Program-made: the position numbers and the translations under genes
The notes under the pieces: generated by a model
Seen by the model: the letters and a program-made list of their open reading frames with translations, nothing else
The model's database searches: none
Told to the model about the DNA's origin: nothing
Origin: Christensenellaceae bacterium OttesenSCG-928-K19
GTDB taxonomy: Bacteria; Bacillota; Clostridia; Christensenellales; Christensenellaceae
DNA: 64,000 nt
Assembly: GCA_030266015.1 (NCBI GenBank)
Contig: JAJDHD010000011.1
Coordinates: 1 to 64,000 of the forward strand
Direction: 5' to 3'
Part shown: positions 1 through 64,000 of the stretch, piece by piece
How positions within the stretch are numbered: the first letter of the stretch is position 1
How the letters are laid out: the number at the start of each line of letters is the position of its first letter

Positions 1-3000
1 CTCAAAATGGAGCTTGCCGTGCCGGACAGCGTGGAGACAGTGGAGGGTTTCATCAAGCTTAATAAAAGTGGTATTGCCGATTATGTAGCAAGCAACGGCT
101 TTGCCATGACGGCAGGGGATATGCTCTGTGCGCAGGATTATTTCAAAACGGAGAAGCGCGATCCTACCATTACCGAACTACGGGTGCTGGATACTTATTG
201 GTCAGACCATTGCAGGCATACTACATTCTTAACAAAGCTGGACAAGGTGACATTTGCTAATGATGACTTGTCGCAAATGGCAGAGCGGGTCTATCAGGAT
301 TACATTGACGCGCGCCATGACCTTGATGTGAAAAAAGATATTTGCCTGATGGATATTGCCACAATGTATCCGCGTGAGGCAAAGAAGCAGGGTTTGTTGA
401 AAAACTTTGACGAGAGCGAGGAGATCAACGCGTGCTCCATTCACCATACAGTGAAAACAGATAAGGGCGAACGCGATTACCTGATTATGTTTAAAAACGA
501 AACACACAACCACCCGACGGAGATTGAGCCGTTTGGCGGCGCGGCGACCTGCCTGGGCGGGGCAATCCGCGATCCGCTTTCCGGGCGGTCGTATGTGTAT
601 CAGGCCATGCGTGTGACGGGCAGCGGCGACCCGCGTGAAAGCCTGAAGGACACGATGGAATATAAGCTGCCCCAGCGTAAAATCACGCGAGAGGCGGCAC
701 AGGGATATTCGTCCTATGGCAACCAGATTGGCCTTGCGACCGGCCTTGTGGATGAGGTTTATCACGACGGCTACAAGGCGAAGCGGCTGGAGATTGGCGC
801 GGTGATTGGCGCGGCTCCTCGGGAGAATGTGATGCGGCATCGCCCTATGCCGGGCGATGCTGTGATACTCATTGGCGGGCGCACCGGGCGTGACGGGATC
901 GGCGGCGCGACGGGCAGCAGCAAGGCGCACGACGAGCATTCTGTGGAGCAGTGCGGCGCAGAGGTGCAAAAGGGCAACCCGCTTACCGAGCGAAAATTGC
1001 AGCGGCTGTTCCGCAACCCCGCATTTACCCGGCAAGTAAAGCGTTGTAACGACTTTGGCGCGGGCGGTGTGTGCGTGGCGATTGGCGAGCTGGCCGACGG
1101 ACTTGACATTGACCTTGATGCTGTACCCAAGAAATATGAGGGGTTGGACGGCACAGAGCTTGCCATCTCCGAGTCGCAGGAGCGCATGGCGGTTGTTGTG
1201 GGTTCTATAAGCGTGAAGGATGTGCTGGCGCTTGCCGCGCAGGAAAACCTGGAGGCGACAGTTGTAGCCAAGGTGACGGACAATGGCAGGATGCGTCTTT
1301 TTTGGAAGGGCAATGCTATTGTGGATATCGCGCGTGAGTTCCTTGATTCCAATGGCGCGACGCAACATGCCACGGCGAAGGTGAAGCAGTTTGGCGTAAA
1401 GGGCATTTTTGAGGAAGAGACAAAAGAGTCAATGGAAGAAACGCTGCTGTCCCTTCTTGCTGATTTAAATATTTGCTCCAAAAAAGGGCTGATAGAAATG
1501 TTTGATGGCACTATTGGCGCGGCAAGCGTTACCATGCCGCTGGGCGGTAGGGAGCAGCTCTCTCCCGTGCAGGCGATGTGCGCAAAGGTGCCAGTGGATG
1601 GCGCGGTTTCCAGTACTGCAACGCTGATGAGCTATGGCCTGGATCCATATATGATGGGCAAAAGTCCGTTCTTGGGCGCGGTGTATGCTGTGCTGGATAG
1701 TGTGGCAAAGGTTGTCGCCGCGGGAGGTAAGGTGGAGGATAGCTGGCTGACGCTGCAGGAATATTTTGAGCGGATGGGGGATGACCCTGAGCGTTGGGGC
1801 AAGCCGCTGGGTGCGCTTTTGGGTGCGTATTACGCCCAGAAGGAGCTGGGGATTGCCGCAATTGGCGGCAAGGATTCCATGAGCGGCAGCTTCAAAAACA
1901 TTGATGTGCCGCCCACGCTGTGCTCGTTTTGCGTAGCGCCTGTGGAGGCAGGGCACGTGATAACGCCCGAGTTTAAACAGGCGGGAAGTAAGCTGTATGT
2001 GCTGGATATTAAGAGAGCCGAAGATGGGATGCCCGAGTTTAAGGATGTCCTTCGCAAATATAACAAATTGACAAAGCTGATCCATGGCGGTGCGGTGAAG
2101 TCTGCCTGGGCGATTGGCAGGGGTGGTATACTCGCGGGTGCGGCAAAGTGCGCCATGGGCAACGGGCTAGGTGTGAAGCTGCTCAGCGAGAGCAAAAAAA
2201 AGCTGACGCGCAAAAGCTATGGCGCGTTGCTGGTGGAGGCGCAATGCCTGGATGACGCGGATTTTATGCTGGTGGGTGAAGTGACGGAAGAGCCGGTAGT
2301 GTGGGCGGGGGACGACAAGGTTTCCCTGCAAAAGGCAGTGGAGGCCTATACAGGAACGCTGGAAGGGGTGTTCCCCACAAAGACAAGCGATGCGGGCGAG
2401 GTAAAAACGCCGCTCTACAAAAAGAAAAACGTGCTTGTGGCAAAAATCCGTACAGCCATTCCGCGAGTGGTAATCCCGGTGTTTCCGGGCACAAACTGTG
2501 AATATGATACGGCTGCCGCGTTTGAGCGCGAGGGGGCTATCCCACGTGTTGTGGTTATGCGTAACCTTAGCCCGGCGGATATTGAACAGAGTGTGGCGCA
2601 GCTTGTGAGCGAAATTTCAAACGCGCAGATTATTATGATTCCCGGCGGCTTTTCGGGTGGCGACGAACCGGACGGGAGTGGAAAATTTATTGCGACCACC
2701 TTCCGCAACAAGAGCGTGATGGACGCTACCATGCGGCTGTTGCAAGAACGTGACGGGCTGATGCTGGGCATCTGCAATGGATTCCAGGCACTCATAAAGC
2801 TGGGGCTGGTGCCGTATGGTGAAATACGTGATATGCAAGAGGACAGCCCCACTTTGACATTCAACAATATTGGCAGGCATGTTTCCTGCATGGTGCGCAC
2901 GCGCGTGACAAGCGCGAAATCTCCCTGGCTTGCGCTGTGCAGCCCTGGTGACGTGCACACGGTTGCCGTGTCCCATGGGGAAGGCCGTTTTGTGGCAACG

Positions 3001-3255
3001 GAAAAGCAGAGTAAGGAATTGGAAAAGAACGGGCAGATTGCCACGCAATATGTAGATGTGGAGGGCAATCCGTCCATGGAGATTGGCGTGAACCCAAATG
3101 GATCCATGCAGGCGGTTGAAGGGATATTAAGCCCGGACGGGCGCGTGTTTGGCAAGATGGGCCATGCAGAGCGTGCGGGCGAATTTATTGCGAAAAATGT
3201 GCTTGGTAATTATGACCAGAAGATTTTTAAAAGCGGCGTGCAATATTTCAGGTAA
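1..3255 (+). CDS. purL: Phosphoribosylformylglycinamidine synthase (PurL, large single-chain form), 5' end outside window
   Basis: This enzyme makes FGAM from FGAR, glutamine and ATP in purine synthesis. The reading frame is open from base 1, so the ATG at 7 is probably internal. About 1,084 of the roughly 1,250 residues usual for the single-chain form are visible. Synthetase motifs include NETHNHPTEIEPFGG and the glycine-rich GGRTGRDGIGGATG. Near the C-terminus there is a class I glutaminase domain, with PVFPGTNCEYDT, PGGFSGGDEPDG and the nucleophile cysteine in LGICNGFQ. The fused glutaminase separates it from the split PurQ/PurL/PurS of bacilli. The next gene begins 21 bases downstream on the same strand. 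Confidence 0.95.
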   Translation, partial: LKMELAVPDSVETVEGFIKLNKSGIADYVASNGFAMTAGDMLCAQDYFKTEKRDPTITELRVLDTYWSDHCRHTTFLTKLDKVTFANDDLSQMAERVYQDYIDARHDLDVKKDICLMDIATMYPREAKKQGLLKNFDESEEINACSIHHTVKTDKGERDYLIMFKNETHNHPTEIEPFGGAATCLGGAIRDPLSGRSYVYQAMRVTGSGDPRESLKDTMEYKLPQRKITREAAQGYSSYGNQIGLATGLVDEVYHDGYKAKRLEIGAVIGAAPRENVMRHRPMPGDAVILIGGRTGRDGIGGATGSSKAHDEHSVEQCGAEVQKGNPLTERKLQRLFRNPAFTRQVKRCNDFGAGGVCVAIGELADGLDIDLDAVPKKYEGLDGTELAISESQERMAVVVGSISVKDVLALAAQENLEATVVAKVTDNGRMRLFWKGNAIVDIAREFLDSNGATQHATAKVKQFGVKGIFEEETKESMEETLLSLLADLNICSKKGLIEMFDGTIGAASVTMPLGGREQLSPVQAMCAKVPVDGAVSSTATLMSYGLDPYMMGKSPFLGAVYAVLDSVAKVVAAGGKVEDSWLTLQEYFERMGDDPERWGKPLGALLGAYYAQKELGIAAIGGKDSMSGSFKNIDVPPTLCSFCVAPVEAGHVITPEFKQAGSKLYVLDIKRAEDGMPEFKDVLRKYNKLTKLIHGGAVKSAWAIGRGGILAGAAKCAMGNGLGVKLLSESKKKLTRKSYGALLVEAQCLDDADFMLVGEVTEEPVVWAGDDKVSLQKAVEAYTGTLEGVFPTKTSDAGEVKTPLYKKKNVLVAKIRTAIPRVVIPVFPGTNCEYDTAAAFEREGAIPRVVVMRNLSPADIEQSVAQLVSEISNAQIIMIPGGFSGGDEPDGSGKFIATTFRNKSVMDATMRLLQERDGLMLGICNGFQALIKLGLVPYGEIRDMQEDSPTLTFNNIGRHVSCMVRTRVTSAKSPWLALCSPGDVHTVAVSHGEGRFVATEKQSKELEKNGQIATQYVDVEGNPSMEIGVNPNGSMQAVEGILSPDGRVFGKMGHAERAGEFIAKNVLGNYDQKIFKSGVQYFR

Positions 3256-3276
3256 TAGTACCAAAAGGCGGGCGGT

Positions 3277-5340
3277 ATGGACAGGTTGAAGAAAATCGCA
3301 TTGATTTTGATGCTTCTCCTGTTTACCACCGCCTTTTTTTCTTGTGCCTCCATTATTGGGGAAGTGCCGCAAGAAAGTGTGCAAACTGCCGATTTGCAAG
3401 AGGAGGTGTTTGGAAGTGTGGGACAGCCTGCCGCCTCTGCGCAACCATCCCCAAGCCAAACGCCCGAGCCGGAAAAAGAGCCGGAGCTGCTTGTAACAAG
3501 CAATTATACAATTGAACGGCTGGACCGTCCGAAGGAAACGCCCATGGGGGAGAAAGATACATGGACGGTTTTTATTTATATGTGTGGAACAGATCTGGAA
3601 TCCAAGGAAAAGCAAGCCACGGCCAACCTGAATGAAATGTTCAATGTGAAATTTAGCGATAAGGTGAATGTGGTGATACAGACAGGCGGAACAAAAGAGT
3701 GGCATACAGAAGGAATCAGAGCGGACAAGCTGCAACGTTTCCGCATGGAGGATGGCGGGCTTACGCTGCTGGAGGAACTGCCGCAGGGCAACATGGGCGC
3801 GGCGGATACCTTGTATGATTTTTTGTCGTGGGGGGTGGCGCGGTGTCCGGCGGAAAAGATGGCGCTTCTCTTTTGGAACCATGGCGGAGGCAGCCTTGTG
3901 GGTACGCAATATGACCAGAATTATGGCCGCGACGCGCTGACACTGCCCGAAATGAAGCAGGCGCTGGAGCGTGTGTATCCTGAAATGACAGACAGGTTTG
4001 AGCTGGTGGGCTTTGACACCTGCCTGATGGCGACGCTGGAGGTGGCGAATATATTGGCGGATCATGCACGGTATCTGGTGGCGAGCGAGGAGGCCGAGCC
4101 CGCGGGTGGTTGGGACTACAGGGCGTGGCTGCAATACCTGTGCAATACACCGCGCGCCACGGGCGCGGATCTTGGCCGGGCAATCTGCGACGGGTATTTT
4201 GATAAATGCAGGGATACGGATATGAGCGAGCTGGTAACGCTTTCTGTGACGGATCTATCCAAAATTGACACGGTGCTGTATGCGTTTAACAATGTGGCGA
4301 GGGAGCTATACAAGAGCATAGATGACTCGACGGGATTTGCACAGGCAGCGCGCGGCGCAAACAAGGCGGAAAGCTACGGCGGTAATTCCGAGCGGGAAGG
4401 GTTTACCAACCTGGTGGATGCAGGCGACATGGTGCGCAATGTTTCGCAAAGCGTGCCAGACGAAGCCGAAGTCCTGATGCAGGCACTGGAGCAGGCGGTA
4501 ATCTATGATGTGCAGGGAAAAAACCGAAGCTATGCGACCGGGCTGTCCGTGTATTATCCACTGATGGCGCAGCGGGTGGACAGGGCTGCCTATGAAGAGA
4601 TTGCCGCCACGCCGGATTATTTTGAATATGTGGACAAACTGGTGGAAAACAAGATTGCCCTAATGGAAAGCAGGGAAGATCGCATATACCTGGAGCAGCC
4701 GCCATACATCAACGATCAGGGGTATTATGAAATGCAGGTTAAGCCGTCTAGTATGCAGATTGTGCAGGGGATCACGTTTGACCTGTATTATGACGCAGGG
4801 GGCGTGCTGCATTACCTGGGTAGCGACAGCGATGTGCAGGTGGACTGGGCAACCGGTTATATAAGCGACAATTTTGCGGGCAAATGGGCATTGCTGGACG
4901 GGCAGCCCGTTGCAATGTATATGTTGGAGGAAACAGGCGAATATAACCTGTATACCATCCCGGTGCTGCTGAACGGCAGGGAGACCAACCTGCGTGTAAT
5001 CTGGACGCACGTGGGGGATGATGGGTATTTTGAGATTATTGGCGCGTGGGACGGCATAGATGAATACACAGGCATGGCGGCACGCGAGGTGAAAAAGCTG
5101 AAAACCGGAGATACCGTTATTCCGCTTTATCATACCCATGACCCCAAAACGGGAGCGGAAACAGGGCAGGTGCAGGGGCAGGCAGTGCTAATTACAAGTG
5201 GCTCGGCATTGTTGCAGGCCATGTTGCCGCAGGGGGAATACCTGTATGGCTTTGCGGTGGAGGATATTTACGGGGGGAAATACGAGACAGAACTTGTGGA
5301 ATTTGGAATTGGCAGCGATGGTAGCCTTGTGATTGGATAA
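3277..5340 (+). CDS. Clostripain-family (peptidase C11) lipoprotein
   Basis: A 687-residue predicted surface cysteine peptidase. The N-terminus is a lipoprotein signal with lipobox cysteine near residue 23 (TTAFFSC), followed by a Pro/Glu-rich linker to about residue 70. The C11 core begins at TWTVFIYMCGTDLES. The catalytic dyad is visible as His202 in WNHGGGS and Cys249 in GFDTCLMA. Clostripain-type enzymes usually cut after Arg or Lys, but specificity cannot be read here. It follows purL by 21 bases and may be partly co-transcribed; no functional link is evident. A bidirectional terminator follows. Confidence 0.85.
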   Translation: MDRLKKIALILMLLLFTTAFFSCASIIGEVPQESVQTADLQEEVFGSVGQPAASAQPSPSQTPEPEKEPELLVTSNYTIERLDRPKETPMGEKDTWTVFIYMCGTDLESKEKQATANLNEMFNVKFSDKVNVVIQTGGTKEWHTEGIRADKLQRFRMEDGGLTLLEELPQGNMGAADTLYDFLSWGVARCPAEKMALLFWNHGGGSLVGTQYDQNYGRDALTLPEMKQALERVYPEMTDRFELVGFDTCLMATLEVANILADHARYLVASEEAEPAGGWDYRAWLQYLCNTPRATGADLGRAICDGYFDKCRDTDMSELVTLSVTDLSKIDTVLYAFNNVARELYKSIDDSTGFAQAARGANKAESYGGNSEREGFTNLVDAGDMVRNVSQSVPDEAEVLMQALEQAVIYDVQGKNRSYATGLSVYYPLMAQRVDRAAYEEIAATPDYFEYVDKLVENKIALMESREDRIYLEQPPYINDQGYYEMQVKPSSMQIVQGITFDLYYDAGGVLHYLGSDSDVQVDWATGYISDNFAGKWALLDGQPVAMYMLEETGEYNLYTIPVLLNGRETNLRVIWTHVGDDGYFEIIGAWDGIDEYTGMAAREVKKLKTGDTVIPLYHTHDPKTGAETGQVQGQAVLITSGSALLQAMLPQGEYLYGFAVEDIYGGKYETELVEFGIGSDGSLVIG

Positions 5341-5400
5341 AGCACACAAAAAGCAGCTTTGCCGTTTTTTGAAAAATAGGTTCATTCAATTTGACCTATA

Positions 5401-5441
5401 AAAAAGCAGCCTGTGCAAAAACATATGTACAGGCTGTTTTC
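5401..5441. terminator. Bidirectional intrinsic terminator
   Basis: Inverted repeat CAGCCTGT (5407-5414) / ACAGGCTG (5429-5436), flanked by an A run on the left and a T run on the right. It lies between two convergent genes, the clostripain lipoprotein and leuD, and would work on both strands. Confidence 0.8.
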
Positions 5442-5467
5442 TAATATTGACATTTTAAAGGTAAAAG

Positions 5468-5965
5468 TTAAAGCTTATTCTTTTTGACGGCTTCAATCAG
5501 CCCGCCACTCTCAATAATATCCTGTATGAAAGCGGGGAAAGGCTGTGCTTTGAACTCCTTGCCTGTGGTTAGGTTTTTGATATCGCCCGTGGAAAAATCC
5601 ACCTCTATTTCATCGCCCGGCTGGATGCCCTTTACGGCGTCCTCGCACTCCAGAATAGGCAGGCCGATATTGATGGCGTTGCGGTAAAAAATACGCGCAA
5701 AGCTGCTGGCGATTACGCAGCTTATACCTGCTGCCTTAATGGCGATGGGCGCGTGCTCGCGGGAGGAGCCACAGCCAAAATTCTTGTTTGCCACGATAAT
5801 ATCGCCCGGCTGCACGTTTTCTACAAATGAACTATCGATGTCTTCCATACAGTGAGAGGCCAATTCCTCTTCATCTGTCGTGTTTAGGTACCGCGCGGGG
5901 ATGATAACATCCGTGTCCACGTTGTCCCCATATTTAAAAACTTTACCATGTTGTTTGTTTTCCAT
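5468..5965 (-). CDS. leuD: 3-isopropylmalate dehydratase small subunit
   Basis: A 165-residue swivel-domain subunit that partners LeuC to isomerise 2- to 3-isopropylmalate; with a citramalate pathway it would also process citramalate. Motifs include [16 protein letters not shown] near the start and the loop [12 protein letters not shown]. The short length fits the LeuC2/LeuD2 (archaeal-type) branch. It is the last gene of the ilv-leu operon, 17 bases after leuC. It is intact, unlike its partner. Confidence 0.93.
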
Positions 5966-5982
5966 TATTTGCTTCTCCTCTC

Positions 5983-7242
5983 CTACAGGTCATATGGCGT
6001 GGCCACCCGGCCGAGTATTGCGCTGGCCGCGGCTACCGCCGGCCCGGCAAGGTATACCTCTGAATCCACATGCCCCATCCTGCCCACAAAGTTGCGGTTT
6101 GTGGTGGCGACGGCGCGTTCGCCCGCCGCAAGGATGCCACAGTGGCCGCCCAGGCATGGCCCACAGGTAGGTGTGGAAACAGCGCAGCCTGCCTCCACAA
6201 AGATTTTCAGAAGTCCTTCTTCCAACGCTTGCTTGTAGATATCCTGCGTGGCGGGGAAAATAATAGTGCGTACATCCGGCGATACTTGCTTGCCCACCAG
6301 CACATCTGCCGCCGTTCGCAGGTCGCTGATCCTGCCATTGGTGCAAGAGCCAATCACAACCTGGTCGATTTTGATTTCTTTTTTCAGGTCTTCCACCGGG
6401 GTTGTGTTTTCCGGCAAATGCGGCAGTGCCACTGTTGGCCTGATTTCCGAAAGGTCGATGTCGTATACCTGCAAATATTCCGCATCTTCATCCGGCGCGT
6501 AAATTTTGAACGGACGCTCGGTGCGTTGGCGGATATATTCCACCGTCTGGTCGTCCACCTCGAAGATGCCGTTTTTGCCGCCTGCTTCTATTGCCATATT
6601 GCTGATGCACAGGCGGTCGTCTATGGAAAGCGAGGAAAGCCCCGGCCCGCCGAATTCCATCGACTGGTACAGCGCGCCGTCCACGCCGATCATGCCAATG
6701 ATGTGAAGAATCACGTCTTTGCCGCCCACATATTTTTGCAGCTCGCCCTTCAAGTTAAAGCGGATGGCCGGTGGCACCTTCAGCCACACTTTGCCTGTCG
6801 CCATTGCTGCGGCAAGGTCTGTGCTGCCCACACCTGTGGAAAACGCGCCCAGCGCGCCGTAGGTGCAGGTGTGTGAATCTGCACCGATTACAGCTTCCCC
6901 TGCGACAACAAGGCCTTTTTCCGGCAGCAGCGCGTGCTCTATACCCATCTGTCCCACATCGTAAAAATGCTCTATCTCATGCTTTTTCGCAAACTCGCGC
7001 ACCAGCTTGCATTGCTCCGCCGCTTTGATATCTTTATTGGGAGTGAAGTGGTCCATCACCAGCGCAATTTTATACTGGTCAAATACCCCCCGCCCCGTTT
7101 TGTTAAATTATTTGATTGCCACCGGCGCTGTGATATCGTTTCCCAGCACCATATCCAGCTTGATGGAGATTAACTGGCCTGCATACACGGTATCCAGCCC
7201 TGCGTGTGCCGCCAATATTTTTTGTGTCATTGTCATTCCCAT
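5983..7242 (-). pseudogene. leuC: 3-isopropylmalate dehydratase large subunit with in-frame stop at codon 45
   Basis: From the ATG at 7242, which has a strong AAAGGAG site, the frame would encode a normal-length 419-residue LeuC, but codon 45 is TAA (7108-7110). It sits where relatives have an acidic residue (AIK-E-FNK), so a single GAA-to-TAA change explains it. The frame is otherwise open to the end. The Fe-S cysteines are present in SCTNG and CGPCLGGHC. The longest open piece starts at GTG/ATG 7059/7056 (358 residues) but has no ribosome site and lacks the first strands. It is either a real nonsense mutation or a sequence error; I cannot tell which. Confidence 0.8.
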
Positions 7243-7500
7243 GTGTAAGCTCCTTTCGATACAACACTCACAGTCAAGCCGCTAATTCAGTATTCCTGAA
7301 GAGTATGGCTTTTCTGCTTGCCCTGCGAAAGAAATTCCATTTCTCTCGCAGGGCTATTCTTAAATAAGGTTGGTTTCCCTTGCGGTTTGTTCTTACGCTA
7401 TACATGGTAGCGTGTCTATGCGTGTCACGCGCGTGGGGAAACCCTATTTTACTTGTTTACAAAGTGTCTCCACTTATTTTCGCCGTTTCCAACTCAAAAG
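7243..7500 (-). other. Structured 258-nt spacer between cimA and leuC
   Basis: This gap inside the operon is much longer than its neighbours (36-118 nt). It holds several inverted repeats: a 16-position stem at 7320-7354 with one mismatch and a 3-nt loop, ACGCTA/TAGCGT at 7395-7413, TTCAG/CTGAA at 7286-7300, and a CACGCGCGTG palindrome around 7426-7435. None has a clear U tract in the transcript, so they do not look like terminators. They may affect mRNA processing or stability, or be a regulatory element. I see no reading frame in it. Confidence 0.5.
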
Positions 7501-9087
7501 TCAATGCCGCGCCGCTTTTTGTTCTTCCATCGTCAGCTTATATTCAATGGAATCGGATAGTGCCATAAAGCTTGCCTCAATGATGTCTGTGGAAACGCCT
7601 ACCGTGCTCCAGGTGTTTGCGCCGTCTGTGGAATCGATCAACACGCGCACCTTTGCCGCTGTGGTGGCCGAGCTTTCCAGCACTCGCACCTTATAGTCTG
7701 TCAGGCGCATTTCGCTTAAAACGGGGTAAAACTGCTCCAGCGCGCTTCGAAGCGCAAGGTCGAGTGCGTGCACCGGGCCATCGCCTTCCGCGCCTGTGAT
7801 GCGGCTTTCCTCGCCCACATGCACCTTTACAATGGCCGAGGAAGGGTATTCCTGCCCGTTCAGCGGCTGTTCGCCAATGATCTTGAAATAATCCAGCTTA
7901 TAAAATGGCTTGTATTTGTTTAGCATACGGCGGATGAGAAGCTCAAAGCTTTGCTCTGCCGCTTCATACTGATATCCCTCAAACTCACGCTGCTTCAGTT
8001 CGTCTACCAGAGCTGCTACCACCGGAGATTTTGCGTCCACCCCCACGTCCACGCGCTGTATTTTTTTAAGGAGCGTCGCCTTGCCACCTACCTCGCTCAT
8101 CAGGTAGCGCCGCTCGTTGCCCACGCTGGAGGGCGGGATATGCTCAAAGCTCTCACGCACCTTTTTTACGCCGTCGATATGCATTCCACCCTTGTGCGCA
8201 AACGCGCTCTTGCCCACATATGGCATGGCGCTGGGCAACCAGATGTTGGAGATGTCTGCTATGCGCCGTGCCGTGGAGGTGAGTAGTGGCAGGTTCTCCT
8301 TTGGGATGCACAGGTAACCGCGTTTAAGCTGCAGGTTGCCAATGAGCGTGGAGAGGTTTGCGTTGCCGCACCGCTCTCCATACCCCACATACGTGCCCTG
8401 CACATGTGTTGCGCCCGCGTCTACTGCAAACATGGACTGTGCCACGCCCATGCCTGTGTCCTCGTGGCAGTGGATGCCTATTTCCGCGTTGGAAAAGCGC
8501 TCCGCCGCCTGTTTGGTGATCGTATAGATGTCCGTTGGGTATGCCCCGCCGTTGGTATCGCACAGGCAAATTACGTCTGCGCCGCCCTTTGCGGCAGCAT
8601 CGAGCGCCTTTATTGCGTATTCCGGGTTGTGAAAATACCCGTCGAAAAAATGCTCTGCGTCAAACACGACATATTTGCCGTTTTGTTTCATATAGGCAAC
8701 GGTATCCTCTATCATTGCAAGGTTTTCGTCGAGTGTGGTATTAATTACCCTCTCCACATGCAAATCCCAGCACTTTCCAAAGATGGACACCGCCAGCGTA
8801 TCCGCCTCTAGAAGGGAAACGACGTTTGCATCATCCGCTGCCTGTATACCTTTCCTGCGTGTGCTGCCAAATGCGCAAAGCATGGCGTTTTTTAGCGGGT
8901 TTTGCTTGATGCGCCGGAAGAATTCCAGGTCTTTGGGATTGCTGCCGGGGTTGCCCGCCTCTATAAACCCGATGCCCAGCTCGTCCAGCGCGTGTGCGAT
9001 ATTAAGCTTGTCTTCCACAGAGAAGGCGATCCCTTCGCTTTGCATACCGTCCCGTAATGTGGAATCGAACATCGTCAGTTTTTTCAT
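7501..9087 (-). CDS. cimA: (R)-citramalate synthase
   Basis: A 528-residue DRE-TIM metallolyase that condenses pyruvate and acetyl-CoA to citramalate, the threonine-independent entry to isoleucine. The N-terminus has the FDSTLRDGMQSEG variant of the family motif, then HCHEDTGMGVAQS. A LeuA-type regulatory dimer domain lies at the C-terminus (EGDGPVHALDLALR). Both the length and the RDGMQ signature match the CimA branch rather than LeuA, which is the next gene upstream. The ATG has an AAGGG site. It implies isoleucine is made through citramalate and so needs LeuC/LeuD. Confidence 0.9.
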   Translation of the reverse strand: MKKLTMFDSTLRDGMQSEGIAFSVEDKLNIAHALDELGIGFIEAGNPGSNPKDLEFFRRIKQNPLKNAMLCAFGSTRRKGIQAADDANVVSLLEADTLAVSIFGKCWDLHVERVINTTLDENLAMIEDTVAYMKQNGKYVVFDAEHFFDGYFHNPEYAIKALDAAAKGGADVICLCDTNGGAYPTDIYTITKQAAERFSNAEIGIHCHEDTGMGVAQSMFAVDAGATHVQGTYVGYGERCGNANLSTLIGNLQLKRGYLCIPKENLPLLTSTARRIADISNIWLPSAMPYVGKSAFAHKGGMHIDGVKKVRESFEHIPPSSVGNERRYLMSEVGGKATLLKKIQRVDVGVDAKSPVVAALVDELKQREFEGYQYEAAEQSFELLIRRMLNKYKPFYKLDYFKIIGEQPLNGQEYPSSAIVKVHVGEESRITGAEGDGPVHALDLALRSALEQFYPVLSEMRLTDYKVRVLESSATTAAKVRVLIDSTDGANTWSTVGVSTDIIEASFMALSDSIEYKLTMEEQKAARH

Positions 9088-9126
9088 CGTTTTCCCTTCT
9101 TTCGTTGATTCTAGTCCGCGTGCAGC

Positions 9127-10629
9127 TTAGCCCAGCAATTTATTGATGCCATTGATATATGCCAGGATCGACGACTCAATGATGTCCGTAGACAGGCCGC
9201 GCCCGGTCACTGTTTTGTCTCCCGCGCTCACTTTCACGATAACCTCACCCAGCGCGTCTTCGCCATGGGACACAGCGTTGATTTTGTAGCTTTGCAGTGT
9301 CGTGTCCACGGGCACGATTTTTTCAATTGCCTGGTAGGCTGCGTCCACCGGGCCGTCACCAAACGCCACCTGTGCCTGTTCTTTGCCGTCCATATCCTCC
9401 AGCAGTATGCTGGCGGTGGCGCGGAATGCGTTGCCGCTGTTCACCACAAACTGCTTCAGCTTATAATGCTCTGTTACCTTGGCTGTTTTGTCGGATACCA
9501 GCGCCTCAATATCATATTCCGTCACTTCTTTTTTCTTGTCGCATAAATCCTTGAACTGGGCAAATGCCGTGTCCAGCTCGTCCTTGCCCAGGTTATACCC
9601 CAGTTCCTTCAAAAAGTCCTCAAACGCATGCCGTCCGGAGTGCTTGCCCAGCACCATTTTGTTTGTTGTCAGCCCGACAGATTCGGGCGTCATAATTTCG
9701 TAGGTTTCGCGCTTTGCCAGCACGCCGTGCTGGTGGATGCCGCTTTCGTGCGCAAAGGCGTTTGCGCCCACAATTGCTTTGTTTGGCGGGATGGAAACGC
9801 CAATTGTCTTGGAGAGCAGTCGGGAGGTGCGGTAAATCTGCTTTGAGTCGATGTTTGTATCCGCGTCAAATAAATTTCGGCGCGTGTGGATGGCCATCAC
9901 CACTTCCTCTAACGACGCGTTGCCCGCACGCTCGCCAATGCCGTTTACTGTGCATTCAACCTGCGTTGCGCCCGCTGCTACCGAGGCCAGCGAATTACCC
10001 ACCGCCATGCCCAGGTCATTGTGGCAGTGCACGGAAATATCGATGTCGTCAATCCCTTCCACATTTTGCTTCAGGTAAGAGATCAACTCGCCCATCTCTG
10101 CGGGCAGCGCATAACCTACCGTGTCCGGAATGTTGACGGTTTTCGCACCAGCGTCTATTGCCGCCTTCACAGCCTTTGCCAAAAACGGCCTGTCGCTGCG
10201 GAAGGCATCCTCTGCCGAGAATTCTACATCTGGCAGCAATGTGCATGCATAGCTGATGGATTCCTTTATCTTTTCCAGCACCTGCTCTTCGCTCATTTTC
10301 AGCTTATATTCCATGTGCAGCGGCGATGTAGCCAAAAAGATGTGAATGCGGGGGGCCACCGCGCCTTTTAATGCCTCATAAGACGCGTCAATATCCTTCT
10401 TTACCGCACGGTTGAGAGACGCTACCGCCGCGGTTTTAACCTCGTTTGCAATGGCCTGCACGCTTTCAAAATCGCCTGGGGATGAAATGGCAAAGCCTGC
10501 CTCAATCACATCCACCTTTAATGCCTCCAACTGTTTTGCGACAGCAATTTTCTCGGCCAGGTTCATGCTGCATCCCGGCGATTGTTCCCCATCCCTTAAT
10601 GTAGTATCAAATATTTTAATTGTTTTCAT
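9127..10629 (-). CDS. leuA: 2-isopropylmalate synthase
   Basis: A 500-residue first enzyme of leucine synthesis, joining 2-oxoisovalerate and acetyl-CoA. Motifs are FDTTLRDGEQSPG at the start, HCHNDLGMAVGNS and GERAGNASLEE in the barrel, and an HESGIHQHG segment. The C-terminal LeuA dimer domain (about residues 370-500) normally gives leucine feedback inhibition. The start has an AAAGGAG site. It lies 51 bases after ilvD and 39 before cimA in one transcript direction. Confidence 0.95.
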   Translation of the reverse strand: MKTIKIFDTTLRDGEQSPGCSMNLAEKIAVAKQLEALKVDVIEAGFAISSPGDFESVQAIANEVKTAAVASLNRAVKKDIDASYEALKGAVAPRIHIFLATSPLHMEYKLKMSEEQVLEKIKESISYACTLLPDVEFSAEDAFRSDRPFLAKAVKAAIDAGAKTVNIPDTVGYALPAEMGELISYLKQNVEGIDDIDISVHCHNDLGMAVGNSLASVAAGATQVECTVNGIGERAGNASLEEVVMAIHTRRNLFDADTNIDSKQIYRTSRLLSKTIGVSIPPNKAIVGANAFAHESGIHQHGVLAKRETYEIMTPESVGLTTNKMVLGKHSGRHAFEDFLKELGYNLGKDELDTAFAQFKDLCDKKKEVTEYDIEALVSDKTAKVTEHYKLKQFVVNSGNAFRATASILLEDMDGKEQAQVAFGDGPVDAAYQAIEKIVPVDTTLQSYKINAVSHGEDALGEVIVKVSAGDKTVTGRGLSTDIIESSILAYINGINKLLG

Positions 10630-10680
10630 TTTTATTACTCCTTTTTTATCACTGCTTACGGTTTTTTGTTATCCAATTTT

Positions 10681-12333
10681 CTATTCCAGCACTGCGCCTT
10701 TGTCGGCGCTTGTCACCATTCGTGCATACCTCGCAAGCCAGCCGCCTACATTTCTGTTGGGCGCTTCTGGCTGCGAGCCCGTAAGTCGTTCTTTTAGCTC
10801 GGATTCTGAAAGATCCAGAGCCACAGAGTAATTGTCTATGTCTATTGCTATCATATCGCCCTCGCGCACATAAGCGATCAGCCCGCCTGCCGCTGCCTCG
10901 GGGGATACATGGCCGATGGACGCGCCGCGTGACGCGCCGGAAAACCGGCCGTCTGTAATCAGCGCCACGTCCTTATCCAGCCCCATGCCGGCCAGTGCCG
11001 ATGTGGGCGCAAGCATCTCACGCATACCCGGGCCGCCTTTTGGCCCCTCATAGCGGATGACGACAACATCGCCTTTGTTGATTTTGCCATCCATAATGGC
11101 GGCATAGGCCTCGTCCTCCCCGTCAAAGACCCGCGCAGGGCCGCTGTGCTTCATCATTTCGGGCGCAACCGCAGATCGCTTTACTACACAGCCGTTTTCT
11201 GCGATGTTGCCAAACAGCACCGCAATGCCGCCCGTCTTCGAGTAGGGGTCTTCCACCGGGCGGATCACGTCGCCTGTACGTTTTGCTTTTTTAACACGAT
11301 CCATCAACATGCCGTCTACGGTCTTATTGTCTTGTATCAGGTCTTTTTTCGTGAGTTCCGCCATCACCGCGGGCACGCCGCCACATTCGTTCAATTCTTC
11401 TATATAGTGGTGCCCGGCAGGCGCCAGATGGCACAGGTTGGGCGTTTTTTCGCTGATCTCATTCACTTTTCTCAGGTCGATGCTGATGCCGCATTCGTGC
11501 GCGATGGCGGGCAGGTGCAGCATACTGTTTGTGCTGCATCCCAGCGCCATATCCACGGCAAGCGCATTTTCAAACGCTGCCTGTGTCATGATATCGCGCG
11601 GCCTGGTGTCCTGTTCCACGGCCTTCATCACCTGCATACCCGCGTGTTTTGCCAGCGCGATGCGTGCTGCTGCTACCGCGGGGATGGTGCCGTTGCCTGC
11701 CAGCGCCATGCCCAACGCTTCTGCCAAGCAGTTCATGGAATTTGCCGTGTACATGCCCGAGCAGCTTCCGCAGCCGGGGCACGCGCCTTGCTCAAATTCC
11801 AGCAGCTCTTCTTTATCGATTTTACCGCCGGCATATGCGCCCACCGCTTCAAACATGCTGGACAGGCTGGTTTTTTTGCCTTGTACACGTCCTGCCAGCA
11901 TCGGTCCGCCGGAGACCACAACCGCGGGGATATTCACCCTCGCCGCCGCCATCAGCATGCCGGGCACAATCTTGTCGCAATTGGGCACCAGCACCATGCC
12001 GTCAAACGCATGTGCTTTTGCCATGCTTTCCACACTGTCTGCTATGAGCTCGCGCGAGGGCAGCGAATACCGCATCCCTTCATGCCCCATGGCAATGCCG
12101 TCACATACGCCGATGGACGGGAACTCAAATGGTGTGCCTCCTGCCATGCGGATGCCGTCCTTTGCCGCCTGTGCCACCCGGTCCAGATACAGGTGCCCGG
12201 GCACAATCTCGCTTTTGGCGGAGACCACTGCGATCAGTGGGCGGGATAACTCTTCCTCTGTCATACCCAGCGCATAGAACAACGAACGGTGGGGCGCTTT
12301 GTCTATTCCTTTTTTAACGTTGTCACTCTTCAT
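10681..12333 (-). CDS. ilvD: Dihydroxy-acid dehydratase
   Basis: A 550-residue Fe-S enzyme that dehydrates dihydroxy acids to 2-oxoisovalerate and 2-oxo-3-methylvalerate. Cluster and active-site motifs are NCDKIVPGM and the run [17 protein letters not shown]; the C-terminal part has [11 protein letters not shown]. An ATG seven codons upstream exists, but [17 protein letters not shown] is the standard family start and has a GAAAGG site 7 bases before it, so I chose 12333. It is the fourth gene of the ilv-leu operon. Confidence 0.95.
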
Positions 12334-12416
12334 AATAACCTTTCTCAAGTGCATTTACCCAATCAGCCCAGTGGTAAAAGCTGGCATTGCCTACACGCTT
12401 TCTTGGGCTGACCGCA

Positions 12417-13439
<1,023 letters not shown>

Positions 13440-13533
13440 TCATGAATATTTATAGTACACCGGGCAGCGCGCTGCAAGGCAACCGCCAGCCCACATGTAA
13501 CTTTCAATGAGTATTGCCAAAAGGTTCTTTGGT

Positions 13534-14034
13534 TCACTCGTCATGGATGGTATCCGCGCCGCGTTCCAGGGCTGTGATGCCGGTGCGTGCCATTTCCAGT
13601 ATGCCAAACTCCGCCAGAAGCTCGATGAGCGCATCGTTTTTTTCCGGCGTGCCGGCAAGCTCCACCACAAGGGCTTTTTTGCCCACGTCTACAATTTTTG
13701 TGCGGAAAATATCACAAAGCTCTATAATCGCTGCCCGTTTTTTTGTGTCCGCTTTTACCTTCACCAGCACCAGCTCTTTGTATACCGAGCTTTTGGAACG
13801 TATGGCTTTTACTTTGACCACATCAATCAGCTTATTAAGCTGTTTTTTGATCTGCTCCAGTATCTGCTCATCGCCCACCACCTCCACAGTGATGCGCGAG
13901 ATCTCCGGGTTGTCCGTTTCCCCCACGGAAAGTGAGCGGATGTTGTATCCTCGTTTGGAAAACATTCCTGTGACTTTGTTTAGGACACCCGAGGTGTTTT
14001 TGACTAGTATGGATAGTACATATCTTCGAATCAT
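13534..14034 (-). CDS. ilvN: Acetolactate synthase regulatory (small) subunit
   Basis: A 166-residue ACT-domain subunit that binds valine and activates IlvB. The start MIRRYVLSILVKNTSGVLNK is the family norm; an ATG eight codons upstream is ignored because GAGG lies about 7 bases before 14034. The N-terminal ACT domain spans about residues 3-75 (GMFSKRGYNIRSLSVG), with the C-terminal small-subunit domain after it. It is 36 bases downstream of ilvB. Confidence 0.93.
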   Translation of the reverse strand: MIRRYVLSILVKNTSGVLNKVTGMFSKRGYNIRSLSVGETDNPEISRITVEVVGDEQILEQIKKQLNKLIDVVKVKAIRSKSSVYKELVLVKVKADTKKRAAIIELCDIFRTKIVDVGKKALVVELAGTPEKNDALIELLAEFGILEMARTGITALERGADTIHDE

Positions 14035-14070
14035 GTTATACCTCACATTCAGGCGCAATATGCGCTCCGC

Positions 14071-15738
14071 TTATTTGTTGACTTCCATAATGATCTCATC
14101 CAGCCCGCGCCCGCCAGGCACCATGGGCAGCACGTTTTCGTCCTCGTTGATATCGCACGCGATGATTACCGGGCCGTCCTGCCGGAAGGCTTCTTCCATC
14201 TTTTGCCGCAGCTCTGTTTTATCGGCAATATGAAAGCCCTTTGCTCCAAACGCTTCCGCCAGCTTCACATAATCTGTCGGGTTGTTGAGCGTCGTGTTGC
14301 AATAGCGTTCATCATAAAACAGCTTTTGCCATTGCCGCACCATTCCCAGCACTTGGTTGTTGAGGATCAGTATTGTCACAGGTATATTATACTTCACTGC
14401 GGTCACAATTTCTTGCAAATTCATGTGAAAACTGCCGTCGCCCGCAATATTTACCACACGCCTGTCTGTGCCAATGGCCGCGCCTTCTGCCGCGCCAAAG
14501 CCAAAGCCCATTGTTCCCAGCCCACCAGAGGTGATGAATTGCCGCGGCCGGTCGATCTTTAAGAACTGTGCCGCCCACATCTGGTGCTGGCCAACCTCTG
14601 TTGTAAATACAGCATCATTTGGGGCAAACTCCTGCATGGTTTGCAATATCTTTTTAGGGTACTGCGCGTTTTTTCCTGCCCTGTCTACCGGATACCGCTT
14701 CTTCCACGTTTGCACCTGCTGCATCCATTCATTCTCTTTTTTGGTTTTTACCTTGGGTGTCAATGTGTCTAACACATCTTTCGCATTTCCTGTTATTTCA
14801 TAATGCGCTTGTATATTCTTATTGATTTCGGCAGGATCCACATCAATGTGCAATACTTTTGCCTGCTTGGCAAATTTGGCATGGTCGGACGTTACGCGTT
14901 CGGAAAATCTTGCCCCTATGGCAATCAACAGGTCACAGTGCGTGGCGCACAATGCCGATGTCTTTGTGCCGTGCATACCGATCATTCCTGTATATCGTTC
15001 ATCGTTTTGCGGAAACGCGCCAATGCCCATCAAGGTTGTCGTAACCGGTGCGCCGATTTTCTTTGCCAGCGCAAACACTTCCTCCTCGGCATCCGAGGCG
15101 ATAACGCCGCCGCCGATATACAGGAAAGGTCGTTTGCTTTCATTGATTGCCTGCGCAGCAGCCAGGATATCACTGGCAGAAAAAGCGTTTTTGTGGCTGA
15201 TGGGCAGGGGAGTGGCTGGTGCATATTCACATTGCTCCATTGTGATATCCTTGGGAACGTCGATTAAAACCGGTCCTTTGCGTCCGCTGTTCGCAATATA
15301 GAACGCCTGCCGCACTGCGTCTGCCAGATGGGAAATTTTCTTTACAATCATGTTATGTTTGGTGATGGGAGCGGTGACGCCTGTGATGTCGATTTCCTGA
15401 AAGCTGTCCTTACCCAGGTTTTTCATTTCCACATTTGCGGTGATTGCAACAACAGGGACAGAATCCATGTAGGCTGTCGCAATTCCGGTTACCAGGTTTG
15501 TTGCGCCCGGACCGCTTGTGGAAAAAACAACGCCCGCTTTTCCTGTTGCCCGCGCATAACCATCTGCGGCGTGCGCTGCGTGCTGCTCGTGGGCGGTCAG
15601 TATGTGGCGGATTTCATGCCTGTACTCATAAAGAGCATCATAGATAGGCAGCGCGGTTCCTCCCGGAAAGCCAAACACAGTGTCCGCACCCTGCTCCTTT
15701 AAACATTCCATGATGATTTGTGCACCAGTTAATTTCAC
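14071..15738 (-). CDS. ilvB: Acetolactate synthase large (catalytic) subunit
   Basis: A 555-residue thiamine-diphosphate enzyme that makes acetolactate from pyruvate, the first common step for Ile, Val and Leu. Motifs include FGFPGGTALPIYD, HEQHAAHAADGYARATG with the catalytic Glu, and the ThDP/Mg motif GDGSFHMNLQE through ILNN. An ATG at 15759 is in frame, but AAAGGAG ends 8 bases before a GTG at 15738. That GTG gives the family-standard start (V/M)KLTGAQIIMECL, so I take it. Expression should depend on the upstream attenuator. Confidence 0.93.
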   Translation of the reverse strand: MKLTGAQIIMECLKEQGADTVFGFPGGTALPIYDALYEYRHEIRHILTAHEQHAAHAADGYARATGKAGVVFSTSGPGATNLVTGIATAYMDSVPVVAITANVEMKNLGKDSFQEIDITGVTAPITKHNMIVKKISHLADAVRQAFYIANSGRKGPVLIDVPKDITMEQCEYAPATPLPISHKNAFSASDILAAAQAINESKRPFLYIGGGVIASDAEEEVFALAKKIGAPVTTTLMGIGAFPQNDERYTGMIGMHGTKTSALCATHCDLLIAIGARFSERVTSDHAKFAKQAKVLHIDVDPAEINKNIQAHYEITGNAKDVLDTLTPKVKTKKENEWMQQVQTWKKRYPVDRAGKNAQYPKKILQTMQEFAPNDAVFTTEVGQHQMWAAQFLKIDRPRQFITSGGLGTMGFGFGAAEGAAIGTDRRVVNIAGDGSFHMNLQEIVTAVKYNIPVTILILNNQVLGMVRQWQKLFYDERYCNTTLNNPTDYVKLAEAFGAKGFHIADKTELRQKMEEAFRQDGPVIIACDINEDENVLPMVPGGRGLDEIIMEVNK

Positions 15739-15771
15739 GTTTATCGCTCCTTTACTCATCCTTAATCCAAC

Positions 15772-15802
15772 AAAAAAGGTCTGCGCTTATTGCGCAGACC
15801 TT
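15772..15802 (-). terminator. Attenuator terminator before ilvB
   Basis: Perfect 11-bp stem AAGGTCTGCGC / GCGCAGACCTT with a 5-nt AATAA loop, followed by a U6 run on the minus strand. It lies between the leader-peptide stop (15843) and the ilvB start, so it would end transcription before the operon unless an antiterminator forms. I could not identify the antiterminator strand with confidence. Confidence 0.9.
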
Positions 15803-15842
15803 GGATTACAACTTTGGTTCTTCCAGTCCTTTATCGCACCAT

Positions 15843-15941
15843 TTAGGTACAACCGCAACAAGCCTTATTCGTGCCGCCAATGATGACGACGCTAATAAGG
15901 TTAAGGACGAGAATGAGGTTTTTAGAAATCAAATTATGCAT
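15843..15941 (-). CDS. Branched-chain amino-acid leader peptide (attenuator peptide)
   Basis: A 32-codon reading frame between the promoter and the attenuator terminator. Residues 4-21 contain 13 Leu, Ile or Val codons, including the runs LILVL and VVII, and the peptide ends GGTNKACCGCT then TAA. An AAGGA element lies 10 bases before the ATG. By analogy with the classical ilv leaders, ribosome stalling at these codons when charged tRNAs are scarce would prevent the downstream terminator. Function is inferred from composition and placement, which fit very well. Confidence 0.88.
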   Translation of the reverse strand: MHNLISKNLILVLNLISVVIIGGTNKACCGCT

Positions 15942-15972
15942 TTTCTCTTCATCCTTGCGATTGATGGTACTT

Positions 15973-16001
15973 AGTATAATAGTATATCGAGATGATGTCA
16001 A
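15973..16001 (-). promoter_or_regulatory. Promoter of the ilv-leu operon
   Basis: Consensus sigma-70 type: -35 TTGACA (15996-16001), 17-nt spacer, -10 TATACT (15973-15978), reading leftward. The start should fall near 15966, about 25 nt before the leader-peptide ATG. Confidence 0.85.
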
Positions 16002-16310
16002 TATTTTTTAACAGGATGAGCCGAAAAAAGATAAGTTTTGGGAAAATGTAGACGCAGAAAACGCCATAAATGAGTCGAGAAACTCTTTGCTTTCCCAGGG
16101 GAACATAGCGCTGTTTGTGCAATGGAGTTTCCTTTGATATTGCAATATTTAACGATAGTACTCATGATTTTGGAAAGTTTGCGGGTGTTGCGGATAAAGT
16201 ATTGGAGCGTAGAGGTGGCAAGATTGTTTAGATAGTCGAAGGATTTGGGGTTGCGCATGATTTGGGAAAGTAGGCTATAAATTTATTCGGATATCAAATC
16301 TATGGTGAAA
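16002..16310. other. Intergenic stretch without a confident gene
   Basis: This lies between two divergent promoters. A weak 86-codon minus-strand frame (15998-16258) has no clear ribosome site, overlaps the ilv -35 box and matches nothing I recognise. The plus strand also shows short open pieces only. It may be a decayed gene. Confidence 0.4.
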
Positions 16311-16339
16311 TTGCAAAGACAATGGATTTGTATTATGAT
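16311..16339 (+). promoter_or_regulatory. Promoter of the MFS transporter gene
   Basis: TTGCAA (16311-16316), 17-nt spacer, TATGAT (16334-16339). Transcription from about 16346 rules out the in-frame ATG at 16322 as the start. Confidence 0.6.
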
Positions 16340-16381
16340 GGAGAAAGGTATACAAAATCCGCAAACATGGGGGAAGAAGCT

Positions 16382-17608
16382 ATGGGACAGAGTGCAAAAG
16401 GCGGGCTAACAAAAAAGCACATTGTTTTTATACTGATGGCATATTGTGCGTATGTTGTATACGCCTTTTATTTCAACGGATATGGCGCAAATGCTTCTGT
16501 GATGATGGAGCACTATCAGATTACATCGGCGCAGCAGGGGTTCATTCTTACCATGCAATCTATTGGCGGGCTGGCGGCGGCGATTTACCTGTCACTCCAT
16601 GGGGAGCGGTATAACAAGGTCAATGTGATTGGACTTGGTATTTTGTTTATGGGAATCGCCTGCCTGGCCATAGGCTTTGCGCCGCCATATACCGGGCTTA
16701 TTTTACTGGTGATCCTGGGGGGCGTGGGCTACACAAGCATCGACGTGATGCTGAACAGCCTGATCCCGGAGATGTATCCAAAACAGAAGAATACGGTATT
16801 GCCCATAGCACACGCGTTTTTTGGGGCGGGTGCAATGATAACGCCGCTGCTTGTTACGAGGATGGTGAATCCGGATACCCCGTCCAGCTTTGCGGCTCCA
16901 TTTATGCTCATAGGTATTTTGAGCCTTATCATCTTTTTAATTTATCTTGTGGTAAGCAGGCGGGTGATACCCGAAACACCGTATGCGGATATGGCAGAAA
17001 TACGGAAACAGGTATCCGGCAATCCAGCGGAGATATTCAAAACAAAGAAAGCGTGGATGTTCCTTGTCGCGGGTATTTTCTATTTTTCCTTCCAGACGGG
17101 ACTTATCAACTGGCTGCCCTCTTATTGCCTGGAAATTGGCCTGGACTTTAGCATTTCCAACACCATGCTGACCGCGTTTTTTGTGGGATCACTTGTGATG
17201 CGCTTTGTCAGTCCACTCATTTTGAAAAGAATCGATGCCGCACGGATGTATATTTTGTTTGGGATTATCTCTGTGGCGGCAATCACCCTGGCACTTTTTA
17301 TGACAAACCCCACCATTATGATGGTGCTTATTGTAATAAACGGTTTTATGCAGGGCTCTTGCGTCGCGCTGTTGGTGCTGATGTCTACAGCGGCGTTCCC
17401 GCACAGGGTTGCTTCTGCGAGTTCGCTTACATTCATCGCGGTTAACATAGGTATGATGACTGCCCCCCTGTGGATGGGGGAGATTGCCAAATATACCGGA
17501 TATAAAATCCCGCTTTTGCTGGGCTGCGCCTGCCTGCTGTTGTCGGTGGTGATGGTGGCGGTGATTCAGGCTACAGGAAAGAAACAAAGACCTGTGGACG
17601 CGAATTAA
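16382..17608 (+). CDS. Major facilitator superfamily transporter
   Basis: A 408-residue integral membrane protein with about 12 hydrophobic segments in the 6+6 MFS pattern. Segments include VFILMAYCAYVVYAFYFNGY at the N-terminus and a loop LHGERYNKVN after the second helix, like the MFS loop 2-3. The start was chosen at 16382 because GGGGGAAG lies just upstream and the promoter excludes earlier starts. Substrate is unknown; the general shape resembles FucP/sugar-type or drug-type members. It is monocistronic, ending in a strong terminator. Confidence 0.8.
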   Translation: MGQSAKGGLTKKHIVFILMAYCAYVVYAFYFNGYGANASVMMEHYQITSAQQGFILTMQSIGGLAAAIYLSLHGERYNKVNVIGLGILFMGIACLAIGFAPPYTGLILLVILGGVGYTSIDVMLNSLIPEMYPKQKNTVLPIAHAFFGAGAMITPLLVTRMVNPDTPSSFAAPFMLIGILSLIIFLIYLVVSRRVIPETPYADMAEIRKQVSGNPAEIFKTKKAWMFLVAGIFYFSFQTGLINWLPSYCLEIGLDFSISNTMLTAFFVGSLVMRFVSPLILKRIDAARMYILFGIISVAAITLALFMTNPTIMMVLIVINGFMQGSCVALLVLMSTAAFPHRVASASSLTFIAVNIGMMTAPLWMGEIAKYTGYKIPLLLGCACLLLSVVMVAVIQATGKKQRPVDAN

Positions 17609-17610
17609 AG

Positions 17611-17650
17611 AAAAAGCTCCATTGTGGTTATACTACAATGGAGCTTTTTT
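17611..17650. terminator. Bidirectional intrinsic terminator
   Basis: Perfect 13-bp stem AAAGCTCCATTGT (17613-17625) / ACAATGGAGCTTT (17635-17647), with A and T runs on the flanks, between the convergent MFS and ABC-permease genes. Confidence 0.9.
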
Positions 17651-17666
17651 GATTTAACATATTTTT

Positions 17667-18815
17667 TCAGGCTGTACGCTGCTTTTGCCGGGAAACCACT
17701 AATGCGGCCGCGAGGAACGCGGCGGCAAACAGCAATTGAATTCCCATGCTTTGTGCCATTTCTGTGGTAAGCTGTGAGGCCGCGCCACTCCCTATGCTTA
17801 AATCTGTTACATGTACGTACCAATAGGTGGGGAATAGCTGGGCGATGCGTTGCATATCGCTGCCCATGACTTCCAGCGGAACAAACACGCCGCCAAGAAA
17901 GCTTAATCCCAGCCCGACAGCGTTGGCAAGTGCGGATAGCATATTGCCGCTTTTGGAGAGCTGGCCGATCAAAAAGGCGAGTGTGACAGATGTGGCGAGG
18001 AAGCACGCAGCGTTCAAAAGGCAGATGAGCGCGCCGGATTGCAGCATGTCGCTGCCATACATAATAAAACCAAACAAAATCAATACGGCGAAGCAAATGG
18101 CGGCAAGCGCTATAGCGCCCAGGCCAAGGCCAAAGTTTTTGCTGCGCAGCGGCAATGCCGAGCTGTTCATGCGCATGGCGATTTGCTTTTGATTGAAAAC
18201 CATCAGCACTGGGCACAGGCCAAATATAATCATCAACAAAACGGCGTAGCTCAGGTATTTGTAGTAATAATAAATACCCGGAGCCTCTGCTCCTTCGGGA
18301 TGGGTCATGGTGACAGCAGCCTGTGAGGAAAGGTCGTTTGCGGTATTGATAAGCGCATCGGCCAACGAAAATCCAGCGCCCAGGTAAACGCCCAGTGTGG
18401 AGGTGTAACCTTCCACCAGATGGGTCACGTATTCACCCGAATAAGAGCTGGGGATCTGCGCGTTCTCCAGCATGGGGGATTTGCCGGAGAGAAGCGTTTG
18501 CTCATAGCCGGCGGGGATAAACAGGATATAGGCTACATCGCGGTTATACAGCGCATCCTGCAAGGCTTGCACGTCATCGGGCAGGCTTATGAGGGTATGC
18601 CGCTCTGCCAGTATACCGGTGAGCGCCCGGGAGGCGCCGGAGCTGTCCCTGTCAATTATGGCAAGATTTACTTTTGTGTCAGAATAGCTTTCAAGCTGCT
18701 GGGTAGAGCCGAAATTTGAGAATGCCGCCACAAGGATAATGAATATCATCAGGTACATGATGAGCATACCTATATTCTGCCGTACAATTTTTAAAAAGCA
18801 TTTAAATACTTGCAT
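17667..18815 (-). CDS. ABC-2 type transporter permease (second permease)
   Basis: A 382-residue membrane subunit. The start MQVFKCFLKIVRQN at 18815 has GGAGG 8 bases upstream and overlaps the previous gene by 14 bases. The topology is one N-terminal helix, a long extracellular domain (about residues 40-170), then five hydrophobic segments, as in ABC-2 exporters. With its partner permease and ATPase it matches the three-gene LnrL/M/N-type layout for lipid or polyene antibiotic export; that function is inferred. Confidence 0.82.
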   Translation of the reverse strand: MQVFKCFLKIVRQNIGMLIMYLMIFIILVAAFSNFGSTQQLESYSDTKVNLAIIDRDSSGASRALTGILAERHTLISLPDDVQALQDALYNRDVAYILFIPAGYEQTLLSGKSPMLENAQIPSSYSGEYVTHLVEGYTSTLGVYLGAGFSLADALINTANDLSSQAAVTMTHPEGAEAPGIYYYYKYLSYAVLLMIIFGLCPVLMVFNQKQIAMRMNSSALPLRSKNFGLGLGAIALAAICFAVLILFGFIMYGSDMLQSGALICLLNAACFLATSVTLAFLIGQLSKSGNMLSALANAVGLGLSFLGGVFVPLEVMGSDMQRIAQLFPTYWYVHVTDLSIGSGAASQLTTEMAQSMGIQLLFAAAFLAAALVVSRQKQRTA

Positions 18816-19929
18816 ATTGTTTCCTCCGGAGTATTGCGACGCTCGCGGCGCACAGTATGCCGCCAATGGCAGCGAGAAGTACGATGTTGGTCCAGAAACG
18901 CTCGCCCGCACCATATGCGTCCAGCGTATAAAAGGAGTCCACAATCAGCGAGGCAGGGTTGATTCTATTGAAGATGGGAGCGTTCTTTTCCACAATAAAG
19001 CGCATATTGGAATACATGAGGCCGCTGAAGAAGCACAGCAGCAGCGAAATGCTGATGAGGAAGCCGTCCTTTGTGCCGCGGCTGCCGCGTACGGCAACGC
19101 CTATCAGCATACCCAGCATCACACCCACAAACACGCCACACAGGCTTGTGAGCAGGATCGCCGGGATGTTACCGCCAAAGTCGATATTGGGCAAGGCAGA
19201 AAGATATGCAATTAAAACCAGCACAATACCGAACATGACAGTGACAGCGGCGAGAATATCACTCCAAACGCCTGTCAGCTTGGGTGTGGGGGCTATGCTG
19301 CGCCGCGCGCCCAGCGCCGACAGGTTGGGCTGTGCGGACACCGCGCCCGACAGGCCAAAGAAGCTGCCGTATAGACAGGTCATGGCAATGAGCGCGTAAA
19401 AATTCTCTCGCATGAAATCAAGGCTGCCGGACGATAGGGAAATCTGCTCCACTGCCTGCGGTGGGTTGGTCAGCTCACGCACGGTATCCGCGATCAAGGC
19501 CGGGTCTTTGTGGGCGACCGTTGTAACAGTTGCCGTTACCTGCAAATAGCTGTCCAGCACGCTTTTTAGCATACTCTGGTTTAACCCGTCAGTTTTAACG
19601 GTGAGGGAGGGTGATTCGTCTATCACATAAATGCCGTCCACCTCTTCGCTTTCCAGCATCGAGAGCGCCTGTGCTTTGTTGGTATGCTGCGGCGTGATAA
19701 AAGCGTCTTCTCCACTGGCGAGCGATTCCAGTGTTTCCGAAAAGCTTTCGTTTTGCTGCTGCTCTACGATGGCGACGGGAATGGGCTCAAGCTGCTCGAT
19801 ATTGGTAAGAAGCTGGCCAAAGCTGACATAAAACAATGTCCCCAGCAAAATAGGGAAAACCAGCGTCCAGAACATATTGGCACGGTCTCCGAGGATGCAT
19901 TTCAGCCTGTATTTATACAGCGTTTTCAT
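18802..19929 (-). CDS. ABC-2 type transporter permease (first permease)
   Basis: A 375-residue paralogue of the next gene. It starts MKTLYKYRLKCILGDRANMFWTLVFPILLG, with an N-terminal helix, an external domain and C-terminal helix bundle. It overlaps the ATPase gene by 4 bases, indicating translational coupling. Two non-identical permeases imply a heterodimeric channel. Confidence 0.82.
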   Translation of the reverse strand: MKTLYKYRLKCILGDRANMFWTLVFPILLGTLFYVSFGQLLTNIEQLEPIPVAIVEQQQNESFSETLESLASGEDAFITPQHTNKAQALSMLESEEVDGIYVIDESPSLTVKTDGLNQSMLKSVLDSYLQVTATVTTVAHKDPALIADTVRELTNPPQAVEQISLSSGSLDFMRENFYALIAMTCLYGSFFGLSGAVSAQPNLSALGARRSIAPTPKLTGVWSDILAAVTVMFGIVLVLIAYLSALPNIDFGGNIPAILLTSLCGVFVGVMLGMLIGVAVRGSRGTKDGFLISISLLLCFFSGLMYSNMRFIVEKNAPIFNRINPASLIVDSFYTLDAYGAGERFWTNIVLLAAIGGILCAASVAILRRKQYASI

Positions 19930-20879
19930 TCGCTTTCCCCTCCGTCACGCAGCTCGCGCCCAGTGATTTCCAGAAACACGTCATTGAGCGTGGGCAGCTT
20001 TGCGTCCACAGTGCCAAACGGGATATCGTTTTTTTGCAGGTAATCCAGCACATGCAGCACATTATGCCCGCCTTTTTCGCAGTATATGGCAAGCAGGCCG
20101 TCGGCATAGGATGCGGAATACACATGGGGGAGTGCTTTTATTCCCTCCATTTGTTCGCCGGTAAATGCGGGAAGCTCGATGCGTATGGTTTCGCCCGCTT
20201 TTATCATGCGTTTTAGTTCTTCGCTGGTGCCTTCCGCCAGGCAGCGCCCCTTGTCCATTATCACAATCCGCGTACAGATTTGCTCTACCTCTTCCATATA
20301 GTGCGAGGTATAAATGATGGTGGCGCCCTGTTCGTTCAGCTTTACAATGCCGTCAAGTATATGCGCGCGGCTTTGTGGATCCACCGCCACGGTGGGCTCG
20401 TCCAATATGATCAGCTTGGGCTTGTGCGCGATGCCGCAGGCGATGTTGAGCCGCCGCAGCAGGCCACCCGAAAGCTTTTTTGGGTGAAATTTGCGAAACT
20501 CGTCCAGCTCCACAAAATCAATCGCTTCATCCACCAGCTCCTTGCGCAGCTGCTTGTCCTTCACGTACAGGCCGCAGAAATAATCAATATTTTCCTGTGT
20601 GGTCAGCTCTTCAAACACCGCTACCTGCTGCGGAACAACGCCGATCTCCTGCTTGATGGAATAGCTGGTGGGAGACATTCTTTTGCCGAAAATATCTACC
20701 TCACCCTTGTCGATGGTGAGAAGGGAAAGCAGGCAGTTGATGGCGGTGGTCTTGCCCGAGCCGTTGGGGCCAAGCAGGCCCAGGATTTCCCCTTCTTCGA
20801 TCTTCAGGTTAAAATGGTCAAGCGCCAAAAGCTCCTTATACCGTTTCACCAGGTTTGTTGCATTTACAATTGTTTGCAT
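19926..20879 (-). CDS. ABC transporter ATP-binding protein (exporter type)
   Basis: A 317-residue ATPase. Walker A is GPNGSGKT (near residue 38), the signature is LSGGLLRRLNIACG, Walker B is LIILDEPTVAVDP, and the switch His is in IYTSHYMEEVE. The C-terminal 80 residues are the extension seen in DrrA/CcmA-like exporters. It is the first gene of the operon and lies divergent from a two-component system that probably regulates it. Confidence 0.88.
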   Translation of the reverse strand: MQTIVNATNLVKRYKELLALDHFNLKIEEGEILGLLGPNGSGKTTAINCLLSLLTIDKGEVDIFGKRMSPTSYSIKQEIGVVPQQVAVFEELTTQENIDYFCGLYVKDKQLRKELVDEAIDFVELDEFRKFHPKKLSGGLLRRLNIACGIAHKPKLIILDEPTVAVDPQSRAHILDGIVKLNEQGATIIYTSHYMEEVEQICTRIVIMDKGRCLAEGTSEELKRMIKAGETIRIELPAFTGEQMEGIKALPHVYSASYADGLLAIYCEKGGHNVLHVLDYLQKNDIPFGTVDAKLPTLNDVFLEITGRELRDGGESE

Positions 20880-20908
20880 CGGTTATGCCTCCTGTTAGTT
20901 CTGTTTTC

Positions 20909-20938
20909 ATTATACTGGCAAAGCGGCAGGATTTGTAA
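20909..20938 (-). promoter_or_regulatory. Probable promoter of the ABC exporter operon
   Basis: On the minus strand: TTACAA (20933-20938), 18-nt spacer, TATAAT (20909-20914), just upstream of an AGGAGG-type site. Confidence 0.55.
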
Positions 20939-20958
20939 GTGTGCAGCGTCACGCCTTG

Positions 20959-20976
20959 AAATGACAATTGTCATTT
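20959..20976. promoter_or_regulatory. 18-bp palindromic candidate operator
   Basis: Perfect palindrome AAATGACAATTGTCATTT between the divergent ABC exporter and two-component genes. Its right half overlaps the -35 box of the kinase promoter. It is the obvious candidate site for the NarL-type regulator encoded next door. Confidence 0.65.
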
Positions 20977-20996
20977 TATCCCCGGAGTACTATACT
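20968..20996 (+). promoter_or_regulatory. Promoter of the histidine kinase gene
   Basis: TTGTCA (20968-20973), 17-nt spacer, TATACT (20991-20996). Confidence 0.65.
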
Positions 20997-21027
20997 GAAA
21001 GCAGGAAAAAACAGGAGGCTGGAAATC

Positions 21028-22104
21028 GTGAGGTGGCTGGACAGGCTGTTGCTGTATGCGCTTGGCATGATACTGCTCTCGGGGCAGGCGGTGGATACTG
21101 TTTTTGTCGTTGCATTTGTTGCAGCGTTTACGGCGGCGTGCCTGGCGGGGTATGTGGCAAATAAAGCTATGATTGTGGCGATTTGCGGTATATGGGTGGT
21201 GGTGTCGTTTATGTCACCTGCGTTTGTGTTTTTCTGGCCGCTTTTTGTATATGAGGTTTTTTTGCACAGGCTGTATCCGCTTATGGTGCTGCCTGTGGTG
21301 TGTATTTTGTGGAACGCGGGCGGCTATGCAGCGCTGGAGGTTATGATGCTGGTTTTTGCCTGTGCGCTGGGCGTCTTTTTGGCGGTGCGTGGCACAAAGG
21401 CAGAGCGACTGGCGCGGGAGGTGCTTGATGTGCGGGATGCCGCGAGGGAGGCGAGCCTGGAGCTTGGGCAGCGCAACAAGGAGCTTGTGGAAGCGCAGGA
21501 TTATGAAGTGCGCATTGCCACGTTGACGGAACGGGGCAGGATTGCGCGGGAAATACATGATAATGTGGGGCATATGCTGACGCGCGCCATGCTGCAAACG
21601 GGCGCGGCAATAGCAACGGCAAAGGATGAAAACGCGCGCGCCGGGCTGGAGGAAGTGAACGAAACGCTGGCACTTGCCATGAACAGTGTGCGCCAAAGCG
21701 TGCACGGGCTGCGAGACGAGTCGTTTGACTTGTATGGCATGGTGCAGGCGTGTGTGCGGGATTTTCCGGGGTATGAATGTAATCTTAATTATGACATGGG
21801 CAAAAAAGCGCCGCGCGATGTGCAGTATTGTTTTGCCGCGGTAATCCGCGAGGCGTATTCCAACGTGCAGCGTCATTCCAACGCAACCCGTGTTACAATC
21901 GATTTACAAGAGCATCCGGCGTTTTACCGGCTGTTGTTTCAGGATAACGGCACGCAAAAAAAGAAAATGGATAAAACGGGTATGGGACTGGAAAACATGA
22001 AGGAGCGCACGCGGACGTTGAGCGGGCAATTCCATGCCCAGTGGCAAAAAGGATTTTCTATTCATATTATGATACCCAAGGAAAAACAGGAAGGGGAAGC
22101 ATGA
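21028..22104 (+). CDS. Sensor histidine kinase (NarL-partner, HisKA_3 type)
   Basis: A 358-residue membrane kinase. The start is GTG at 21028, set by AGGAGG 9 bases upstream and by the promoter. Several hydrophobic helices fill about residues 5-125, then a coiled linker. The phosphoacceptor His177 lies in RIAREIHDNVGHML. The C-terminal ATPase domain shows REAYSNVQRHSNA, a QDNG-like box and GMGLENMKER. The membrane-rich sensor without a large external domain suits detection of membrane stress or a membrane-active compound. It overlaps the regulator gene by 4 bases. Confidence 0.87.
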   Translation: MRWLDRLLLYALGMILLSGQAVDTVFVVAFVAAFTAACLAGYVANKAMIVAICGIWVVVSFMSPAFVFFWPLFVYEVFLHRLYPLMVLPVVCILWNAGGYAALEVMMLVFACALGVFLAVRGTKAERLAREVLDVRDAAREASLELGQRNKELVEAQDYEVRIATLTERGRIAREIHDNVGHMLTRAMLQTGAAIATAKDENARAGLEEVNETLALAMNSVRQSVHGLRDESFDLYGMVQACVRDFPGYECNLNYDMGKKAPRDVQYCFAAVIREAYSNVQRHSNATRVTIDLQEHPAFYRLLFQDNGTQKKKMDKTGMGLENMKERTRTLSGQFHAQWQKGFSIHIMIPKEKQEGEA

Positions 22105-22748
22105 GGATCATTTTAGTGGATGATGACCCCGTGGTAACGGCGTCGCTTAAAACAATATTGGAGGCGGACGGGGAAATTGACGTTGTAGGGATTGGAAATA
22201 ACGGCAATGAGGCGGTTCACCTGTACCAAGCACACCAGCCGGATATTGCGTTGCTGGATATTCAAATGGGGGAGCTGAGCGGGCTGGAAGCGGCAAAAGA
22301 AATCTTGCAGCAGGACCCAAACGCAAAAGTATTGTTTTTGACAACATTTTCAGATGATGATTACATTGTTTCCGCGCTCCGTATAGGGGCAAAGGGCTAT
22401 ATGCTGAAGCAGGATTTTGATAAAATAGTACCTGCCATCAAGGCGGTGTATGCCGGGCAGAGTGTGCTGGGGAGTGAGGTAATCACCAAGCTGCCTACGT
22501 TGATGGAGCACACAAACAAAAAAGACCTGTCCCGTTTTGGCATCGAGGCAAAGGAAGAGCAGATCATTTCCCTGGTGGCGAAGGGCCTTTCCAACAAGGA
22601 AATTGCATCCATCGTATATTTGGGGGAAGGGACGGTGCGCAATTATATCAGTGCCATACTGGAAAAGTTGGGGCTGAGGGACAGGACACAGCTTGCCGTT
22701 TTTTATTATACATCAGGGGCAATGCCTCCTCCTTTGGGTCGGCGCTGA
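22101..22748 (+). CDS. Response regulator, NarL/LuxR family
   Basis: A 215-residue partner of the kinase. The receiver has acidic DDD at residues 7-9, phospho-acceptor Asp53 in IALLDIQM, and a conserved Lys in KGYMLK. The C-terminal LuxR-type helix-turn-helix includes GLSNKEIASIVYLGEGTVRNYISAIL. The start at 22101 overlaps the kinase stop (ATGA). It probably binds the palindrome at 20959-20976 and controls the ABC exporter. Confidence 0.88.
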   Translation: MRIILVDDDPVVTASLKTILEADGEIDVVGIGNNGNEAVHLYQAHQPDIALLDIQMGELSGLEAAKEILQQDPNAKVLFLTTFSDDDYIVSALRIGAKGYMLKQDFDKIVPAIKAVYAGQSVLGSEVITKLPTLMEHTNKKDLSRFGIEAKEEQIISLVAKGLSNKEIASIVYLGEGTVRNYISAILEKLGLRDRTQLAVFYYTSGAMPPPLGRR

Positions 22749-22870
22749 TTGCAATGGTTGCTTAATACAAAAAAGCCGCGGTGTTTCGGGTGGTAGGCAT
22801 TGCTACGCCCGTGTGGTAAAATAGGAGCGACAAGCTATTTTCATATCAAAAAAATGGCGGAGGGACGCCT

Positions 22871-24181
22871 ATGTTGGTTTATGAGATTCTGGATAAAAAA
22901 AGAAAAGCACAGGTGCTTACCGACGAAGAGATTTCTTTTATGGTGGATTCGTATACAAAAGGAGAGGTGCCGGATTACCAAATGGCAGCCTTTTTGATGG
23001 CGGTGGCGATGGGCGGAATGGATGACGCGGAAACGGCGGCGCTCACCAAGTGCATGGTGAAATCGGGCGAGATGGCCGACCTTTCCTCCATACGGGGCGT
23101 TAAGGTGGATAAACATAGCTCTGGTGGCGTGGGCGACAAAACAAGCCCGGTTGTGGGCGCTATTGTGGCGGCGTGCGGTGTGCCTGTCGCCAAGATGTCC
23201 GGGCGTGCGCTTGGTTTTTCGGGCGGCACGTTAGATAAGCTGGAGTCTATCCCCGGTTATACGACAACAATCGGCAAGGAGCGGTTTTTTGAAATCGTCA
23301 ATTCGGTGGGCGTCAGCATCATTGGGCAAACGGGCAATCTTGCGCCTGCGGATAAAAAGATATATGCGCTTCGCGACGTTACCGCAACGGTAGAGAGTAT
23401 CCCGCTTATCGCTTCCAGCATCATGAGCAAAAAGATCGCAGGCGGTGCGGACGCGGTCCTGCTGGACGTGAAGGTGGGGAATGGCGCGTTTATGAAGGAT
23501 GAAAAGAGCGCCGCAGATCTTGCGCGGTGCATGGTGGCGATTGGCAAAAGCTTTGGCAAGGAAACGGTTGCGCTGCTGACGCAGATGAACCAGCCGCTTG
23601 GTTGGAATGTTGGCACTGCGCTTGAAATTGCGGAAATGATTGGTATCCTCAAAAACGAAGTACATGGCGATGTGCGGGAACTCTGCCTCTTGTTAGCTGC
23701 CAATATGCTCTATCTTGCGGGCAAGGGCAGCATGGAGGAATGTGATGCCATGGCTGGGCAGGCGCTTGCGGATGGCAAAGCGTTTGAAAAATTCCGGGCA
23801 ATGGTGCAGGCGCAGGGCGGGGATGTAAGCGTTGTGGATGAACCGTCATTGTTTCCGCAGGCGAAGTATATAGAGCCATGCCGTGCGCGGCAGGCGGGAT
23901 ATATCCAGTCTTTTCAAACAGACCAGGTGGGCATGGCCGCTCTTGTATTGGGTGCGGGGCGGGAGACAAAAGATGCGTCTATCGATCATGCGGCAGGGAT
24001 CCGCTTGTGCGTAAAGCAGGGGGATCATGTGGAAGAAGGCAGTGTTCTTGCTTACCTTCACACGTCAGATGAAGGCAGGCTGGCACGCGGGCAAGCGCTG
24101 ATGAAGGACGCCATTTCCATAGGAGCGGATAAGCCAGAGCCATTGCTGCTTGTTTATAAAAGAATTCCCGATGACGGGTGA
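22871..24181 (+). CDS. pdp: Pyrimidine-nucleoside phosphorylase
   Basis: A 436-residue enzyme that splits thymidine, deoxyuridine or uridine with phosphate. The family hallmark KVDKHSSGGVGDKTS lies near residue 80, followed by KMSGRALGFSGGTLDKLESIPG and SSIMSKKIAGGADAVLLDVKVG. The C-terminal domain resembles a biotinyl/PYNP fold. A GGAGGG site precedes the ATG. Cytidine deaminase follows 13 bases later, giving a nucleoside-salvage pair. Confidence 0.93.
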   Translation: MLVYEILDKKRKAQVLTDEEISFMVDSYTKGEVPDYQMAAFLMAVAMGGMDDAETAALTKCMVKSGEMADLSSIRGVKVDKHSSGGVGDKTSPVVGAIVAACGVPVAKMSGRALGFSGGTLDKLESIPGYTTTIGKERFFEIVNSVGVSIIGQTGNLAPADKKIYALRDVTATVESIPLIASSIMSKKIAGGADAVLLDVKVGNGAFMKDEKSAADLARCMVAIGKSFGKETVALLTQMNQPLGWNVGTALEIAEMIGILKNEVHGDVRELCLLLAANMLYLAGKGSMEECDAMAGQALADGKAFEKFRAMVQAQGGDVSVVDEPSLFPQAKYIEPCRARQAGYIQSFQTDQVGMAALVLGAGRETKDASIDHAAGIRLCVKQGDHVEEGSVLAYLHTSDEGRLARGQALMKDAISIGADKPEPLLLVYKRIPDDG

Positions 24182-24194
24182 AGGGGGAAGTGTC

Positions 24195-24638
24195 GTGAGT
24201 ATCAATGACAAGGAGCTTGTGAAGCTGGCGTTTCAGGCGCGGGAGCAGGCCTATGCGCCGTATTCGGATTATTTGGTGGGTGCTGCGCTTTTGGCAAAAA
24301 ACGGGCAGGTGTTTTTGGGCTGCAATGTAGAAAATGCGGCCTATTCGCCCAGTAATTGCGCGGAGCGCACAGCTTTTTTTAATGCAATTTCACAAGGGGT
24401 GCGGGAATTTGAGGCAATTGCCATTGTGGGCGGCGAACGCGACACGCCACAGGATGGTTTTTCTTACACATTCCCATGCGGGGTATGCAGGCAGGTGATG
24501 CTGGAATTCTGCGAAGCAAAGGAGTTTCGGATTATCACGGCGAAAAGTGTGGATGAGATTACAAGCGCCACGCTGGAGCAGCTTGTGCCCATGAAATGGC
24601 CGGAGCATCCGCTTGGGAAATCCACAACACCACGGTAG
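24195..24638 (+). CDS. cdd: Cytidine deaminase
   Basis: A 147-residue zinc enzyme converting cytidine and deoxycytidine to the uridine forms, which the upstream phosphorylase can then split. Zinc and catalytic motifs are SNCAERTAFF (Cys and Glu) and FPCGVCRQ. The start is GTG at 24195, just after GGGGGAAG; earlier in-frame ATGs overlap the phosphorylase gene. The C-terminus is slightly longer than in typical 130-residue members. Confidence 0.92.
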   Translation: MSINDKELVKLAFQAREQAYAPYSDYLVGAALLAKNGQVFLGCNVENAAYSPSNCAERTAFFNAISQGVREFEAIAIVGGERDTPQDGFSYTFPCGVCRQVMLEFCEAKEFRIITAKSVDEITSATLEQLVPMKWPEHPLGKSTTPR

Positions 24639-24704
24639 GGCCTGCCACAAAACGTGTTTTTATGTTGATGTACAGACATGTTTGTGTTTTGCGGTCTGTG
24701 CACA

Positions 24705-24733
24705 TTGCTATCGATGTATGCGTTTGCTACAAT
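24705..24733 (+). promoter_or_regulatory. Promoter of the PfkB kinase gene
   Basis: TTGCTA (24705-24710), 17-nt spacer, TACAAT (24728-24733). Just upstream is GTGCACATTGC (24698-24708), an 11-mer also found at the operator 31404-31415; it carries only a half-site, so regulation is uncertain. Confidence 0.6.
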
Positions 24734-24818
24734 AAAATCAAATAGAACCCGCCTGTCCGGGCGGTATGCGTCAGGCGCGGAATATCCGGATAATTTTGTT
24801 GTTACGGGAGTGAAGAAA

Positions 24819-25832
24819 ATGAAAAACGGTATTTGTGTTGCGGGGAATGCAATTGTAGACATGCTTTACCCAATCGAAAGGTATCCGAAGCCGGGGGAGC
24901 TTACGACGATCAGGGAAGGAATCTCCCGTTCGACAGGCGGCGCTTTGTGCAATGTCATTATGGATCTTGCGCAGATTGACCCCAAGCTGCCGCTTCACGC
25001 GATTGGTATTATTGGCGATGACAGCGAGGGTGATTTTGTGCAGGAGCAGCTTGCGCGGTTTGCCAATATATCGCTTGCGGGGCTTAAGCGGACAGATGAG
25101 ACAAAAACGTCCTTTACTGCTGTGATGAGTGACGAAAGCACAAAGCAGCGCACGTTTTTCCAATACAGGGGTGCAAACGCCGGGCTGTGCGAGGACGATT
25201 TTGATTGGAACACGATTGAGTCGGATTTGCTGCACATTGGCTATATCCTTTTGCTGGACACACTGGATGAAGAAGACGCGGAATATGGAACAAAGATGGC
25301 GCGGCTGCTGAAAAGCGCACAACAAAAAGGAATCAAAACATCTGTTGATATTGTGAGCGAAACGGGGGAACGGTTCAAAAAGCTGGTGCCGCCAGCGCTT
25401 AAATATACGGATTATTGTGTTATCAATGAGATAGAAACACAGCAGGCGACGGGTATTGTGCTGCGGGATGACAACGATGCGCTTGTGCACGGAAACATAA
25501 AAAAAGCGCTGGAAGCGTTGTTCGCTATGGGTGTTTCCACCTGGGCGGTAATCCATTCGCCGGAGGGCGGCTTTGCGATGGATAGCGCGGGTAATTATGC
25601 GGAGAAGCCGAGTGCCAGTCTGCCCCCCGGATACATCAAAGGCACTGTGGGCGCTGGCGACGCGTTTTGCTCGGGTGTGCTCTATGCGATCTATAGCGGT
25701 GAAACGTTGGAGACTGCCATCATGATGGGACATGCGGCGGCAATCTGCTCGCTTTCGCAGGAGGACGCTACGGCGGGCCTGTGCACGATGGGTGAGGCGC
25801 TCAAGGTTTATGAGGAGTATGCTGCCAAATGA
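24819..25832 (+). CDS. PfkB-family carbohydrate kinase
   Basis: A 337-residue ribokinase-fold kinase. The N-terminal sugar-site glycines are in STGGALCNV (near residue 40), and the catalytic Asp281 is in GTVGAGDAFCSG. An ATG at 24819 with GGGAG upstream is used; an earlier frame start would lie inside the promoter. It overlaps the next gene, a polyol-phosphate dehydrogenase, by 4 bases. The likely job is to phosphorylate a polyol or ketose used by that enzyme; the exact sugar is unknown. Confidence 0.8.
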   Translation: MKNGICVAGNAIVDMLYPIERYPKPGELTTIREGISRSTGGALCNVIMDLAQIDPKLPLHAIGIIGDDSEGDFVQEQLARFANISLAGLKRTDETKTSFTAVMSDESTKQRTFFQYRGANAGLCEDDFDWNTIESDLLHIGYILLLDTLDEEDAEYGTKMARLLKSAQQKGIKTSVDIVSETGERFKKLVPPALKYTDYCVINEIETQQATGIVLRDDNDALVHGNIKKALEALFAMGVSTWAVIHSPEGGFAMDSAGNYAEKPSASLPPGYIKGTVGAGDAFCSGVLYAIYSGETLETAIMMGHAAAICSLSQEDATAGLCTMGEALKVYEEYAAK

Positions 25833-26977
25833 AAAAAGCGGTGATGTATGGCGCGGGTAATATTGGCCGAGGGTTTATTGGCAAAGTCTTTTCAGACAGC
25901 GGCTATGAGGTGTGCTTCATTGATATTGACGAGCAGGTGATTGACGCGTTTAATGACAAGCGCGAATATAGGGTGCATATCGTCTCAGATGAAGAAGAAC
26001 ATTACGAGACAGTGACAAATGTGTATGCGGTGAACGCGGCCAGCCCACAAGCGGCGCAGGAAATTGCAGACTGCGATATTATGGCGACTGCGGTTGGGGT
26101 CAATGTGCTGCCGTACATTGTGGAGAACATTGCAAAGGGGATTGCGCTGCGCATGGAAAACGGCGGCGGCCCACTGGATGTTATATTGGCGGAGAACCAG
26201 CTTGACGTGGACAAGATCATGCGGGAGATGATTTATAAGCGCCTGGATGCGGGTACAAAAGCATGGACGGATAAAAATCTCGGTTTGGTGGAGGCCTCTA
26301 TTGGCCGCATGGTGCCCCCACTTACCCCGAAAGAAAAAGCAGCCGACCCGTTGCTCATTGCCGTGGAGCCATATGCGGAGCTGCCGGTAGATTCGCAGGC
26401 GTTCAAAAACGAGATTCCGGATTTGGTTGGATTAAAGCCGTTTTCTCCATTCAGTTTTTATATCAAAAGAAAGCTGTTTTTGCATAATATGGGACATGCG
26501 GTGTGCGCCTATCTTGGCTGGCAAAAGAGATATGAATATATCTCCCAAGCAATCCGTGACGCGGAAATTTATGATATGACAGGCAGCGCGATGCAAAGTG
26601 TGGTGGAAGCGCTTCACAGGGAATATAGCCAGATACCCCAAGAGGAAATACAGGCGAACAAGGACGACCTGTTGCACAGGTTCCACAACCGGGCACTAAA
26701 GGACACGATAAGCCGTGTGGCGAATGACCCCATACGCAAGCTGAGGAGCAATGACAGGCTTGTGGGCGCGGCGCTCTATTGCCTAGAGTGGGATGTGGAG
26801 CCGGCATATATCGTAAAAGGGATTGTTGCGGCGCTTTGCTATGATAATGAGGCCGATGAAGCCGCGCAGAAAGTACAGGCGCTAAAAAAGGAAAAAGGAA
26901 TAGACGCGGTGCTGGAGGACATGCTGTCTATCCGCCCTTCCTCGCAGCTTGCGCAGTTGATTAAAGCACATATGTAA
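25829..26977 (+). CDS. Mannitol-1-phosphate 5-dehydrogenase family protein
   Basis: A 382-residue NAD-dependent long-chain polyol dehydrogenase. The Rossmann motif GAGNIGRGFIG lies at residues 8-18. The catalytic region has KRKLFLHNMGHAVCAYLGW, with the Lys, Asn and His of the family. Length matches MtlD. There is no mannitol phosphotransferase gene nearby; the coupled PfkB kinase suggests instead that a free polyol or sugar is phosphorylated in the cytoplasm and then interconverted. A terminator follows. Confidence 0.82.
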   Translation: MKKAVMYGAGNIGRGFIGKVFSDSGYEVCFIDIDEQVIDAFNDKREYRVHIVSDEEEHYETVTNVYAVNAASPQAAQEIADCDIMATAVGVNVLPYIVENIAKGIALRMENGGGPLDVILAENQLDVDKIMREMIYKRLDAGTKAWTDKNLGLVEASIGRMVPPLTPKEKAADPLLIAVEPYAELPVDSQAFKNEIPDLVGLKPFSPFSFYIKRKLFLHNMGHAVCAYLGWQKRYEYISQAIRDAEIYDMTGSAMQSVVEALHREYSQIPQEEIQANKDDLLHRFHNRALKDTISRVANDPIRKLRSNDRLVGAALYCLEWDVEPAYIVKGIVAALCYDNEADEAAQKVQALKKEKGIDAVLEDMLSIRPSSQLAQLIKAHM

Positions 26978-27006
26978 TTTAGATAAACTGTAAGATTGCA
27001 GTTAAT

Positions 27007-27038
27007 AAAAAACGCCCGGGCATTGCCCAGGCGTTTTT
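27007..27038. terminator. Bidirectional intrinsic terminator
   Basis: Stem AAAAACGCCCGGGC / GCCCAGGCGTTTTT with one mismatch, between convergent genes. Confidence 0.8.
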
Positions 27039-27120
27039 GTTTTGTTTCTTATCCCTATAGTTTTTGTGATTTTAACCGTTCAGTTTAAAACCACGTGTTT
27101 GTAACATCAATGCGTCTTAT

Positions 27121-28434
27121 TTATTCTGCCGCATCTTCACCGGCATCGTCAGCGTTATCCGCGTCAGCAGCATCAGCAATTGCGCCGAAGCCAGCCTGGT
27201 CGATGAATTTCGGATCATTGATATCTGTTACAAACGAATCGTTTGCATAGCCTTCCAGGAATGCAGCAACATCTGTTACAGGAACAAGGGAGGCTTTAAC
27301 GTCAGCGATATTGTCAACGTTGTAAGGTGTCAGGTAAGGATGTACAAACTTTCTGTATTCCTGGCCTGTGAAGTAACCGTTGATCATCTGGAACAAGGTG
27401 CTACCTTCCAGAGATGCAGCCTGGTTAACGTCCATTGTGATTTCGCCGTTTTCTACCCAGCCCCAAGACATTTCGCGGCCGTTGCAGGAACCGATCCAAT
27501 AATCATCAGCATTCAGACCAGCTTCTTCCATAGCGGCGATAACGCCTTCTGTCATCGGGTTGTTGTGTACATATACGCCGTCGAAACCATCAGCGCCCAG
27601 AGACGTGATAGCATCTGTCATTGCGCTCTGTGCAGGTTCTGCCATCCAGTTGCCGGAAGCCCAGAATACGATCTCAACATCCTGCGTGCCGTCAAGCTTC
27701 AGGGAATCCTTCTGCTCAGCGATTTCCTGTGCGGAGAAGCCGCCCAGGCTCTTGCCAGCATCTTCATAAGCCTGCAGCAGTCCGAGGGACTGTGCACCAG
27801 CTGTGCCCTGGCCAAGAACGCCTTCGATGTTGATGATCTTTGTTACGCCACGTGCCATAGCGTCTTCACCTGCGTATTTACCAGCAGTAATGAAGTCATA
27901 GCAGCTGGAACCAGCAGCGTCAGCAGCATTCGGCTGATCAGCAAATGTGTGGCAAGCGCCGAAGTAAGGAATGCCGGCGTCTTTGCACTTAGCGATACAT
28001 TCGCTTGTTGTGTTCGGGTTGTTCTGGATTACGATAATCGCATCATAACCGGACTGAATGTAGTTCTCTACAGCTGTCAGCTGTTCGTCAGCTGTGCTCT
28101 GGCCGATCTGATAATCGATTGTCCAGTTCAGGTCATTCATGTCAGAGATGCCTTGCATCGCGTCATTTATGATCTGATAGTAAGAGTCAGCAGCGTCAGC
28201 GTAGAAGCCGATCTGAAGATCTTTTGCATATTCGCCTTCAGCAGCGGGCTCTTCCTCAGCAGCGGGCTCTTCAGCAGCAGGCTCTTCAGCAGCAGGCTCT
28301 TCAGCAGCAGGCTCTTCAGCAGCGGGTTCTTCAGCAGCCGGAGACTCAGCAGCAGGCTCTTCTTTGGGAGCGCAAGCAGCAAACAGAGCGACTGCCATAA
28401 CTACACATACGAGAATAGCAATAATTTTTTTCAT
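27121..28434 (-). CDS. Sugar ABC transporter substrate-binding lipoprotein (RbsB-like)
   Basis: A 437-residue extracellular sugar receptor. The lipoprotein signal has a lipobox cysteine at about residue 21 (LFAACAPK). It is followed by a low-complexity linker of about eight PAAE-type repeats (residues 26-65). The periplasmic-binding type 1 fold then begins at [14 protein letters not shown]. The C-terminus ends in an unusual Ala/Asp/Glu-rich tail. It is the third gene after the ATPase and permease, with AGGAGG before the ATG. The ligand is unknown; the divergent genes suggest a sugar or sugar derivative. Confidence 0.88.
28241..28366 (-). repeat. 15-bp tandem repeat encoding a PAAEE linker
   Basis: About eight copies of a GCAGCAGGCTCTTCA-type unit (plus-strand reading) in the substrate-binding protein gene. 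They encode repeated Pro-Ala-Ala-Glu-Glu between the lipid anchor and the binding domain. Copy number may vary by slippage in multiples of five residues. Confidence 0.85.
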
Positions 28435-28533
28435 TAGTTTTCCTCCTAATTTCCAAGTGTACCAACTTACAGGGATAAGTCTGGTATATATATCACCGGT
28501 ATTAATTACCGGGATATAGCATATTTTATGGGA

Positions 28534-29619
28534 CTATTGTTTGTTCGTGCTTTCACCGGCACCAGATTGCGTGCCCGCCAGATTTTGCTGTTTTAGCTGG
28601 CGGCGAGCCTGTATGGTGTTGGTGATAGCTCCGGCGGAAACCGCGGCAATGATGATAAGTCCTTTTGCAACATATTGCCACTCCGCCTGTAGCCGTAATA
28701 TATTCATACCGTTTGCAATGGCACCCATCAATAGAGCGCCCAGGAATACGCCCCACGCGTTTCCTTTACCACCCGACATGGCCACCCCGCCCACTACAAC
28801 GGCGGCGATAACGTCAATTTCCAAGTTTTGACCAGTAGTTATTATAGCAGTATTTACACGTGCAAGCAAGCATACGGCACCAATACCTACCAGAAGGCCG
28901 TTCAGGGAGTAGGTAGACATCAATGTGTTTTTAACGTCGATACCGGCAAGGTAAGCTGCTTGCGGGTTTGCGCCCACAGCATAGATGCGACGGCCGTATT
29001 TTGTATACTTCAGCAGCCACCAAATCACAATGGTTACGGCAATAAAGATGAACAGGTAAGGCGGAATGTTCAAGTTAAGTCCGCTCGTAGGATCCTTCAG
29101 CTCGGGGATAACTGTGTCTTTCAAGCCGTCGAGTGCACCGCTCATGCTAATCTCCTGCGAATTTACAATCAGGAGGGCAACACCGCGGAATGCAATCTGG
29201 CCGCCCAGTGTAATGATGAAGGGTTCCACGCCCAACCGTGAGATGATAAAGCCCATACCCGTTTCAAACGCAATGGCAAGCAAGATGGCAACGATGATTG
29301 CCGCGGCAAGGGGAAAATCCCAGTCGCGAAAGCTTTTTGCCAAAAACAACACGACGAAAGAAGTCAACATGCCGACAGAAAGATCGATTCCGCCGGAGAT
29401 CATGACCAGGGTCATGCCCATTGCCATAATACCGACTGCCGAGATTTGTATGAATATGTTCATAATATTGGCAGGGCTGATCATGGATGGATAAGCGCCG
29501 CCGCCTGTTATAAGCTGCAAAACAACGACAGCTGCCATAAATGCTATGAATATGAGAAGGACGGTGGAATTTTCGCCCCTCAGAAATCCTTTTTTCTTTT
29601 TGGTCATGTCCTTGTTCAT
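28534..29619 (-). CDS. Sugar ABC transporter permease (RbsC-like)
   Basis: A 361-residue membrane subunit of the BPD_transp_2 family, with about nine or ten hydrophobic segments. Family signatures are GMTLVMISGGIDLSVG early and GGVAMSGGKGNAWGV late. Its start overlaps the ATPase gene stop by 4 bases. The final 25 residues are polar and probably cytoplasmic. Confidence 0.9.
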   Translation of the reverse strand: MNKDMTKKKKGFLRGENSTVLLIFIAFMAAVVVLQLITGGGAYPSMISPANIMNIFIQISAVGIMAMGMTLVMISGGIDLSVGMLTSFVVLFLAKSFRDWDFPLAAAIIVAILLAIAFETGMGFIISRLGVEPFIITLGGQIAFRGVALLIVNSQEISMSGALDGLKDTVIPELKDPTSGLNLNIPPYLFIFIAVTIVIWWLLKYTKYGRRIYAVGANPQAAYLAGIDVKNTLMSTYSLNGLLVGIGAVCLLARVNTAIITTGQNLEIDVIAAVVVGGVAMSGGKGNAWGVFLGALLMGAIANGMNILRLQAEWQYVAKGLIIIAAVSAGAITNTIQARRQLKQQNLAGTQSGAGESTNKQ

Positions 29620-31103
29620 ATTTTTGCTCCCCCTATAGAAAGTTCCAGAATATTTTCTTCAGATACTTCGTTTTTGCTGACTTCGCCCACCTGCCTGCCG
29701 TCTTTCATGACCATAACACGGTCACTCATAGAAACGACTTCCGGCATATCAGAGGACACCATGATGATTGCTTTTCCCTGCCTCAAAAGGTCAACCATGA
29801 TTTGATAAATCTCTTGCTTTGCACCCACATCAATACCGCGGGTAGGTTCGTCAAATATGAATATTTCACCATTAGTGTTAAACCACTTAGCCAAAACAAC
29901 CTTCTGCTGGTTACCGCCGGAAAGGTTGCCGGCAAGCACGCCTGCGTTCGGTGCCTTTGTGCCCAGTTTTTTGATGTACTCATCGCCAACTTTTTCTTCT
30001 TCCTTCGGCATAATCGTTGGTTTTTTTGTGTTAACCATATTGGCGATTATTGTGTTGCGCGCGATGGTGTGGATCAGGAATAAGCCTGTATGCTGGCGGT
30101 CTTCCGTAATATAACATATCTTATGCTTAATGGCATCCTTGGGGCTCTTAAAATCTACTTTTTCGCCCATGATGTAGACCTCACCATTCAACTTTTCAGC
30201 ACCGCCCACAAGCAGGGTCATAAGCTCGCTGCGTCCAGAACCAACCATGCCGGAAAAACCAAGGATTTCGCCGCGCTTCACTTCAAAGGAAATGTCATAA
30301 ACGCCGTTGCCGGTCAGGTTTTTCACCTCTAGCACAGTTTCGCCAGGGGTAAAGTGCTCCCGGTTATAAAACGCGGACGCGTCCCGGCCAACCATGTCAC
30401 GTATGAGCTGCGGTTCATCCGTCGCATCACGGTCAACGGTTTTGATATATTGCCCGTCGCGCAGCACGGTAATACGGTCGGCAATTTTAAATACTTCATC
30501 AAGGTGATGGGAGATATAAATGATGCCAATGCCACGTGCTTTGATTTTGTTGACGATTTCAAGCAGGTTGTCGATCTCGGAAACAGAGAAAGAAGCAGTA
30601 GGCTCATCAAGTATGATAACCTTGCGGTCAAACACGAGTGCTTTTGCAAACTCTACGATTTTCTGCTCGCCGGAAGAAAGATTTTCTACAAGGTCGTCAG
30701 GATTCAGGTTTGTGTGGAGATATTCCAACACTTCCTTTGTTTTCTTGGTCATCTCCGCTTTTTGCATAATACCGTTTTTGGTGATTTCCATACCGGCAAA
30801 AATGTTTTCCGTAATGGACAACGGGCCAAAAATAGTATGCTCTTGGTATATTGTTTGAATTCCAAGCTTCATTGCAAGGAAAGGATCCAAATGGACGGGC
30901 TTTCCTTCATAAATAATATTTCCGCCTTCATCAGGCTGATAGGCACCCGAGATGATTTTGATCAACGTAGATTTGCCAGCGCCGTTCTCACCGCAGATGC
31001 AGTGTACTTCGCCCGAATGCAAAGAAAATTGAATACCATTCAATGCCCTTACTCCGGGAAATGTCTTAGAAATATTATCTAACTTTAATATTTCTGCTGC
31101 CAT
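29616..31103 (-). CDS. Sugar ABC transporter ATPase (RbsA-like, two nucleotide-binding domains)
   Basis: A 495-residue fused double ATPase for a ribose/galactose-type importer. The first domain has Walker A GENGAGKST, signature LSSGEQKIVEFAKAL and Walker B KVIILDEPTAS. The second has the usual degenerate Walker A GMVGSGRSE and signature LSGGNQQKVVLAKW. GGAGG precedes the ATG. It is the first gene of the operon, about 320 nt downstream of a promoter with a LacI-type operator. Confidence 0.92.
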   Translation of the reverse strand: MAAEILKLDNISKTFPGVRALNGIQFSLHSGEVHCICGENGAGKSTLIKIISGAYQPDEGGNIIYEGKPVHLDPFLAMKLGIQTIYQEHTIFGPLSITENIFAGMEITKNGIMQKAEMTKKTKEVLEYLHTNLNPDDLVENLSSGEQKIVEFAKALVFDRKVIILDEPTASFSVSEIDNLLEIVNKIKARGIGIIYISHHLDEVFKIADRITVLRDGQYIKTVDRDATDEPQLIRDMVGRDASAFYNREHFTPGETVLEVKNLTGNGVYDISFEVKRGEILGFSGMVGSGRSELMTLLVGGAEKLNGEVYIMGEKVDFKSPKDAIKHKICYITEDRQHTGLFLIHTIARNTIIANMVNTKKPTIMPKEEEKVGDEYIKKLGTKAPNAGVLAGNLSGGNQQKVVLAKWFNTNGEIFIFDEPTRGIDVGAKQEIYQIMVDLLRQGKAIIMVSSDMPEVVSMSDRVMVMKDGRQVGEVSKNEVSEENILELSIGGAKI

Positions 31104-31403
31104 AAAACACTACCTCCATGCAGGATTGTCTTGTTTATTGTAATGCTGTGGTTCATTTTCGGTACGCTTAATTGACAAGGGAAAAGTAAATCATAATGCC
31201 ATCAAGCTCCTTACCGGTCTAGCGTTACTTTGCACAAGTCATCCGCTTCGCATAACTTTCAGAATATAGCTTTACTACCCTTCAATCAATCCTTCTATTA
31301 TTACTGAATTTTGTGATGAAACGCACATTCTTTGCCATTTTGGCATAATACTGACAATACATGCCGATACTGACGGAATCGGCTTTTAGCTGCTTACTGA
31401 TAT
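31104..31403 (-). other. Long 5' leader of the sugar ABC operon
   Basis: About 300 nt of transcribed leader with no convincing gene. It contains a GCCGAT/ATCGGC hairpin near 31362-31382 and a short GCCATTTTGGC dyad near 31333-31343. I do not recognise a riboswitch. Confidence 0.4.
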
Positions 31404-31415
31404 GTGCTCGTGCAC
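31404..31415. promoter_or_regulatory. LacI-type operator, site 1 (ABC transporter promoter)
   Basis: GTGCTCGTGCAC with a central CpG and near-palindromic halves; the flanks extend it to ATGTGC-TCGT-GCACAT. It begins 11 nt downstream of the -10 box of the minus-strand promoter, a position where a bound repressor would block transcription. Confidence 0.78.
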
Positions 31416-31426
31416 ATTGCAAATAC

Positions 31427-31455
31427 AGTTTAATATAGAAAATTGTGCTTGTCAA
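31427..31455 (-). promoter_or_regulatory. Promoter of the sugar ABC operon
   Basis: TTGACA (31450-31455), 17-nt spacer, TAAACT (31427-31432) on the minus strand. Confidence 0.8.
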
Positions 31456-31534
31456 CATTTTTTGTATAAATTACGAAGATATATTTATTCGTATGCCTAA
31501 TTGTAATAATGCTGTTTTATTTTCGTAACAACCA

Positions 31535-31563
31535 TTGACAACATACCGGAACTATATTAAACT
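31535..31563 (+). promoter_or_regulatory. Promoter of the sugar catabolic operon
   Basis: TTGACA (31535-31540), 17-nt spacer, TAAACT (31558-31563). Both hexamers and the spacing are identical to the divergent promoter. Confidence 0.8.
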
Positions 31564-31574
31564 AAGCGTACGGC

Positions 31575-31586
31575 GTGCTCGTGCAC
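31575..31586. promoter_or_regulatory. LacI-type operator, site 2 (catabolic operon promoter)
   Basis: GTGCTCGTGCAC again, extended to GCGTGC-TCGT-GCACGC, exactly 11 nt after the -10 box as at site 1. Confidence 0.78.
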
Positions 31587-31872
31587 GCAATGTTAAACCA
31601 TAAACTTGCTTGGGGGTAGGCCGCGTCAGGGTCTGCTGGTAGCAGAGACGTTTTCAGTCATGATAAAATTACATGGATTGCCTTTTTGCACAGCATTTTG
31701 TGCTGGAAGGGGGATGTAAGGTGTGATGCGGTTCACGGCCTTGCGTTACAAGCTAATTTTATCTGCTGCACAGATGGCAAACTGCCAGGTGTTTTGACTT
31801 TTAATTTCACTATTAATATAAAGGGCTGCTTTGGCCCGGGTAAATTGAAAAACAGAAAAGGAGAATAAAAAA
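31587..31872 (+). other. Long 5' leader of the catabolic operon
   Basis: About 290 nt of leader. It contains an imperfect GTCTGCT/AGCAGAGAC hairpin near 31631-31650 and other short dyads. A 60-codon frame starting TTG at 31686 has no ribosome site and I reject it. The first gene has its own AAAGGAG site. Confidence 0.4.
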
Positions 31873-32862
31873 ATGGGCAGACCGGTAACGTTAATGACGG
31901 CACAATGGGGCGATTTGGGCTTTGAGGAGCTGTGTAAGCTGGCAAAGGAAATGGGCTATGACGGGCTGGAGATCACGTGCGGGCCGCACCTGGACACGGA
32001 AAAAGCAGCAAAGGACCAGGGCTATTGCGACGAGATCATTGCTACCATGGCAAAGTATGGGCTGAAGAGCTGGGCGCTGTCGGCGCACATGACAGGACAG
32101 TGCGTGGGAGACAAATGGGATCCGCGGCTGGACGGCTTTGCGCCAAACGCGCTTGCGGGCAAGCCGGAGGAAATCCGCGCGTGGGCCATCCAGGACATGA
32201 AATATGTGGCACAGGCCGCAAAGAACCTGGGGATTGAGGTTGTAACCGGGTTCATGGGGTCGCCTATTTGGGCATATTGGTATTCGTTCCCGCAGACAAC
32301 GGAAGAGATGATAGACGCGGGGTTTGCGGAGATTGTGGAGCTGTGGACGCCCATCTTCGACGAGTTTGACAAATGCGGCGTGAAGTTTGCGCTGGAGGTG
32401 CACCCGACAGAGATCGCGTTTGACTATTACACAGCGGCGCGGCTGCTGGAGGAATTTGACTACAGGGAGACATTGGGGTTCAATTTTGACCCGTCGCATC
32501 TTTTGTGGCAGGGCGTGAACCCGACCATCTTCCTGCGTGACTTCATAGATTTTGTGTACCACGTGCACATGAAGGACGCGGCGGTGACGCTGGACGGCAA
32601 GGCGGGAATATTGGGCTCGTTCATCACGTTTGGCGAAACAGAGCGCGGTTGGAACTTCCGGTCATTGGGGCACGGGGATGTGAACTTTGAGGAGATCATC
32701 CGCGAGCTGAACCAGTACGGGTATGACGGGCCTCTCTCTGTGGAATGGGAAGATAGTGGCATGGAGCGTGTATACGGCGGAACAGAAGCGGCTGCTTTTG
32801 TGCGCAAGGTGGACTTCAAGCCCTCAGACGTTGCCTTTGACAAGGCCATGGCCAACGAGTAA
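31873..32862 (+). CDS. Sugar phosphate isomerase/epimerase-like TIM barrel protein
   Basis: A 329-residue protein of the AP-endonuclease-2 superfamily (IolE/YcjR/DgpC-like). The predicted metal ligands sit on strand ends: Glu in FALEVHPTE, Asp in FNFDPSHLL, His in YHVHMKD and Glu in LSVEWED. Members act on inososes, keto-sugars or 3-keto-glycosides rather than DNA. It is the first gene of the LacI-controlled operon, with a dehydrogenase next, so an oxidised sugar is a likely substrate. The exact reaction is not known. Confidence 0.8.
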   Translation: MGRPVTLMTAQWGDLGFEELCKLAKEMGYDGLEITCGPHLDTEKAAKDQGYCDEIIATMAKYGLKSWALSAHMTGQCVGDKWDPRLDGFAPNALAGKPEEIRAWAIQDMKYVAQAAKNLGIEVVTGFMGSPIWAYWYSFPQTTEEMIDAGFAEIVELWTPIFDEFDKCGVKFALEVHPTEIAFDYYTAARLLEEFDYRETLGFNFDPSHLLWQGVNPTIFLRDFIDFVYHVHMKDAAVTLDGKAGILGSFITFGETERGWNFRSLGHGDVNFEEIIRELNQYGYDGPLSVEWEDSGMERVYGGTEAAAFVRKVDFKPSDVAFDKAMANE

Positions 32863-32910
32863 AAACTTAGTTAATATATTGAACGGTTACAACGGAAGGA
32901 GAAGAGGAAT

Positions 32911-34062
32911 ATGGCAAAGAGGAAACTAAGATATGGCATGATCGGCGGCGGGCCGGGCGCATTTATCGGCGCGGTGCATCGGGCGGCAATCAGGCTGAAT
33001 GATGAGGCGGAGCTTGTTGCGGGATGCTTTTCTAACATTAAAGAAGAGCGCGACCAGGCACTGGAAGAGCTGCAAATTGACGCTGCGCGTAATTATGAAA
33101 CCTATGAAGAGATGGCTGAAAAAGAAGGCGCACGCGAGGACAAGCTGGACTGGGTTGATATCGTGACGCCCAACCGCTTCCATTATCCTGCCGCTAAACT
33201 GTTTTTGGAAAAAGGAATCAATGTGGTTTGCGAAAAACCGCTGGTATTTACTGTGGAAGAAGGCGAAGACCTGAAGCGGATCGCAAAGGAAAATGGCTGC
33301 CTGTTCTGTGTCACTTATACTTACACAGGCCATGTGATGACGCGTGAGGCGCGTCAGCTTGTGCGAGATGGGGTGATTGGCGATATCCGCATGGTGATGG
33401 GTGAATATCCACAGGATTGGCTTTTGGATTCGCTTGATACAATTACGGAAGACAACAAGCCATGGCGCGCGGACCCCGCACTTTCGGGGAGGAGCGCTGT
33501 CGGCGCCGACCTTGGCACACATATCGAAAACTGGGTGGACTATGTGACCGGCCTTAAGATAGACGAGCTTTGCTGTAACCTTGATGCGCTCAGCGAGGGC
33601 GCTGTGCTGGACAACAACTTGGAAGCGCTGATCCGCTTCAAGGGTGGTGCGACAGGTATGTACTGGACGTCGCAGGTGGCGATTGGTTTTGATAATGCCC
33701 TTAAGATTCGCATTTTGGGCTCCAAGGGAACAATTGAATTTGTACAGGAGGAAAACAATTACCTGCGTGTATCTTTAAGAGGCAAGCCGCCGATGATCTA
33801 CAGCCGCGGCTGCGGATACCTGACGGACGAGGCGAAAAAGTATGTGCGCGTACCATGCGGCCATCCAGAGGGGCTTACCGAAGCGTTTGCAAACATCTAC
33901 AAAGATTTTTGCCGGGCATTGCACGACAAGCTTGACGGCAAGCAGGTGAATGAGGACGATTACGGCTATCCCACCATACAAATGGGGATTGACGGCGTGA
34001 ATTTCTTTAACAAGTGTGTGGACAGCTCGGAAGCGGGCGGTACATGGGTGAAGATGGATTAA
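32911..34062 (+). CDS. Gfo/Idh/MocA family oxidoreductase
   Basis: A 383-residue NAD(P)-dependent sugar or cyclitol dehydrogenase. The nucleotide-binding loop GMIGGGPGAFIGAVH is at residues 9-23. The catalytic Lys109 lies in CEKPL, and the usual Asp200/His204 pair is in GADLGTHIENW. It is 48 bases after the TIM-barrel gene with an AAGGAG site. Pairing of such a dehydrogenase with AP-endonuclease-2-fold isomerases is known for inositol catabolism and for 3-keto-glycoside pathways; either is possible here. Confidence 0.87.
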   Translation: MAKRKLRYGMIGGGPGAFIGAVHRAAIRLNDEAELVAGCFSNIKEERDQALEELQIDAARNYETYEEMAEKEGAREDKLDWVDIVTPNRFHYPAAKLFLEKGINVVCEKPLVFTVEEGEDLKRIAKENGCLFCVTYTYTGHVMTREARQLVRDGVIGDIRMVMGEYPQDWLLDSLDTITEDNKPWRADPALSGRSAVGADLGTHIENWVDYVTGLKIDELCCNLDALSEGAVLDNNLEALIRFKGGATGMYWTSQVAIGFDNALKIRILGSKGTIEFVQEENNYLRVSLRGKPPMIYSRGCGYLTDEAKKYVRVPCGHPEGLTEAFANIYKDFCRALHDKLDGKQVNEDDYGYPTIQMGIDGVNFFNKCVDSSEAGGTWVKMD

Positions 34063-34156
34063 ACTAAACACTCTGCACAGGCATGATGATGCGGTGTAAT
34101 AACAGCCGGAAGGGGCAAAATGCTTCTTCCGGCCTTTGAAGCAAAGGAGAGTAATC

Positions 34157-35005
34157 ATGAAATTTGGTATGAATTCATTGGCGTGGCAGTCGCCTTTTTC
34201 TGATCCGATGGGAATGCTGGAAAAAGCGAAAAAATATGGCTGTGATATCTTCGAGATCGCGGCTGAGGACTTTAGCACATTCAGCCCGGACGCGGTGAAC
34301 GATGCGGTTCAAAAAACCGGTATTCCGGTATACACAATATGCGGCGCGTATGGCGACACGCGTGATATTTCTTCGGAGAATCCGGAGTATAGGCAAAACG
34401 CCATCCAATACAACAAGGATATGATAGACCTGTGCGTGAAAATTGGCGCCAAAGTAGTGGCGGGGCCGATGTATTCGGCCGTGGGCAAGGCGCGCCAATG
34501 CAGCGAGGATGAGAAAAAGCAACAGTGGGACTGGGCGGTAGAAAATCTTCGCATTGTGGCGGATTATGCGAATGAAAAGGGTATAAAGCTGGGCATAGAG
34601 CCGCTGAACAGGTTTGAGACAGACTTTATCAATACGGTGGAGCAGGGGCTGGACCTGATTGCGCGTATCGATAAGCCGGGCGTGGGATTTTTGTTGGACA
34701 CATTCCACATGAATATTGAAGAATCCAATATTCCAGCAGCAATCCGCTCGGCAAAAGGAAAGATTTATGATATGCACTGCTGCGCCAACAACCGCGGTAT
34801 TCCGGGCGAGGACAACTTCAATTGGCCGGCGATTGCCGATGCGGTGAAGGATGCGGGATATGACGATTATATCCTGATCGAGTCGTTCACGCCTGATTGC
34901 GTGGAGATTGCTAAGGCGGCGTCCGTATGGCGGCCATTTGCGGAATCGCCTGAGGCGATTGCGGAGAGGGGCATTCCCTTCCTTAAGAAAACATTTACAA
35001 AATAA
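34157..35005 (+). CDS. D-tagatose/D-psicose 3-epimerase-like TIM barrel protein
   Basis: A 282-residue ketose 3-epimerase-family protein. LGIEPLNRFET (catalytic Glu), FLLDTFHMNIEES (Asp and His ligands) and the terminal LIESF Glu match the D-psicose/D-tagatose 3-epimerase branch closely. The start at 34157 follows AAAGGAG by 7 bases; an upstream in-frame start is discounted. It is likely to interconvert C3 epimers of a free ketose in the pathway. The natural substrate is not predictable from sequence alone. Confidence 0.82.
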   Translation: MKFGMNSLAWQSPFSDPMGMLEKAKKYGCDIFEIAAEDFSTFSPDAVNDAVQKTGIPVYTICGAYGDTRDISSENPEYRQNAIQYNKDMIDLCVKIGAKVVAGPMYSAVGKARQCSEDEKKQQWDWAVENLRIVADYANEKGIKLGIEPLNRFETDFINTVEQGLDLIARIDKPGVGFLLDTFHMNIEESNIPAAIRSAKGKIYDMHCCANNRGIPGEDNFNWPAIADAVKDAGYDDYILIESFTPDCVEIAKAASVWRPFAESPEAIAERGIPFLKKTFTK

Positions 35006-35094
35006 AAAACAGATAAAAAACAACCGGGGCTGTGGAACCGCCGCAGCTCCGGAATAGTTTTGCGGCGGGACAATGCTGCGTGGAGGAAAAGAGT

Positions 35095-36582
35095 ATGATG
35101 GGGAAAAATATACCAGAAGTAAAACTTGGGATTATTGCGGTTAGTAGGGATTGTTTTTTAATCTCGCTTTCCGAGCGGCGCAGGGCAGCGCTGATAGAGG
35201 CTTGTGGCAAAAAAGGCATTTCTGCCTTTGAAGCAAAAACAACGGTAGAAAACGAAGTTGATATGATAAAGGCGGTAGAAGAGGTGAACGCCGCAGGGTG
35301 TAACGCTTTGGTAGTGTTTTTGGGCAACTTCGGCCCGGAAACACCCGAAACATTAATTGCGCAGAGGTTTGCCGGGCCGGTGATGTATGCGGCGGCCGCA
35401 GAGGAAACGGGGAAAGACCTGATAGGCGGCAGGGGCGACGCATATTGCGGAATGCTCAATTGCTCCTATAACCTGGGGTTGCGTAAGCTGAAGGCTGTGA
35501 TTCCCGAATACCCTGTGGGAACGGCGGATGATATTGCAAGCATGGTGCTGGATTTTATTCCCGTGGCGCGGGCGCTCATTGGCCTTGCCGGGCTAAAAAT
35601 CATCTCCTTTGGGCCAAGGCCGCAAGATTTCTTTGCGTGCAACGCGCCTATCAAAGCGCTTTATGACATGGGCATAGAAGTGCAGGAGAATTCTGAGCTT
35701 GACCTGCTTGTTGCGTATAAAGCGCACGCGGGAGACAAGCGCATCGACGATGTTGTGGCCGACATGGCAAAGGAGCTGGGCACGGATGGCAACGGTTATC
35801 CCGACCTGCTGCCGCGTATGGCGCAGTTTGAGCTGACACTTCTGGACTGGGCGGAACAAAACAAAGGCGCGCGGGAGTATGTGGCGTTTGCCAACAAATG
35901 CTGGCCCGCGTTCCCCACAGAGTTTGGATTTGAGCCGTGCTATGTAAACAGCCGCCTGGCGTCGCGAGGCATTCCGGTGGGGTGCGAGGTGGACATCTAC
36001 GGCGCGCTTTCCGAGTATATCGGTGCCTGCATCTCGCAAGACGCGGTAACACTGCTGGATATCAACAACACAGTGCCTGCCGACCTGCACGCGGAGGAGA
36101 TCAAGGGCAAATACGACTATGCGCTGACAGACACGTTCATGGGCTTCCATTGCGGCAACACACCATTTTGCAAGCTTAATGGCGGTGCTGTGAAGTACCA
36201 GCTAATCCAGAACCGCCTGATTGAAGACGGTGGCGAGCCTGATGTGACACGGGGCACGCTGGAAGGCGATATCGCACCGGGGAAAATCACATTCTTCCGC
36301 CTGCACAGCAATGCGGACACGTCTTTACAGGCATATGTGGCACAGGGCGAGGTTCTGCCGGTGGCAACGCGCTCGTTTGGCGGCATCGGTATTTTTGCCA
36401 TCCCGGAGATGGGGCGTTTTTACCGTCATGTGCTGATTGCAAAGCATTATCCACATCACGGTGCGGTGGCGTTCAGCCACATTGGCAAGGCGCTTTTCAC
36501 GGTGTTCCAATACCTGGGGGTAGAGGACATTGCCTTCAACCAGCCTGCGGGAATGCTTTATAAAACGGAAAATCCTTTTTAA
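35095..36582 (+). CDS. L-fucose/L-arabinose isomerase family protein
   Basis: A 495-residue sugar isomerase-fold protein, shorter than E. coli FucI (591) and close to AraA (500). Candidate metal ligands are Glu298 in GCEVD, Asp322 in TLLDINN and His462 in AFSHIG. The Glu-Asp spacing of 24 equals Glu337-Asp361 of FucI. The start at 35095 lies 8 bases after GGAGG. It would convert an aldose to a ketose, or act on a related substrate, within the LacI-controlled operon. I do not recognise a characterised orthologue. Confidence 0.78.
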   Translation: MMGKNIPEVKLGIIAVSRDCFLISLSERRRAALIEACGKKGISAFEAKTTVENEVDMIKAVEEVNAAGCNALVVFLGNFGPETPETLIAQRFAGPVMYAAAAEETGKDLIGGRGDAYCGMLNCSYNLGLRKLKAVIPEYPVGTADDIASMVLDFIPVARALIGLAGLKIISFGPRPQDFFACNAPIKALYDMGIEVQENSELDLLVAYKAHAGDKRIDDVVADMAKELGTDGNGYPDLLPRMAQFELTLLDWAEQNKGAREYVAFANKCWPAFPTEFGFEPCYVNSRLASRGIPVGCEVDIYGALSEYIGACISQDAVTLLDINNTVPADLHAEEIKGKYDYALTDTFMGFHCGNTPFCKLNGGAVKYQLIQNRLIEDGGEPDVTRGTLEGDIAPGKITFFRLHSNADTSLQAYVAQGEVLPVATRSFGGIGIFAIPEMGRFYRHVLIAKHYPHHGAVAFSHIGKALFTVFQYLGVEDIAFNQPAGMLYKTENPF

Positions 36583-36597
36583 CAGGAAAGGCAGTAT

Positions 36598-37641
36598 ATG
36601 GCAGTAACGATTAAGCAGGTTGCGGAAGCAGCCGGAGTGTCGCGTGGCACGGTGGACAGGGTGCTTCACAACCGCGGTGGTGTGCGCCAGGAAGTAGCGG
36701 AGCATATACACGAAATAGCGGCGCGGCTGGGGTATTTCCCCAACCGCGCGGGCAAGATGCTGGCCGCGAGAAAGCAGCCGGTGACGATTGGTTATGTTTT
36801 GCCCAGCGTGGGCAATGCTTTTTTCGAGGATGTAAAAAAAGGAATTCATGCGGCGGAGGCGGAAATGCGCGATTTTGGCCTCCGCCTGAAAATTGCGGAG
36901 ATAAAGGGTTTTTACCCGGACAGCCATATCAAAGCGATCCGGGAGATGGTGGCCGATGGCTGCAACGCGCTTTGTGTGACGACGGCAGACACGCCAGAGT
37001 TGCGCAATTGCATTGATGAAGTGGTAGATAGCGGCATTCCGGTTATCACGATTAATACAGACCTCAGCGGCACAAAACGGTTGTGCTATGTGGGCAGCGA
37101 TTATATCAAAGCGGGAGGCACTGCGGCGGGGCTACTGGCTCTCTGCCACAACGCAATGTGTGTTAAGGTGCTGGTTGCCACCGGGTCGCTTGATGTAAAA
37201 GGGCATAACGACCGGATCGCGGGGTTTCGCGATACGCTGGAAAAAAAGAATATCCCATACAGGTTGCTGGATCTTTACGAAACGCAGGACGACAACGAAA
37301 TTGCGTATAGCAAGACAAAAGCAATGCTGAAGGAGCACGAGGACGTCAGCTGCATCTATGCTGTGGGCGCAGGCGTGGAAGGTTTGTGCAAGGCGGTAAG
37401 TGAGCTGCCGACCAAACGAAGGAAAAACCTCAGGGTGCTTTGTTTTGACGATTTTGGCACCATCCGGCAATATGTCAAAAAGGGAATAATTGATTTTGTG
37501 GTTTGCCAGGAGCCGGCGCAGCAGGGATACCAGTCGGTAATAAAGCTGTTTAATTACCTGCTGGACGGCAGCAAGGGCAAGCTGAATAATTACATCACAA
37601 AAGCGGTAATCAAAATTAAAGAGAATATTGAGCGAAATTAG
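36598..37641 (+). CDS. LacI-family transcriptional regulator
   Basis: A 347-residue repressor. The DNA-binding head TIKQVAEAAGVSRGTVDRVLHN has Asp where most LacI proteins have Ser, a variant seen in a Firmicute subfamily. A periplasmic-binding type 1 effector domain follows from about residue 60 (VTIGYVLPSVGNAFFEDV). It is 15 bases after the isomerase gene in the same operon, so probably autoregulated. I infer that it binds GTGCTCGTGCAC at 31404, 31575 and 55326. Confidence 0.9.
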   Translation: MAVTIKQVAEAAGVSRGTVDRVLHNRGGVRQEVAEHIHEIAARLGYFPNRAGKMLAARKQPVTIGYVLPSVGNAFFEDVKKGIHAAEAEMRDFGLRLKIAEIKGFYPDSHIKAIREMVADGCNALCVTTADTPELRNCIDEVVDSGIPVITINTDLSGTKRLCYVGSDYIKAGGTAAGLLALCHNAMCVKVLVATGSLDVKGHNDRIAGFRDTLEKKNIPYRLLDLYETQDDNEIAYSKTKAMLKEHEDVSCIYAVGAGVEGLCKAVSELPTKRRKNLRVLCFDDFGTIRQYVKKGIIDFVVCQEPAQQGYQSVIKLFNYLLDGSKGKLNNYITKAVIKIKENIERN

Positions 37642-37769
37642 TGTGGCAGTTCCGCACATTTTGTTGTATAATCTATTTATACGTATCAATAGCCTATCGA
37701 AAAAGCGGCCGCAGGTGGTGGCCTTGGAGCATTGCACAAAAATCTAATAATATGGAGAGGTGAACGGAA

Positions 37770-38657
37770 ATGAAGAAAATATCTGTTGGAAGCTGGGCTT
37801 ATATTTTTGCCGGAAACGAGATTCTTTTGCCCGAGCTTTGCGAAAAGCTGAGCGGGCTTAAGTTTGATGGCATTAGCATGGGCGGATTCAAGCCGCACGC
37901 AAACCCCGAGCTGTATGACACGCCGGAAAAAAAGGAAGGGTTGAAAAAGCTGCTCAGCGACAACAATCTGGAAGTGGCGGAATATGCCTGCGACCTTTGG
38001 AGCCTGGATTCCATTAAGCAGAAGGACGAATGGGTTGCGTTGTTTGAGGTGAGCGCAAAGTTCTGCCAAGATATGGGTTGGAACATGATTCGCGTGGACA
38101 GCGGCACTCCCCCCATCCTGCCGGAAGGCATGAGCTATGACGAGGCAAAAGCCATCATTACAGATAACTTCAAAAAAGTTGCCAAAATCGCCCAAAAATA
38201 CGGCCTGGAGGTCGTGTGGGAGTTTGAGCCCGGCTTTATGATCAATGAGCCAAAGGTGATATTGGAAGTGCTGGAGGCGGTGGGTGAGCCGAATTTCTCA
38301 CTGCTGTTTGATACCTGCCACGCACATATGTTGGCGGTAAAAGGTTCCAGGCACATTGCACCGAATGGCATATTGCCCGGCGGTGTGGAGGAGTTTGCCG
38401 AGATGTGCAAGGGCAAAATAGGCATTGTCCACCTGATTGATTCGGATGGAGAGCTTAACAGCGAGGGTACAAGCGTACACGCGCCGTTTGGCACGGGGGA
38501 AATCAATTTTGATTCGGTAATCCCGGCAATTCTGAACAAGGGCGAATATACCACGGACTGGTGGGCGATCGACCTGTGCGAGTGGCCTGACCCATGGCCT
38601 GTTACCGCGGATAGCAAGGCGTTCGTGGACAAGATCAACGAAAAATATTGCAAGTAA
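37770..38657 (+). CDS. Sugar phosphate isomerase/epimerase-like TIM barrel protein (second)
   Basis: A 295-residue AP-endonuclease-2-fold protein, only distantly like the one at 31873. Candidate metal ligands are Glu in VVWEFEPG, Asp/His in LFDTCHAHM and Asp in HLIDSDGE. GGAGAGG precedes the ATG. A 128-nt gap after the LacI gene contains a possible TATAAT at about 37668-37673 with a poor -35, so it may have its own weak promoter. A terminator follows, closing the cluster. Confidence 0.75.
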   Translation: MKKISVGSWAYIFAGNEILLPELCEKLSGLKFDGISMGGFKPHANPELYDTPEKKEGLKKLLSDNNLEVAEYACDLWSLDSIKQKDEWVALFEVSAKFCQDMGWNMIRVDSGTPPILPEGMSYDEAKAIITDNFKKVAKIAQKYGLEVVWEFEPGFMINEPKVILEVLEAVGEPNFSLLFDTCHAHMLAVKGSRHIAPNGILPGGVEEFAEMCKGKIGIVHLIDSDGELNSEGTSVHAPFGTGEINFDSVIPAILNKGEYTTDWWAIDLCEWPDPWPVTADSKAFVDKINEKYCK

Positions 38658-38666
38658 TTTCTTCTG

Positions 38667-38702
38667 AAAAACGGTCGTTCCTATAAGGGATGGCCGTTTT
38701 TT
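38667..38702. terminator. Bidirectional intrinsic terminator
   Basis: Stem of about 14 bp including wobble pairs (AAAACGGTC... / ...GGCCGTTTT) with a TATAA loop and flanking A and T runs, between convergent genes. Confidence 0.85.
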
Positions 38703-38711
38703 GACTTTAAA

Positions 38712-39599
38712 TTACAGATGCACCTCCAGGTAAGAGCGCAGGTTTACATCGCGCGTAAGCTGTAGCTTCTTGCGGATATTCAACCGATGAAAATCGACTG
38801 CCTTTTGTGTAACACACAGCTTGTCCGCGATCTCCTTGGAGGAGTAGCCTTCCTTGATCAGCGAGGCAACCTGCAGCTCGCGCGGGGTTAGCCCGGCAAT
38901 GGTGGTGCTGCGTTTTTTGGTGATGGGGTAAACAATTTCGTCAATCAGCCCGTTCACCATGTCAACATTCTCTGGATTTACAGTCTTTTTGAGGTATTCC
39001 AGCGACGGCTTAATAAACTTTTCCACATTGGTGCTGATGGTGGTTTCCAGCTCCTCGCTGCTTTGTTTTTTTTGCTGCAAAATATCAGCAAGCAGCTTGT
39101 TCTGGTATTCCAGCGCTTCAAAACGCTGCGCAAGCTCATTCATATTTTCCACCATGCTGTTCTGGAAGGTCACATCGCGTACATATTCCATAATCAGCAC
39201 AATCTCATTTTTGGAATTCAAAACGGGGATGGAAAAGATCTGGTGCCAGTTGCTTTCCCGGCCTTCGCGGTCATAGCGAACCACAGCAGTCTGTGGTTTT
39301 TTGGTTTGCATGCACAACAGGGAGGGGCAGTCCTTACACGGGCTTTTGAGCGAGTGGTAAACATCATAGCACCGCTTGCCAATCGCGTCGCCCTGGTCGG
39401 TATAAATATACCGCATTGTGGCATTCATATATCGGATGTTCAGATCAAGGTCAAGCAGGCTAACGCCATCCTGTATGCTTTCGATAATTGTTTTAAACAA
39501 ACCGGGATTGTCAAAAAAATCCTGCTCGCTTTCGGCGGTAAGCTCGCTTTTTGCCTCGGGTGTAAATAGCCATGCGGCTTTGTTTGCGGGGTCTGTCAT
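38712..39599 (-). CDS. PAS-domain LuxR-type transcriptional regulator
   Basis: A 295-residue cytoplasmic regulator. A PAS domain spans about residues 35-140 (IIESIQDGVSLLDLDLNIRY) with an inserted cysteine cluster (Cys77, 88, 91, 96; CKDCPSLLC). This could bind a metal or Fe-S cluster or sense redox. A coiled stretch follows. The C-terminal LuxR helix-turn-helix (LTPRELQVASLIKEGYSSKEIADKL) ends the protein. No receiver domain, so it senses its ligand directly. It diverges from the flavoprotein gene it probably controls. Confidence 0.85.
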   Translation of the reverse strand: MTDPANKAAWLFTPEAKSELTAESEQDFFDNPGLFKTIIESIQDGVSLLDLDLNIRYMNATMRYIYTDQGDAIGKRCYDVYHSLKSPCKDCPSLLCMQTKKPQTAVVRYDREGRESNWHQIFSIPVLNSKNEIVLIMEYVRDVTFQNSMVENMNELAQRFEALEYQNKLLADILQQKKQSSEELETTISTNVEKFIKPSLEYLKKTVNPENVDMVNGLIDEIVYPITKKRSTTIAGLTPRELQVASLIKEGYSSKEIADKLCVTQKAVDFHRLNIRKKLQLTRDVNLRSYLEVHL

Positions 39600-39629
39600 C
39601 TGGTATTCCTCCTATTTGTGCTGGTATCC

Positions 39630-39658
39630 AGTATAACGCGTAGAAAGCCTTGTGTCAA
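39630..39658 (-). promoter_or_regulatory. Promoter of the PAS-LuxR gene
   Basis: Consensus TTGACA (39653-39658), 17-nt spacer, TATACT (39630-39635) on the minus strand, ahead of AGGAGG. CTGGTA elements at 39600-39605 and 39621-39626 lie in its early transcript. Confidence 0.75.
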
Positions 39659-39702
39659 AAGGAGAATTCAAAAAAATCGATCAACGCAATACCAAGGCAT
39701 AA

Positions 39703-39720
39703 CTGGTAAAATAATACCAG
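39703..39720. promoter_or_regulatory. Inverted repeat, candidate activator site (distal)
   Basis: Perfect CTGGTA-N6-TACCAG, centred about 66 bases upstream of the predicted start of the flavoprotein transcript. CTGGTA recurs in the regulator's own promoter region. Confidence 0.55.
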
Positions 39721-39724
39721 CCAT

Positions 39725-39771
39725 ACACTAGTAATAAACAAGTGTTTTGTTGGGATTGCTACTAGTATAAT
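39725..39771 (+). promoter_or_regulatory. Activator-dependent-looking promoter of the flavoprotein gene
   Basis: Good -10 TATAAT at 39766-39771 but no recognisable -35. An ACACT-N11-AGTGT inverted repeat (39725-39745) is centred near -43, where a class II activator would sit. Confidence 0.5.
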
Positions 39772-39779
39772 ATTGCCAT

Positions 39780-39953
39780 AGAATAGAGTTGTGATGAACA
39801 TTCATTATGTTAGTGGAAGCAACAAATGCTGTATCGAGATAAATATATTACAATCATTTGTTGATGAAGCAATGCAGCTTGCATGATTGTACTGACGGCA
39901 GTCAGGTCGCTGCAACAAATCCATGTCAAAGATAAAAAACGGAGGTCGAAATT
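39780..39953 (+). other. Structured 5' leader of the flavoprotein gene
   Basis: CATTTGTTG at 39855-39863 can pair either with CAACAAATG at 39820-39828 or with CAACAAAT at 39913-39920. The two helices exclude each other. A CTGAC/GTCAG stem lies at 39892-39905. I recognise no known riboswitch class. Confidence 0.4.
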
Positions 39954-41222
39954 ATGAGTCAAGAAGCTTTATTCTCCCCAATAAAGATTGGGAGCAAGAC
40001 TGCGCCAAACCGCATTGTTATCAACTCTATGGAGTGCTGTGATGCGCTGGACAACGGCGATCCAAGCCCAAAAACCTATGAGCGCTATGAAAACCTGTTC
40101 AAAGGACAACCAGGCGTTATTATAGGCGAGGCGATTACCCCCCAGTATGACCATATCTCAAGGGAGCACCAGCTTTCCATAAAAGAGCACAATGTACCCG
40201 CTTTGAAAAAGTTTGTGGCGCATTTAAAGGAAATTAACCCTGACGTCATCTATATGCCGCAGGTTACCCACTCGGGCGAGATCAGTCATCCCCGGTTTTC
40301 CTCGCGTATCCGCGTAACGGAAGAGCCGCTTCCCGGTTATGAGAATTCCACGCTTGTGCGTGAAAAAGAAATAGAGCAGGTAATACAGGATTATGTGGAC
40401 GGTGCACGGCGTTGCTATGAGATCGGCGCGGATGGCGTTGACCTGAAGCTTTGCCATGGTTATCTTGGCACACAGATTCTTCGCCCATACAATAAAGACA
40501 ACTGGAAATATGGCGGCGCATGGGAAAACAGGCGTCAGTTTGCAATCGATGTTTATGATCGTGTGCGCGAGGCGGTTCCGGATGAGAACTTCCTGATCGG
40601 CTCCAAGATTTCTGTGTATGAGGGCTTCCCGGGTGGTGTAGGTACCCTGAACGCGAACAGCGCGTGCATGGATCTTACCGAAACGATAGACCTTGTTCAG
40701 CAGCTTGAAAAGCACGGTATGCAGTGGGTTCTGCAATCGGCAGGTTCACCCTCTCACACGCTCGATCTTGCACATCCTGATAAAAAATCTGCGGACTATG
40801 CGTATATGCACTTCTATTTCCAAAAGGTGCTGCGCGACGCACTGAAGCCTGAAACAGTCGTTATGGGTTCTGGTTATACAATTTACCGTGATGGCAATGT
40901 AAAAGTTGGCGGTAACAAAAAAGCGTTCCAGGCTGTGCTGCCGGAGAATAACTCTGTGCGCTTCTGGGGCAACAAAAACATCAATGACGGTGTTGTAGAC
41001 GCGATTTCGATTGGACGCCAGTCATTTGCCGATCAGTTCACGCCGCAGAAAATGATGGAAAACCGCGACAAAGAGATCAAGTGGTGCACGCTTTGCGACC
41101 ATTGCGTAGAGCTTTTGATCCAGCAATACAATGTAGGTTGTGCAACGTATGATAAGCGTTATACAGAAATCTACAAGCAGATGGTAAAAGAAACGGGCGG
41201 CATCAACGAGAAGCACACCTGA
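39954..41222 (+). CDS. Old-yellow-enzyme-like NADH:flavin oxidoreductase (FMN barrel, short form)
   Basis: A 422-residue FMN-binding TIM barrel that should reduce an activated double bond. The N-terminal LFSPIKIGSKTAPNRIV, the VDLKLCHGYLGTQILRP segment and YGGAWENRRQF fit the 2,4-dienoyl-CoA/enoate reductase branch. The usual HxGR motif is HSGE. A cysteine motif near the C-terminus (Cys378, 381, 384, 396) resembles the Fe-S site of that branch, but the protein ends about 26 residues later, without the FAD/NAD domains. Electrons must come from elsewhere. Substrate unknown. Confidence 0.82.
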   Translation: MSQEALFSPIKIGSKTAPNRIVINSMECCDALDNGDPSPKTYERYENLFKGQPGVIIGEAITPQYDHISREHQLSIKEHNVPALKKFVAHLKEINPDVIYMPQVTHSGEISHPRFSSRIRVTEEPLPGYENSTLVREKEIEQVIQDYVDGARRCYEIGADGVDLKLCHGYLGTQILRPYNKDNWKYGGAWENRRQFAIDVYDRVREAVPDENFLIGSKISVYEGFPGGVGTLNANSACMDLTETIDLVQQLEKHGMQWVLQSAGSPSHTLDLAHPDKKSADYAYMHFYFQKVLRDALKPETVVMGSGYTIYRDGNVKVGGNKKAFQAVLPENNSVRFWGNKNINDGVVDAISIGRQSFADQFTPQKMMENRDKEIKWCTLCDHCVELLIQQYNVGCATYDKRYTEIYKQMVKETGGINEKHT

Positions 41223-41285
41223 GGATATCTGGAATTATCGGCACTGGCCAATAGAAATGATAGTATCGACTCCAAAATACTCTTG

Positions 41286-41323
41286 AAAAAGAGCGGTAGG
41301 GCACAGGCTCTCCCGCTCTTTTT
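41286..41323 (+). terminator. Intrinsic terminator after the flavoprotein gene
   Basis: Perfect 11-bp AAAAAGAGCGG / CCGCTCTTTTT stem followed by Ts. Confidence 0.85.
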
Positions 41324-41407
41324 CCTGTATGCGGCACTCTGGAGTCAGCGGGAATCGGGTATGATTAAAAACCCGATTCCATCTACTGCAAAGGGCATTA
41401 AAGTATA

Positions 41408-41441
41408 CAAAAAGCCCCGCTTCAATCAAAATGTGCGGGGC
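41408..41441 (-). terminator. Intrinsic terminator of the lipoprotein gene
   Basis: GCCCCGC / GCGGGGC stem with a T5 run on the minus strand, just beyond the lipoprotein stop. Confidence 0.8.
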
Positions 41442-41453
41442 AGAAGCTTTCTA

Positions 41454-42182
41454 TTATTCCGATTCTGTAGATTGCTCTTCGGTTTCTTGCTGCGGTTCTT
41501 CGCTTGGCTGTTCTTTTGTGGTTTGCAATAGAACCTGCCAGGCAAGGCCGCCGCTTTCAATGCTGATGTCTGCTACTACGCCCTCCGTAATATAAAAGCT
41601 GAGGCTATAGGTTGGGATTGTGCCAAAATCTTCCAGTGCTTGCCCATGTTCCTCCAAGTGGTCCAGCAGTAGCGGAATAGATACAAGCGTGCCGTCCAGA
41701 TCCACAGCGTTGTATGCAACGGTGTAATCATAGGTATCTGCGCGGATACCGTTGTCATAGCTGTTAAAATGACCCAGGAATTCGCTGTATGTGATGTGGT
41801 CTGTGTCGCTGGCGGTAATCAGCGCGGGGATCACATCGTCATATGCCTCGGCAAGGTCTTCTGCCAGGCTGCCGATCTTTATGCCGCGCGCGGTAACGGG
41901 CGTGCCCTCGTCAAAGTCCAGCGAAAAAAAGACATAATCTTTTATGGTTGAGCCTGCCATCTGCACTTCGCCTACAGGGCTGGCAGGAGCATCTTCGTCT
42001 TCTTCTTCGCCATCTTCACTGTCTGCGTCTGCGGCCTCCTCATAAATGTCGTAGTCTGCAAAGGTCAATGCATTAACTGTGGCATCAGTGTCGTCTCCGC
42101 CCGTAAAAAAGGAAAGCACGCTGCAAGCGGACAAGGCAGCGGCACATAAAACAATACAAGCTATAACCATGCTCTTTTTCAT
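41454..42182 (-). CDS. Uncharacterised lipoprotein with acidic linker
   Basis: A 242-residue secreted protein. The signal peptide ends in the lipobox LSACS (Cys about 20). An Asp/Glu-rich stretch (about residues 45-68) links it to a globular domain of about 140 residues, and the C-terminus is Glu/Gln/Ser-rich. The start MKKSMVIACIVLC has GGGGA upstream; a further in-frame start ten codons earlier is discounted. I do not recognise the family. It is transcribed alone. Confidence 0.75.
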   Translation of the reverse strand: MKKSMVIACIVLCAAALSACSVLSFFTGGDDTDATVNALTFADYDIYEEAADADSEDGEEEDEDAPASPVGEVQMAGSTIKDYVFFSLDFDEGTPVTARGIKIGSLAEDLAEAYDDVIPALITASDTDHITYSEFLGHFNSYDNGIRADTYDYTVAYNAVDLDGTLVSIPLLLDHLEEHGQALEDFGTIPTYSLSFYITEGVVADISIESGGLAWQVLLQTTKEQPSEEPQQETEEQSTESE

Positions 42183-42367
42183 AGTAATTTCCCCTGAGTT
42201 TATTATATCCATTATATAGCGCGCATGGGGCGGCTGTAAACCATTTTACAGTATATTAATTTAATGGAGTACATAAATGCGCTATGAAAACGTGTGCCGC
42301 ATATCCCCAGGGTACACGCAGTATTTTACAGTACATGTTTGTAATACAATCATTCATTTGGATAGTA

Positions 42368-42395
42368 TAAAAAAATCCTCCGCGTGAAGAGGATT
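42368..42395 (-). terminator. Intrinsic terminator of the amino-acid ABC operon
   Basis: AATCCTC / GAGGATT stem (42374-42395) with a T run on the minus strand. Confidence 0.8.
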
Positions 42396-42424
42396 AATTA
42401 TTTGCCTGTTTATTATAAGCCGCA

Positions 42425-43168
42425 CTATAGCACCTGTGACAGGAAGTTTTGTAGCCTGGGGTTTTGAGGATTGCCAAAAAATTCCGTGGGCGGTGCCTCT
42501 TCCAACACCTTGCCATCGTCCATAAACATCATGCGCGTGGCAACCTCGCGCGCAAAACCCATCTCGTGCGATACAACAACCATTGTCATGCCGTCATCCG
42601 CAAGCGCGTGCATAAAGTCCAGCACCTCGCCCACCATCTCCGGGTCAAGGGCAGAGGTCGGCTCGTCAAACAGCATGACGTCCGGGTTCATGGCAAGCGC
42701 CCGAACAATGGCGACACGTTGTTTTTGCCCACCGGAAAGCTGGGAAGGATAAGCGTCCAATTTGTCCAGAAGGCTGATGCGTGAAAGCAACTCTTTTGCC
42801 CTGTCCTTTGCCTGCCGCTCGTCCATCAGCCCCAGCTTTATTGGGGCGAGTGTAATATTCCCTTCCACTGTCATGTGGGGGAACAGGTTAAACTGCTGGA
42901 AAACCATGCCCATTTTTGCGCGCAGCCGATCAATCTCCTGCTCGCTGGCGCCAGTTAAAAGCTTGCCCTCAAACCACACCTCGCCGCTGGTGGGGATTTC
43001 CAAAAGATTAAGACAGCGCAAAAAGGTTGATTTGCCGCTGCCCGAAGGCCCAACAATAACGACCTTTTCACCCCTGCTGATCGTTTTGCTGATACTCTTT
43101 AAAACAAGGTTGTCCTTGAATTGCTTGCACAATTCCTTTGTTTCAATCAAATATTGTGTCGTTTCCAT
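42425..43168 (-). CDS. Polar amino-acid ABC transporter ATPase (GlnQ-like)
   Basis: A 247-residue ATPase. Walker A is GPSGSGKST, signature [15 protein letters not shown], Walker [21 protein letters not shown], and switch His in VVSHEMGFA. This is the classic PAAT-family pattern. It is the last of three genes, 5 bases after the permease, and a terminator follows. Confidence 0.93.
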
Positions 43169-43173
43169 AACCG

Positions 43174-43872
43174 CTACCTCGCATCGCTTTCCGCCAGTTT
43201 TTTCTCCAGCTTTTTAAGTGCCCAGGTAAACAGCAGCACAATGCCCAGATAAATGAGCGCGGTTAAAATCAATGGGATAAATGCGTCAAAGGTTCGCGAG
43301 CGGATAAGCTGCGCGGCCATCGTTAGGTCGGTGACGGCAATAAATCCTAAGACAGAAGTTTCCTTTATCAACACAATAAACTCATTGCCCAGCGCTGGCA
43401 ATACATTCTTAAACGCCTGCGGTAATATGATGGAGCGCATTGTTATGTTTCGCGGCAAGCCTAGCGAGCGCCCGGCTTCCATCTGCCCCCGGTCAATGGA
43501 CATGATGCCCGCACGGATCACTTCGGACACATAAGCGCCGCTGTTAATGCCAAATGCAAGTGCGCCCACATACGGGGCCATTTTGTCCGAGGCAGCGCCA
43601 AAAATAATAAAATACATGATGAGCAGCTGCACCACAACAGGCGTACCGCGGATTACCGTGGTATATATTTCGCAGATTACTCCCAGCCATTTCATGCGAC
43701 CGGAATAAACTACATTTACCTTTGCGATTGCCACAAGCGCGCCGATTACAATACCCAGCACAATGGCAATTCCTGCGACCATCAGTGTAACCAAAAGCCC
43801 GTCCATCAAAACCAGCCAGCGGTTATCCTGTATCAGCGTCCTGTAAATTTGACCCGGAATGTCTTCAAACAT
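43174..43872 (-). CDS. Polar amino-acid ABC transporter permease
   Basis: A 232-residue membrane subunit of the HisMQ/GlnP family with about five helices. The coupling-loop signature is [24 protein letters not shown] single permease gene suggests a homodimeric channel. It begins 112 bases after a strong hairpin that separates it from the binding-protein gene. Confidence 0.92.
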
Positions 43873-43980
43873 AGCGTCTTTTCCATTCTTTAGAATAAAT
43901 AATCAAACAGCCCGGCGCAAAAAAGGCAAAGCTGTTTGGCGTTGTTTATACCGTTGCATGGGGCGCGCTGCCCCATATAG

Positions 43981-44019
43981 AAAAAATTCGCAAAGGAAGG
44001 CCGTCTTCCTTTGCGAATT
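43981..44019 (-). terminator. Hairpin with U tract between binding-protein and permease genes
   Basis: Perfect 15-bp stem (43985-43999 / 44005-44019) with a 5-nt loop and a T run on the minus strand. Within the operon it probably acts as a partial terminator or 3' stabiliser, raising the binding protein relative to the membrane subunits. Confidence 0.8.
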
Positions 44020-44032
44020 GTGGCGTCATTAT

Positions 44033-44809
44033 CTAAATTCCTTTACTTGCTTCCACATGCGTTGCCGTAAACTCTGCAATTTTACCATCAGCAATCAGCT
44101 TCTCGATCACGTTGTTTACTACTTCAAGCAATGCTTCATCGCCTTTGTTTACCGCGATAGCATATTGCTCGTCTGTCGATTCCATATCAAGCAGCGCAAG
44201 ATCGGTGTTGTTTTCCACAATGCTTTGCGCGGGCAGCTCGTCCAGCACAACGGCGTCTAACCTGCCATTTTTCAGGTCCATTGCCGCTTCCAGCCCGGAT
44301 TTAAACCGGCGCACGTCCGCGCCTTCTATGCTATCTGTGCAGTAAAGGTCGCCCGTGGTGCCCGTCTGCACGCCAATTGTTTTGCCCGCAAGGTCGTTCT
44401 CTCCTGTCACTTTGGGGTTTTCCTTGTTTACGATAATGATTTGTGTGGCATCTGCATAAGTGACGGAAAAGTCAACATTTTGCATACGCTCTTCATCCAC
44501 GGTCATGCCGGCGGCAATCAAGTCGCCCTTGCCGCTTTTGAGTGCGGAGATCAACCCGTCAAAGTCCATGTGCACAGCTTCCAGCTCCACGCCAATCTCG
44601 TTGGCAATGGCCTGGCAGATATTCACGTCAATACCCACAACCTCATTGTTGGCGCCAAGGTATTCATAAGGGGGGAATTCCGCGTTTGTAAGCATTACAA
44701 GCTTTCCCTCCTCTTTTATTTTTGACACTCCGTCCTCTTTGGGCGCACAGGCCGTCGCAAATGTTGCGATCAAAAGCGCGCATAAGATCACGGTCAAAAT
44801 CTTTTTCAT
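44033..44809 (-). CDS. Polar amino-acid ABC transporter substrate-binding lipoprotein
   Basis: A 258-residue type 3 solute-binding protein. The lipobox cysteine is near residue 21 (ATACAPK). The domain has the family features GKLVMLTNAEFPPYEY, GVDVNICQAIANE, GLISALKSGKGDLIAAGMTVDEER and GKTIGVQTGTTG. Ligand class is a polar amino acid; which one is unclear. It is the first gene of the operon. Confidence 0.92.
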   Translation of the reverse strand: MKKILTVILCALLIATFATACAPKEDGVSKIKEEGKLVMLTNAEFPPYEYLGANNEVVGIDVNICQAIANEIGVELEAVHMDFDGLISALKSGKGDLIAAGMTVDEERMQNVDFSVTYADATQIIIVNKENPKVTGENDLAGKTIGVQTGTTGDLYCTDSIEGADVRRFKSGLEAAMDLKNGRLDAVVLDELPAQSIVENNTDLALLDMESTDEQYAIAVNKGDEALLEVVNNVIEKLIADGKIAEFTATHVEASKGI

Positions 44810-44867
44810 AGTTCTTCTCCCATCATACCATTATTCAAAACGGCGTTATCGCCGCGCATACCCCATC

Positions 44868-44896
44868 ATTATACCGCCTTTTTCAGATGTTGGCAA
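44868..44896 (-). promoter_or_regulatory. Promoter of the amino-acid ABC operon
   Basis: TTGCCA (44891-44896), 17-nt spacer, TATAAT (44868-44873), reading leftward. It directly abuts the end of the last rhamnose-operon gene, and I see no terminator between them. Confidence 0.7.
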
Positions 44897-44900
44897 GAAT

Positions 44901-46220
44901 TTATAACGAACCCTCCAATATACCGCGAAACATTTTCTCTACCTTGCCAAATGCCGCATAGTTTCGCAAATAGGTACGGTATTTTCCAATGTCGTTCTGC
45001 CATTCGCGTTCGTTTAGGTATTTTTGCACTACCTGCGCGGCAAAATCCTCTTTGCTGTCCGCTGGTGTAATCACTACTTCAATGCCGGGCAGGCCAGCCA
45101 TGCCAGCACGGTTGGAGACAAGCGGCACGCCATAATACATTGCCTCCAATATCTTGCCCTTTGCCCCGGTATTGCCAATTGCCGGGGCAACGCATACACG
45201 GCAATTCCTGTAATAATTGGCTAAATCTTCGTCTGTCACATTTTCTGTGGCAAGGGTGTTTTTATCGGTACGATATCGTATATCCTGAGGCAGATTCGCG
45301 CCCACAATGGAAAAAGGAACGCCCGGAAGCGCCTGACGCACAAGAGGGAGTACTTCGTCGATAAACCACAGCACCGCGTCCACATTTTGCTTTTCGGAGA
45401 ACGCCCCCACAAAAAGGAGCCCCTTGGTTTCTTCATAGGCTGTGACGCGTGGGGGGATATCGCAATAGAAATAGAGGGGAAGGAGGGCTGTTTTTATACC
45501 ATAGCGCTCCGTAAGCACGTGCTGCTGGTTTTCATCAAACAGCAGCACCATATCTGCGTCATGCGCCACAATATAAGTAAGCGCCTGCTCCGGACTTGTA
45601 TTGTCCTGCCCCTGAAAAAGCTCAAGGTTTATGGCGAAATATAAAATAAGTGCGTGGGAATTTTCTTTTATAAAGCGCATAAAACGCCGGGCGGCTTCCA
45701 AATGCCTGATGATGGCGGCAATGAGATAGCCAGCATTTTGCTCCACCCACAAGTGCCAGTGCTGTTCATAATAGGAGCCCGCGAGCAAAAGCACGCCCAT
45801 TGCCTCCAGTTCGGCAGCATAGGGCTGTGGCGCGTCAAAATCTCCCGGGAGAAAGGCCACGTCATACCCCATGGCCAAAAACAACCGCATGTAAGCATGA
45901 AGGCTGCGTGCCCCCGCGCTCCTGTCATATTTGGGCAAGGTGCAGTCCACAATCAAAATCGTCTTTTTGGACAGGCGGATGGGCGTTCCAAGCCCTTGCG
46001 CTTTTATGGGTTGTACAGATTGGGAGGCGCTCGGCGCGAGATGATTCTCATCCTTTTTGGGCGGCCGGCTGGCCGCTGCCAGCTCATAGCGCATACTGCG
46101 CAGCTCTGCGTTTTGATCTCTTATGGTGTGGTGCAGCCGTTCCACATCATCTTCCGCAATGGCAAGGCGCGCACGCAGGTATTCTATTTGTTTTTCCAGT
46201 TTGTTTTTTTCCGTATTCAT
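44901..46220 (-). CDS. Glycosyltransferase with N-terminal coiled coil (GT-B, group 1)
   Basis: A 439-residue cytoplasmic glycosyltransferase. Residues 1-50 are a heptad-like coiled coil. A GT-B domain begins at KTILIVDCTLPKYDRSAGARS. The donor-site half includes LLFVGAFSEKQNVDAV and the conserved GAKGKILEAMYYGVPLVSN. It is the last gene of the rhamnose-glycan operon, overlapping the previous gene by 4 bases. The sugar it transfers is not evident. Confidence 0.83.
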   Translation of the reverse strand: MNTEKNKLEKQIEYLRARLAIAEDDVERLHHTIRDQNAELRSMRYELAAASRPPKKDENHLAPSASQSVQPIKAQGLGTPIRLSKKTILIVDCTLPKYDRSAGARSLHAYMRLFLAMGYDVAFLPGDFDAPQPYAAELEAMGVLLLAGSYYEQHWHLWVEQNAGYLIAAIIRHLEAARRFMRFIKENSHALILYFAINLELFQGQDNTSPEQALTYIVAHDADMVLLFDENQQHVLTERYGIKTALLPLYFYCDIPPRVTAYEETKGLLFVGAFSEKQNVDAVLWFIDEVLPLVRQALPGVPFSIVGANLPQDIRYRTDKNTLATENVTDEDLANYYRNCRVCVAPAIGNTGAKGKILEAMYYGVPLVSNRAGMAGLPGIEVVITPADSKEDFAAQVVQKYLNEREWQNDIGKYRTYLRNYAAFGKVEKMFRGILEGSL

Positions 46221-47017
46221 AAGCCGCCCTCATTACTCTTTGCGCTTTCCTTATATTTCCCCAGGATCAACCGGGCCAATGGCTTTGGCCAGTAGCGCTC
46301 CAATATGATAAGGTCTTCCTTGAACCGGACGCCGTTTGTGAGCAGGCGCGTTGTTTCTGATTGAGTGTGAATCCTGTGGTGCATGAGGATTTCGGGGATG
46401 TAGACAAAATCCCCAGTCTCTTTGGCCAAACGGCTCCATGCATCCCAATCAAGGTCACAGGAAAAGGAAGAGTCAAACCGAAACTCTGGAAGCTTTTTTT
46501 TGTGGAGGCACACGGACGGGCAGCAGATGGCACACCCAAGCGCCAGGCTGCGTTTGCGTATAAACCGGCTGCCCCAAAAGGCACGCCGCTTTAATGCCGC
46601 GTTGATCTTACGTTTTGTATCGAGCAGTTTGTTGGAGTGCACCTTGTCTTCTCCGCGCAGCTCCCCATAATCTGTGAACAGAATAATCGGGTCGCCCGAT
46701 TGGCGGGCATAGTCCTGCATCCGCTCCAGGTAATGCTCTTCGTAGATATCGTCCTGATGGGCAATGGTCACAAAATCCGCGTCAGCGGTTTGCAGCGCAA
46801 AGTTCCAGTCTGGCGCCAGCCCGCTTTCACCTTGCCGCACAAACAAGGGGATGTCATGCTTCTTTGCAAGCGCATTCAGGTATTCGTTTGGCGTAGAGGT
46901 GCAAAGAATGACACGCGCAGGTATGCTTTGTGCCTTTAACGATTTTATGCATTCTTCTATATGAGGGCTTTCTTTATAAGCACAAATGGCAAAGCAATGG
47001 CTGAATTGATTGTTCAT
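46217..47017 (-). CDS. Family 2 glycosyltransferase
   Basis: A 266-residue GT-A enzyme. AICAYKESPHIEECIKSLKAQ opens the nucleotide-binding half, and HQDDIYEEHYLE carries the DxD-like metal site. The start at 47017 follows GGAGGG by 8 bases and lies just after the upstream stop. It is probably involved in assembling the rhamnose-containing glycan. Confidence 0.82.
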   Translation of the reverse strand: MNNQFSHCFAICAYKESPHIEECIKSLKAQSIPARVILCTSTPNEYLNALAKKHDIPLFVRQGESGLAPDWNFALQTADADFVTIAHQDDIYEEHYLERMQDYARQSGDPIILFTDYGELRGEDKVHSNKLLDTKRKINAALKRRAFWGSRFIRKRSLALGCAICCPSVCLHKKKLPEFRFDSSFSCDLDWDAWSRLAKETGDFVYIPEILMHHRIHTQSETTRLLTNGVRFKEDLIILERYWPKPLARLILGKYKESAKSNEGGL

Positions 47018-47018
47018 G

Positions 47019-47939
47019 TCAAGTGCCCTCCACATGGTGCCGCTTCTTCAGCACCGCCACCCCGGCGCGAATAGCCGGGTTTAAAGACAGCTTCCACAGC
47101 TTTTGCTTTTTTTCGCCTTCCGAGCATACCGCTGTATAGAACTCTGCAATATAATCCGGGTTTTGCAATATCACCGGGTTTTGCACCCTGCCCTTGCGGA
47201 TGTCCCTGTACACATCCAGCCACACCATGCGGTTTTCCCGCAGGCCTTCTTCTGCCAGCCGGGTAAAGCTGTTTTGCCCGTGCAGGCGGTACAGGTAGGC
47301 CGTGTCCTGCACAAATATAGGCTCTGCCAGCAGGCAGGCGCGCAAAAAGAAATCGTAATCGTGGACATATTTATAGTTTTTAAACCCGCCCAGCTCTGAG
47401 AACAGTTTTTTTTCAAACAGCAGGTTGCCGGTAGAGATTGCTACGTTTTCTGCCATGGCAGAGAGCGCAACAAAGCGTTTGCCGCTGATTTTGCGCTGTA
47501 TAGCCTCAAAGGCCTGCGCTTGCTCTGTTTGCAGCCGCTCCCAATGCTCATCAATACATCGCACAGCCGAAAAAGCAAAGCGTGCGGAATCTCCCATTGC
47601 TTGAGCCATAAGTTCCAAGCGGTTGCTTTCATAAAGGTCATCGGCATTCAATATGGCGATAAGCTCTCCCTTTGCGGAGCGTATGCCCGTGTTGATTGCG
47701 GCGTGCGCACCTTCGTTGCGTTGCTTCAAAAGCACCTGCATACCACCGGAAAACCTGCCAGCATATTGCTGCTCCAGCGATTTGATAACCGCGGCGCTGC
47801 CGTCTATCGAGGCATCGTCCACAATCACAAGCTCCAGATTTGGATGTGTTTGAAAAACCACAGACGAAACCGCCTGCGGCAAATAGTGTTCATAATTATA
47901 GGAAGGGATTACCACAGAAATTAAACGTTCCGGCATCAT
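47019..47939 (-). CDS. Family 2 glycosyltransferase
   Basis: A 306-residue GT-A enzyme with the classic start ISVVIPSYNYEHYLPQAVSSVVFQTHPNLELVIVDDASIDG and the acidic site in LNADDLYESN. It starts at ATGATG overlapping the rmlD stop; the second ATG (47936) is equally possible. It has no membrane helix. Confidence 0.85.
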   Translation of the reverse strand: MMPERLISVVIPSYNYEHYLPQAVSSVVFQTHPNLELVIVDDASIDGSAAVIKSLEQQYAGRFSGGMQVLLKQRNEGAHAAINTGIRSAKGELIAILNADDLYESNRLELMAQAMGDSARFAFSAVRCIDEHWERLQTEQAQAFEAIQRKISGKRFVALSAMAENVAISTGNLLFEKKLFSELGGFKNYKYVHDYDFFLRACLLAEPIFVQDTAYLYRLHGQNSFTRLAEEGLRENRMVWLDVYRDIRKGRVQNPVILQNPDYIAEFYTAVCSEGEKKQKLWKLSLNPAIRAGVAVLKKRHHVEGT

Positions 47940-48781
47940 TCAAGTTCCTTCAGATAACGTTGCAACGCGTCGCTATAGTGTGGCAGGCTTGTAAATCCTG
48001 CATCGGTGAGTGAATGCACGGAAAGCCGGGAATTCATTGGGCGTTTTGCCGCGGTGGGGTAATCAGCGGTAGTCACAGGGGTTACGGTCACCTCCAGCCC
48101 AGCCAAGGCAAATATTTCCTTTGCAAATTCATACCATGTCGTTTCCCCGGCATTGGGCGTGTGGTATACGCCGTGCTTGCCGGAGCGCAGGATTTCGCAG
48201 GCTGTCTTTGCCACGTCATAGGTATAGGTGGGCGCGCCATGCTGGTCGCTCACCACGGTGAGGTGGTCACGTTCCTTGCCCAACCGCAGCATTGTTTTGA
48301 CAAAGTTGCCGCCATTTTTGCCAAAGACCCAGCTAATGCGCAAAATATAACAGTGTTCCAACGTCTCTTGAACAGCAAGTTCACCCATATATTTTGTCAT
48401 GCCATAGTGGTTTTGGGGTGATTTGGGGTCGCCCACCTCCCACGGGTCTGCCTTGGAAAAACCGTCGAACACATAGTCTGTGGAAAAATACATCATTTCC
48501 GCGCCAATCTCCGCGCAGGCCTGCGCAAGGAAGCGTGTGCCATCCACATTCACGCGCGTACAAAGCTCGCGCTCTTCCTCAGCTTTGTCCACGGCAGTGT
48601 AAGCAGCACAGTGCACGATATGCGTGGGGGCATATGCGGCTACCGCAGCAAAGACGGCGTCTTTGTCTGTCAAATCAAAATCGGCGATATCCACGCCCTT
48701 GTTTTCTATTCCATTTTTAGTAAGGCGTGCTGTGATGTCATAGCCAAGCTGGCCAGCCACGCCTGTCACAAGTACTTTCAT
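47936..48781 (-). CDS. rfbD: dTDP-4-dehydrorhamnose reductase
   Basis: A 281-residue last enzyme of dTDP-L-rhamnose synthesis (RmlD). The Rossmann motif is [11 protein letters not shown], and the catalytic YxxxK is in YGMTKYMGE. It overlaps rmlB by 4 bases. All four rml genes are present in the order A-C-B-D. Confidence 0.93.
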
Positions 48782-49797
48782 CGTTCTGCATACATTCTTT
48801 CATAATAATTTTGGTAATCGCCGCTGATGATGCTCTTCCACCAGCTTTCGTTATCCAGATACCACTCCACCGTGCGGCGTATGCCTTCGTCAAAGGTGGT
48901 GGTGGGCTGCCAGCCAAGCTCGTTCATCATCTTTGCCGGGTCGATGGCATAGCGCAGGTCGTGCCCCGCCCTGTCCGTCACAAAAGTGATCAGGCTTTCC
49001 GGTTTGCCGAGCTGCTTCAGGATGGTTTTAACAACCTGCAGGTTGGTGCGCTCGTTGTGGCCACCTATGTTGTACACCTCACCCTCGCGCCCGTCCTCTA
49101 GAATCCTGTTGATTGCGGCGCAATGATCTTCTACATACAGCCAGTCGCGCACATTCTCACCTGTGCCGTAAACGGGCAGGCTTTCATCCGCGAGCGCGCG
49201 GGAGATGATGAGCGGGATCAGCTTTTCCGGGAAATGATACGGTCCGTAATTGTTGGAGCAACGCGAGATGGTGACAGGCAAACCAAACGTGCGGTGATAG
49301 GCCTGTACCAGCAAATCCGCACTTGCCTTGGAAGCCGAATAGGGCGATGAGGTGTGGATGGGCGTTTCCTCTGTAAAAAACAGATCTGTTCTGTCGAGCG
49401 GCAGGTCGCCGTATACTTCATCTGTGGAAACCTGGTGATAGCGGCCAATGCCGTATTTGCGGCAGGCATCCATCAGTACCTGTGTTCCCAGTATGTTCGT
49501 TGTAAGGAATAGCCCGGGGTCTTCAATGGAACGGTCCACATGGGATTCCGCAGCGAAGTTGACCACCACATCGAACTTTTCTTGTTCAAACAAATCAAAA
49601 ACGGCGTCCCTGTCCGCAATATCCGCTTTTACAAATTTGAAATGCGGGTTTTTCATCACGGATTCCAGCGTCTCAAGGTTGCCGGCATAGGTTAATTTGT
49701 CGAGCACCACAATGTCGTAATCCGGATGCTTCTCCATCATATAAAACACAAAATTGCTGCCGATAAAACCGGCGCCGCCTGTTACAAGGATCTTCAT
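48778..49797 (-). CDS. rfbB: dTDP-glucose 4,6-dehydratase
   Basis: A 339-residue short-chain dehydratase (RmlB). NAD motif [11 protein letters not shown], catalytic STDEVYGDL and YSASKAS, and the sugar-site segment [14 protein letters not shown] are all present. It lies 72 bases after rmlC. Confidence 0.95.
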
Positions 49798-49869
49798 TCA
49801 AACTTCCCCAATCTTAAAGTTATGTCAATCATTTAACGTATCAGTGATACGGTTTGTTCCTGATGAAAC

Positions 49870-50415
49870 CTAAAAATTTGCATCAGAGTCTTTGAGCAGC
49901 GGCGCATTCCTGTCCTTATCCGAGAGCACGGGGTTCTCGATATTCCAGTCGATGCTAATTTCCGGGTCATCATAGCGAATGCTCCTGTCGTGCTCCGGCG
50001 AATAAACATTGTCCACCTTATATTGTATTTCCACATCCTCCGTAAGCGTGACAAAACCGTGGGCAAACCCTGCCGGGATAAAGAACATGGCTTTGTTTTC
50101 TGCCGTGAGGTCCACTCCTACCCATTGCTTGTAGGTGGGGGAGCTTTTGCGAAGGTCTACCACCACGTCGCGTATGCCGCCGCGCGTGCAGCGGATCAGC
50201 TTGTTTTGCGCCATAGGGTTAAGCTGAAAATGCAGGCCGCGTATCACGCCCTTTTGCGCGGAATAAGAGTGGTTATCCTGCACAAAATCACAGGTGATGC
50301 CGAGCTGCTCAAATTTGGGCCTGGTGTAAGACTCCATAAACCAGCCGCGGTGGTCGCCGTGTACATCCGGCTTTACAATGATGAGGCCGGCAATATCCGT
50401 CGTATAAGATTCCAT
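49870..50415 (-). CDS. rfbC: dTDP-4-dehydrorhamnose 3,5-epimerase
   Basis: A 181-residue cupin epimerase (RmlC). Key motifs are DHRGWFMESY, VIRGLHFQ with the catalytic His, and AGFAHGFVTL. Its ATG shares one base with the rmlA stop (TAATG). Confidence 0.94.
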   Translation of the reverse strand: MESYTTDIAGLIIVKPDVHGDHRGWFMESYTRPKFEQLGITCDFVQDNHSYSAQKGVIRGLHFQLNPMAQNKLIRCTRGGIRDVVVDLRKSSPTYKQWVGVDLTAENKAMFFIPAGFAHGFVTLTEDVEIQYKVDNVYSPEHDRSIRYDDPEISIDWNIENPVLSDKDRNAPLLKDSDANF

Positions 50416-51299
50416 TAAACAAGTACCCTTCCTTCCGCTACTTTTTTCAGGTAAGCCCCATAGGGTGATTTGCCATATTTATCCGCACTTTTTTTTAGCT
50501 TTTGCACATCAATCCACCCCATGCGGAAGGCGACCTCCTCTGGGGCGGAGATGACAATGCCCTGGCGGCGGTGCAGCGTTTGCACAAAGTCGGCTGCGTC
50601 GATCAGCGAATCAAACGTGCCTGTGTCCAGCCAGGCGTAGCCGCGGCCCATCACCTGTACATCAAGCTCACCCTTTTCCAGATAGATGCGGTTAAGGTCA
50701 GTGATTTCCAGCTCGCCACGTGCGCTGGGCGCAAGGCTTTTTGCATATTCCACCACGCGGTTGTCATAAAAATACAGCCCGGTGATGGCATAATTTGACT
50801 TGGGATGTAGCGGTTTTTCCTCTACGGAAAGCACCTTGCCGTCCCCCGCAAATTCCACAATACCAAACCGCTCCGGGTCTGCCACGTAATAGCCGAACAC
50901 GGTGGCACGCCCGTCCTGCTGGTTTTGCACGGCGCGCTTCATAAGGGAGGAAAGCTCGTTGCCATAGAAGATGTTGTCACCCAGGATCATAGCGCAGCAG
51001 TCGTTGCCGATGAACTCTTCGCCAAGGATAAACGCTTGTGCCAGGCCATCCGGCGAAGGCTGTACCTTATATGACAGGGAGATGCCAAACTGTGAGCCAT
51101 CCCCCAACAGCTTTTCGAAGCGGGGCAGGTCAAGCTCGGTGGAGATGATCAGGATATCACGAATGCCTGCTTCCATCAGCGTGCACAGCGGGTAATAGAT
51201 CATCGGTTTGTCGTAGACAGGCAAAAGCTGCTTGCTTGTCATAATGGTAAGCGGGTAAAGCCGGGTGCCCGAGCCGCCCGCCAGAATAATCCCTTTCAT
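50415..51299 (-). CDS. rfbA: Glucose-1-phosphate thymidylyltransferase
   Basis: A 294-residue first enzyme of the pathway (RmlA), joining dTTP and glucose-1-phosphate. The signature [16 protein letters not shown] is at the start, with [10 protein letters not shown] and the EEKP segment further on. It overlaps the preceding glycosyltransferase gene by 4 bases. In this family dTDP-rhamnose normally inhibits the enzyme. Confidence 0.95.
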
Positions 51300-52102
51300 T
51301 TTGTTACCCCCAGTTTCTCATTGTTCATGGCACATGTTTTATCGTCCTTGCGCCATTTTAAGAAATACTTGAACATGGACAAAATGTGGATGGACAAGTA
51401 TTTCAGCTTTTTTGCACTGGTGCGCATATAGTCGTGATAAACCTTTACGGAAGGAACGCAGACCACACGGGCGCGCTTGCGGATGGTGCGCGATAGGTCG
51501 GCATCCTCAAAATACAAAAAATACCGCTCGTCAAATCCACCCGTTTCCTTTAACAAAGCGGTGCGCGCGAACATGAAACAGCCGGATGCGAACTCAATGT
51601 CCGTTACTTCAGAGAGGTTTTCATCCAGCATACAATAATGCCTGCGGTGCTTCTCCAGCCGTTTGAGTGGCAGCCGCCTGGCAATCAGGTATTTCAACTT
51701 TGGGTCGCGCATGGGCAGGTGTTGCGGGTCGCCGTTCAGGTAATGGATGGCAGGTATGCAAAGACCCACGTCCTTGTTTTCCTGCATAAAATCATACAGT
51801 TCTTTTAAAGCGTCGGACCGGAGCACGATATCGGGGTTTACCACAGCGTGGTAATCGGAATCGACAAGCCCGATCACAAGGTTGTTTGCCGCGCCATAGC
51901 CAAGGTTGCGGTCGCAAAATATGATGCTAATCGCTGAAAACTCGTTGGCGATGCGCTCGGCGCTTCCATCGCTTGACGCGTTATCAATTACGTAAATTTT
52001 TATTTTTACCCCGCGGGTTTGTTCCAGTATGGATCGGACGGCTTCGCGTGTTCTGATGTAATCATTGTAGTTTACAATGCCCACGGTCACATCGTATTTC
52101 AA
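51296..52102 (-). CDS. Family 2 glycosyltransferase, probable rhamnosyltransferase
   Basis: A 268-residue GT-A enzyme like WbbL-type rhamnosyltransferases: [30 protein letters not shown] with the metal site, and [20 protein letters not shown]. The start is a TTG at 52102, with GGAGGG 10 bases upstream. As first gene of the rml operon it probably uses the dTDP-rhamnose made by the next four proteins. Confidence 0.85.
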
Positions 52103-52139
52103 AAGAATGCTGCCCTCCGTTTCTTTACAAGTGTATTAT

Positions 52140-52148
52140 ATTATACCA
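52140..52148 (-). promoter_or_regulatory. Extended -10 promoter of the rhamnose-glycan operon
   Basis: TGGTATAAT on the minus strand, with only a weak TGGAAA at -35 spacing, about 40 nt before the TTG start. Confidence 0.6.
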
Positions 52149-52205
52149 GCAACATATAATTGTTTCCACTTTTTTTAACAAACTGTGTCCATTTTGCCCA
52201 TAATA

Positions 52206-52234
52206 TTGCATTTTAAAGCCTGACACACTATAAT
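52206..52234 (+). promoter_or_regulatory. Promoter of the sortase gene
   Basis: TTGCAT (52206-52211), 17-nt spacer, TATAAT (52229-52234), divergent from the rhamnose operon. Confidence 0.7.
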
Positions 52235-52352
52235 AAAATGAGTAGCGGTATGTGCTGGGTAGAATACAAACACTCCGCACAGGCAAAAGGCGCAAGCCAA
52301 TTGCCGGAAACGCCGCAATAAACCTTGAATGGGCATATAAAGAGGTATCAGC

Positions 52353-53138
52353 TTGAACACAACCGCAAAAAAGAGAAAAAAGAGCACAGTGATCACCAAT
52401 ATTGTTATTATTGCTGCAGTTGCTGTGTTGGCATATTCCCTGTACAACATCATTTATATTGTAGGCTCCAACACGGAAAGTGCCAATATATACAATAACC
52501 TGCGCAACTACACCGCAACAGAGCCTGCCGGGGAAACCACAGTGGAAGGCGATTTGAACCTGGTGATTGATTTTGATGCGCTGAAGGCGATGAATGAAGA
52601 GGTGATTGGGTGGATTGTTGTGCCCGGCACCGTGATTGATTACCCGGTGACGCACACGACGGACAACAGCTATTACCTGGGCCACAGTGCGGACAGGACG
52701 GAAAACCGTGCGGGCGCTATTTTTGTCGATACGCTGAACCAGCCGGATTTCTCTGACCAGAATACAATTGTATACGGGCACAATATGCAATCCGGAGCCA
52801 TGTTTGCCGGGCTGCATGATTTTGAAGACCCGGGATTCTTTAATGAACATGAAGAGATACACCTGTATACGCCGGATGGGTTAAAGCACACATACCGTAT
52901 TTTCTCCGCGTTCCAGACAAACGCGATTGGCGACACCTATACCATCACGTTTGCGGACGAAACTGCGTTTAACGCGTATGTGGCGGATGCAAAAGGAAAA
53001 TCCGTGGCACCAAGGGATGTGGAAGTAGCTTATGGCGATAAGATGATTACACTTTCCACCTGTGTGCGCGGCCTTTCCTCCAAACGCTATGTGCTGCACG
53101 GCGTTTTAACCTCCAGCGAGCCGGTGCTGAAAGGGTAA
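52353..53138 (+). CDS. srtB: Class B sortase
   Basis: A 261-residue transpeptidase with one N-terminal membrane anchor (about residues 13-36). The catalytic triad is visible as His143 in VYGHNM, Cys237 in TLSTC and Arg245 in SKRYVLHG. GWIVVPGTVIDYPV is typical of class B. The start is TTG at 52353, 7 bases after AAAGAGG. It covalently links surface proteins to the wall; no substrate with a clear sorting signal is seen in the window. The symbol denotes class only. Confidence 0.88.
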   Translation: MNTTAKKRKKSTVITNIVIIAAVAVLAYSLYNIIYIVGSNTESANIYNNLRNYTATEPAGETTVEGDLNLVIDFDALKAMNEEVIGWIVVPGTVIDYPVTHTTDNSYYLGHSADRTENRAGAIFVDTLNQPDFSDQNTIVYGHNMQSGAMFAGLHDFEDPGFFNEHEEIHLYTPDGLKHTYRIFSAFQTNAIGDTYTITFADETAFNAYVADAKGKSVAPRDVEVAYGDKMITLSTCVRGLSSKRYVLHGVLTSSEPVLKG

Positions 53139-53144
53139 TTTTTT

Positions 53145-54068
53145 GTGGAATATGAGTTGATTCGTCATGCGGAGGGGACAAACCTCAAGCTGTTTTTGGT
53201 TTCCATCAACCGCCGCGTGACCCATTACCACAGCGATATCGAACTTTTTATGGTTTTGCGGGGGAGCGTGTGGGTGAGCACGGGCAACGAGCGTTACCCG
53301 CTGCAAAGAGATGATATTTTTCTTGCAAACAAATACGAAATGCACAGCCTGAGCCGTGCGGATGACGAAAATGTGCTGCTGGTGGTGCAGTTTGACCCTA
53401 ACAGCTTTAAGCAGTATTTTCCCAAGATTTCCAATATTAAATTTACACAGCGTTTGATTAATGAAAAAACAAACAAGGCATATTGGGGCAGCCTGAATGA
53501 ATGCTTTGGCGGTCTTTTTAGGAGCTACCGCAAAAAATGTGACGGCTACCAGCTGGAAATGATGGGGATTTTGAATCATCTGTTGTTTTCCATGGTGCAG
53601 CACGATGCTTACGTAGAATTGAAAGAAAAAGAGATATCCGCGGAAAAACGCAATATGAAGCGCATCACCCGGATTTTGGATTACCTGCACCAAAACTATA
53701 TGCATCAGGTTACGCTTAAGGCGCTGGCAAAGGAGGAAGGGCTTGATATGTATTACCTTTCCTCGCTGATTAAGAAGCAACTGGGCGTTTCGTTTCAGGA
53801 GTACCTGACCCACCTGCGCGTGGAAAAAGCGCAGCAACTGCTGGCACACACAGATTTGAACCATATGGATATCTGCATGGAGTGCGGGTTTTCTGACTAT
53901 AAATACCTGAACAACTCGTTTATAAAACGAATGGGCTGCCTGCCGGATGAATACCGCCAGAAAAACCGTAAGGCTGCCCGCGTAGAAGAAGAGCAGACAG
54001 AGCAGCACCGGATTATGGATGCGGCGCTTGCAGATGAAATGCTGCGCGAACGGTTTGGCGCGGTATGA
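53145..54068 (+). CDS. AraC-family transcriptional regulator with cupin sensor
   Basis: A 307-residue regulator. An N-terminal cupin (about residues 15-100; HYHSDIELFMVLRG) binds an effector. The C-terminal double helix-turn-helix spans about residues 170-275 (TLKALAKEEGLDMYYLSSLIKKQLG, then MDICMECGFSDYKYLNNSFIK). The start is GTG at 53145, its AAGGG site overlapping the sortase stop. It lies directly upstream of xylA and probably activates it. Confidence 0.87.
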   Translation: MEYELIRHAEGTNLKLFLVSINRRVTHYHSDIELFMVLRGSVWVSTGNERYPLQRDDIFLANKYEMHSLSRADDENVLLVVQFDPNSFKQYFPKISNIKFTQRLINEKTNKAYWGSLNECFGGLFRSYRKKCDGYQLEMMGILNHLLFSMVQHDAYVELKEKEISAEKRNMKRITRILDYLHQNYMHQVTLKALAKEEGLDMYYLSSLIKKQLGVSFQEYLTHLRVEKAQQLLAHTDLNHMDICMECGFSDYKYLNNSFIKRMGCLPDEYRQKNRKAARVEEEQTEQHRIMDAALADEMLRERFGAV

Positions 54069-54121
54069 GTTTCCTTGCGGGAATCCTTAAATAAACCATC
54101 ATAAAACCACAAACATGTCTC

Positions 54122-54148
54122 ATGGAAAGCGGCTATTCATACTATACT
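54122..54148 (+). promoter_or_regulatory. Candidate xylA promoter with operator-like inverted repeat
   Basis: -10 TATACT (54143-54148) with no good -35. A 19-bp imperfect inverted repeat (54122-54140, ATGGAAAGC-G-GCTATTCAT) occupies the -35 region. The arrangement suggests activator dependence or catabolite control. Confidence 0.5.
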
Positions 54149-54209
54149 GTGCACATAACATTCTTTATTTACCACAAAAAAACATTATTTATTTGGAGGG
54201 AATCCAGTT

Positions 54210-55241
54210 ATGGCAAAATTCAGGTTTACGGTAGGCCCGTGGAACGTACACGAGGGGCATGAAACATTTGGCCCGGGCATCCGCCCCAGTATCTCATTTG
54301 AGGACAAGATTAAAAAGTTTGCGGAAATCGGCATGGATGGCGTGCAGTTCCACGATGATGACGCGGTGCCGGATATGAACAACATGACGGAGAAAGCGAT
54401 TATCGACTACGCAAAGGACGTGAAAGCGCTGCTTGATAAAAACGGTCTTTTTGCGGAGTTCGTGGCGCCGCGCCTGTGGTTTGATGCACATACGAATGAC
54501 GGTGGCTACACGGCAAGCCGCAAAGAGGATTATGAATTTGCCATTTGGCGTTCGCTGCGCTCGGTCGATATTGCCAAGGCATTGGGCACAAACAAGGTAC
54601 AGCTTTGGCTGGCGCGCGAGGGTACGCTTTGCGCGGAGGGTAAAAACCCAGTGGAGAAAATCAAACAGATGCGCGACGCGTTTGACACCATTCTAAAGTA
54701 TGACCCGGATGTGCAGATTTTGATTGAGCCCAAGCCAAACGAGCCGATTGACAGAAGCTATGCCGGCACATGCGGACATGCGCTGGCCATGGCGGAGCAG
54801 ACGGTTGACCCATCCCGCGTGGGCGTGTGCATAGAGAGTGCACATTCCATTATGGCTGGGCTGGACGCGGCGAATGATATGGCGTTTGCCATTGCGTGGG
54901 GCAAGCTGTGGGGTGTGCATTTGAATGACCAGAATGGCATCCGCTATGACCAGGACAAAGCGTTTGGCGCGGAGAACCTGCGCGGGGCGTTTAACCAGGT
55001 GAAAGTGCTGTACGAAAACAACTTTGGCGACAAAGGCGAATGCGTGGGGCTTGATGTAAAGACCATGCGCACGCAGTCGGTGGAAGACAGCTACCGCCAT
55101 ATTATCAATAGCAAGCGCGTATTTGAGTTGCTGCTGGAAAAAGTGAAAAAATTCGACTATAAATTCCAGGAGGAATGTGTTCGCGAGCAGAACTTTGAAA
55201 AGCTGGAGATGTATGTGTTGGAGCTTTTGCTCGGCGTGTAG
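54210..55241 (+). CDS. xylA: Xylose isomerase, class I-like, with one metal ligand replaced
   Basis: A 343-residue TIM-barrel isomerase that should convert D-xylose to D-xylulose. Against the Streptomyces enzyme, catalytic His48/Asp51 (QFHDDD), Trp133, Glu173/Lys175 (IEPKPNEP), Glu209/His212 and Asp247/Asp249 (YDQDKAFG) are all in place with identical spacings. The Asp at the position of Streptomyces Asp245, a metal-1 ligand, is His237 (GVHLNDQNG). The protein is shorter than the usual 385 residues, lacking most of the C-terminal arm. Substrate may therefore differ from xylose. Confidence 0.82.
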   Translation: MAKFRFTVGPWNVHEGHETFGPGIRPSISFEDKIKKFAEIGMDGVQFHDDDAVPDMNNMTEKAIIDYAKDVKALLDKNGLFAEFVAPRLWFDAHTNDGGYTASRKEDYEFAIWRSLRSVDIAKALGTNKVQLWLAREGTLCAEGKNPVEKIKQMRDAFDTILKYDPDVQILIEPKPNEPIDRSYAGTCGHALAMAEQTVDPSRVGVCIESAHSIMAGLDAANDMAFAIAWGKLWGVHLNDQNGIRYDQDKAFGAENLRGAFNQVKVLYENNFGDKGECVGLDVKTMRTQSVEDSYRHIINSKRVFELLLEKVKKFDYKFQEECVREQNFEKLEMYVLELLLGV

Positions 55242-55261
55242 CTTTAGCTGTAGAAGCTTTC

Positions 55262-55294
55262 AAAAACCGTTGGGAGTTGTCCCGGCGGTTTTTT
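55262..55294 (+). terminator. Intrinsic terminator after xylA
   Basis: AAAAACCG / CGGTTTTTT stem with an inner GGGA/TCCC, followed by Ts. Confidence 0.8.
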
Positions 55295-55316
55295 ACTGTC
55301 TGTAAAACAGAAGATA

Positions 55317-55345
55317 TTGCTTTTTGTGCTCGTGCACGGTATAAT
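55317..55345 (+). promoter_or_regulatory. Promoter of xylB
   Basis: TTGCTT (55317-55322), 17-nt spacer, TATAAT (55340-55345). The spacer contains the operator. Confidence 0.75.
55326..55337. promoter_or_regulatory. LacI-type operator, site 3 (xylB promoter)
   Basis: GTGCTCGTGCAC, identical over 12 bases to the sites at 31404 and 31575, lying between the -35 and -10 boxes. A bound repressor would block polymerase. Confidence 0.75.
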
Positions 55346-55416
55346 GTGGGCGTAGCATTTTTTCGGACAATTTTCATAGATTTTCATGTAATTATAAAAA
55401 ACCAGGAGGCAAGGAT

Positions 55417-56940
55417 ATGAGTTATTTAATCGGCGTGGATATTGGTACTTCGGGCACCAAAACCGTATTGTTTGATGACAGGGGAGGCGTTGTTGCTTCA
55501 CATACCGTAGAGTATGAAATGTACCAGCCCAAAAACGGCTGGGCGGAGCAAAACCCCGAGGACTGGTGGAACGCCACGCTGGATACGCTCCGGGCGGTGA
55601 TTTCCAAAAGCGGCGTGAGCGCGGGCGATATCAAGGGCATTGGCCTTTCCGGGCAAATGCATGGCCTTGTGCTGCTGGATAAAGAAGGCAATGTGCTGCG
55701 CCCGTCTATCATCTGGTGCGACGGCCGCACGGTTGCGGAGTGTGACGAGATTACCTCTACGATTGGCAAGGACAGGCTGATAGAGATCAGCGCGAATCCG
55801 GCGCTGCCCGGTTTTACCGCAGGCAAAATATTGTGGGTGCGCAAAAACGAGCCGCAGATTTGGGAGAAGGCGGCACACATTTTACTGCCCAAGGACTATA
55901 TCCGCTATAAGCTGACCGGCGAATTTGCCACAGAGGTGAGCGACGCGTCCGGCATGAACCTGCTGGACGTGCCAAAGCGCCAGTGGTCGGAAGAGATACT
56001 GCAAAAGCTGCAAATAGACAAAGCGATGCTGCCTAAGATGTATGAATCCTGCGAGGTGACAGGCAATGTGTCCGGTGCAGTTGCGGATAAGACAGGCTTG
56101 ACTGCGGGCACGCCTGTTGTGGGTGGCGCGGGCGATAACGCGGCTGCGGCCGTGGGCACCGGTGTTGTGAAAACGGGCAAAGCGTTTACCACTATTGGCA
56201 CATCCGGCGTTATTTTTGCGCACGCGGATGAAGTGAGCATTGACCCGGGTGGGCGCGTGCACACGTTCTGCCATGCCGTTCCCGGCAAGTGGACGGTGAT
56301 GAGCTGCACGCTTGCGGCCGGCCTTTCGTTAAAGTGGTTCCGCGACCAGTTTTGCACGGCGGAAATGGAGACCGCAAAAGGCATGGGCAAAGACCCATAT
56401 GAGCTGATGAACGAGCAGATAGACCGCCTGCCTATTGGCGCGAATAAGCTGATTTACCTGCCGTATTTGATGGGTGAGCGTTCCCCCTTGCTTGACGCGG
56501 ATGCGCGCGGCGTGTTCTTTGGTCTTTCAGCCATTCACACAAAATACGACATGATGCGTGCCGTGATGGAGGGCGTGACATATTCACAGCGCAACTGTCT
56601 TGATGTGTTCCGCGAGATGGGCGTTTCCTTCAGCGAGATGATGGCGACGGGCGGTGGCGGCAGAAGCGCCGTGTGGCGGCAGATGCTGGCAGATGTATAT
56701 GACTGTGATGTGAGCACGCTCCAATCCAAGGAAGGCCCTGCGCTGGGTGTGGCCATTCTTGCAGGCGTGGGCGCGGGCGTATACGGCAGCGTGCCCGAGG
56801 GCTGCGACGCGGTGGTGAAAAAGGATTCCGTGCAAAAGCCGATAAACGGCAACCTGGCGGAATACGAGAAATACTATAAACTGTATTTGAAGCTGTATCA
56901 GGATTTGAAAGCTGATTTTAAAACGTTGGCGCAAATATAG
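55417..56940 (+). CDS. xylB: Xylulokinase
   Basis: A 507-residue FGGY-family kinase that makes D-xylulose-5-phosphate. Family signatures are YLIGVDIGTSGTKTVLFD at the start, GLSGQMHGLVLLD and the catalytic Asp in GGAGDNAAAAVG. ATP-binding glycines are in MATGGGGRSAVWRQML. AGGAGG precedes the ATG. It has its own promoter and terminator, separate from xylA, and shares the LacI-type operator with the 31-38 kb sugar cluster. Confidence 0.93.
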   Translation: MSYLIGVDIGTSGTKTVLFDDRGGVVASHTVEYEMYQPKNGWAEQNPEDWWNATLDTLRAVISKSGVSAGDIKGIGLSGQMHGLVLLDKEGNVLRPSIIWCDGRTVAECDEITSTIGKDRLIEISANPALPGFTAGKILWVRKNEPQIWEKAAHILLPKDYIRYKLTGEFATEVSDASGMNLLDVPKRQWSEEILQKLQIDKAMLPKMYESCEVTGNVSGAVADKTGLTAGTPVVGGAGDNAAAAVGTGVVKTGKAFTTIGTSGVIFAHADEVSIDPGGRVHTFCHAVPGKWTVMSCTLAAGLSLKWFRDQFCTAEMETAKGMGKDPYELMNEQIDRLPIGANKLIYLPYLMGERSPLLDADARGVFFGLSAIHTKYDMMRAVMEGVTYSQRNCLDVFREMGVSFSEMMATGGGGRSAVWRQMLADVYDCDVSTLQSKEGPALGVAILAGVGAGVYGSVPEGCDAVVKKDSVQKPINGNLAEYEKYYKLYLKLYQDLKADFKTLAQI

Positions 56941-56954
56941 CAAAGTAACGCAGG

Positions 56955-56979
56955 CCCCCGCAAATTGCGGGGGTTTTTG
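56955..56979 (+). terminator. Intrinsic terminator after xylB
   Basis: CCCCCGC / GCGGGGG stem with an AAATT loop and a T5 run. Confidence 0.9.
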
Positions 56980-57101
56980 TCGAGTGCGGTATGAGCATGG
57001 ATTCCCTGCATATCCGAAAGGTGCGTACAAGTTGGTAATCCGGGCATTATGCCCATAAAAATCCCTGTGATATGAAAAAAACAGGTTGCGAACGGTGGTT
57101 C

Positions 57102-57437
57102 TTATATTGATTTGTTTTTGATTCCATTTAAAGAGCTGGCGATTGCGTAAACGACTAACACAACAGCAATCCCGACAACAACAAAGGTTAACCAATCCCA
57201 CTTGATTATTATTTTAAGCGTTAATATGGAAAACATAAGCCCGAGAATGAAAAAGGCTGTTTTGGATTGTTTGTACTCCGGTGCCCAATCTCTTCTTTCC
57301 CGCTCTTCTTTTGAGGCATAAAGGTAGGAATTGTTAAAGACAAATCCCCTTTCCTTCGATTGCCGGTATGCGATCACAAACGATGCGGCGGCCAGCAGCA
57401 ATGTGATAACTGATAAAGCAATAGTTACAGTATCCAT
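57102..57437 (-). CDS. Small membrane protein of unknown function
   Basis: A 111-residue protein with an N-terminal hydrophobic helix (residues 1-22), a charged middle (YLYASKEERERRDWAPEYKQS) and two C-terminal helices (about 60-105). The start MDTVTIALS has AGGA 8 bases upstream and follows an extended -10 promoter. The charged loop resembles small clostridial membrane families such as DUF3784, but I cannot assign it. Confidence 0.65.
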   Translation of the reverse strand: MDTVTIALSVITLLLAAASFVIAYRQSKERGFVFNNSYLYASKEERERRDWAPEYKQSKTAFFILGLMFSILTLKIIIKWDWLTFVVVGIAVVLVVYAIASSLNGIKNKSI

Positions 57438-57489
57438 ATTGTAATTCCTGTTGTTTGTGGAGATGCGAGAGTCATCTGACAATATACCT

Positions 57490-57498
57490 ATTATACCA
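57490..57498 (-). promoter_or_regulatory. Extended -10 promoter of the small membrane gene
   Basis: TGGTATAAT on the minus strand, about 53 nt before the ATG; the -35 is poor. Confidence 0.5.
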
Positions 57499-57623
57499 TA
57501 TAGAATGGGGATATGAAAGCTTTTTGGCGGTTCAGGCGGATGTGCAAATGAATCTCCAAAAGGTGCGCGGTAAAGCAAGCGAAGGGGGTTGTCAAAGCGC
57601 CCCGCTATACGGGCGATAAAAGC

Positions 57624-57661
57624 AAAATCTCCCCGGCGTGGCTGCGACAGGGAGATTTTTT
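57624..57661. terminator. Intrinsic terminator after the EF-hand gene
   Basis: AAAATCTCCC / GGGAGATTTT stem with a 16-nt loop and flanking A and T runs. Confidence 0.65.
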
Positions 57662-57696
57662 GATATGAATGACGGGGGAATCCCCCGGCTGATACG

Positions 57697-58779
57697 CTAT
57701 AGGGACAGGTCTATGTGCTGCACGGTTCCCGCCCCGCCGTTTTCCTTTAGGAAAAAGCTGGTGGAGCGAACAACGCCCTTGTTGCTGTTATCGCCGTCAT
57801 TTATGGAAAACTCGGTTGCTGTATCGCCCAGGTAGATTGCGCCGATATCAAGGTCTTTCAGCTTGTACATGACGTCGTTGCCTTCTTTGTCCTTTGTCCA
57901 TACGACCAGTTGTTCAAAGACATCGTCATTCTCGTCAATCCAGCCGTTGCCATCTTTGTCATAGGCGCGCAGTTCGCCAAATCCGGAGCCGGAGGACGGG
58001 CCAAACAGCTCGCTGCCGTCGTTTATTTTGCCGTCATTGTTTTTATCGAGCGCAAGGAATCCACTGCCCTCGCCTGCAAAGTGGATCTGGTCCATCTGGC
58101 CGTCAACATCAAGGTCAAAGGAAAAGCGCTCGCCCGAGAGAGAAGCCGCATTGCCTGTGTAATTAATCACAAGTGGGTCTACCAGCTTGGATTTCAACTC
58201 TACAGATGTTTTGGTATAAGATGTGAACGAACGGCTCATGTTAAGGTTGACATCCACGCTGAGGGTTTGCCCGTCTGCTGTTTTTATCTGCCCTTGTGCC
58301 TGGTAGGTGGTTGTTTCCGATTCATGCTGAAAATGCTCGGACACCAGGGAATAGGTTTGGTTGGTATTGCCCAGTTGCATGTTTTGCGGTGTGCTGGCCG
58401 CAATCTGGGCCATGCGCTGCATAATACGTTCGTTCTGGCTGTTTGCCCCTTCAAACTTGGGCAGGGTCACCTTGATCCGCTTGCCTGTGAGTGCGGACAG
58501 CATGGATTCAAGCAGCTGTATGCGCACATCGGCCGGTGAGGTGGCAACCGGTGTGGTCTGGTTGTTTAGCCGAAGGGACTCTGCCTGCTGCTGTATAGCG
58601 TTTTTGGCGTTTTGCTGCATCGTTCCGGCAAGGTCAAGCTGGACAGCATCATCATTGTTCTGTGCTGCCGCGGCATTATTGTTGTTGTTTTCCAATGCGG
58701 TAAACCGCTGGCTGGAATATTGGATGGATTGTTGAGTTCTTTGCGAATTTGTCGTTACATCATAAGAATCTATCTTCAT
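57697..58779 (-). CDS. Uncharacterised protein with EF-hand-like calcium sites
   Basis: A 360-residue protein without signal peptide or membrane segment. The N-terminus is Asn/Gln/Ala-rich (about residues 20-75) and looks disordered. The C-terminal third has two EF-hand-type loops, LDKNNDGKINDGSE and YDKDGNGWIDENDD, so it probably binds calcium. AAGGAGG lies 8 bases before the ATG at 58779. The layout resembles uncharacterised proteins of Clostridia and deltaproteobacteria. How it would be exported, if at all, is unclear. Confidence 0.75.
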   Translation of the reverse strand: MKIDSYDVTTNSQRTQQSIQYSSQRFTALENNNNNAAAAQNNDDAVQLDLAGTMQQNAKNAIQQQAESLRLNNQTTPVATSPADVRIQLLESMLSALTGKRIKVTLPKFEGANSQNERIMQRMAQIAASTPQNMQLGNTNQTYSLVSEHFQHESETTTYQAQGQIKTADGQTLSVDVNLNMSRSFTSYTKTSVELKSKLVDPLVINYTGNAASLSGERFSFDLDVDGQMDQIHFAGEGSGFLALDKNNDGKINDGSELFGPSSGSGFGELRAYDKDGNGWIDENDDVFEQLVVWTKDKEGNDVMYKLKDLDIGAIYLGDTATEFSINDGDNSNKGVVRSTSFFLKENGGAGTVQHIDLSL

Positions 58780-59045
58780 CGTTTCTACCTCCTTGTAGAT
58801 GAACTGGCCCGCATTCCGTGCGGCCTTGTACGATGTTCTTTTGCGATATATAGAAACCAATACTATAGTATATCGGCATAATCCCGGGGGTGTTTAGCAT
58901 TTTTTAAGGATTATTCAATGAATCTCGCGTTCAATGGCGGTTTATTGACAGTCATGTGGATGTAGGGTAAAGTAAAGTAGGTAATTATTATGTGTTGCGG
59001 AGCGGTTTTTGCGTTGCGCAAATCACCGAAAAGGAACAGAAGACT

Positions 59046-60137
59046 ATGGGCGAAACGAATATTATGAATGTGGAAACGGTTGCGCTGGACGATCAAAACA
59101 GCGCGCTTGTGATTATTGACCAGACGCAGCTGCCGTATAAAACAGAGCTGCTCCACCTGAAGGATCAAAAGAGTATTTGGGATGCGATTTACCTTTTGCA
59201 GGTGCGTGGCGCGCCCGCAATTGGCGTGGCGGCTGCCATTGGCATTTACCTTGCGGCAAAGGAAATACAAACGGATAGTTTTGATGATTTTTACGCACAA
59301 TTTAAAAAGGCGAAGGAATACCTTGATTCCGCGCGGCCTACGGCGGTCAACCTTTCGTGGGCGCTCCGGCGCATGGAAGGTGTTGTGCTGGCGAATAAAG
59401 AGAAACCAGTAGGCGAGATTAAAACGCTGCTGTTGGAGGAAGCGGAGGAGATTAAGCGGGAGGATATCTGGGTGTGCAAGACCATTGGCGAGTTTGGTCT
59501 TTCTCTCCTGAAACCGAAGATGGGCCTGCTGACACATTGCAATGCAGGGCAGCTTGCCACCTCAAAATATGGCACGGCGACCGCGCCCATGTACCTGGGG
59601 CAGGAAAAAGGATATGACTTTAAGGTGTTTTGTGATGAAACACGCCCGCTTTTGCAGGGGGCGCGCCTCACTGCTTATGAGCTTATGTCCTCTGGGCTGG
59701 ATACCACGGTGATTTGTGACAATATGGCGCCTACCGTTATGAAAAACGGCTGGGTGAACGCGGTGTTTGTGGGCTGTGACCGCGTGGCGGCGAACGGCGA
59801 CGCGGCAAATAAGGTGGGTACCTCTTATGTGGCGCTTGCGGCAAAGTATTATAATATCCCGTTTTATGTGTGCGCGCCCACATCCACCATCGATATGGAT
59901 TGCGAAAACGGCGCGAAAATCCATATAGAGGAACGTCCCGCGGAGGAAGTGACGGAAATGTGGTATGAAAAGCGCATGGCGCCCGAGGGTGTAAAGGTGT
60001 TTAACCCGGCGTTTGATGTGACGGACGCGCAGAACATTACGGCGATTATCACAGAATATGGTATTGCGTACCCACCGTATGAGCAATCGCTTCAAGAGAT
60101 TTTTAAGAAAAAAGCACAGGCAAAAGACAACAAGTGA
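59046..60137 (+). CDS. mtnA: MtnA-type isomerase (methylthioribose/5-deoxyribose 1-phosphate isomerase)
   Basis: A 363-residue eIF2B-like aldose-1-phosphate isomerase. Catalytic Cys is in THCNAGQLATSKYGTAT and Asp in VICDNMAPTVM; VRGAPAIGVAAA is a family marker. The start at 59046 is chosen over an upstream in-frame one because GGAAC lies just before it. A class II aldolase gene follows after 14 bases. In R. rubrum and B. thuringiensis that pairing salvages methylthioadenosine or 5'-deoxyadenosine into DHAP and an aldehyde, so the substrate here may be 5-deoxyribose-1-phosphate. Confidence 0.85.
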   Translation: MGETNIMNVETVALDDQNSALVIIDQTQLPYKTELLHLKDQKSIWDAIYLLQVRGAPAIGVAAAIGIYLAAKEIQTDSFDDFYAQFKKAKEYLDSARPTAVNLSWALRRMEGVVLANKEKPVGEIKTLLLEEAEEIKREDIWVCKTIGEFGLSLLKPKMGLLTHCNAGQLATSKYGTATAPMYLGQEKGYDFKVFCDETRPLLQGARLTAYELMSSGLDTTVICDNMAPTVMKNGWVNAVFVGCDRVAANGDAANKVGTSYVALAAKYYNIPFYVCAPTSTIDMDCENGAKIHIEERPAEEVTEMWYEKRMAPEGVKVFNPAFDVTDAQNITAIITEYGIAYPPYEQSLQEIFKKKAQAKDNK

Positions 60138-60151
60138 CTGGGGGAAGGGCA

Positions 60152-60964
60152 ATGACAAAGTATCCCTCTATAGGGGAAGCCAAAGAGCAGATATTGGAAA
60201 TCGGCAGGCGGATGTACCAAAAGGGGTTTGTGGCAGCAAACGACGGCAACATCACGTGCCGCATAGGGGAGGACGTCATTTTGACCACACCCGCGGGTGT
60301 TTCCAAAGGATTCATGACGGACGATATGATCATAAAAATGACGATGGATGGCGAGGTGCTGCAAAGCGAAGGCGGCTACAAGCCGTCCTCCGAGGTCAAG
60401 ATGCACATACGCGCGTATCGGGAAAACCCGGACATTATGGCGGTGACGCACGCGCACCCGCCCGCGTCCACTTCGTTTGCCATAGCGGGCATTGCGCTGG
60501 ACAAAGCGATTTTACCCGAGGCGGTGGTGAACCTGGGCGTGGTACCCATCGCAAAATACGCAAATCCGGGGTCGGAGCAAGTGCCCGAATCCATCGCGCC
60601 GTTTTGCAGGGACTATAACGCGGTGCTGCTGGCCAACCATGGCGCGCTCACCTGGGGCAAAAGCCTTTTTGAAGCGTTTTACAGGCTGGAGTCGCTGGAG
60701 TATTATGCCACGGTTACTATGTATACCCATAACCTATTAGGCCGGGCGAATATTTTGAGCTGCGGACAGGTGGAGCAGTTATTGGAAACGCGTAAAAAGC
60801 TGGGTATTGACGCGGGTGGCGTGCCGCCATGCGTGGATGCGCCCACAAACGCGCGGGATGTTCTCCCGGCGGGCGGGGTGCAAAATAGCGCAGAGGACGG
60901 GCGGTTAAACTCCTTGGTAGAACAGATTACAAAATCGATACTGGAAAAGCTGGACGATAAGTAA
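60152..60964 (+). CDS. Class II aldolase (fuculose-phosphate aldolase family)
   Basis: A 270-residue zinc aldolase. Conserved FuculA features are NDGNITCRIGEDVILTTPAG, the SSE catalytic Glu in KPSSEVKMH, zinc ligands in THAHPP and a third His in LANHGALTWG. The 50-residue C-terminal extension is longer than in FucA. GGAAGGG precedes the ATG. Coupled to the MtnA-type isomerase, it would split a 5-deoxy- or 5-methylthio-ribulose-1-phosphate to DHAP and an aldehyde. MtnB dehydratase shares the fold and is the main alternative. Confidence 0.85.
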   Translation: MTKYPSIGEAKEQILEIGRRMYQKGFVAANDGNITCRIGEDVILTTPAGVSKGFMTDDMIIKMTMDGEVLQSEGGYKPSSEVKMHIRAYRENPDIMAVTHAHPPASTSFAIAGIALDKAILPEAVVNLGVVPIAKYANPGSEQVPESIAPFCRDYNAVLLANHGALTWGKSLFEAFYRLESLEYYATVTMYTHNLLGRANILSCGQVEQLLETRKKLGIDAGGVPPCVDAPTNARDVLPAGGVQNSAEDGRLNSLVEQITKSILEKLDDK

Positions 60965-61005
60965 CGGAATGCCGGTAGTATTGTTAAAACAGGCGGGACA
61001 GGCAG

Positions 61006-62097
61006 ATGAAAAAGAAAAAATGGTTTTTTGCGGCAGCGGCAATACTATTGCTTGGAATAATGGCATTGATGGGTTGTGCGCAACAAGAGGGGCAAAGCGG
61101 AGAAACTGCAGAGACAGCGCAACAGGGTGCCGGATTGCAGGGTAGTCCGGGTGAGGCCTATTACATGATTGTGCCGCAAAGCGGGGATGAATATTGGTAT
61201 CCAGTGTTTGCCACGTTTAAGGAAGCGGGCAACCGGCTAGGTGTAAGGACGGTGTATGTCGGCGCGGCCGAGCCGGATGAGGAAAGCCAGGCGGCGGCAG
61301 TGGAGCAGGCGCTAAAGGAGAACCCTAAGGGGATTTTTGTATCACCCGCAACATCTGGCGGCCTGAAGGATGTGCTGGATAAAGCGGTGGACCAGGGGGT
61401 GGCGGTCGTCACTTTCGCCGTGGATTCGCCAGAGTCAAAACGGCAGGCGTATATTGGCGCGAGCCATGAGGAAGAAGGCGCGCAGGCGGCCTATGCGCTT
61501 GCGGAGGAGCTGCAAGGGCAAGGGAAGGTGATGGTGCTGCGCAATATGGGTGACGCAGCCTGTGAAGAGCGAACAGATGCGTTTGTGTCTGTCATCACAA
61601 CAAACTATCCCGGCGTTGAAATTGTTGCGGATGACACGGCAAACGGGGATGGGGACACGGCAAAGGTGCTGGTGAACTCTGCTGCGCAGGCGCATGCGGA
61701 TTTGGCAGGGGTGTTTTGCCCGGACACAGCCTCGGCGCTGGGCGCGGCAGCAGCCGCAGAAGAAGCGGACAGTGACATTAAATGCGTTTGTGTAGGAGCG
61801 GGAGTTCCTGTGCTCGACCTTATAAGCGAGGGTGGTATTTGGTTGGCAGTGTGTCCGGACCAGGGAATGCAGGGTTACTTTGGCATGACAACTCTTTTTA
61901 CCGCGGCGCACCCGGATTTGGTGTCGCCCATGAACGACAGGAAACGGACAGGGGAAAACCCTGTGGATATTCCCTACATCAACAGTGGGATTAATTTAAT
62001 TAAAAAGGAAAACGCAGAGCATTATTATATTGCAAATTATGCGGAGTTGCTGGGATATGACAGGGTTGACGAACTGATTGCATCGGGTGGCGAATAA
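61006..62097 (+). CDS. Sugar-binding lipoprotein (RbsB-like, type 1)
   Basis: A 363-residue solute-binding protein. The signal ends at a lipobox near Cys24 (ALMGCAQ), then a Gln/Gly/Glu linker and the binding fold from AYYMIVPQSGDEYWYPVF. It lies 41 bases after the aldolase gene with no ABC partner genes beside it, so it may serve a transporter elsewhere or a sensor. Operon position suggests it binds the pentose used by the isomerase and aldolase. Confidence 0.85.
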   Translation: MKKKKWFFAAAAILLLGIMALMGCAQQEGQSGETAETAQQGAGLQGSPGEAYYMIVPQSGDEYWYPVFATFKEAGNRLGVRTVYVGAAEPDEESQAAAVEQALKENPKGIFVSPATSGGLKDVLDKAVDQGVAVVTFAVDSPESKRQAYIGASHEEEGAQAAYALAEELQGQGKVMVLRNMGDAACEERTDAFVSVITTNYPGVEIVADDTANGDGDTAKVLVNSAAQAHADLAGVFCPDTASALGAAAAAEEADSDIKCVCVGAGVPVLDLISEGGIWLAVCPDQGMQGYFGMTTLFTAAHPDLVSPMNDRKRTGENPVDIPYINSGINLIKKENAEHYYIANYAELLGYDRVDELIASGGE

Positions 62098-62113
62098 GTA
62101 GTAAAGCAAAGAG

Positions 62114-62140
62114 AAAGAGGCTCAGGGAGCCTCTTTTTTT
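62114..62140. terminator. Terminator overlapping the 3' end of the EAL gene
   Basis: AGAGGCTC / GAGCCTCT perfect stem with a 3-nt loop and T7 run on the plus strand. The last codons and stop of the convergent EAL gene lie inside it. Confidence 0.85.
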
Positions 62141-63999
62141 GGTTCATCCCCGTCTTCGATGAGGGGGGCGGGGTTCCAGCGTTGTACAAATTCAATATAT
62201 TCCTGTGCGCCCAGTGCACGGGAAATTAGATAGCCCTGCAGCTCATCACAACCGATTTCCCGCAAAAGGCGGCATTGGCTTTGTGTCTCGACGCCTTCGG
62301 CTGTCACTGCCATATGCAGGCTTTTTGCCATTGCCACAACAGCGCGCACAATAGCGCGGCTATCTTCGTCGGTATCCATGCCCATAACAAAGGAACGGTC
62401 GACCTTGATGCGGTCTATGGCAAGCTTGTTTAAATAGCTGAGGGAGGAATAGCCCGTTCCAAAGTCATCCACGGAAATTTCTATCCCAAGTGCGTGCAGC
62501 TTGTAGAACACTTGGTTTACCTTTTCCATATCTTCCAGCAAGGTGTATTCTGTGATTTCGATGTCCAGCTTGCGGATGTCCATACCGGTTTCACGGGCGG
62601 CATTTTGGATGGTGCTGATAAAATCCTCGTGTGTCAGCGCCTGTGCCGGAACATTGATGGCAATGTGTGTGGGAAGCCCATTTTGCGCAAAGCGTTTACC
62701 CTGCTTGCAGCATTCGCGGATCATCCACCAAGTAAGGGGAATGATGAGGCCGCTCTCCTCCGCCTGTGGTATAAACTCGCTGGGATAGACCATCCCGTCT
62801 GGGGTATTCCAGCGGATCAGTGCTTCACATTGCCAAATTTTACCGTTCCGTGCAGAGGCTTTTGGCTGGAAATGCGCCTCAAAGGCCTTGCATCCGTTTT
62901 GGATATCCGCGCGGAGCTGGTTTTCGATATAAATGCGGCGGTGCAGCATTTTGTGAAATTCTGATTGATAGTAGGTATAAAACCTTCCACCTGCGTCCTT
63001 TACCTGGTACATGGCGATTTCCGCATTGCGGACAAGCGTTTCCATGTCCTGTCCGTCTTCCGGATAGGTGCTGGAGCCGATAGAAATGGAAATGTTGAAG
63101 GGGCGTTCCTTTACGACAAAGGGGTGCTGGAAGGCAGAGAATATTCTTTCTGCAAATGCCTGCCGTTCACTTTCCTCGTGGACGCCTTCTGCAATGGCTG
63201 CGAATTTATCACCGCCCATCCGTCCGATGATAATTGCTTCATCGCATAGCACAGAACGCAGCTTATCGGCAATCTGCTCAATGAGGTAGTCACCCATGGC
63301 ATGGCCCAATGTATCGTTGATGTATTTAAAGCGGTCTATGTCGAAATAAAAAACAGTGAGCCCGCAGGATTGCTTCTTTGATTTGGTAATGGCTTCGTCA
63401 ATCAAATGCATGGTGCTGGCCCTGTTTCGCAGACCGGTGAGGTCATCAAAATGCGCGTTTTTAAAAAGCGATTCATTCTTTTTTTGAATCAGGTCACGGT
63501 CGGTTGTGATGCGTGTCAGCATATTGTTGATAGAGGTGGTGAGATTGAAAAACTCCCTGTCCTGGTCATTGCGCTTGAGTGAGGTGTTTACAGAATCCAT
63601 ATCAATGCTGTTGACCTGTGCGGCAAGCGAGGCCAGGGGGTTTAGGACGATGCGGTTTAAAAGGTTGATGATAACAAGCAGCACAATAACGCAGCCCAGA
63701 GCAGCCAAGAAAATGACATAGTTGATAAAAGACTGGCCGGAAGCATTGAGCGCGCGGGAGTTTGTGACGGCCACGAGTAAAGAGGGCTGACCGTGGATAT
63801 CTTTTAACGCGCCATAGCCGGTTGCGTGGTTTGAAGATAAATCGACGTAATATCCGTCGTCGGTCAATGCCTGCAATTCTTGCTTTGCAAGAGTAAGTTC
63901 TGCACTTTCGAGCACGGTGAACTCAATACCGCCGTTGGTTGTCATTGCGCCCAGTTCTTCTTCATCAATAATACGGCCAAAAAGAAAAGTGCCAACAAA
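62122..63999 (-). CDS. Membrane sensor with degenerate GGDEF and EAL domains, 5' end outside window
   Basis: Frame open to the window edge (at least 625 residues). An extracellular sensor part comes first; its LFGRIIDEEEL start resembles CHASE4. One membrane helix (about residues 75-95 from the ATG at 63945), a HAMP-like linker, then a GGDEF domain whose signature is GGDKF and which lacks an RxxD inhibition site. The EAL domain keeps CEALIRW, IEITEYTLLED, DDFGTGYSSL, KVDRSF and AEGVET. I infer an active cyclic-di-GMP phosphodiesterase with an inactive or regulatory GGDEF domain. Confidence 0.87.
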   Translation of the reverse strand, partial: FVGTFLFGRIIDEEELGAMTTNGGIEFTVLESAELTLAKQELQALTDDGYYVDLSSNHATGYGALKDIHGQPSLLVAVTNSRALNASGQSFINYVIFLAALGCVIVLLVIINLLNRIVLNPLASLAAQVNSIDMDSVNTSLKRNDQDREFFNLTTSINNMLTRITTDRDLIQKKNESLFKNAHFDDLTGLRNRASTMHLIDEAITKSKKQSCGLTVFYFDIDRFKYINDTLGHAMGDYLIEQIADKLRSVLCDEAIIIGRMGGDKFAAIAEGVHEESERQAFAERIFSAFQHPFVVKERPFNISISIGSSTYPEDGQDMETLVRNAEIAMYQVKDAGGRFYTYYQSEFHKMLHRRIYIENQLRADIQNGCKAFEAHFQPKASARNGKIWQCEALIRWNTPDGMVYPSEFIPQAEESGLIIPLTWWMIRECCKQGKRFAQNGLPTHIAINVPAQALTHEDFISTIQNAARETGMDIRKLDIEITEYTLLEDMEKVNQVFYKLHALGIEISVDDFGTGYSSLSYLNKLAIDRIKVDRSFVMGMDTDEDSRAIVRAVVAMAKSLHMAVTAEGVETQSQCRLLREIGCDELQGYLISRALGAQEYIEFVQRWNPAPLIEDGDEPKKEAP

Positions 64000-64000
64000 C

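Follow-up and report, generated by a model that had tools for sequence, protein, structure and literature searches.

A 19-bp palindrome shared by eight loci is a predicted operator connecting a PAS-LuxR regulator with an old-yellow-enzyme-related flavoprotein gene

We analysed a divergent gene pair in a stretch of 64,000 nucleotides (here called the window), which lies on contig C13 of a 2.63-Mb genome that is 72% complete. One gene of the pair encodes a PAS-LuxR regulator and the other a flavoprotein related to old yellow enzymes (Table 1). A preliminary description of this DNA had assigned both genes in this way, and profile searches bear it out: the regulator matches PAS_4 (44.5 bits; cut-off, 23.1) and GerE (48.7 bits; cut-off, 23.5) in Pfam, and the flavoenzyme matches Oxidored_FMN (PF00724; 100.8 bits; cut-off, 27), which places it in the old yellow enzyme superfamily. 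The regulator consists of a PAS domain followed by a GerE helix-turn-helix (HTH), with no receiver domain, and is thus a PAS-LuxR one-component protein by definition; the same domain order was found in three homologues. We found no Pfam match to an AHL-type autoinducer-binding domain in the regulator at E-values up to 0.001. Regulator and flavoenzyme also occur together in a Treponema contig (L006) and in genomes G021, G031, G054, G075, G331 and G353, with regulators 33–52% identical to that of the window. The two genes are divergent in the window, G031, G054, G075 and Treponema, and in tandem, with the regulator upstream, in G021 and G331. In G353 the regulator gene lies in the same cluster, several genes away from the enzyme gene.

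Table 1. Positions of genes and sequence elements in the window
Feature	Position	Strand	Remark or basis
PAS-LuxR (GerE HTH) one-component regulator P0001	38712-39599	-	295 aa; Pfam; homologues at seven other loci
Two direct TACCAG half-sites around the regulator's ribosome-binding site	39600-39605, 39621-39626	-	sequence
Operator site 1, TACCAAG-GCATA-ACTGGTA	39690-39708		promoter comparison
CTGGTA-N6-TACCAG of the preliminary description	39703-39720		sequence; joins the right half-site of site 1 to the left half-site of site 2
Operator site 2, TACCAGC-CATAC-ACTAGTA	39715-39733		ends 22 bp before the conserved -35
ACACT-N11-AGTGT of the preliminary description	39725-39745		sequence; one arm from the right part of site 2, the other probably a chance match
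Predicted -35, TTGCTA	39756-39761	+	offset +22 from site 2
Additional TACTAGTA half-site within the core promoter	39760-39767		sequence
TATAAT, the -10 of the preliminary description	39766-39771	+	off the conserved offset
Predicted -10, TAGAAT	39779-39784	+	17 bp after the -35; offset +45
Ribosome-binding site GGAGG of the flavoenzyme gene	39941-39945	+	read from sequence
Old-yellow-enzyme-related FMN/[4Fe-4S] flavoprotein P0002 (cluster predicted)	39954-41222	+	422 aa; without NAD(P)H domain
Terminator-like hairpin with T run, 3' of the flavoenzyme gene	41286-41323	+	by-eye reading of sequence

Comparison of the window with its seven relatives revealed a 19-bp palindrome, TACYAGK-N5-MCTRGTA (a 7-5-7 form), upstream of the flavoenzyme gene. 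It is present at all eight PAS-LuxR-linked flavoenzyme promoters, where it scores 12–14 of the 14 specified bases; these scores were reached by only 0–3 of 1000 dinucleotide shuffles per region. Two copies stand in tandem in the window and two overlap in G331. The remaining sites read TACTAGT-TTTGC-ACTGGTA in both G054 and G075, TACTAGT-TTTAT-ACTGGTA in G031, TACTAGG-TATTG-CCTAGTA in G021, CACTAGG-TTTTC-CTTAGTA in G353 and CACCAGG-AGTAT-ACTGGTA in Treponema. The 7-5-7 form was fixed after all eight regions had been seen, and the following held-out tests are accordingly not blind to the spacing. With a matrix trained on the window, G054 and Treponema, the sites of G021, G331 and G353 were equalled by 1, 1 and 3 of 500 shuffles, respectively. 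With a matrix trained on G021, G331 and G353, the sites of the window, G054, G075 and G031 were equalled by none of 500 shuffles, and that of Treponema by 13.

The 354-bp intergenic region of the window is rich in the corresponding hexamers: CTGGTA/TACCAG occurs four times (shuffle mean, 0.11; 0 of 2000 shuffles reach four), and CTRGTA/TACYAG seven times (0 of 2000 shuffles). The preliminary description had paired these hexamers differently, taking CTGGTA-N6-TACCAG as the operator unit and ACACT-N11-AGTGT as a second element. Both sequences are present, and the exact N6 palindrome occurs only once in the 2.63-Mb genome; as a palindrome, however, it does not exceed chance expectation. The region has one perfect inverted repeat with arms of 6 bases and at most 12 bp between them, against a shuffle mean of 1.5 (at least one in 269 of 400 shuffles), and ten with arms of 5 bases, against a mean of 5.5 (reached by 38 of 400 shuffles). 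The element that the other seven promoters share is the 7-5-7 form, in place of either proposed repeat.

The distribution of the 19-mer follows that of the regulator. The 19-mer was absent (score of at most 10 of 14) from all 11 promoters of enzyme-family members that have no linked regulator, which include G094 and second copies in G000, G021, G031, G054 and G075 (130 bp compared for the G075 copy). The best score at the G094 promoter was reached by 898 of 1000 shuffles. Across nine whole genomes, the exact sequence TACYAG-N7-CTRGTA occurs six times. Five of these occurrences are at the flavoenzyme promoter, one each in G000, G021, G031, G054 and G075, and the sixth is in G031, upstream of a URO-D-family gene. 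There are no exact occurrences in G094, G187, G331 or G353; the G331 flavoenzyme promoter has two single-mismatch sites instead. When one mismatch was allowed, a control pattern was commoner than the real one in eight of the nine genomes and equally common in G021, indicating that the loose pattern alone means nothing and that place and conservation carry the argument. Conceivably, the 19-mer is the site of a different transcription factor and the PAS-LuxR protein controls something else, as the distance of several genes between regulator and site in G353 might suggest. We consider this quite unlikely: the site is found at 8 of 8 linked promoters versus 0 of 11 unlinked ones, and it is at the enzyme promoter although the regulator gene is non-adjacent (G353) or upstream in tandem (G021, G331). 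Moreover, a search at E-values up to 1e-15, run without a positive control, found no regulator in seven genomes that lack a linked one, six of which contain the enzyme family. The pattern thus points to the PAS-LuxR protein itself as the probable binder.

The operator is also phased with a predicted promoter. The trinucleotide TTG begins at +22 from the operator end in the window, G031, G054, G075, G353 and Treponema, corresponding to four of six independent lineages when the G031/G054/G075 group is counted as one, and a -10-like hexamer is found at +44/+45 in five of the six. The joint promoter score was equalled by 0 of 2000 shuffles. G331 and G021 deviate from this pattern: the nearer operator of G331 is out of phase by 4 bp, and G021 reads TAG instead of TTG at +22. 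The preliminary description had seen a good -10 but no -35, based on TATAAT; the conserved promoter has both boxes, TTGCTA and TAGAAT. TATAAT is present in the window, but lies 13 bp upstream of the position to which the shared phasing points, and we did not adopt it as the -10; it may serve as a second start. The exact site upstream of the URO-D-family gene in G031, which was found by pattern alone, is again followed from +22 by a promoter-like sequence, TTGTAA-17-TATATT, and the window has the same 14-mer, TTTTGTTGGGATTG, at an identical offset. Its joint score, read from the sequence, is 9. By contrast, 30 single-mismatch sites in G021, G031, G054, G075, G331 and G353 have TTG at +22 in only 3 of 60 orientations and reach a best joint score of 8, and we treated them as chance matches. 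A single-mismatch site elsewhere in the window's genome (contig C47), before a LUD-domain gene, has no TTG at +22.

The centre of the operator lies ~67 bp before the predicted start (near 39791 in the window), a position that would be typical of an upstream activator site. At all eight loci the 19-mer ends 18–22 bp upstream of the predicted -35 and overlaps neither box, so that the operator stands upstream of the -35 at fixed phase, as in Class-I-type activation (the starts being predicted). A regulator acting as a repressor, with sites at or near the promoter that keep transcription off until a ligand frees the protein, would account for the TACTAGTA half-site between the -35 and -10 of the window, for the same octamer between the operator and the -10 in G021, and for the half-sites around the regulator's own ribosome-binding site. 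We regard repression as unlikely, given that the 19-mer itself is clear of both boxes at every locus and that most of the promoters match the consensus poorly, as would be expected of activated promoters. Based on the conservation at eight loci, the presence of the site with the regulator and its absence without it, and the fixed promoter phasing, we conclude that CTGGTA-type half-sites at an activator position upstream of the flavoenzyme gene are very probably the target of the PAS-LuxR protein; that this protein acts as an activator is what the sequence comparison suggests. The earlier proposal of sites at activator positions therefore survives with respect to the type of half-site, its upstream location and its fixed phasing at eight loci, with the half-sites paired as 7-5-7 rather than 6-6-6.

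The HTH of the regulator matches those of EL222 (3p7n, 8a5r) and NarL/VraR in the PDB. EL222, a LOV-HTH protein of the LuxR/GerE type with a non-receiver sensor, likewise combines a sensor domain with a C-terminal GerE HTH; unlike EL222, the regulator has a PAS domain that lacks the LOV flavin signature (CYDVYH versus NCRFLQ). Sites for NarL/NarP are heptamers, TACYYMT, in a 7-2-7 arrangement. The operator described here resembles them in that its half-sites begin with TACY and form an inverted repeat, but the half-site is TACYAGK and the spacer is 5 rather than 2. The best solved relatives of the PAS profile are LOV domains, with weak E-values (2e-4 and worse), and Cys77 aligns with the LOV cysteine of one solved blue-light photoreceptor. 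The LOV flavin-binding signature is GxNCRFLQ, whereas the regulator reads GKRCYDVYH at Cys77. Similarly, the only cysteines before the HTH in the window's regulator (positions 77, 88, 91 and 96) do not have the spacing of the NreB-type [4Fe-4S] PAS motif, C-x2-C-x11-C-x2-C. Structure predictions for the regulator and the flavoenzyme, with one or two sequences as input, had mean pLDDT values of 41.6 and 47.0, too low for the models to be used.

The four cysteines of the window's PAS domain had been proposed as a sensory cluster. All four exist, and Cys77, Cys88 and Cys91, together with His82, are invariant in the eight regulators; Cys96 is private to the window's regulator (1 of 8). G187, G331 and G449 encode unrelated signalling proteins (phosphatase- or kinase-like, typed by eye) whose PAS domains also have a C...C-x2-C pattern, without the histidine, indicating that the three cysteines mark a broad PAS subtype and give no specific indication of an electrophile for this enzyme. 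Among the invariant residues, only His82 might add something specific. Hence the original combination of N6 and N11 palindromes as operators with a four-cysteine PAS domain sensing an electrophile, a metal or redox state appears very improbable: every one of its features is in place and three of its cysteines are invariant, but the other seven promoters share the 7-5-7 form, one cysteine is private, and the C-C-C pattern is not confined to these regulators. The regulatory link seen in that description is real, but the repeats were mispaired, the promoter chosen is not conserved and too much was read into the cysteines.

The flavoenzyme combines features of two groups. Its Oxidored_FMN match covers only profile positions 2–248 of 342, and the FMN-barrel similarity is limited to the first ~240 residues. 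Further downstream, the motif C378-x2-C381-x2-C384-x11-C396 is invariant in 11 of 11 family members, suggesting that the protein carries a [4Fe-4S] cluster. The order of FMN barrel and four-cysteine motif is that of the group comprising trimethylamine dehydrogenase, 2,4-dienoyl-CoA reductase, NCR and BaiCD; a profile of the flavoenzyme matches NCR (PDB 6qkg) in both parts, including the cluster region, and histamine and trimethylamine dehydrogenases in two stretches. Unlike the members of that group, the flavoenzyme has only 422 residues and lacks the C-terminal nucleotide-binding domains: it ends 26 residues after the fourth cysteine, just past the cluster motif, and therefore does not have the NAD(P)H portion seen in the dienoyl-CoA reductase group. 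With the classical old yellow enzymes (YqjM, TepOYE-type, PETN reductase) it shares the homologous N-terminal barrel, His168 and Tyr170, and it differs from them in the extra Fe-S motif and in a similarity that fades after about residue 240. In old yellow enzymes, a His/His or His/Asn pair holds the substrate carbonyl. This pair was not found in the flavoenzyme, where LKLCHGY aligns with IHAAHGY of 3gr7 and Lys165, invariant in 11 of 11 members, replaces the first active-site histidine of YqjM-type enzymes. Scores against NCBIfam models fell below their cut-offs for bilirubin reductase (77.8 versus 425 bits), mycofactocin old yellow enzyme (107.8 versus 793.15 bits) and BaiCD (76.9 versus 825 bits). 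The bile-acid-type substrate suggested earlier finds no support in the BaiCD score, and four of nine loci lie in the sugar-catabolism gene sets described below.

A ferredoxin gene lies directly 3' of the flavoenzyme gene, on the same strand, at five of the eight loci (G031, G054, G075, G331 and G353). The encoded proteins have 55–57 residues, counted from the most likely ATG, and are of the 2x4Fe-4S type (three of the five scanned with Pfam). No ferredoxin gene was found behind the flavoenzyme gene in the window, G021 or the Treponema contig. The gene order suggests that the ferredoxin is the electron partner of the flavoenzyme, which would probably act in the reductase direction. The sequence comparison shows a shared operator that accompanies the regulator and is phased with a promoter, the domains of both proteins and a neighbouring ferredoxin gene; on this basis we favour, with moderate confidence, a dedicated one-component activator paired with a ferredoxin-linked FMN/[4Fe-4S] reductase. 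In this model, the PAS-LuxR protein would be a cytoplasmic activator of essentially one promoter; its PAS domain would detect a signal that makes it active there, it would bind the palindrome (two copies in the window) and recruit the polymerase to the promoter of the flavoenzyme gene, a weak TTGnnn-17-TAnnnT sequence. The stand-alone flavoenzyme would then exchange electrons with ferredoxin through its cluster, not through an NAD(P)H domain of its own.

The window's locus is flanked by Gfo/Idh, xylose-isomerase-like, epimerase-like, L-fucose-isomerase-C and LacI genes. A similar gene set surrounds the enzyme gene of G094, which has no regulator, and Gfo/Idh-like and isomerase-like genes lie near the flavoenzyme gene in G021 and G353 (mostly a by-eye reading), so that sugar-catabolism gene sets are present at four of the nine closely examined loci. 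These four loci, with Gfo/Idh-like and xylose-isomerase-like TIM-barrel genes, are reminiscent of the DgpA-type glycoside catabolism of Dorea, with its Gfo/Idh/MocA and isomerase proteins (PMC11239390), but in the accessible part of that source we found no tie between such pathways and a flavoenzyme of this kind. No Gfo/Idh-like or isomerase-like genes were found near the flavoenzyme gene in G031, G054, G075 or G331, and we rejected a purely sugar-linked function as a general rule. As the sugar-type gene sets are present at some loci and absent at others, the substrate cannot be deduced from them; for some of the loci, one may reasonably guess at an enone derived from a sugar or glycoside. A broader scenario, which we find doubtful, is that the PAS-LuxR gene, operator, flavoenzyme gene and often the ferredoxin gene form a mobile cassette controlling a new NAD(P)H-independent reductase subfamily with lysine in place of histidine. 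Electrons from ferredoxin would reduce an enone arising from 3-keto-glycoside breakdown of plant glycosides or sugars, and the enone would be sensed through the C-x4-H-x5-C-x2-C site of the PAS domain. If true, the cassette would be a switchable electron sink for gut-type anaerobes that uses fermentation electrons.

A regulator profile matched only the window's genome among 398 genomes of the phylum, and no match was found in plasmids. In a tree of the enzymes, the PAS-linked members fall on three branches: a group of the window, G353, G331 and G054; Treponema, beside the enzyme of G094; and G021. This is consistent with transfer or with repeated loss of the regulator. As relatives in other bacteria, among them a spirochete (Treponema), have the operator at the flavoenzyme promoter as well, regulator and operator have the appearance of a genetic switch that moves between genomes. 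In the literature listings covered by our searches, which take in few subscription journals, we found no description of the regulator, the operator or the short enzyme family. What had been a guess at a palindrome is now a defined predicted operator and promoter, and it links a PAS sensor to a short Fe-S flavoenzyme family, both uncharacterised. Since operator and regulator go together even in distant genomes, the regulator could help in finding the inducer, which in turn would point to the enzyme's substrate. The regulator's own start may be subject to similar control: the recurrence of CTGGTA near the regulator's promoter, noted in the preliminary description, corresponds to the TACCAG pair in Table 1 and makes autoregulation possible. 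There is no TACCAG at the corresponding place in the G054 group, and one near the regulator start at the Treponema locus.

A further exact match to the predicted operator was found in G031, one of the other genomes with a linked regulator and flavoenzyme. This second G031 operator (locus L067 / L100) has identical promoter phasing, with a -35-like TTG starting at +22 from the operator end. Downstream lies a URO-D-family gene flanked by dnaN-like and recF-like genes (neighbours assigned by eye); this gene is a possible second target of the regulator.

The sugar gene set of the window occupies two places, whereas its counterparts in G094, a genome from the same family, form one unbroken cluster surrounding the flavoenzyme (matched by eye). 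Relative to G094, the window's cluster looks as if it had been split. In the tree, the flavoenzymes of Treponema and G094 fall together (L006 and L011; support 100/99), pointing to a probable gene transfer between distant bacteria.

Members of a second branch of the flavoenzyme family (L039, L040, L042, L045 and L048) lie near DeoR-like regulators, sugar kinases and aldolase-like genes (by eye), suggesting a sugar-related role. The sugar clusters of L037, L038 and L043 contain a family of roughly 400-aa proteins; three members scanned against Pfam gave no match, nor did the single member scanned against NCBIfam.

Coordinates of the features described
Feature	Locus	Positions
Second exact operator of G031	L067 / L100	G031:C1:909253-909271
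Window sugar genes, first place		31873-37641
Window sugar genes, second place		53145-56940
Roughly 400-aa protein	L037	5735-6937
Roughly 400-aa protein	L038	16438-17670
Roughly 400-aa protein	L043	5350-6594

The window's own genome carries a second flavoenzyme copy (L043, G000:C51; 49% identical), with neither operator nor linked regulator at the locus. Upstream of this copy are a RuBisCO-large-chain-like gene (PF00016) and, by eye, an amidohydrolase-like gene.
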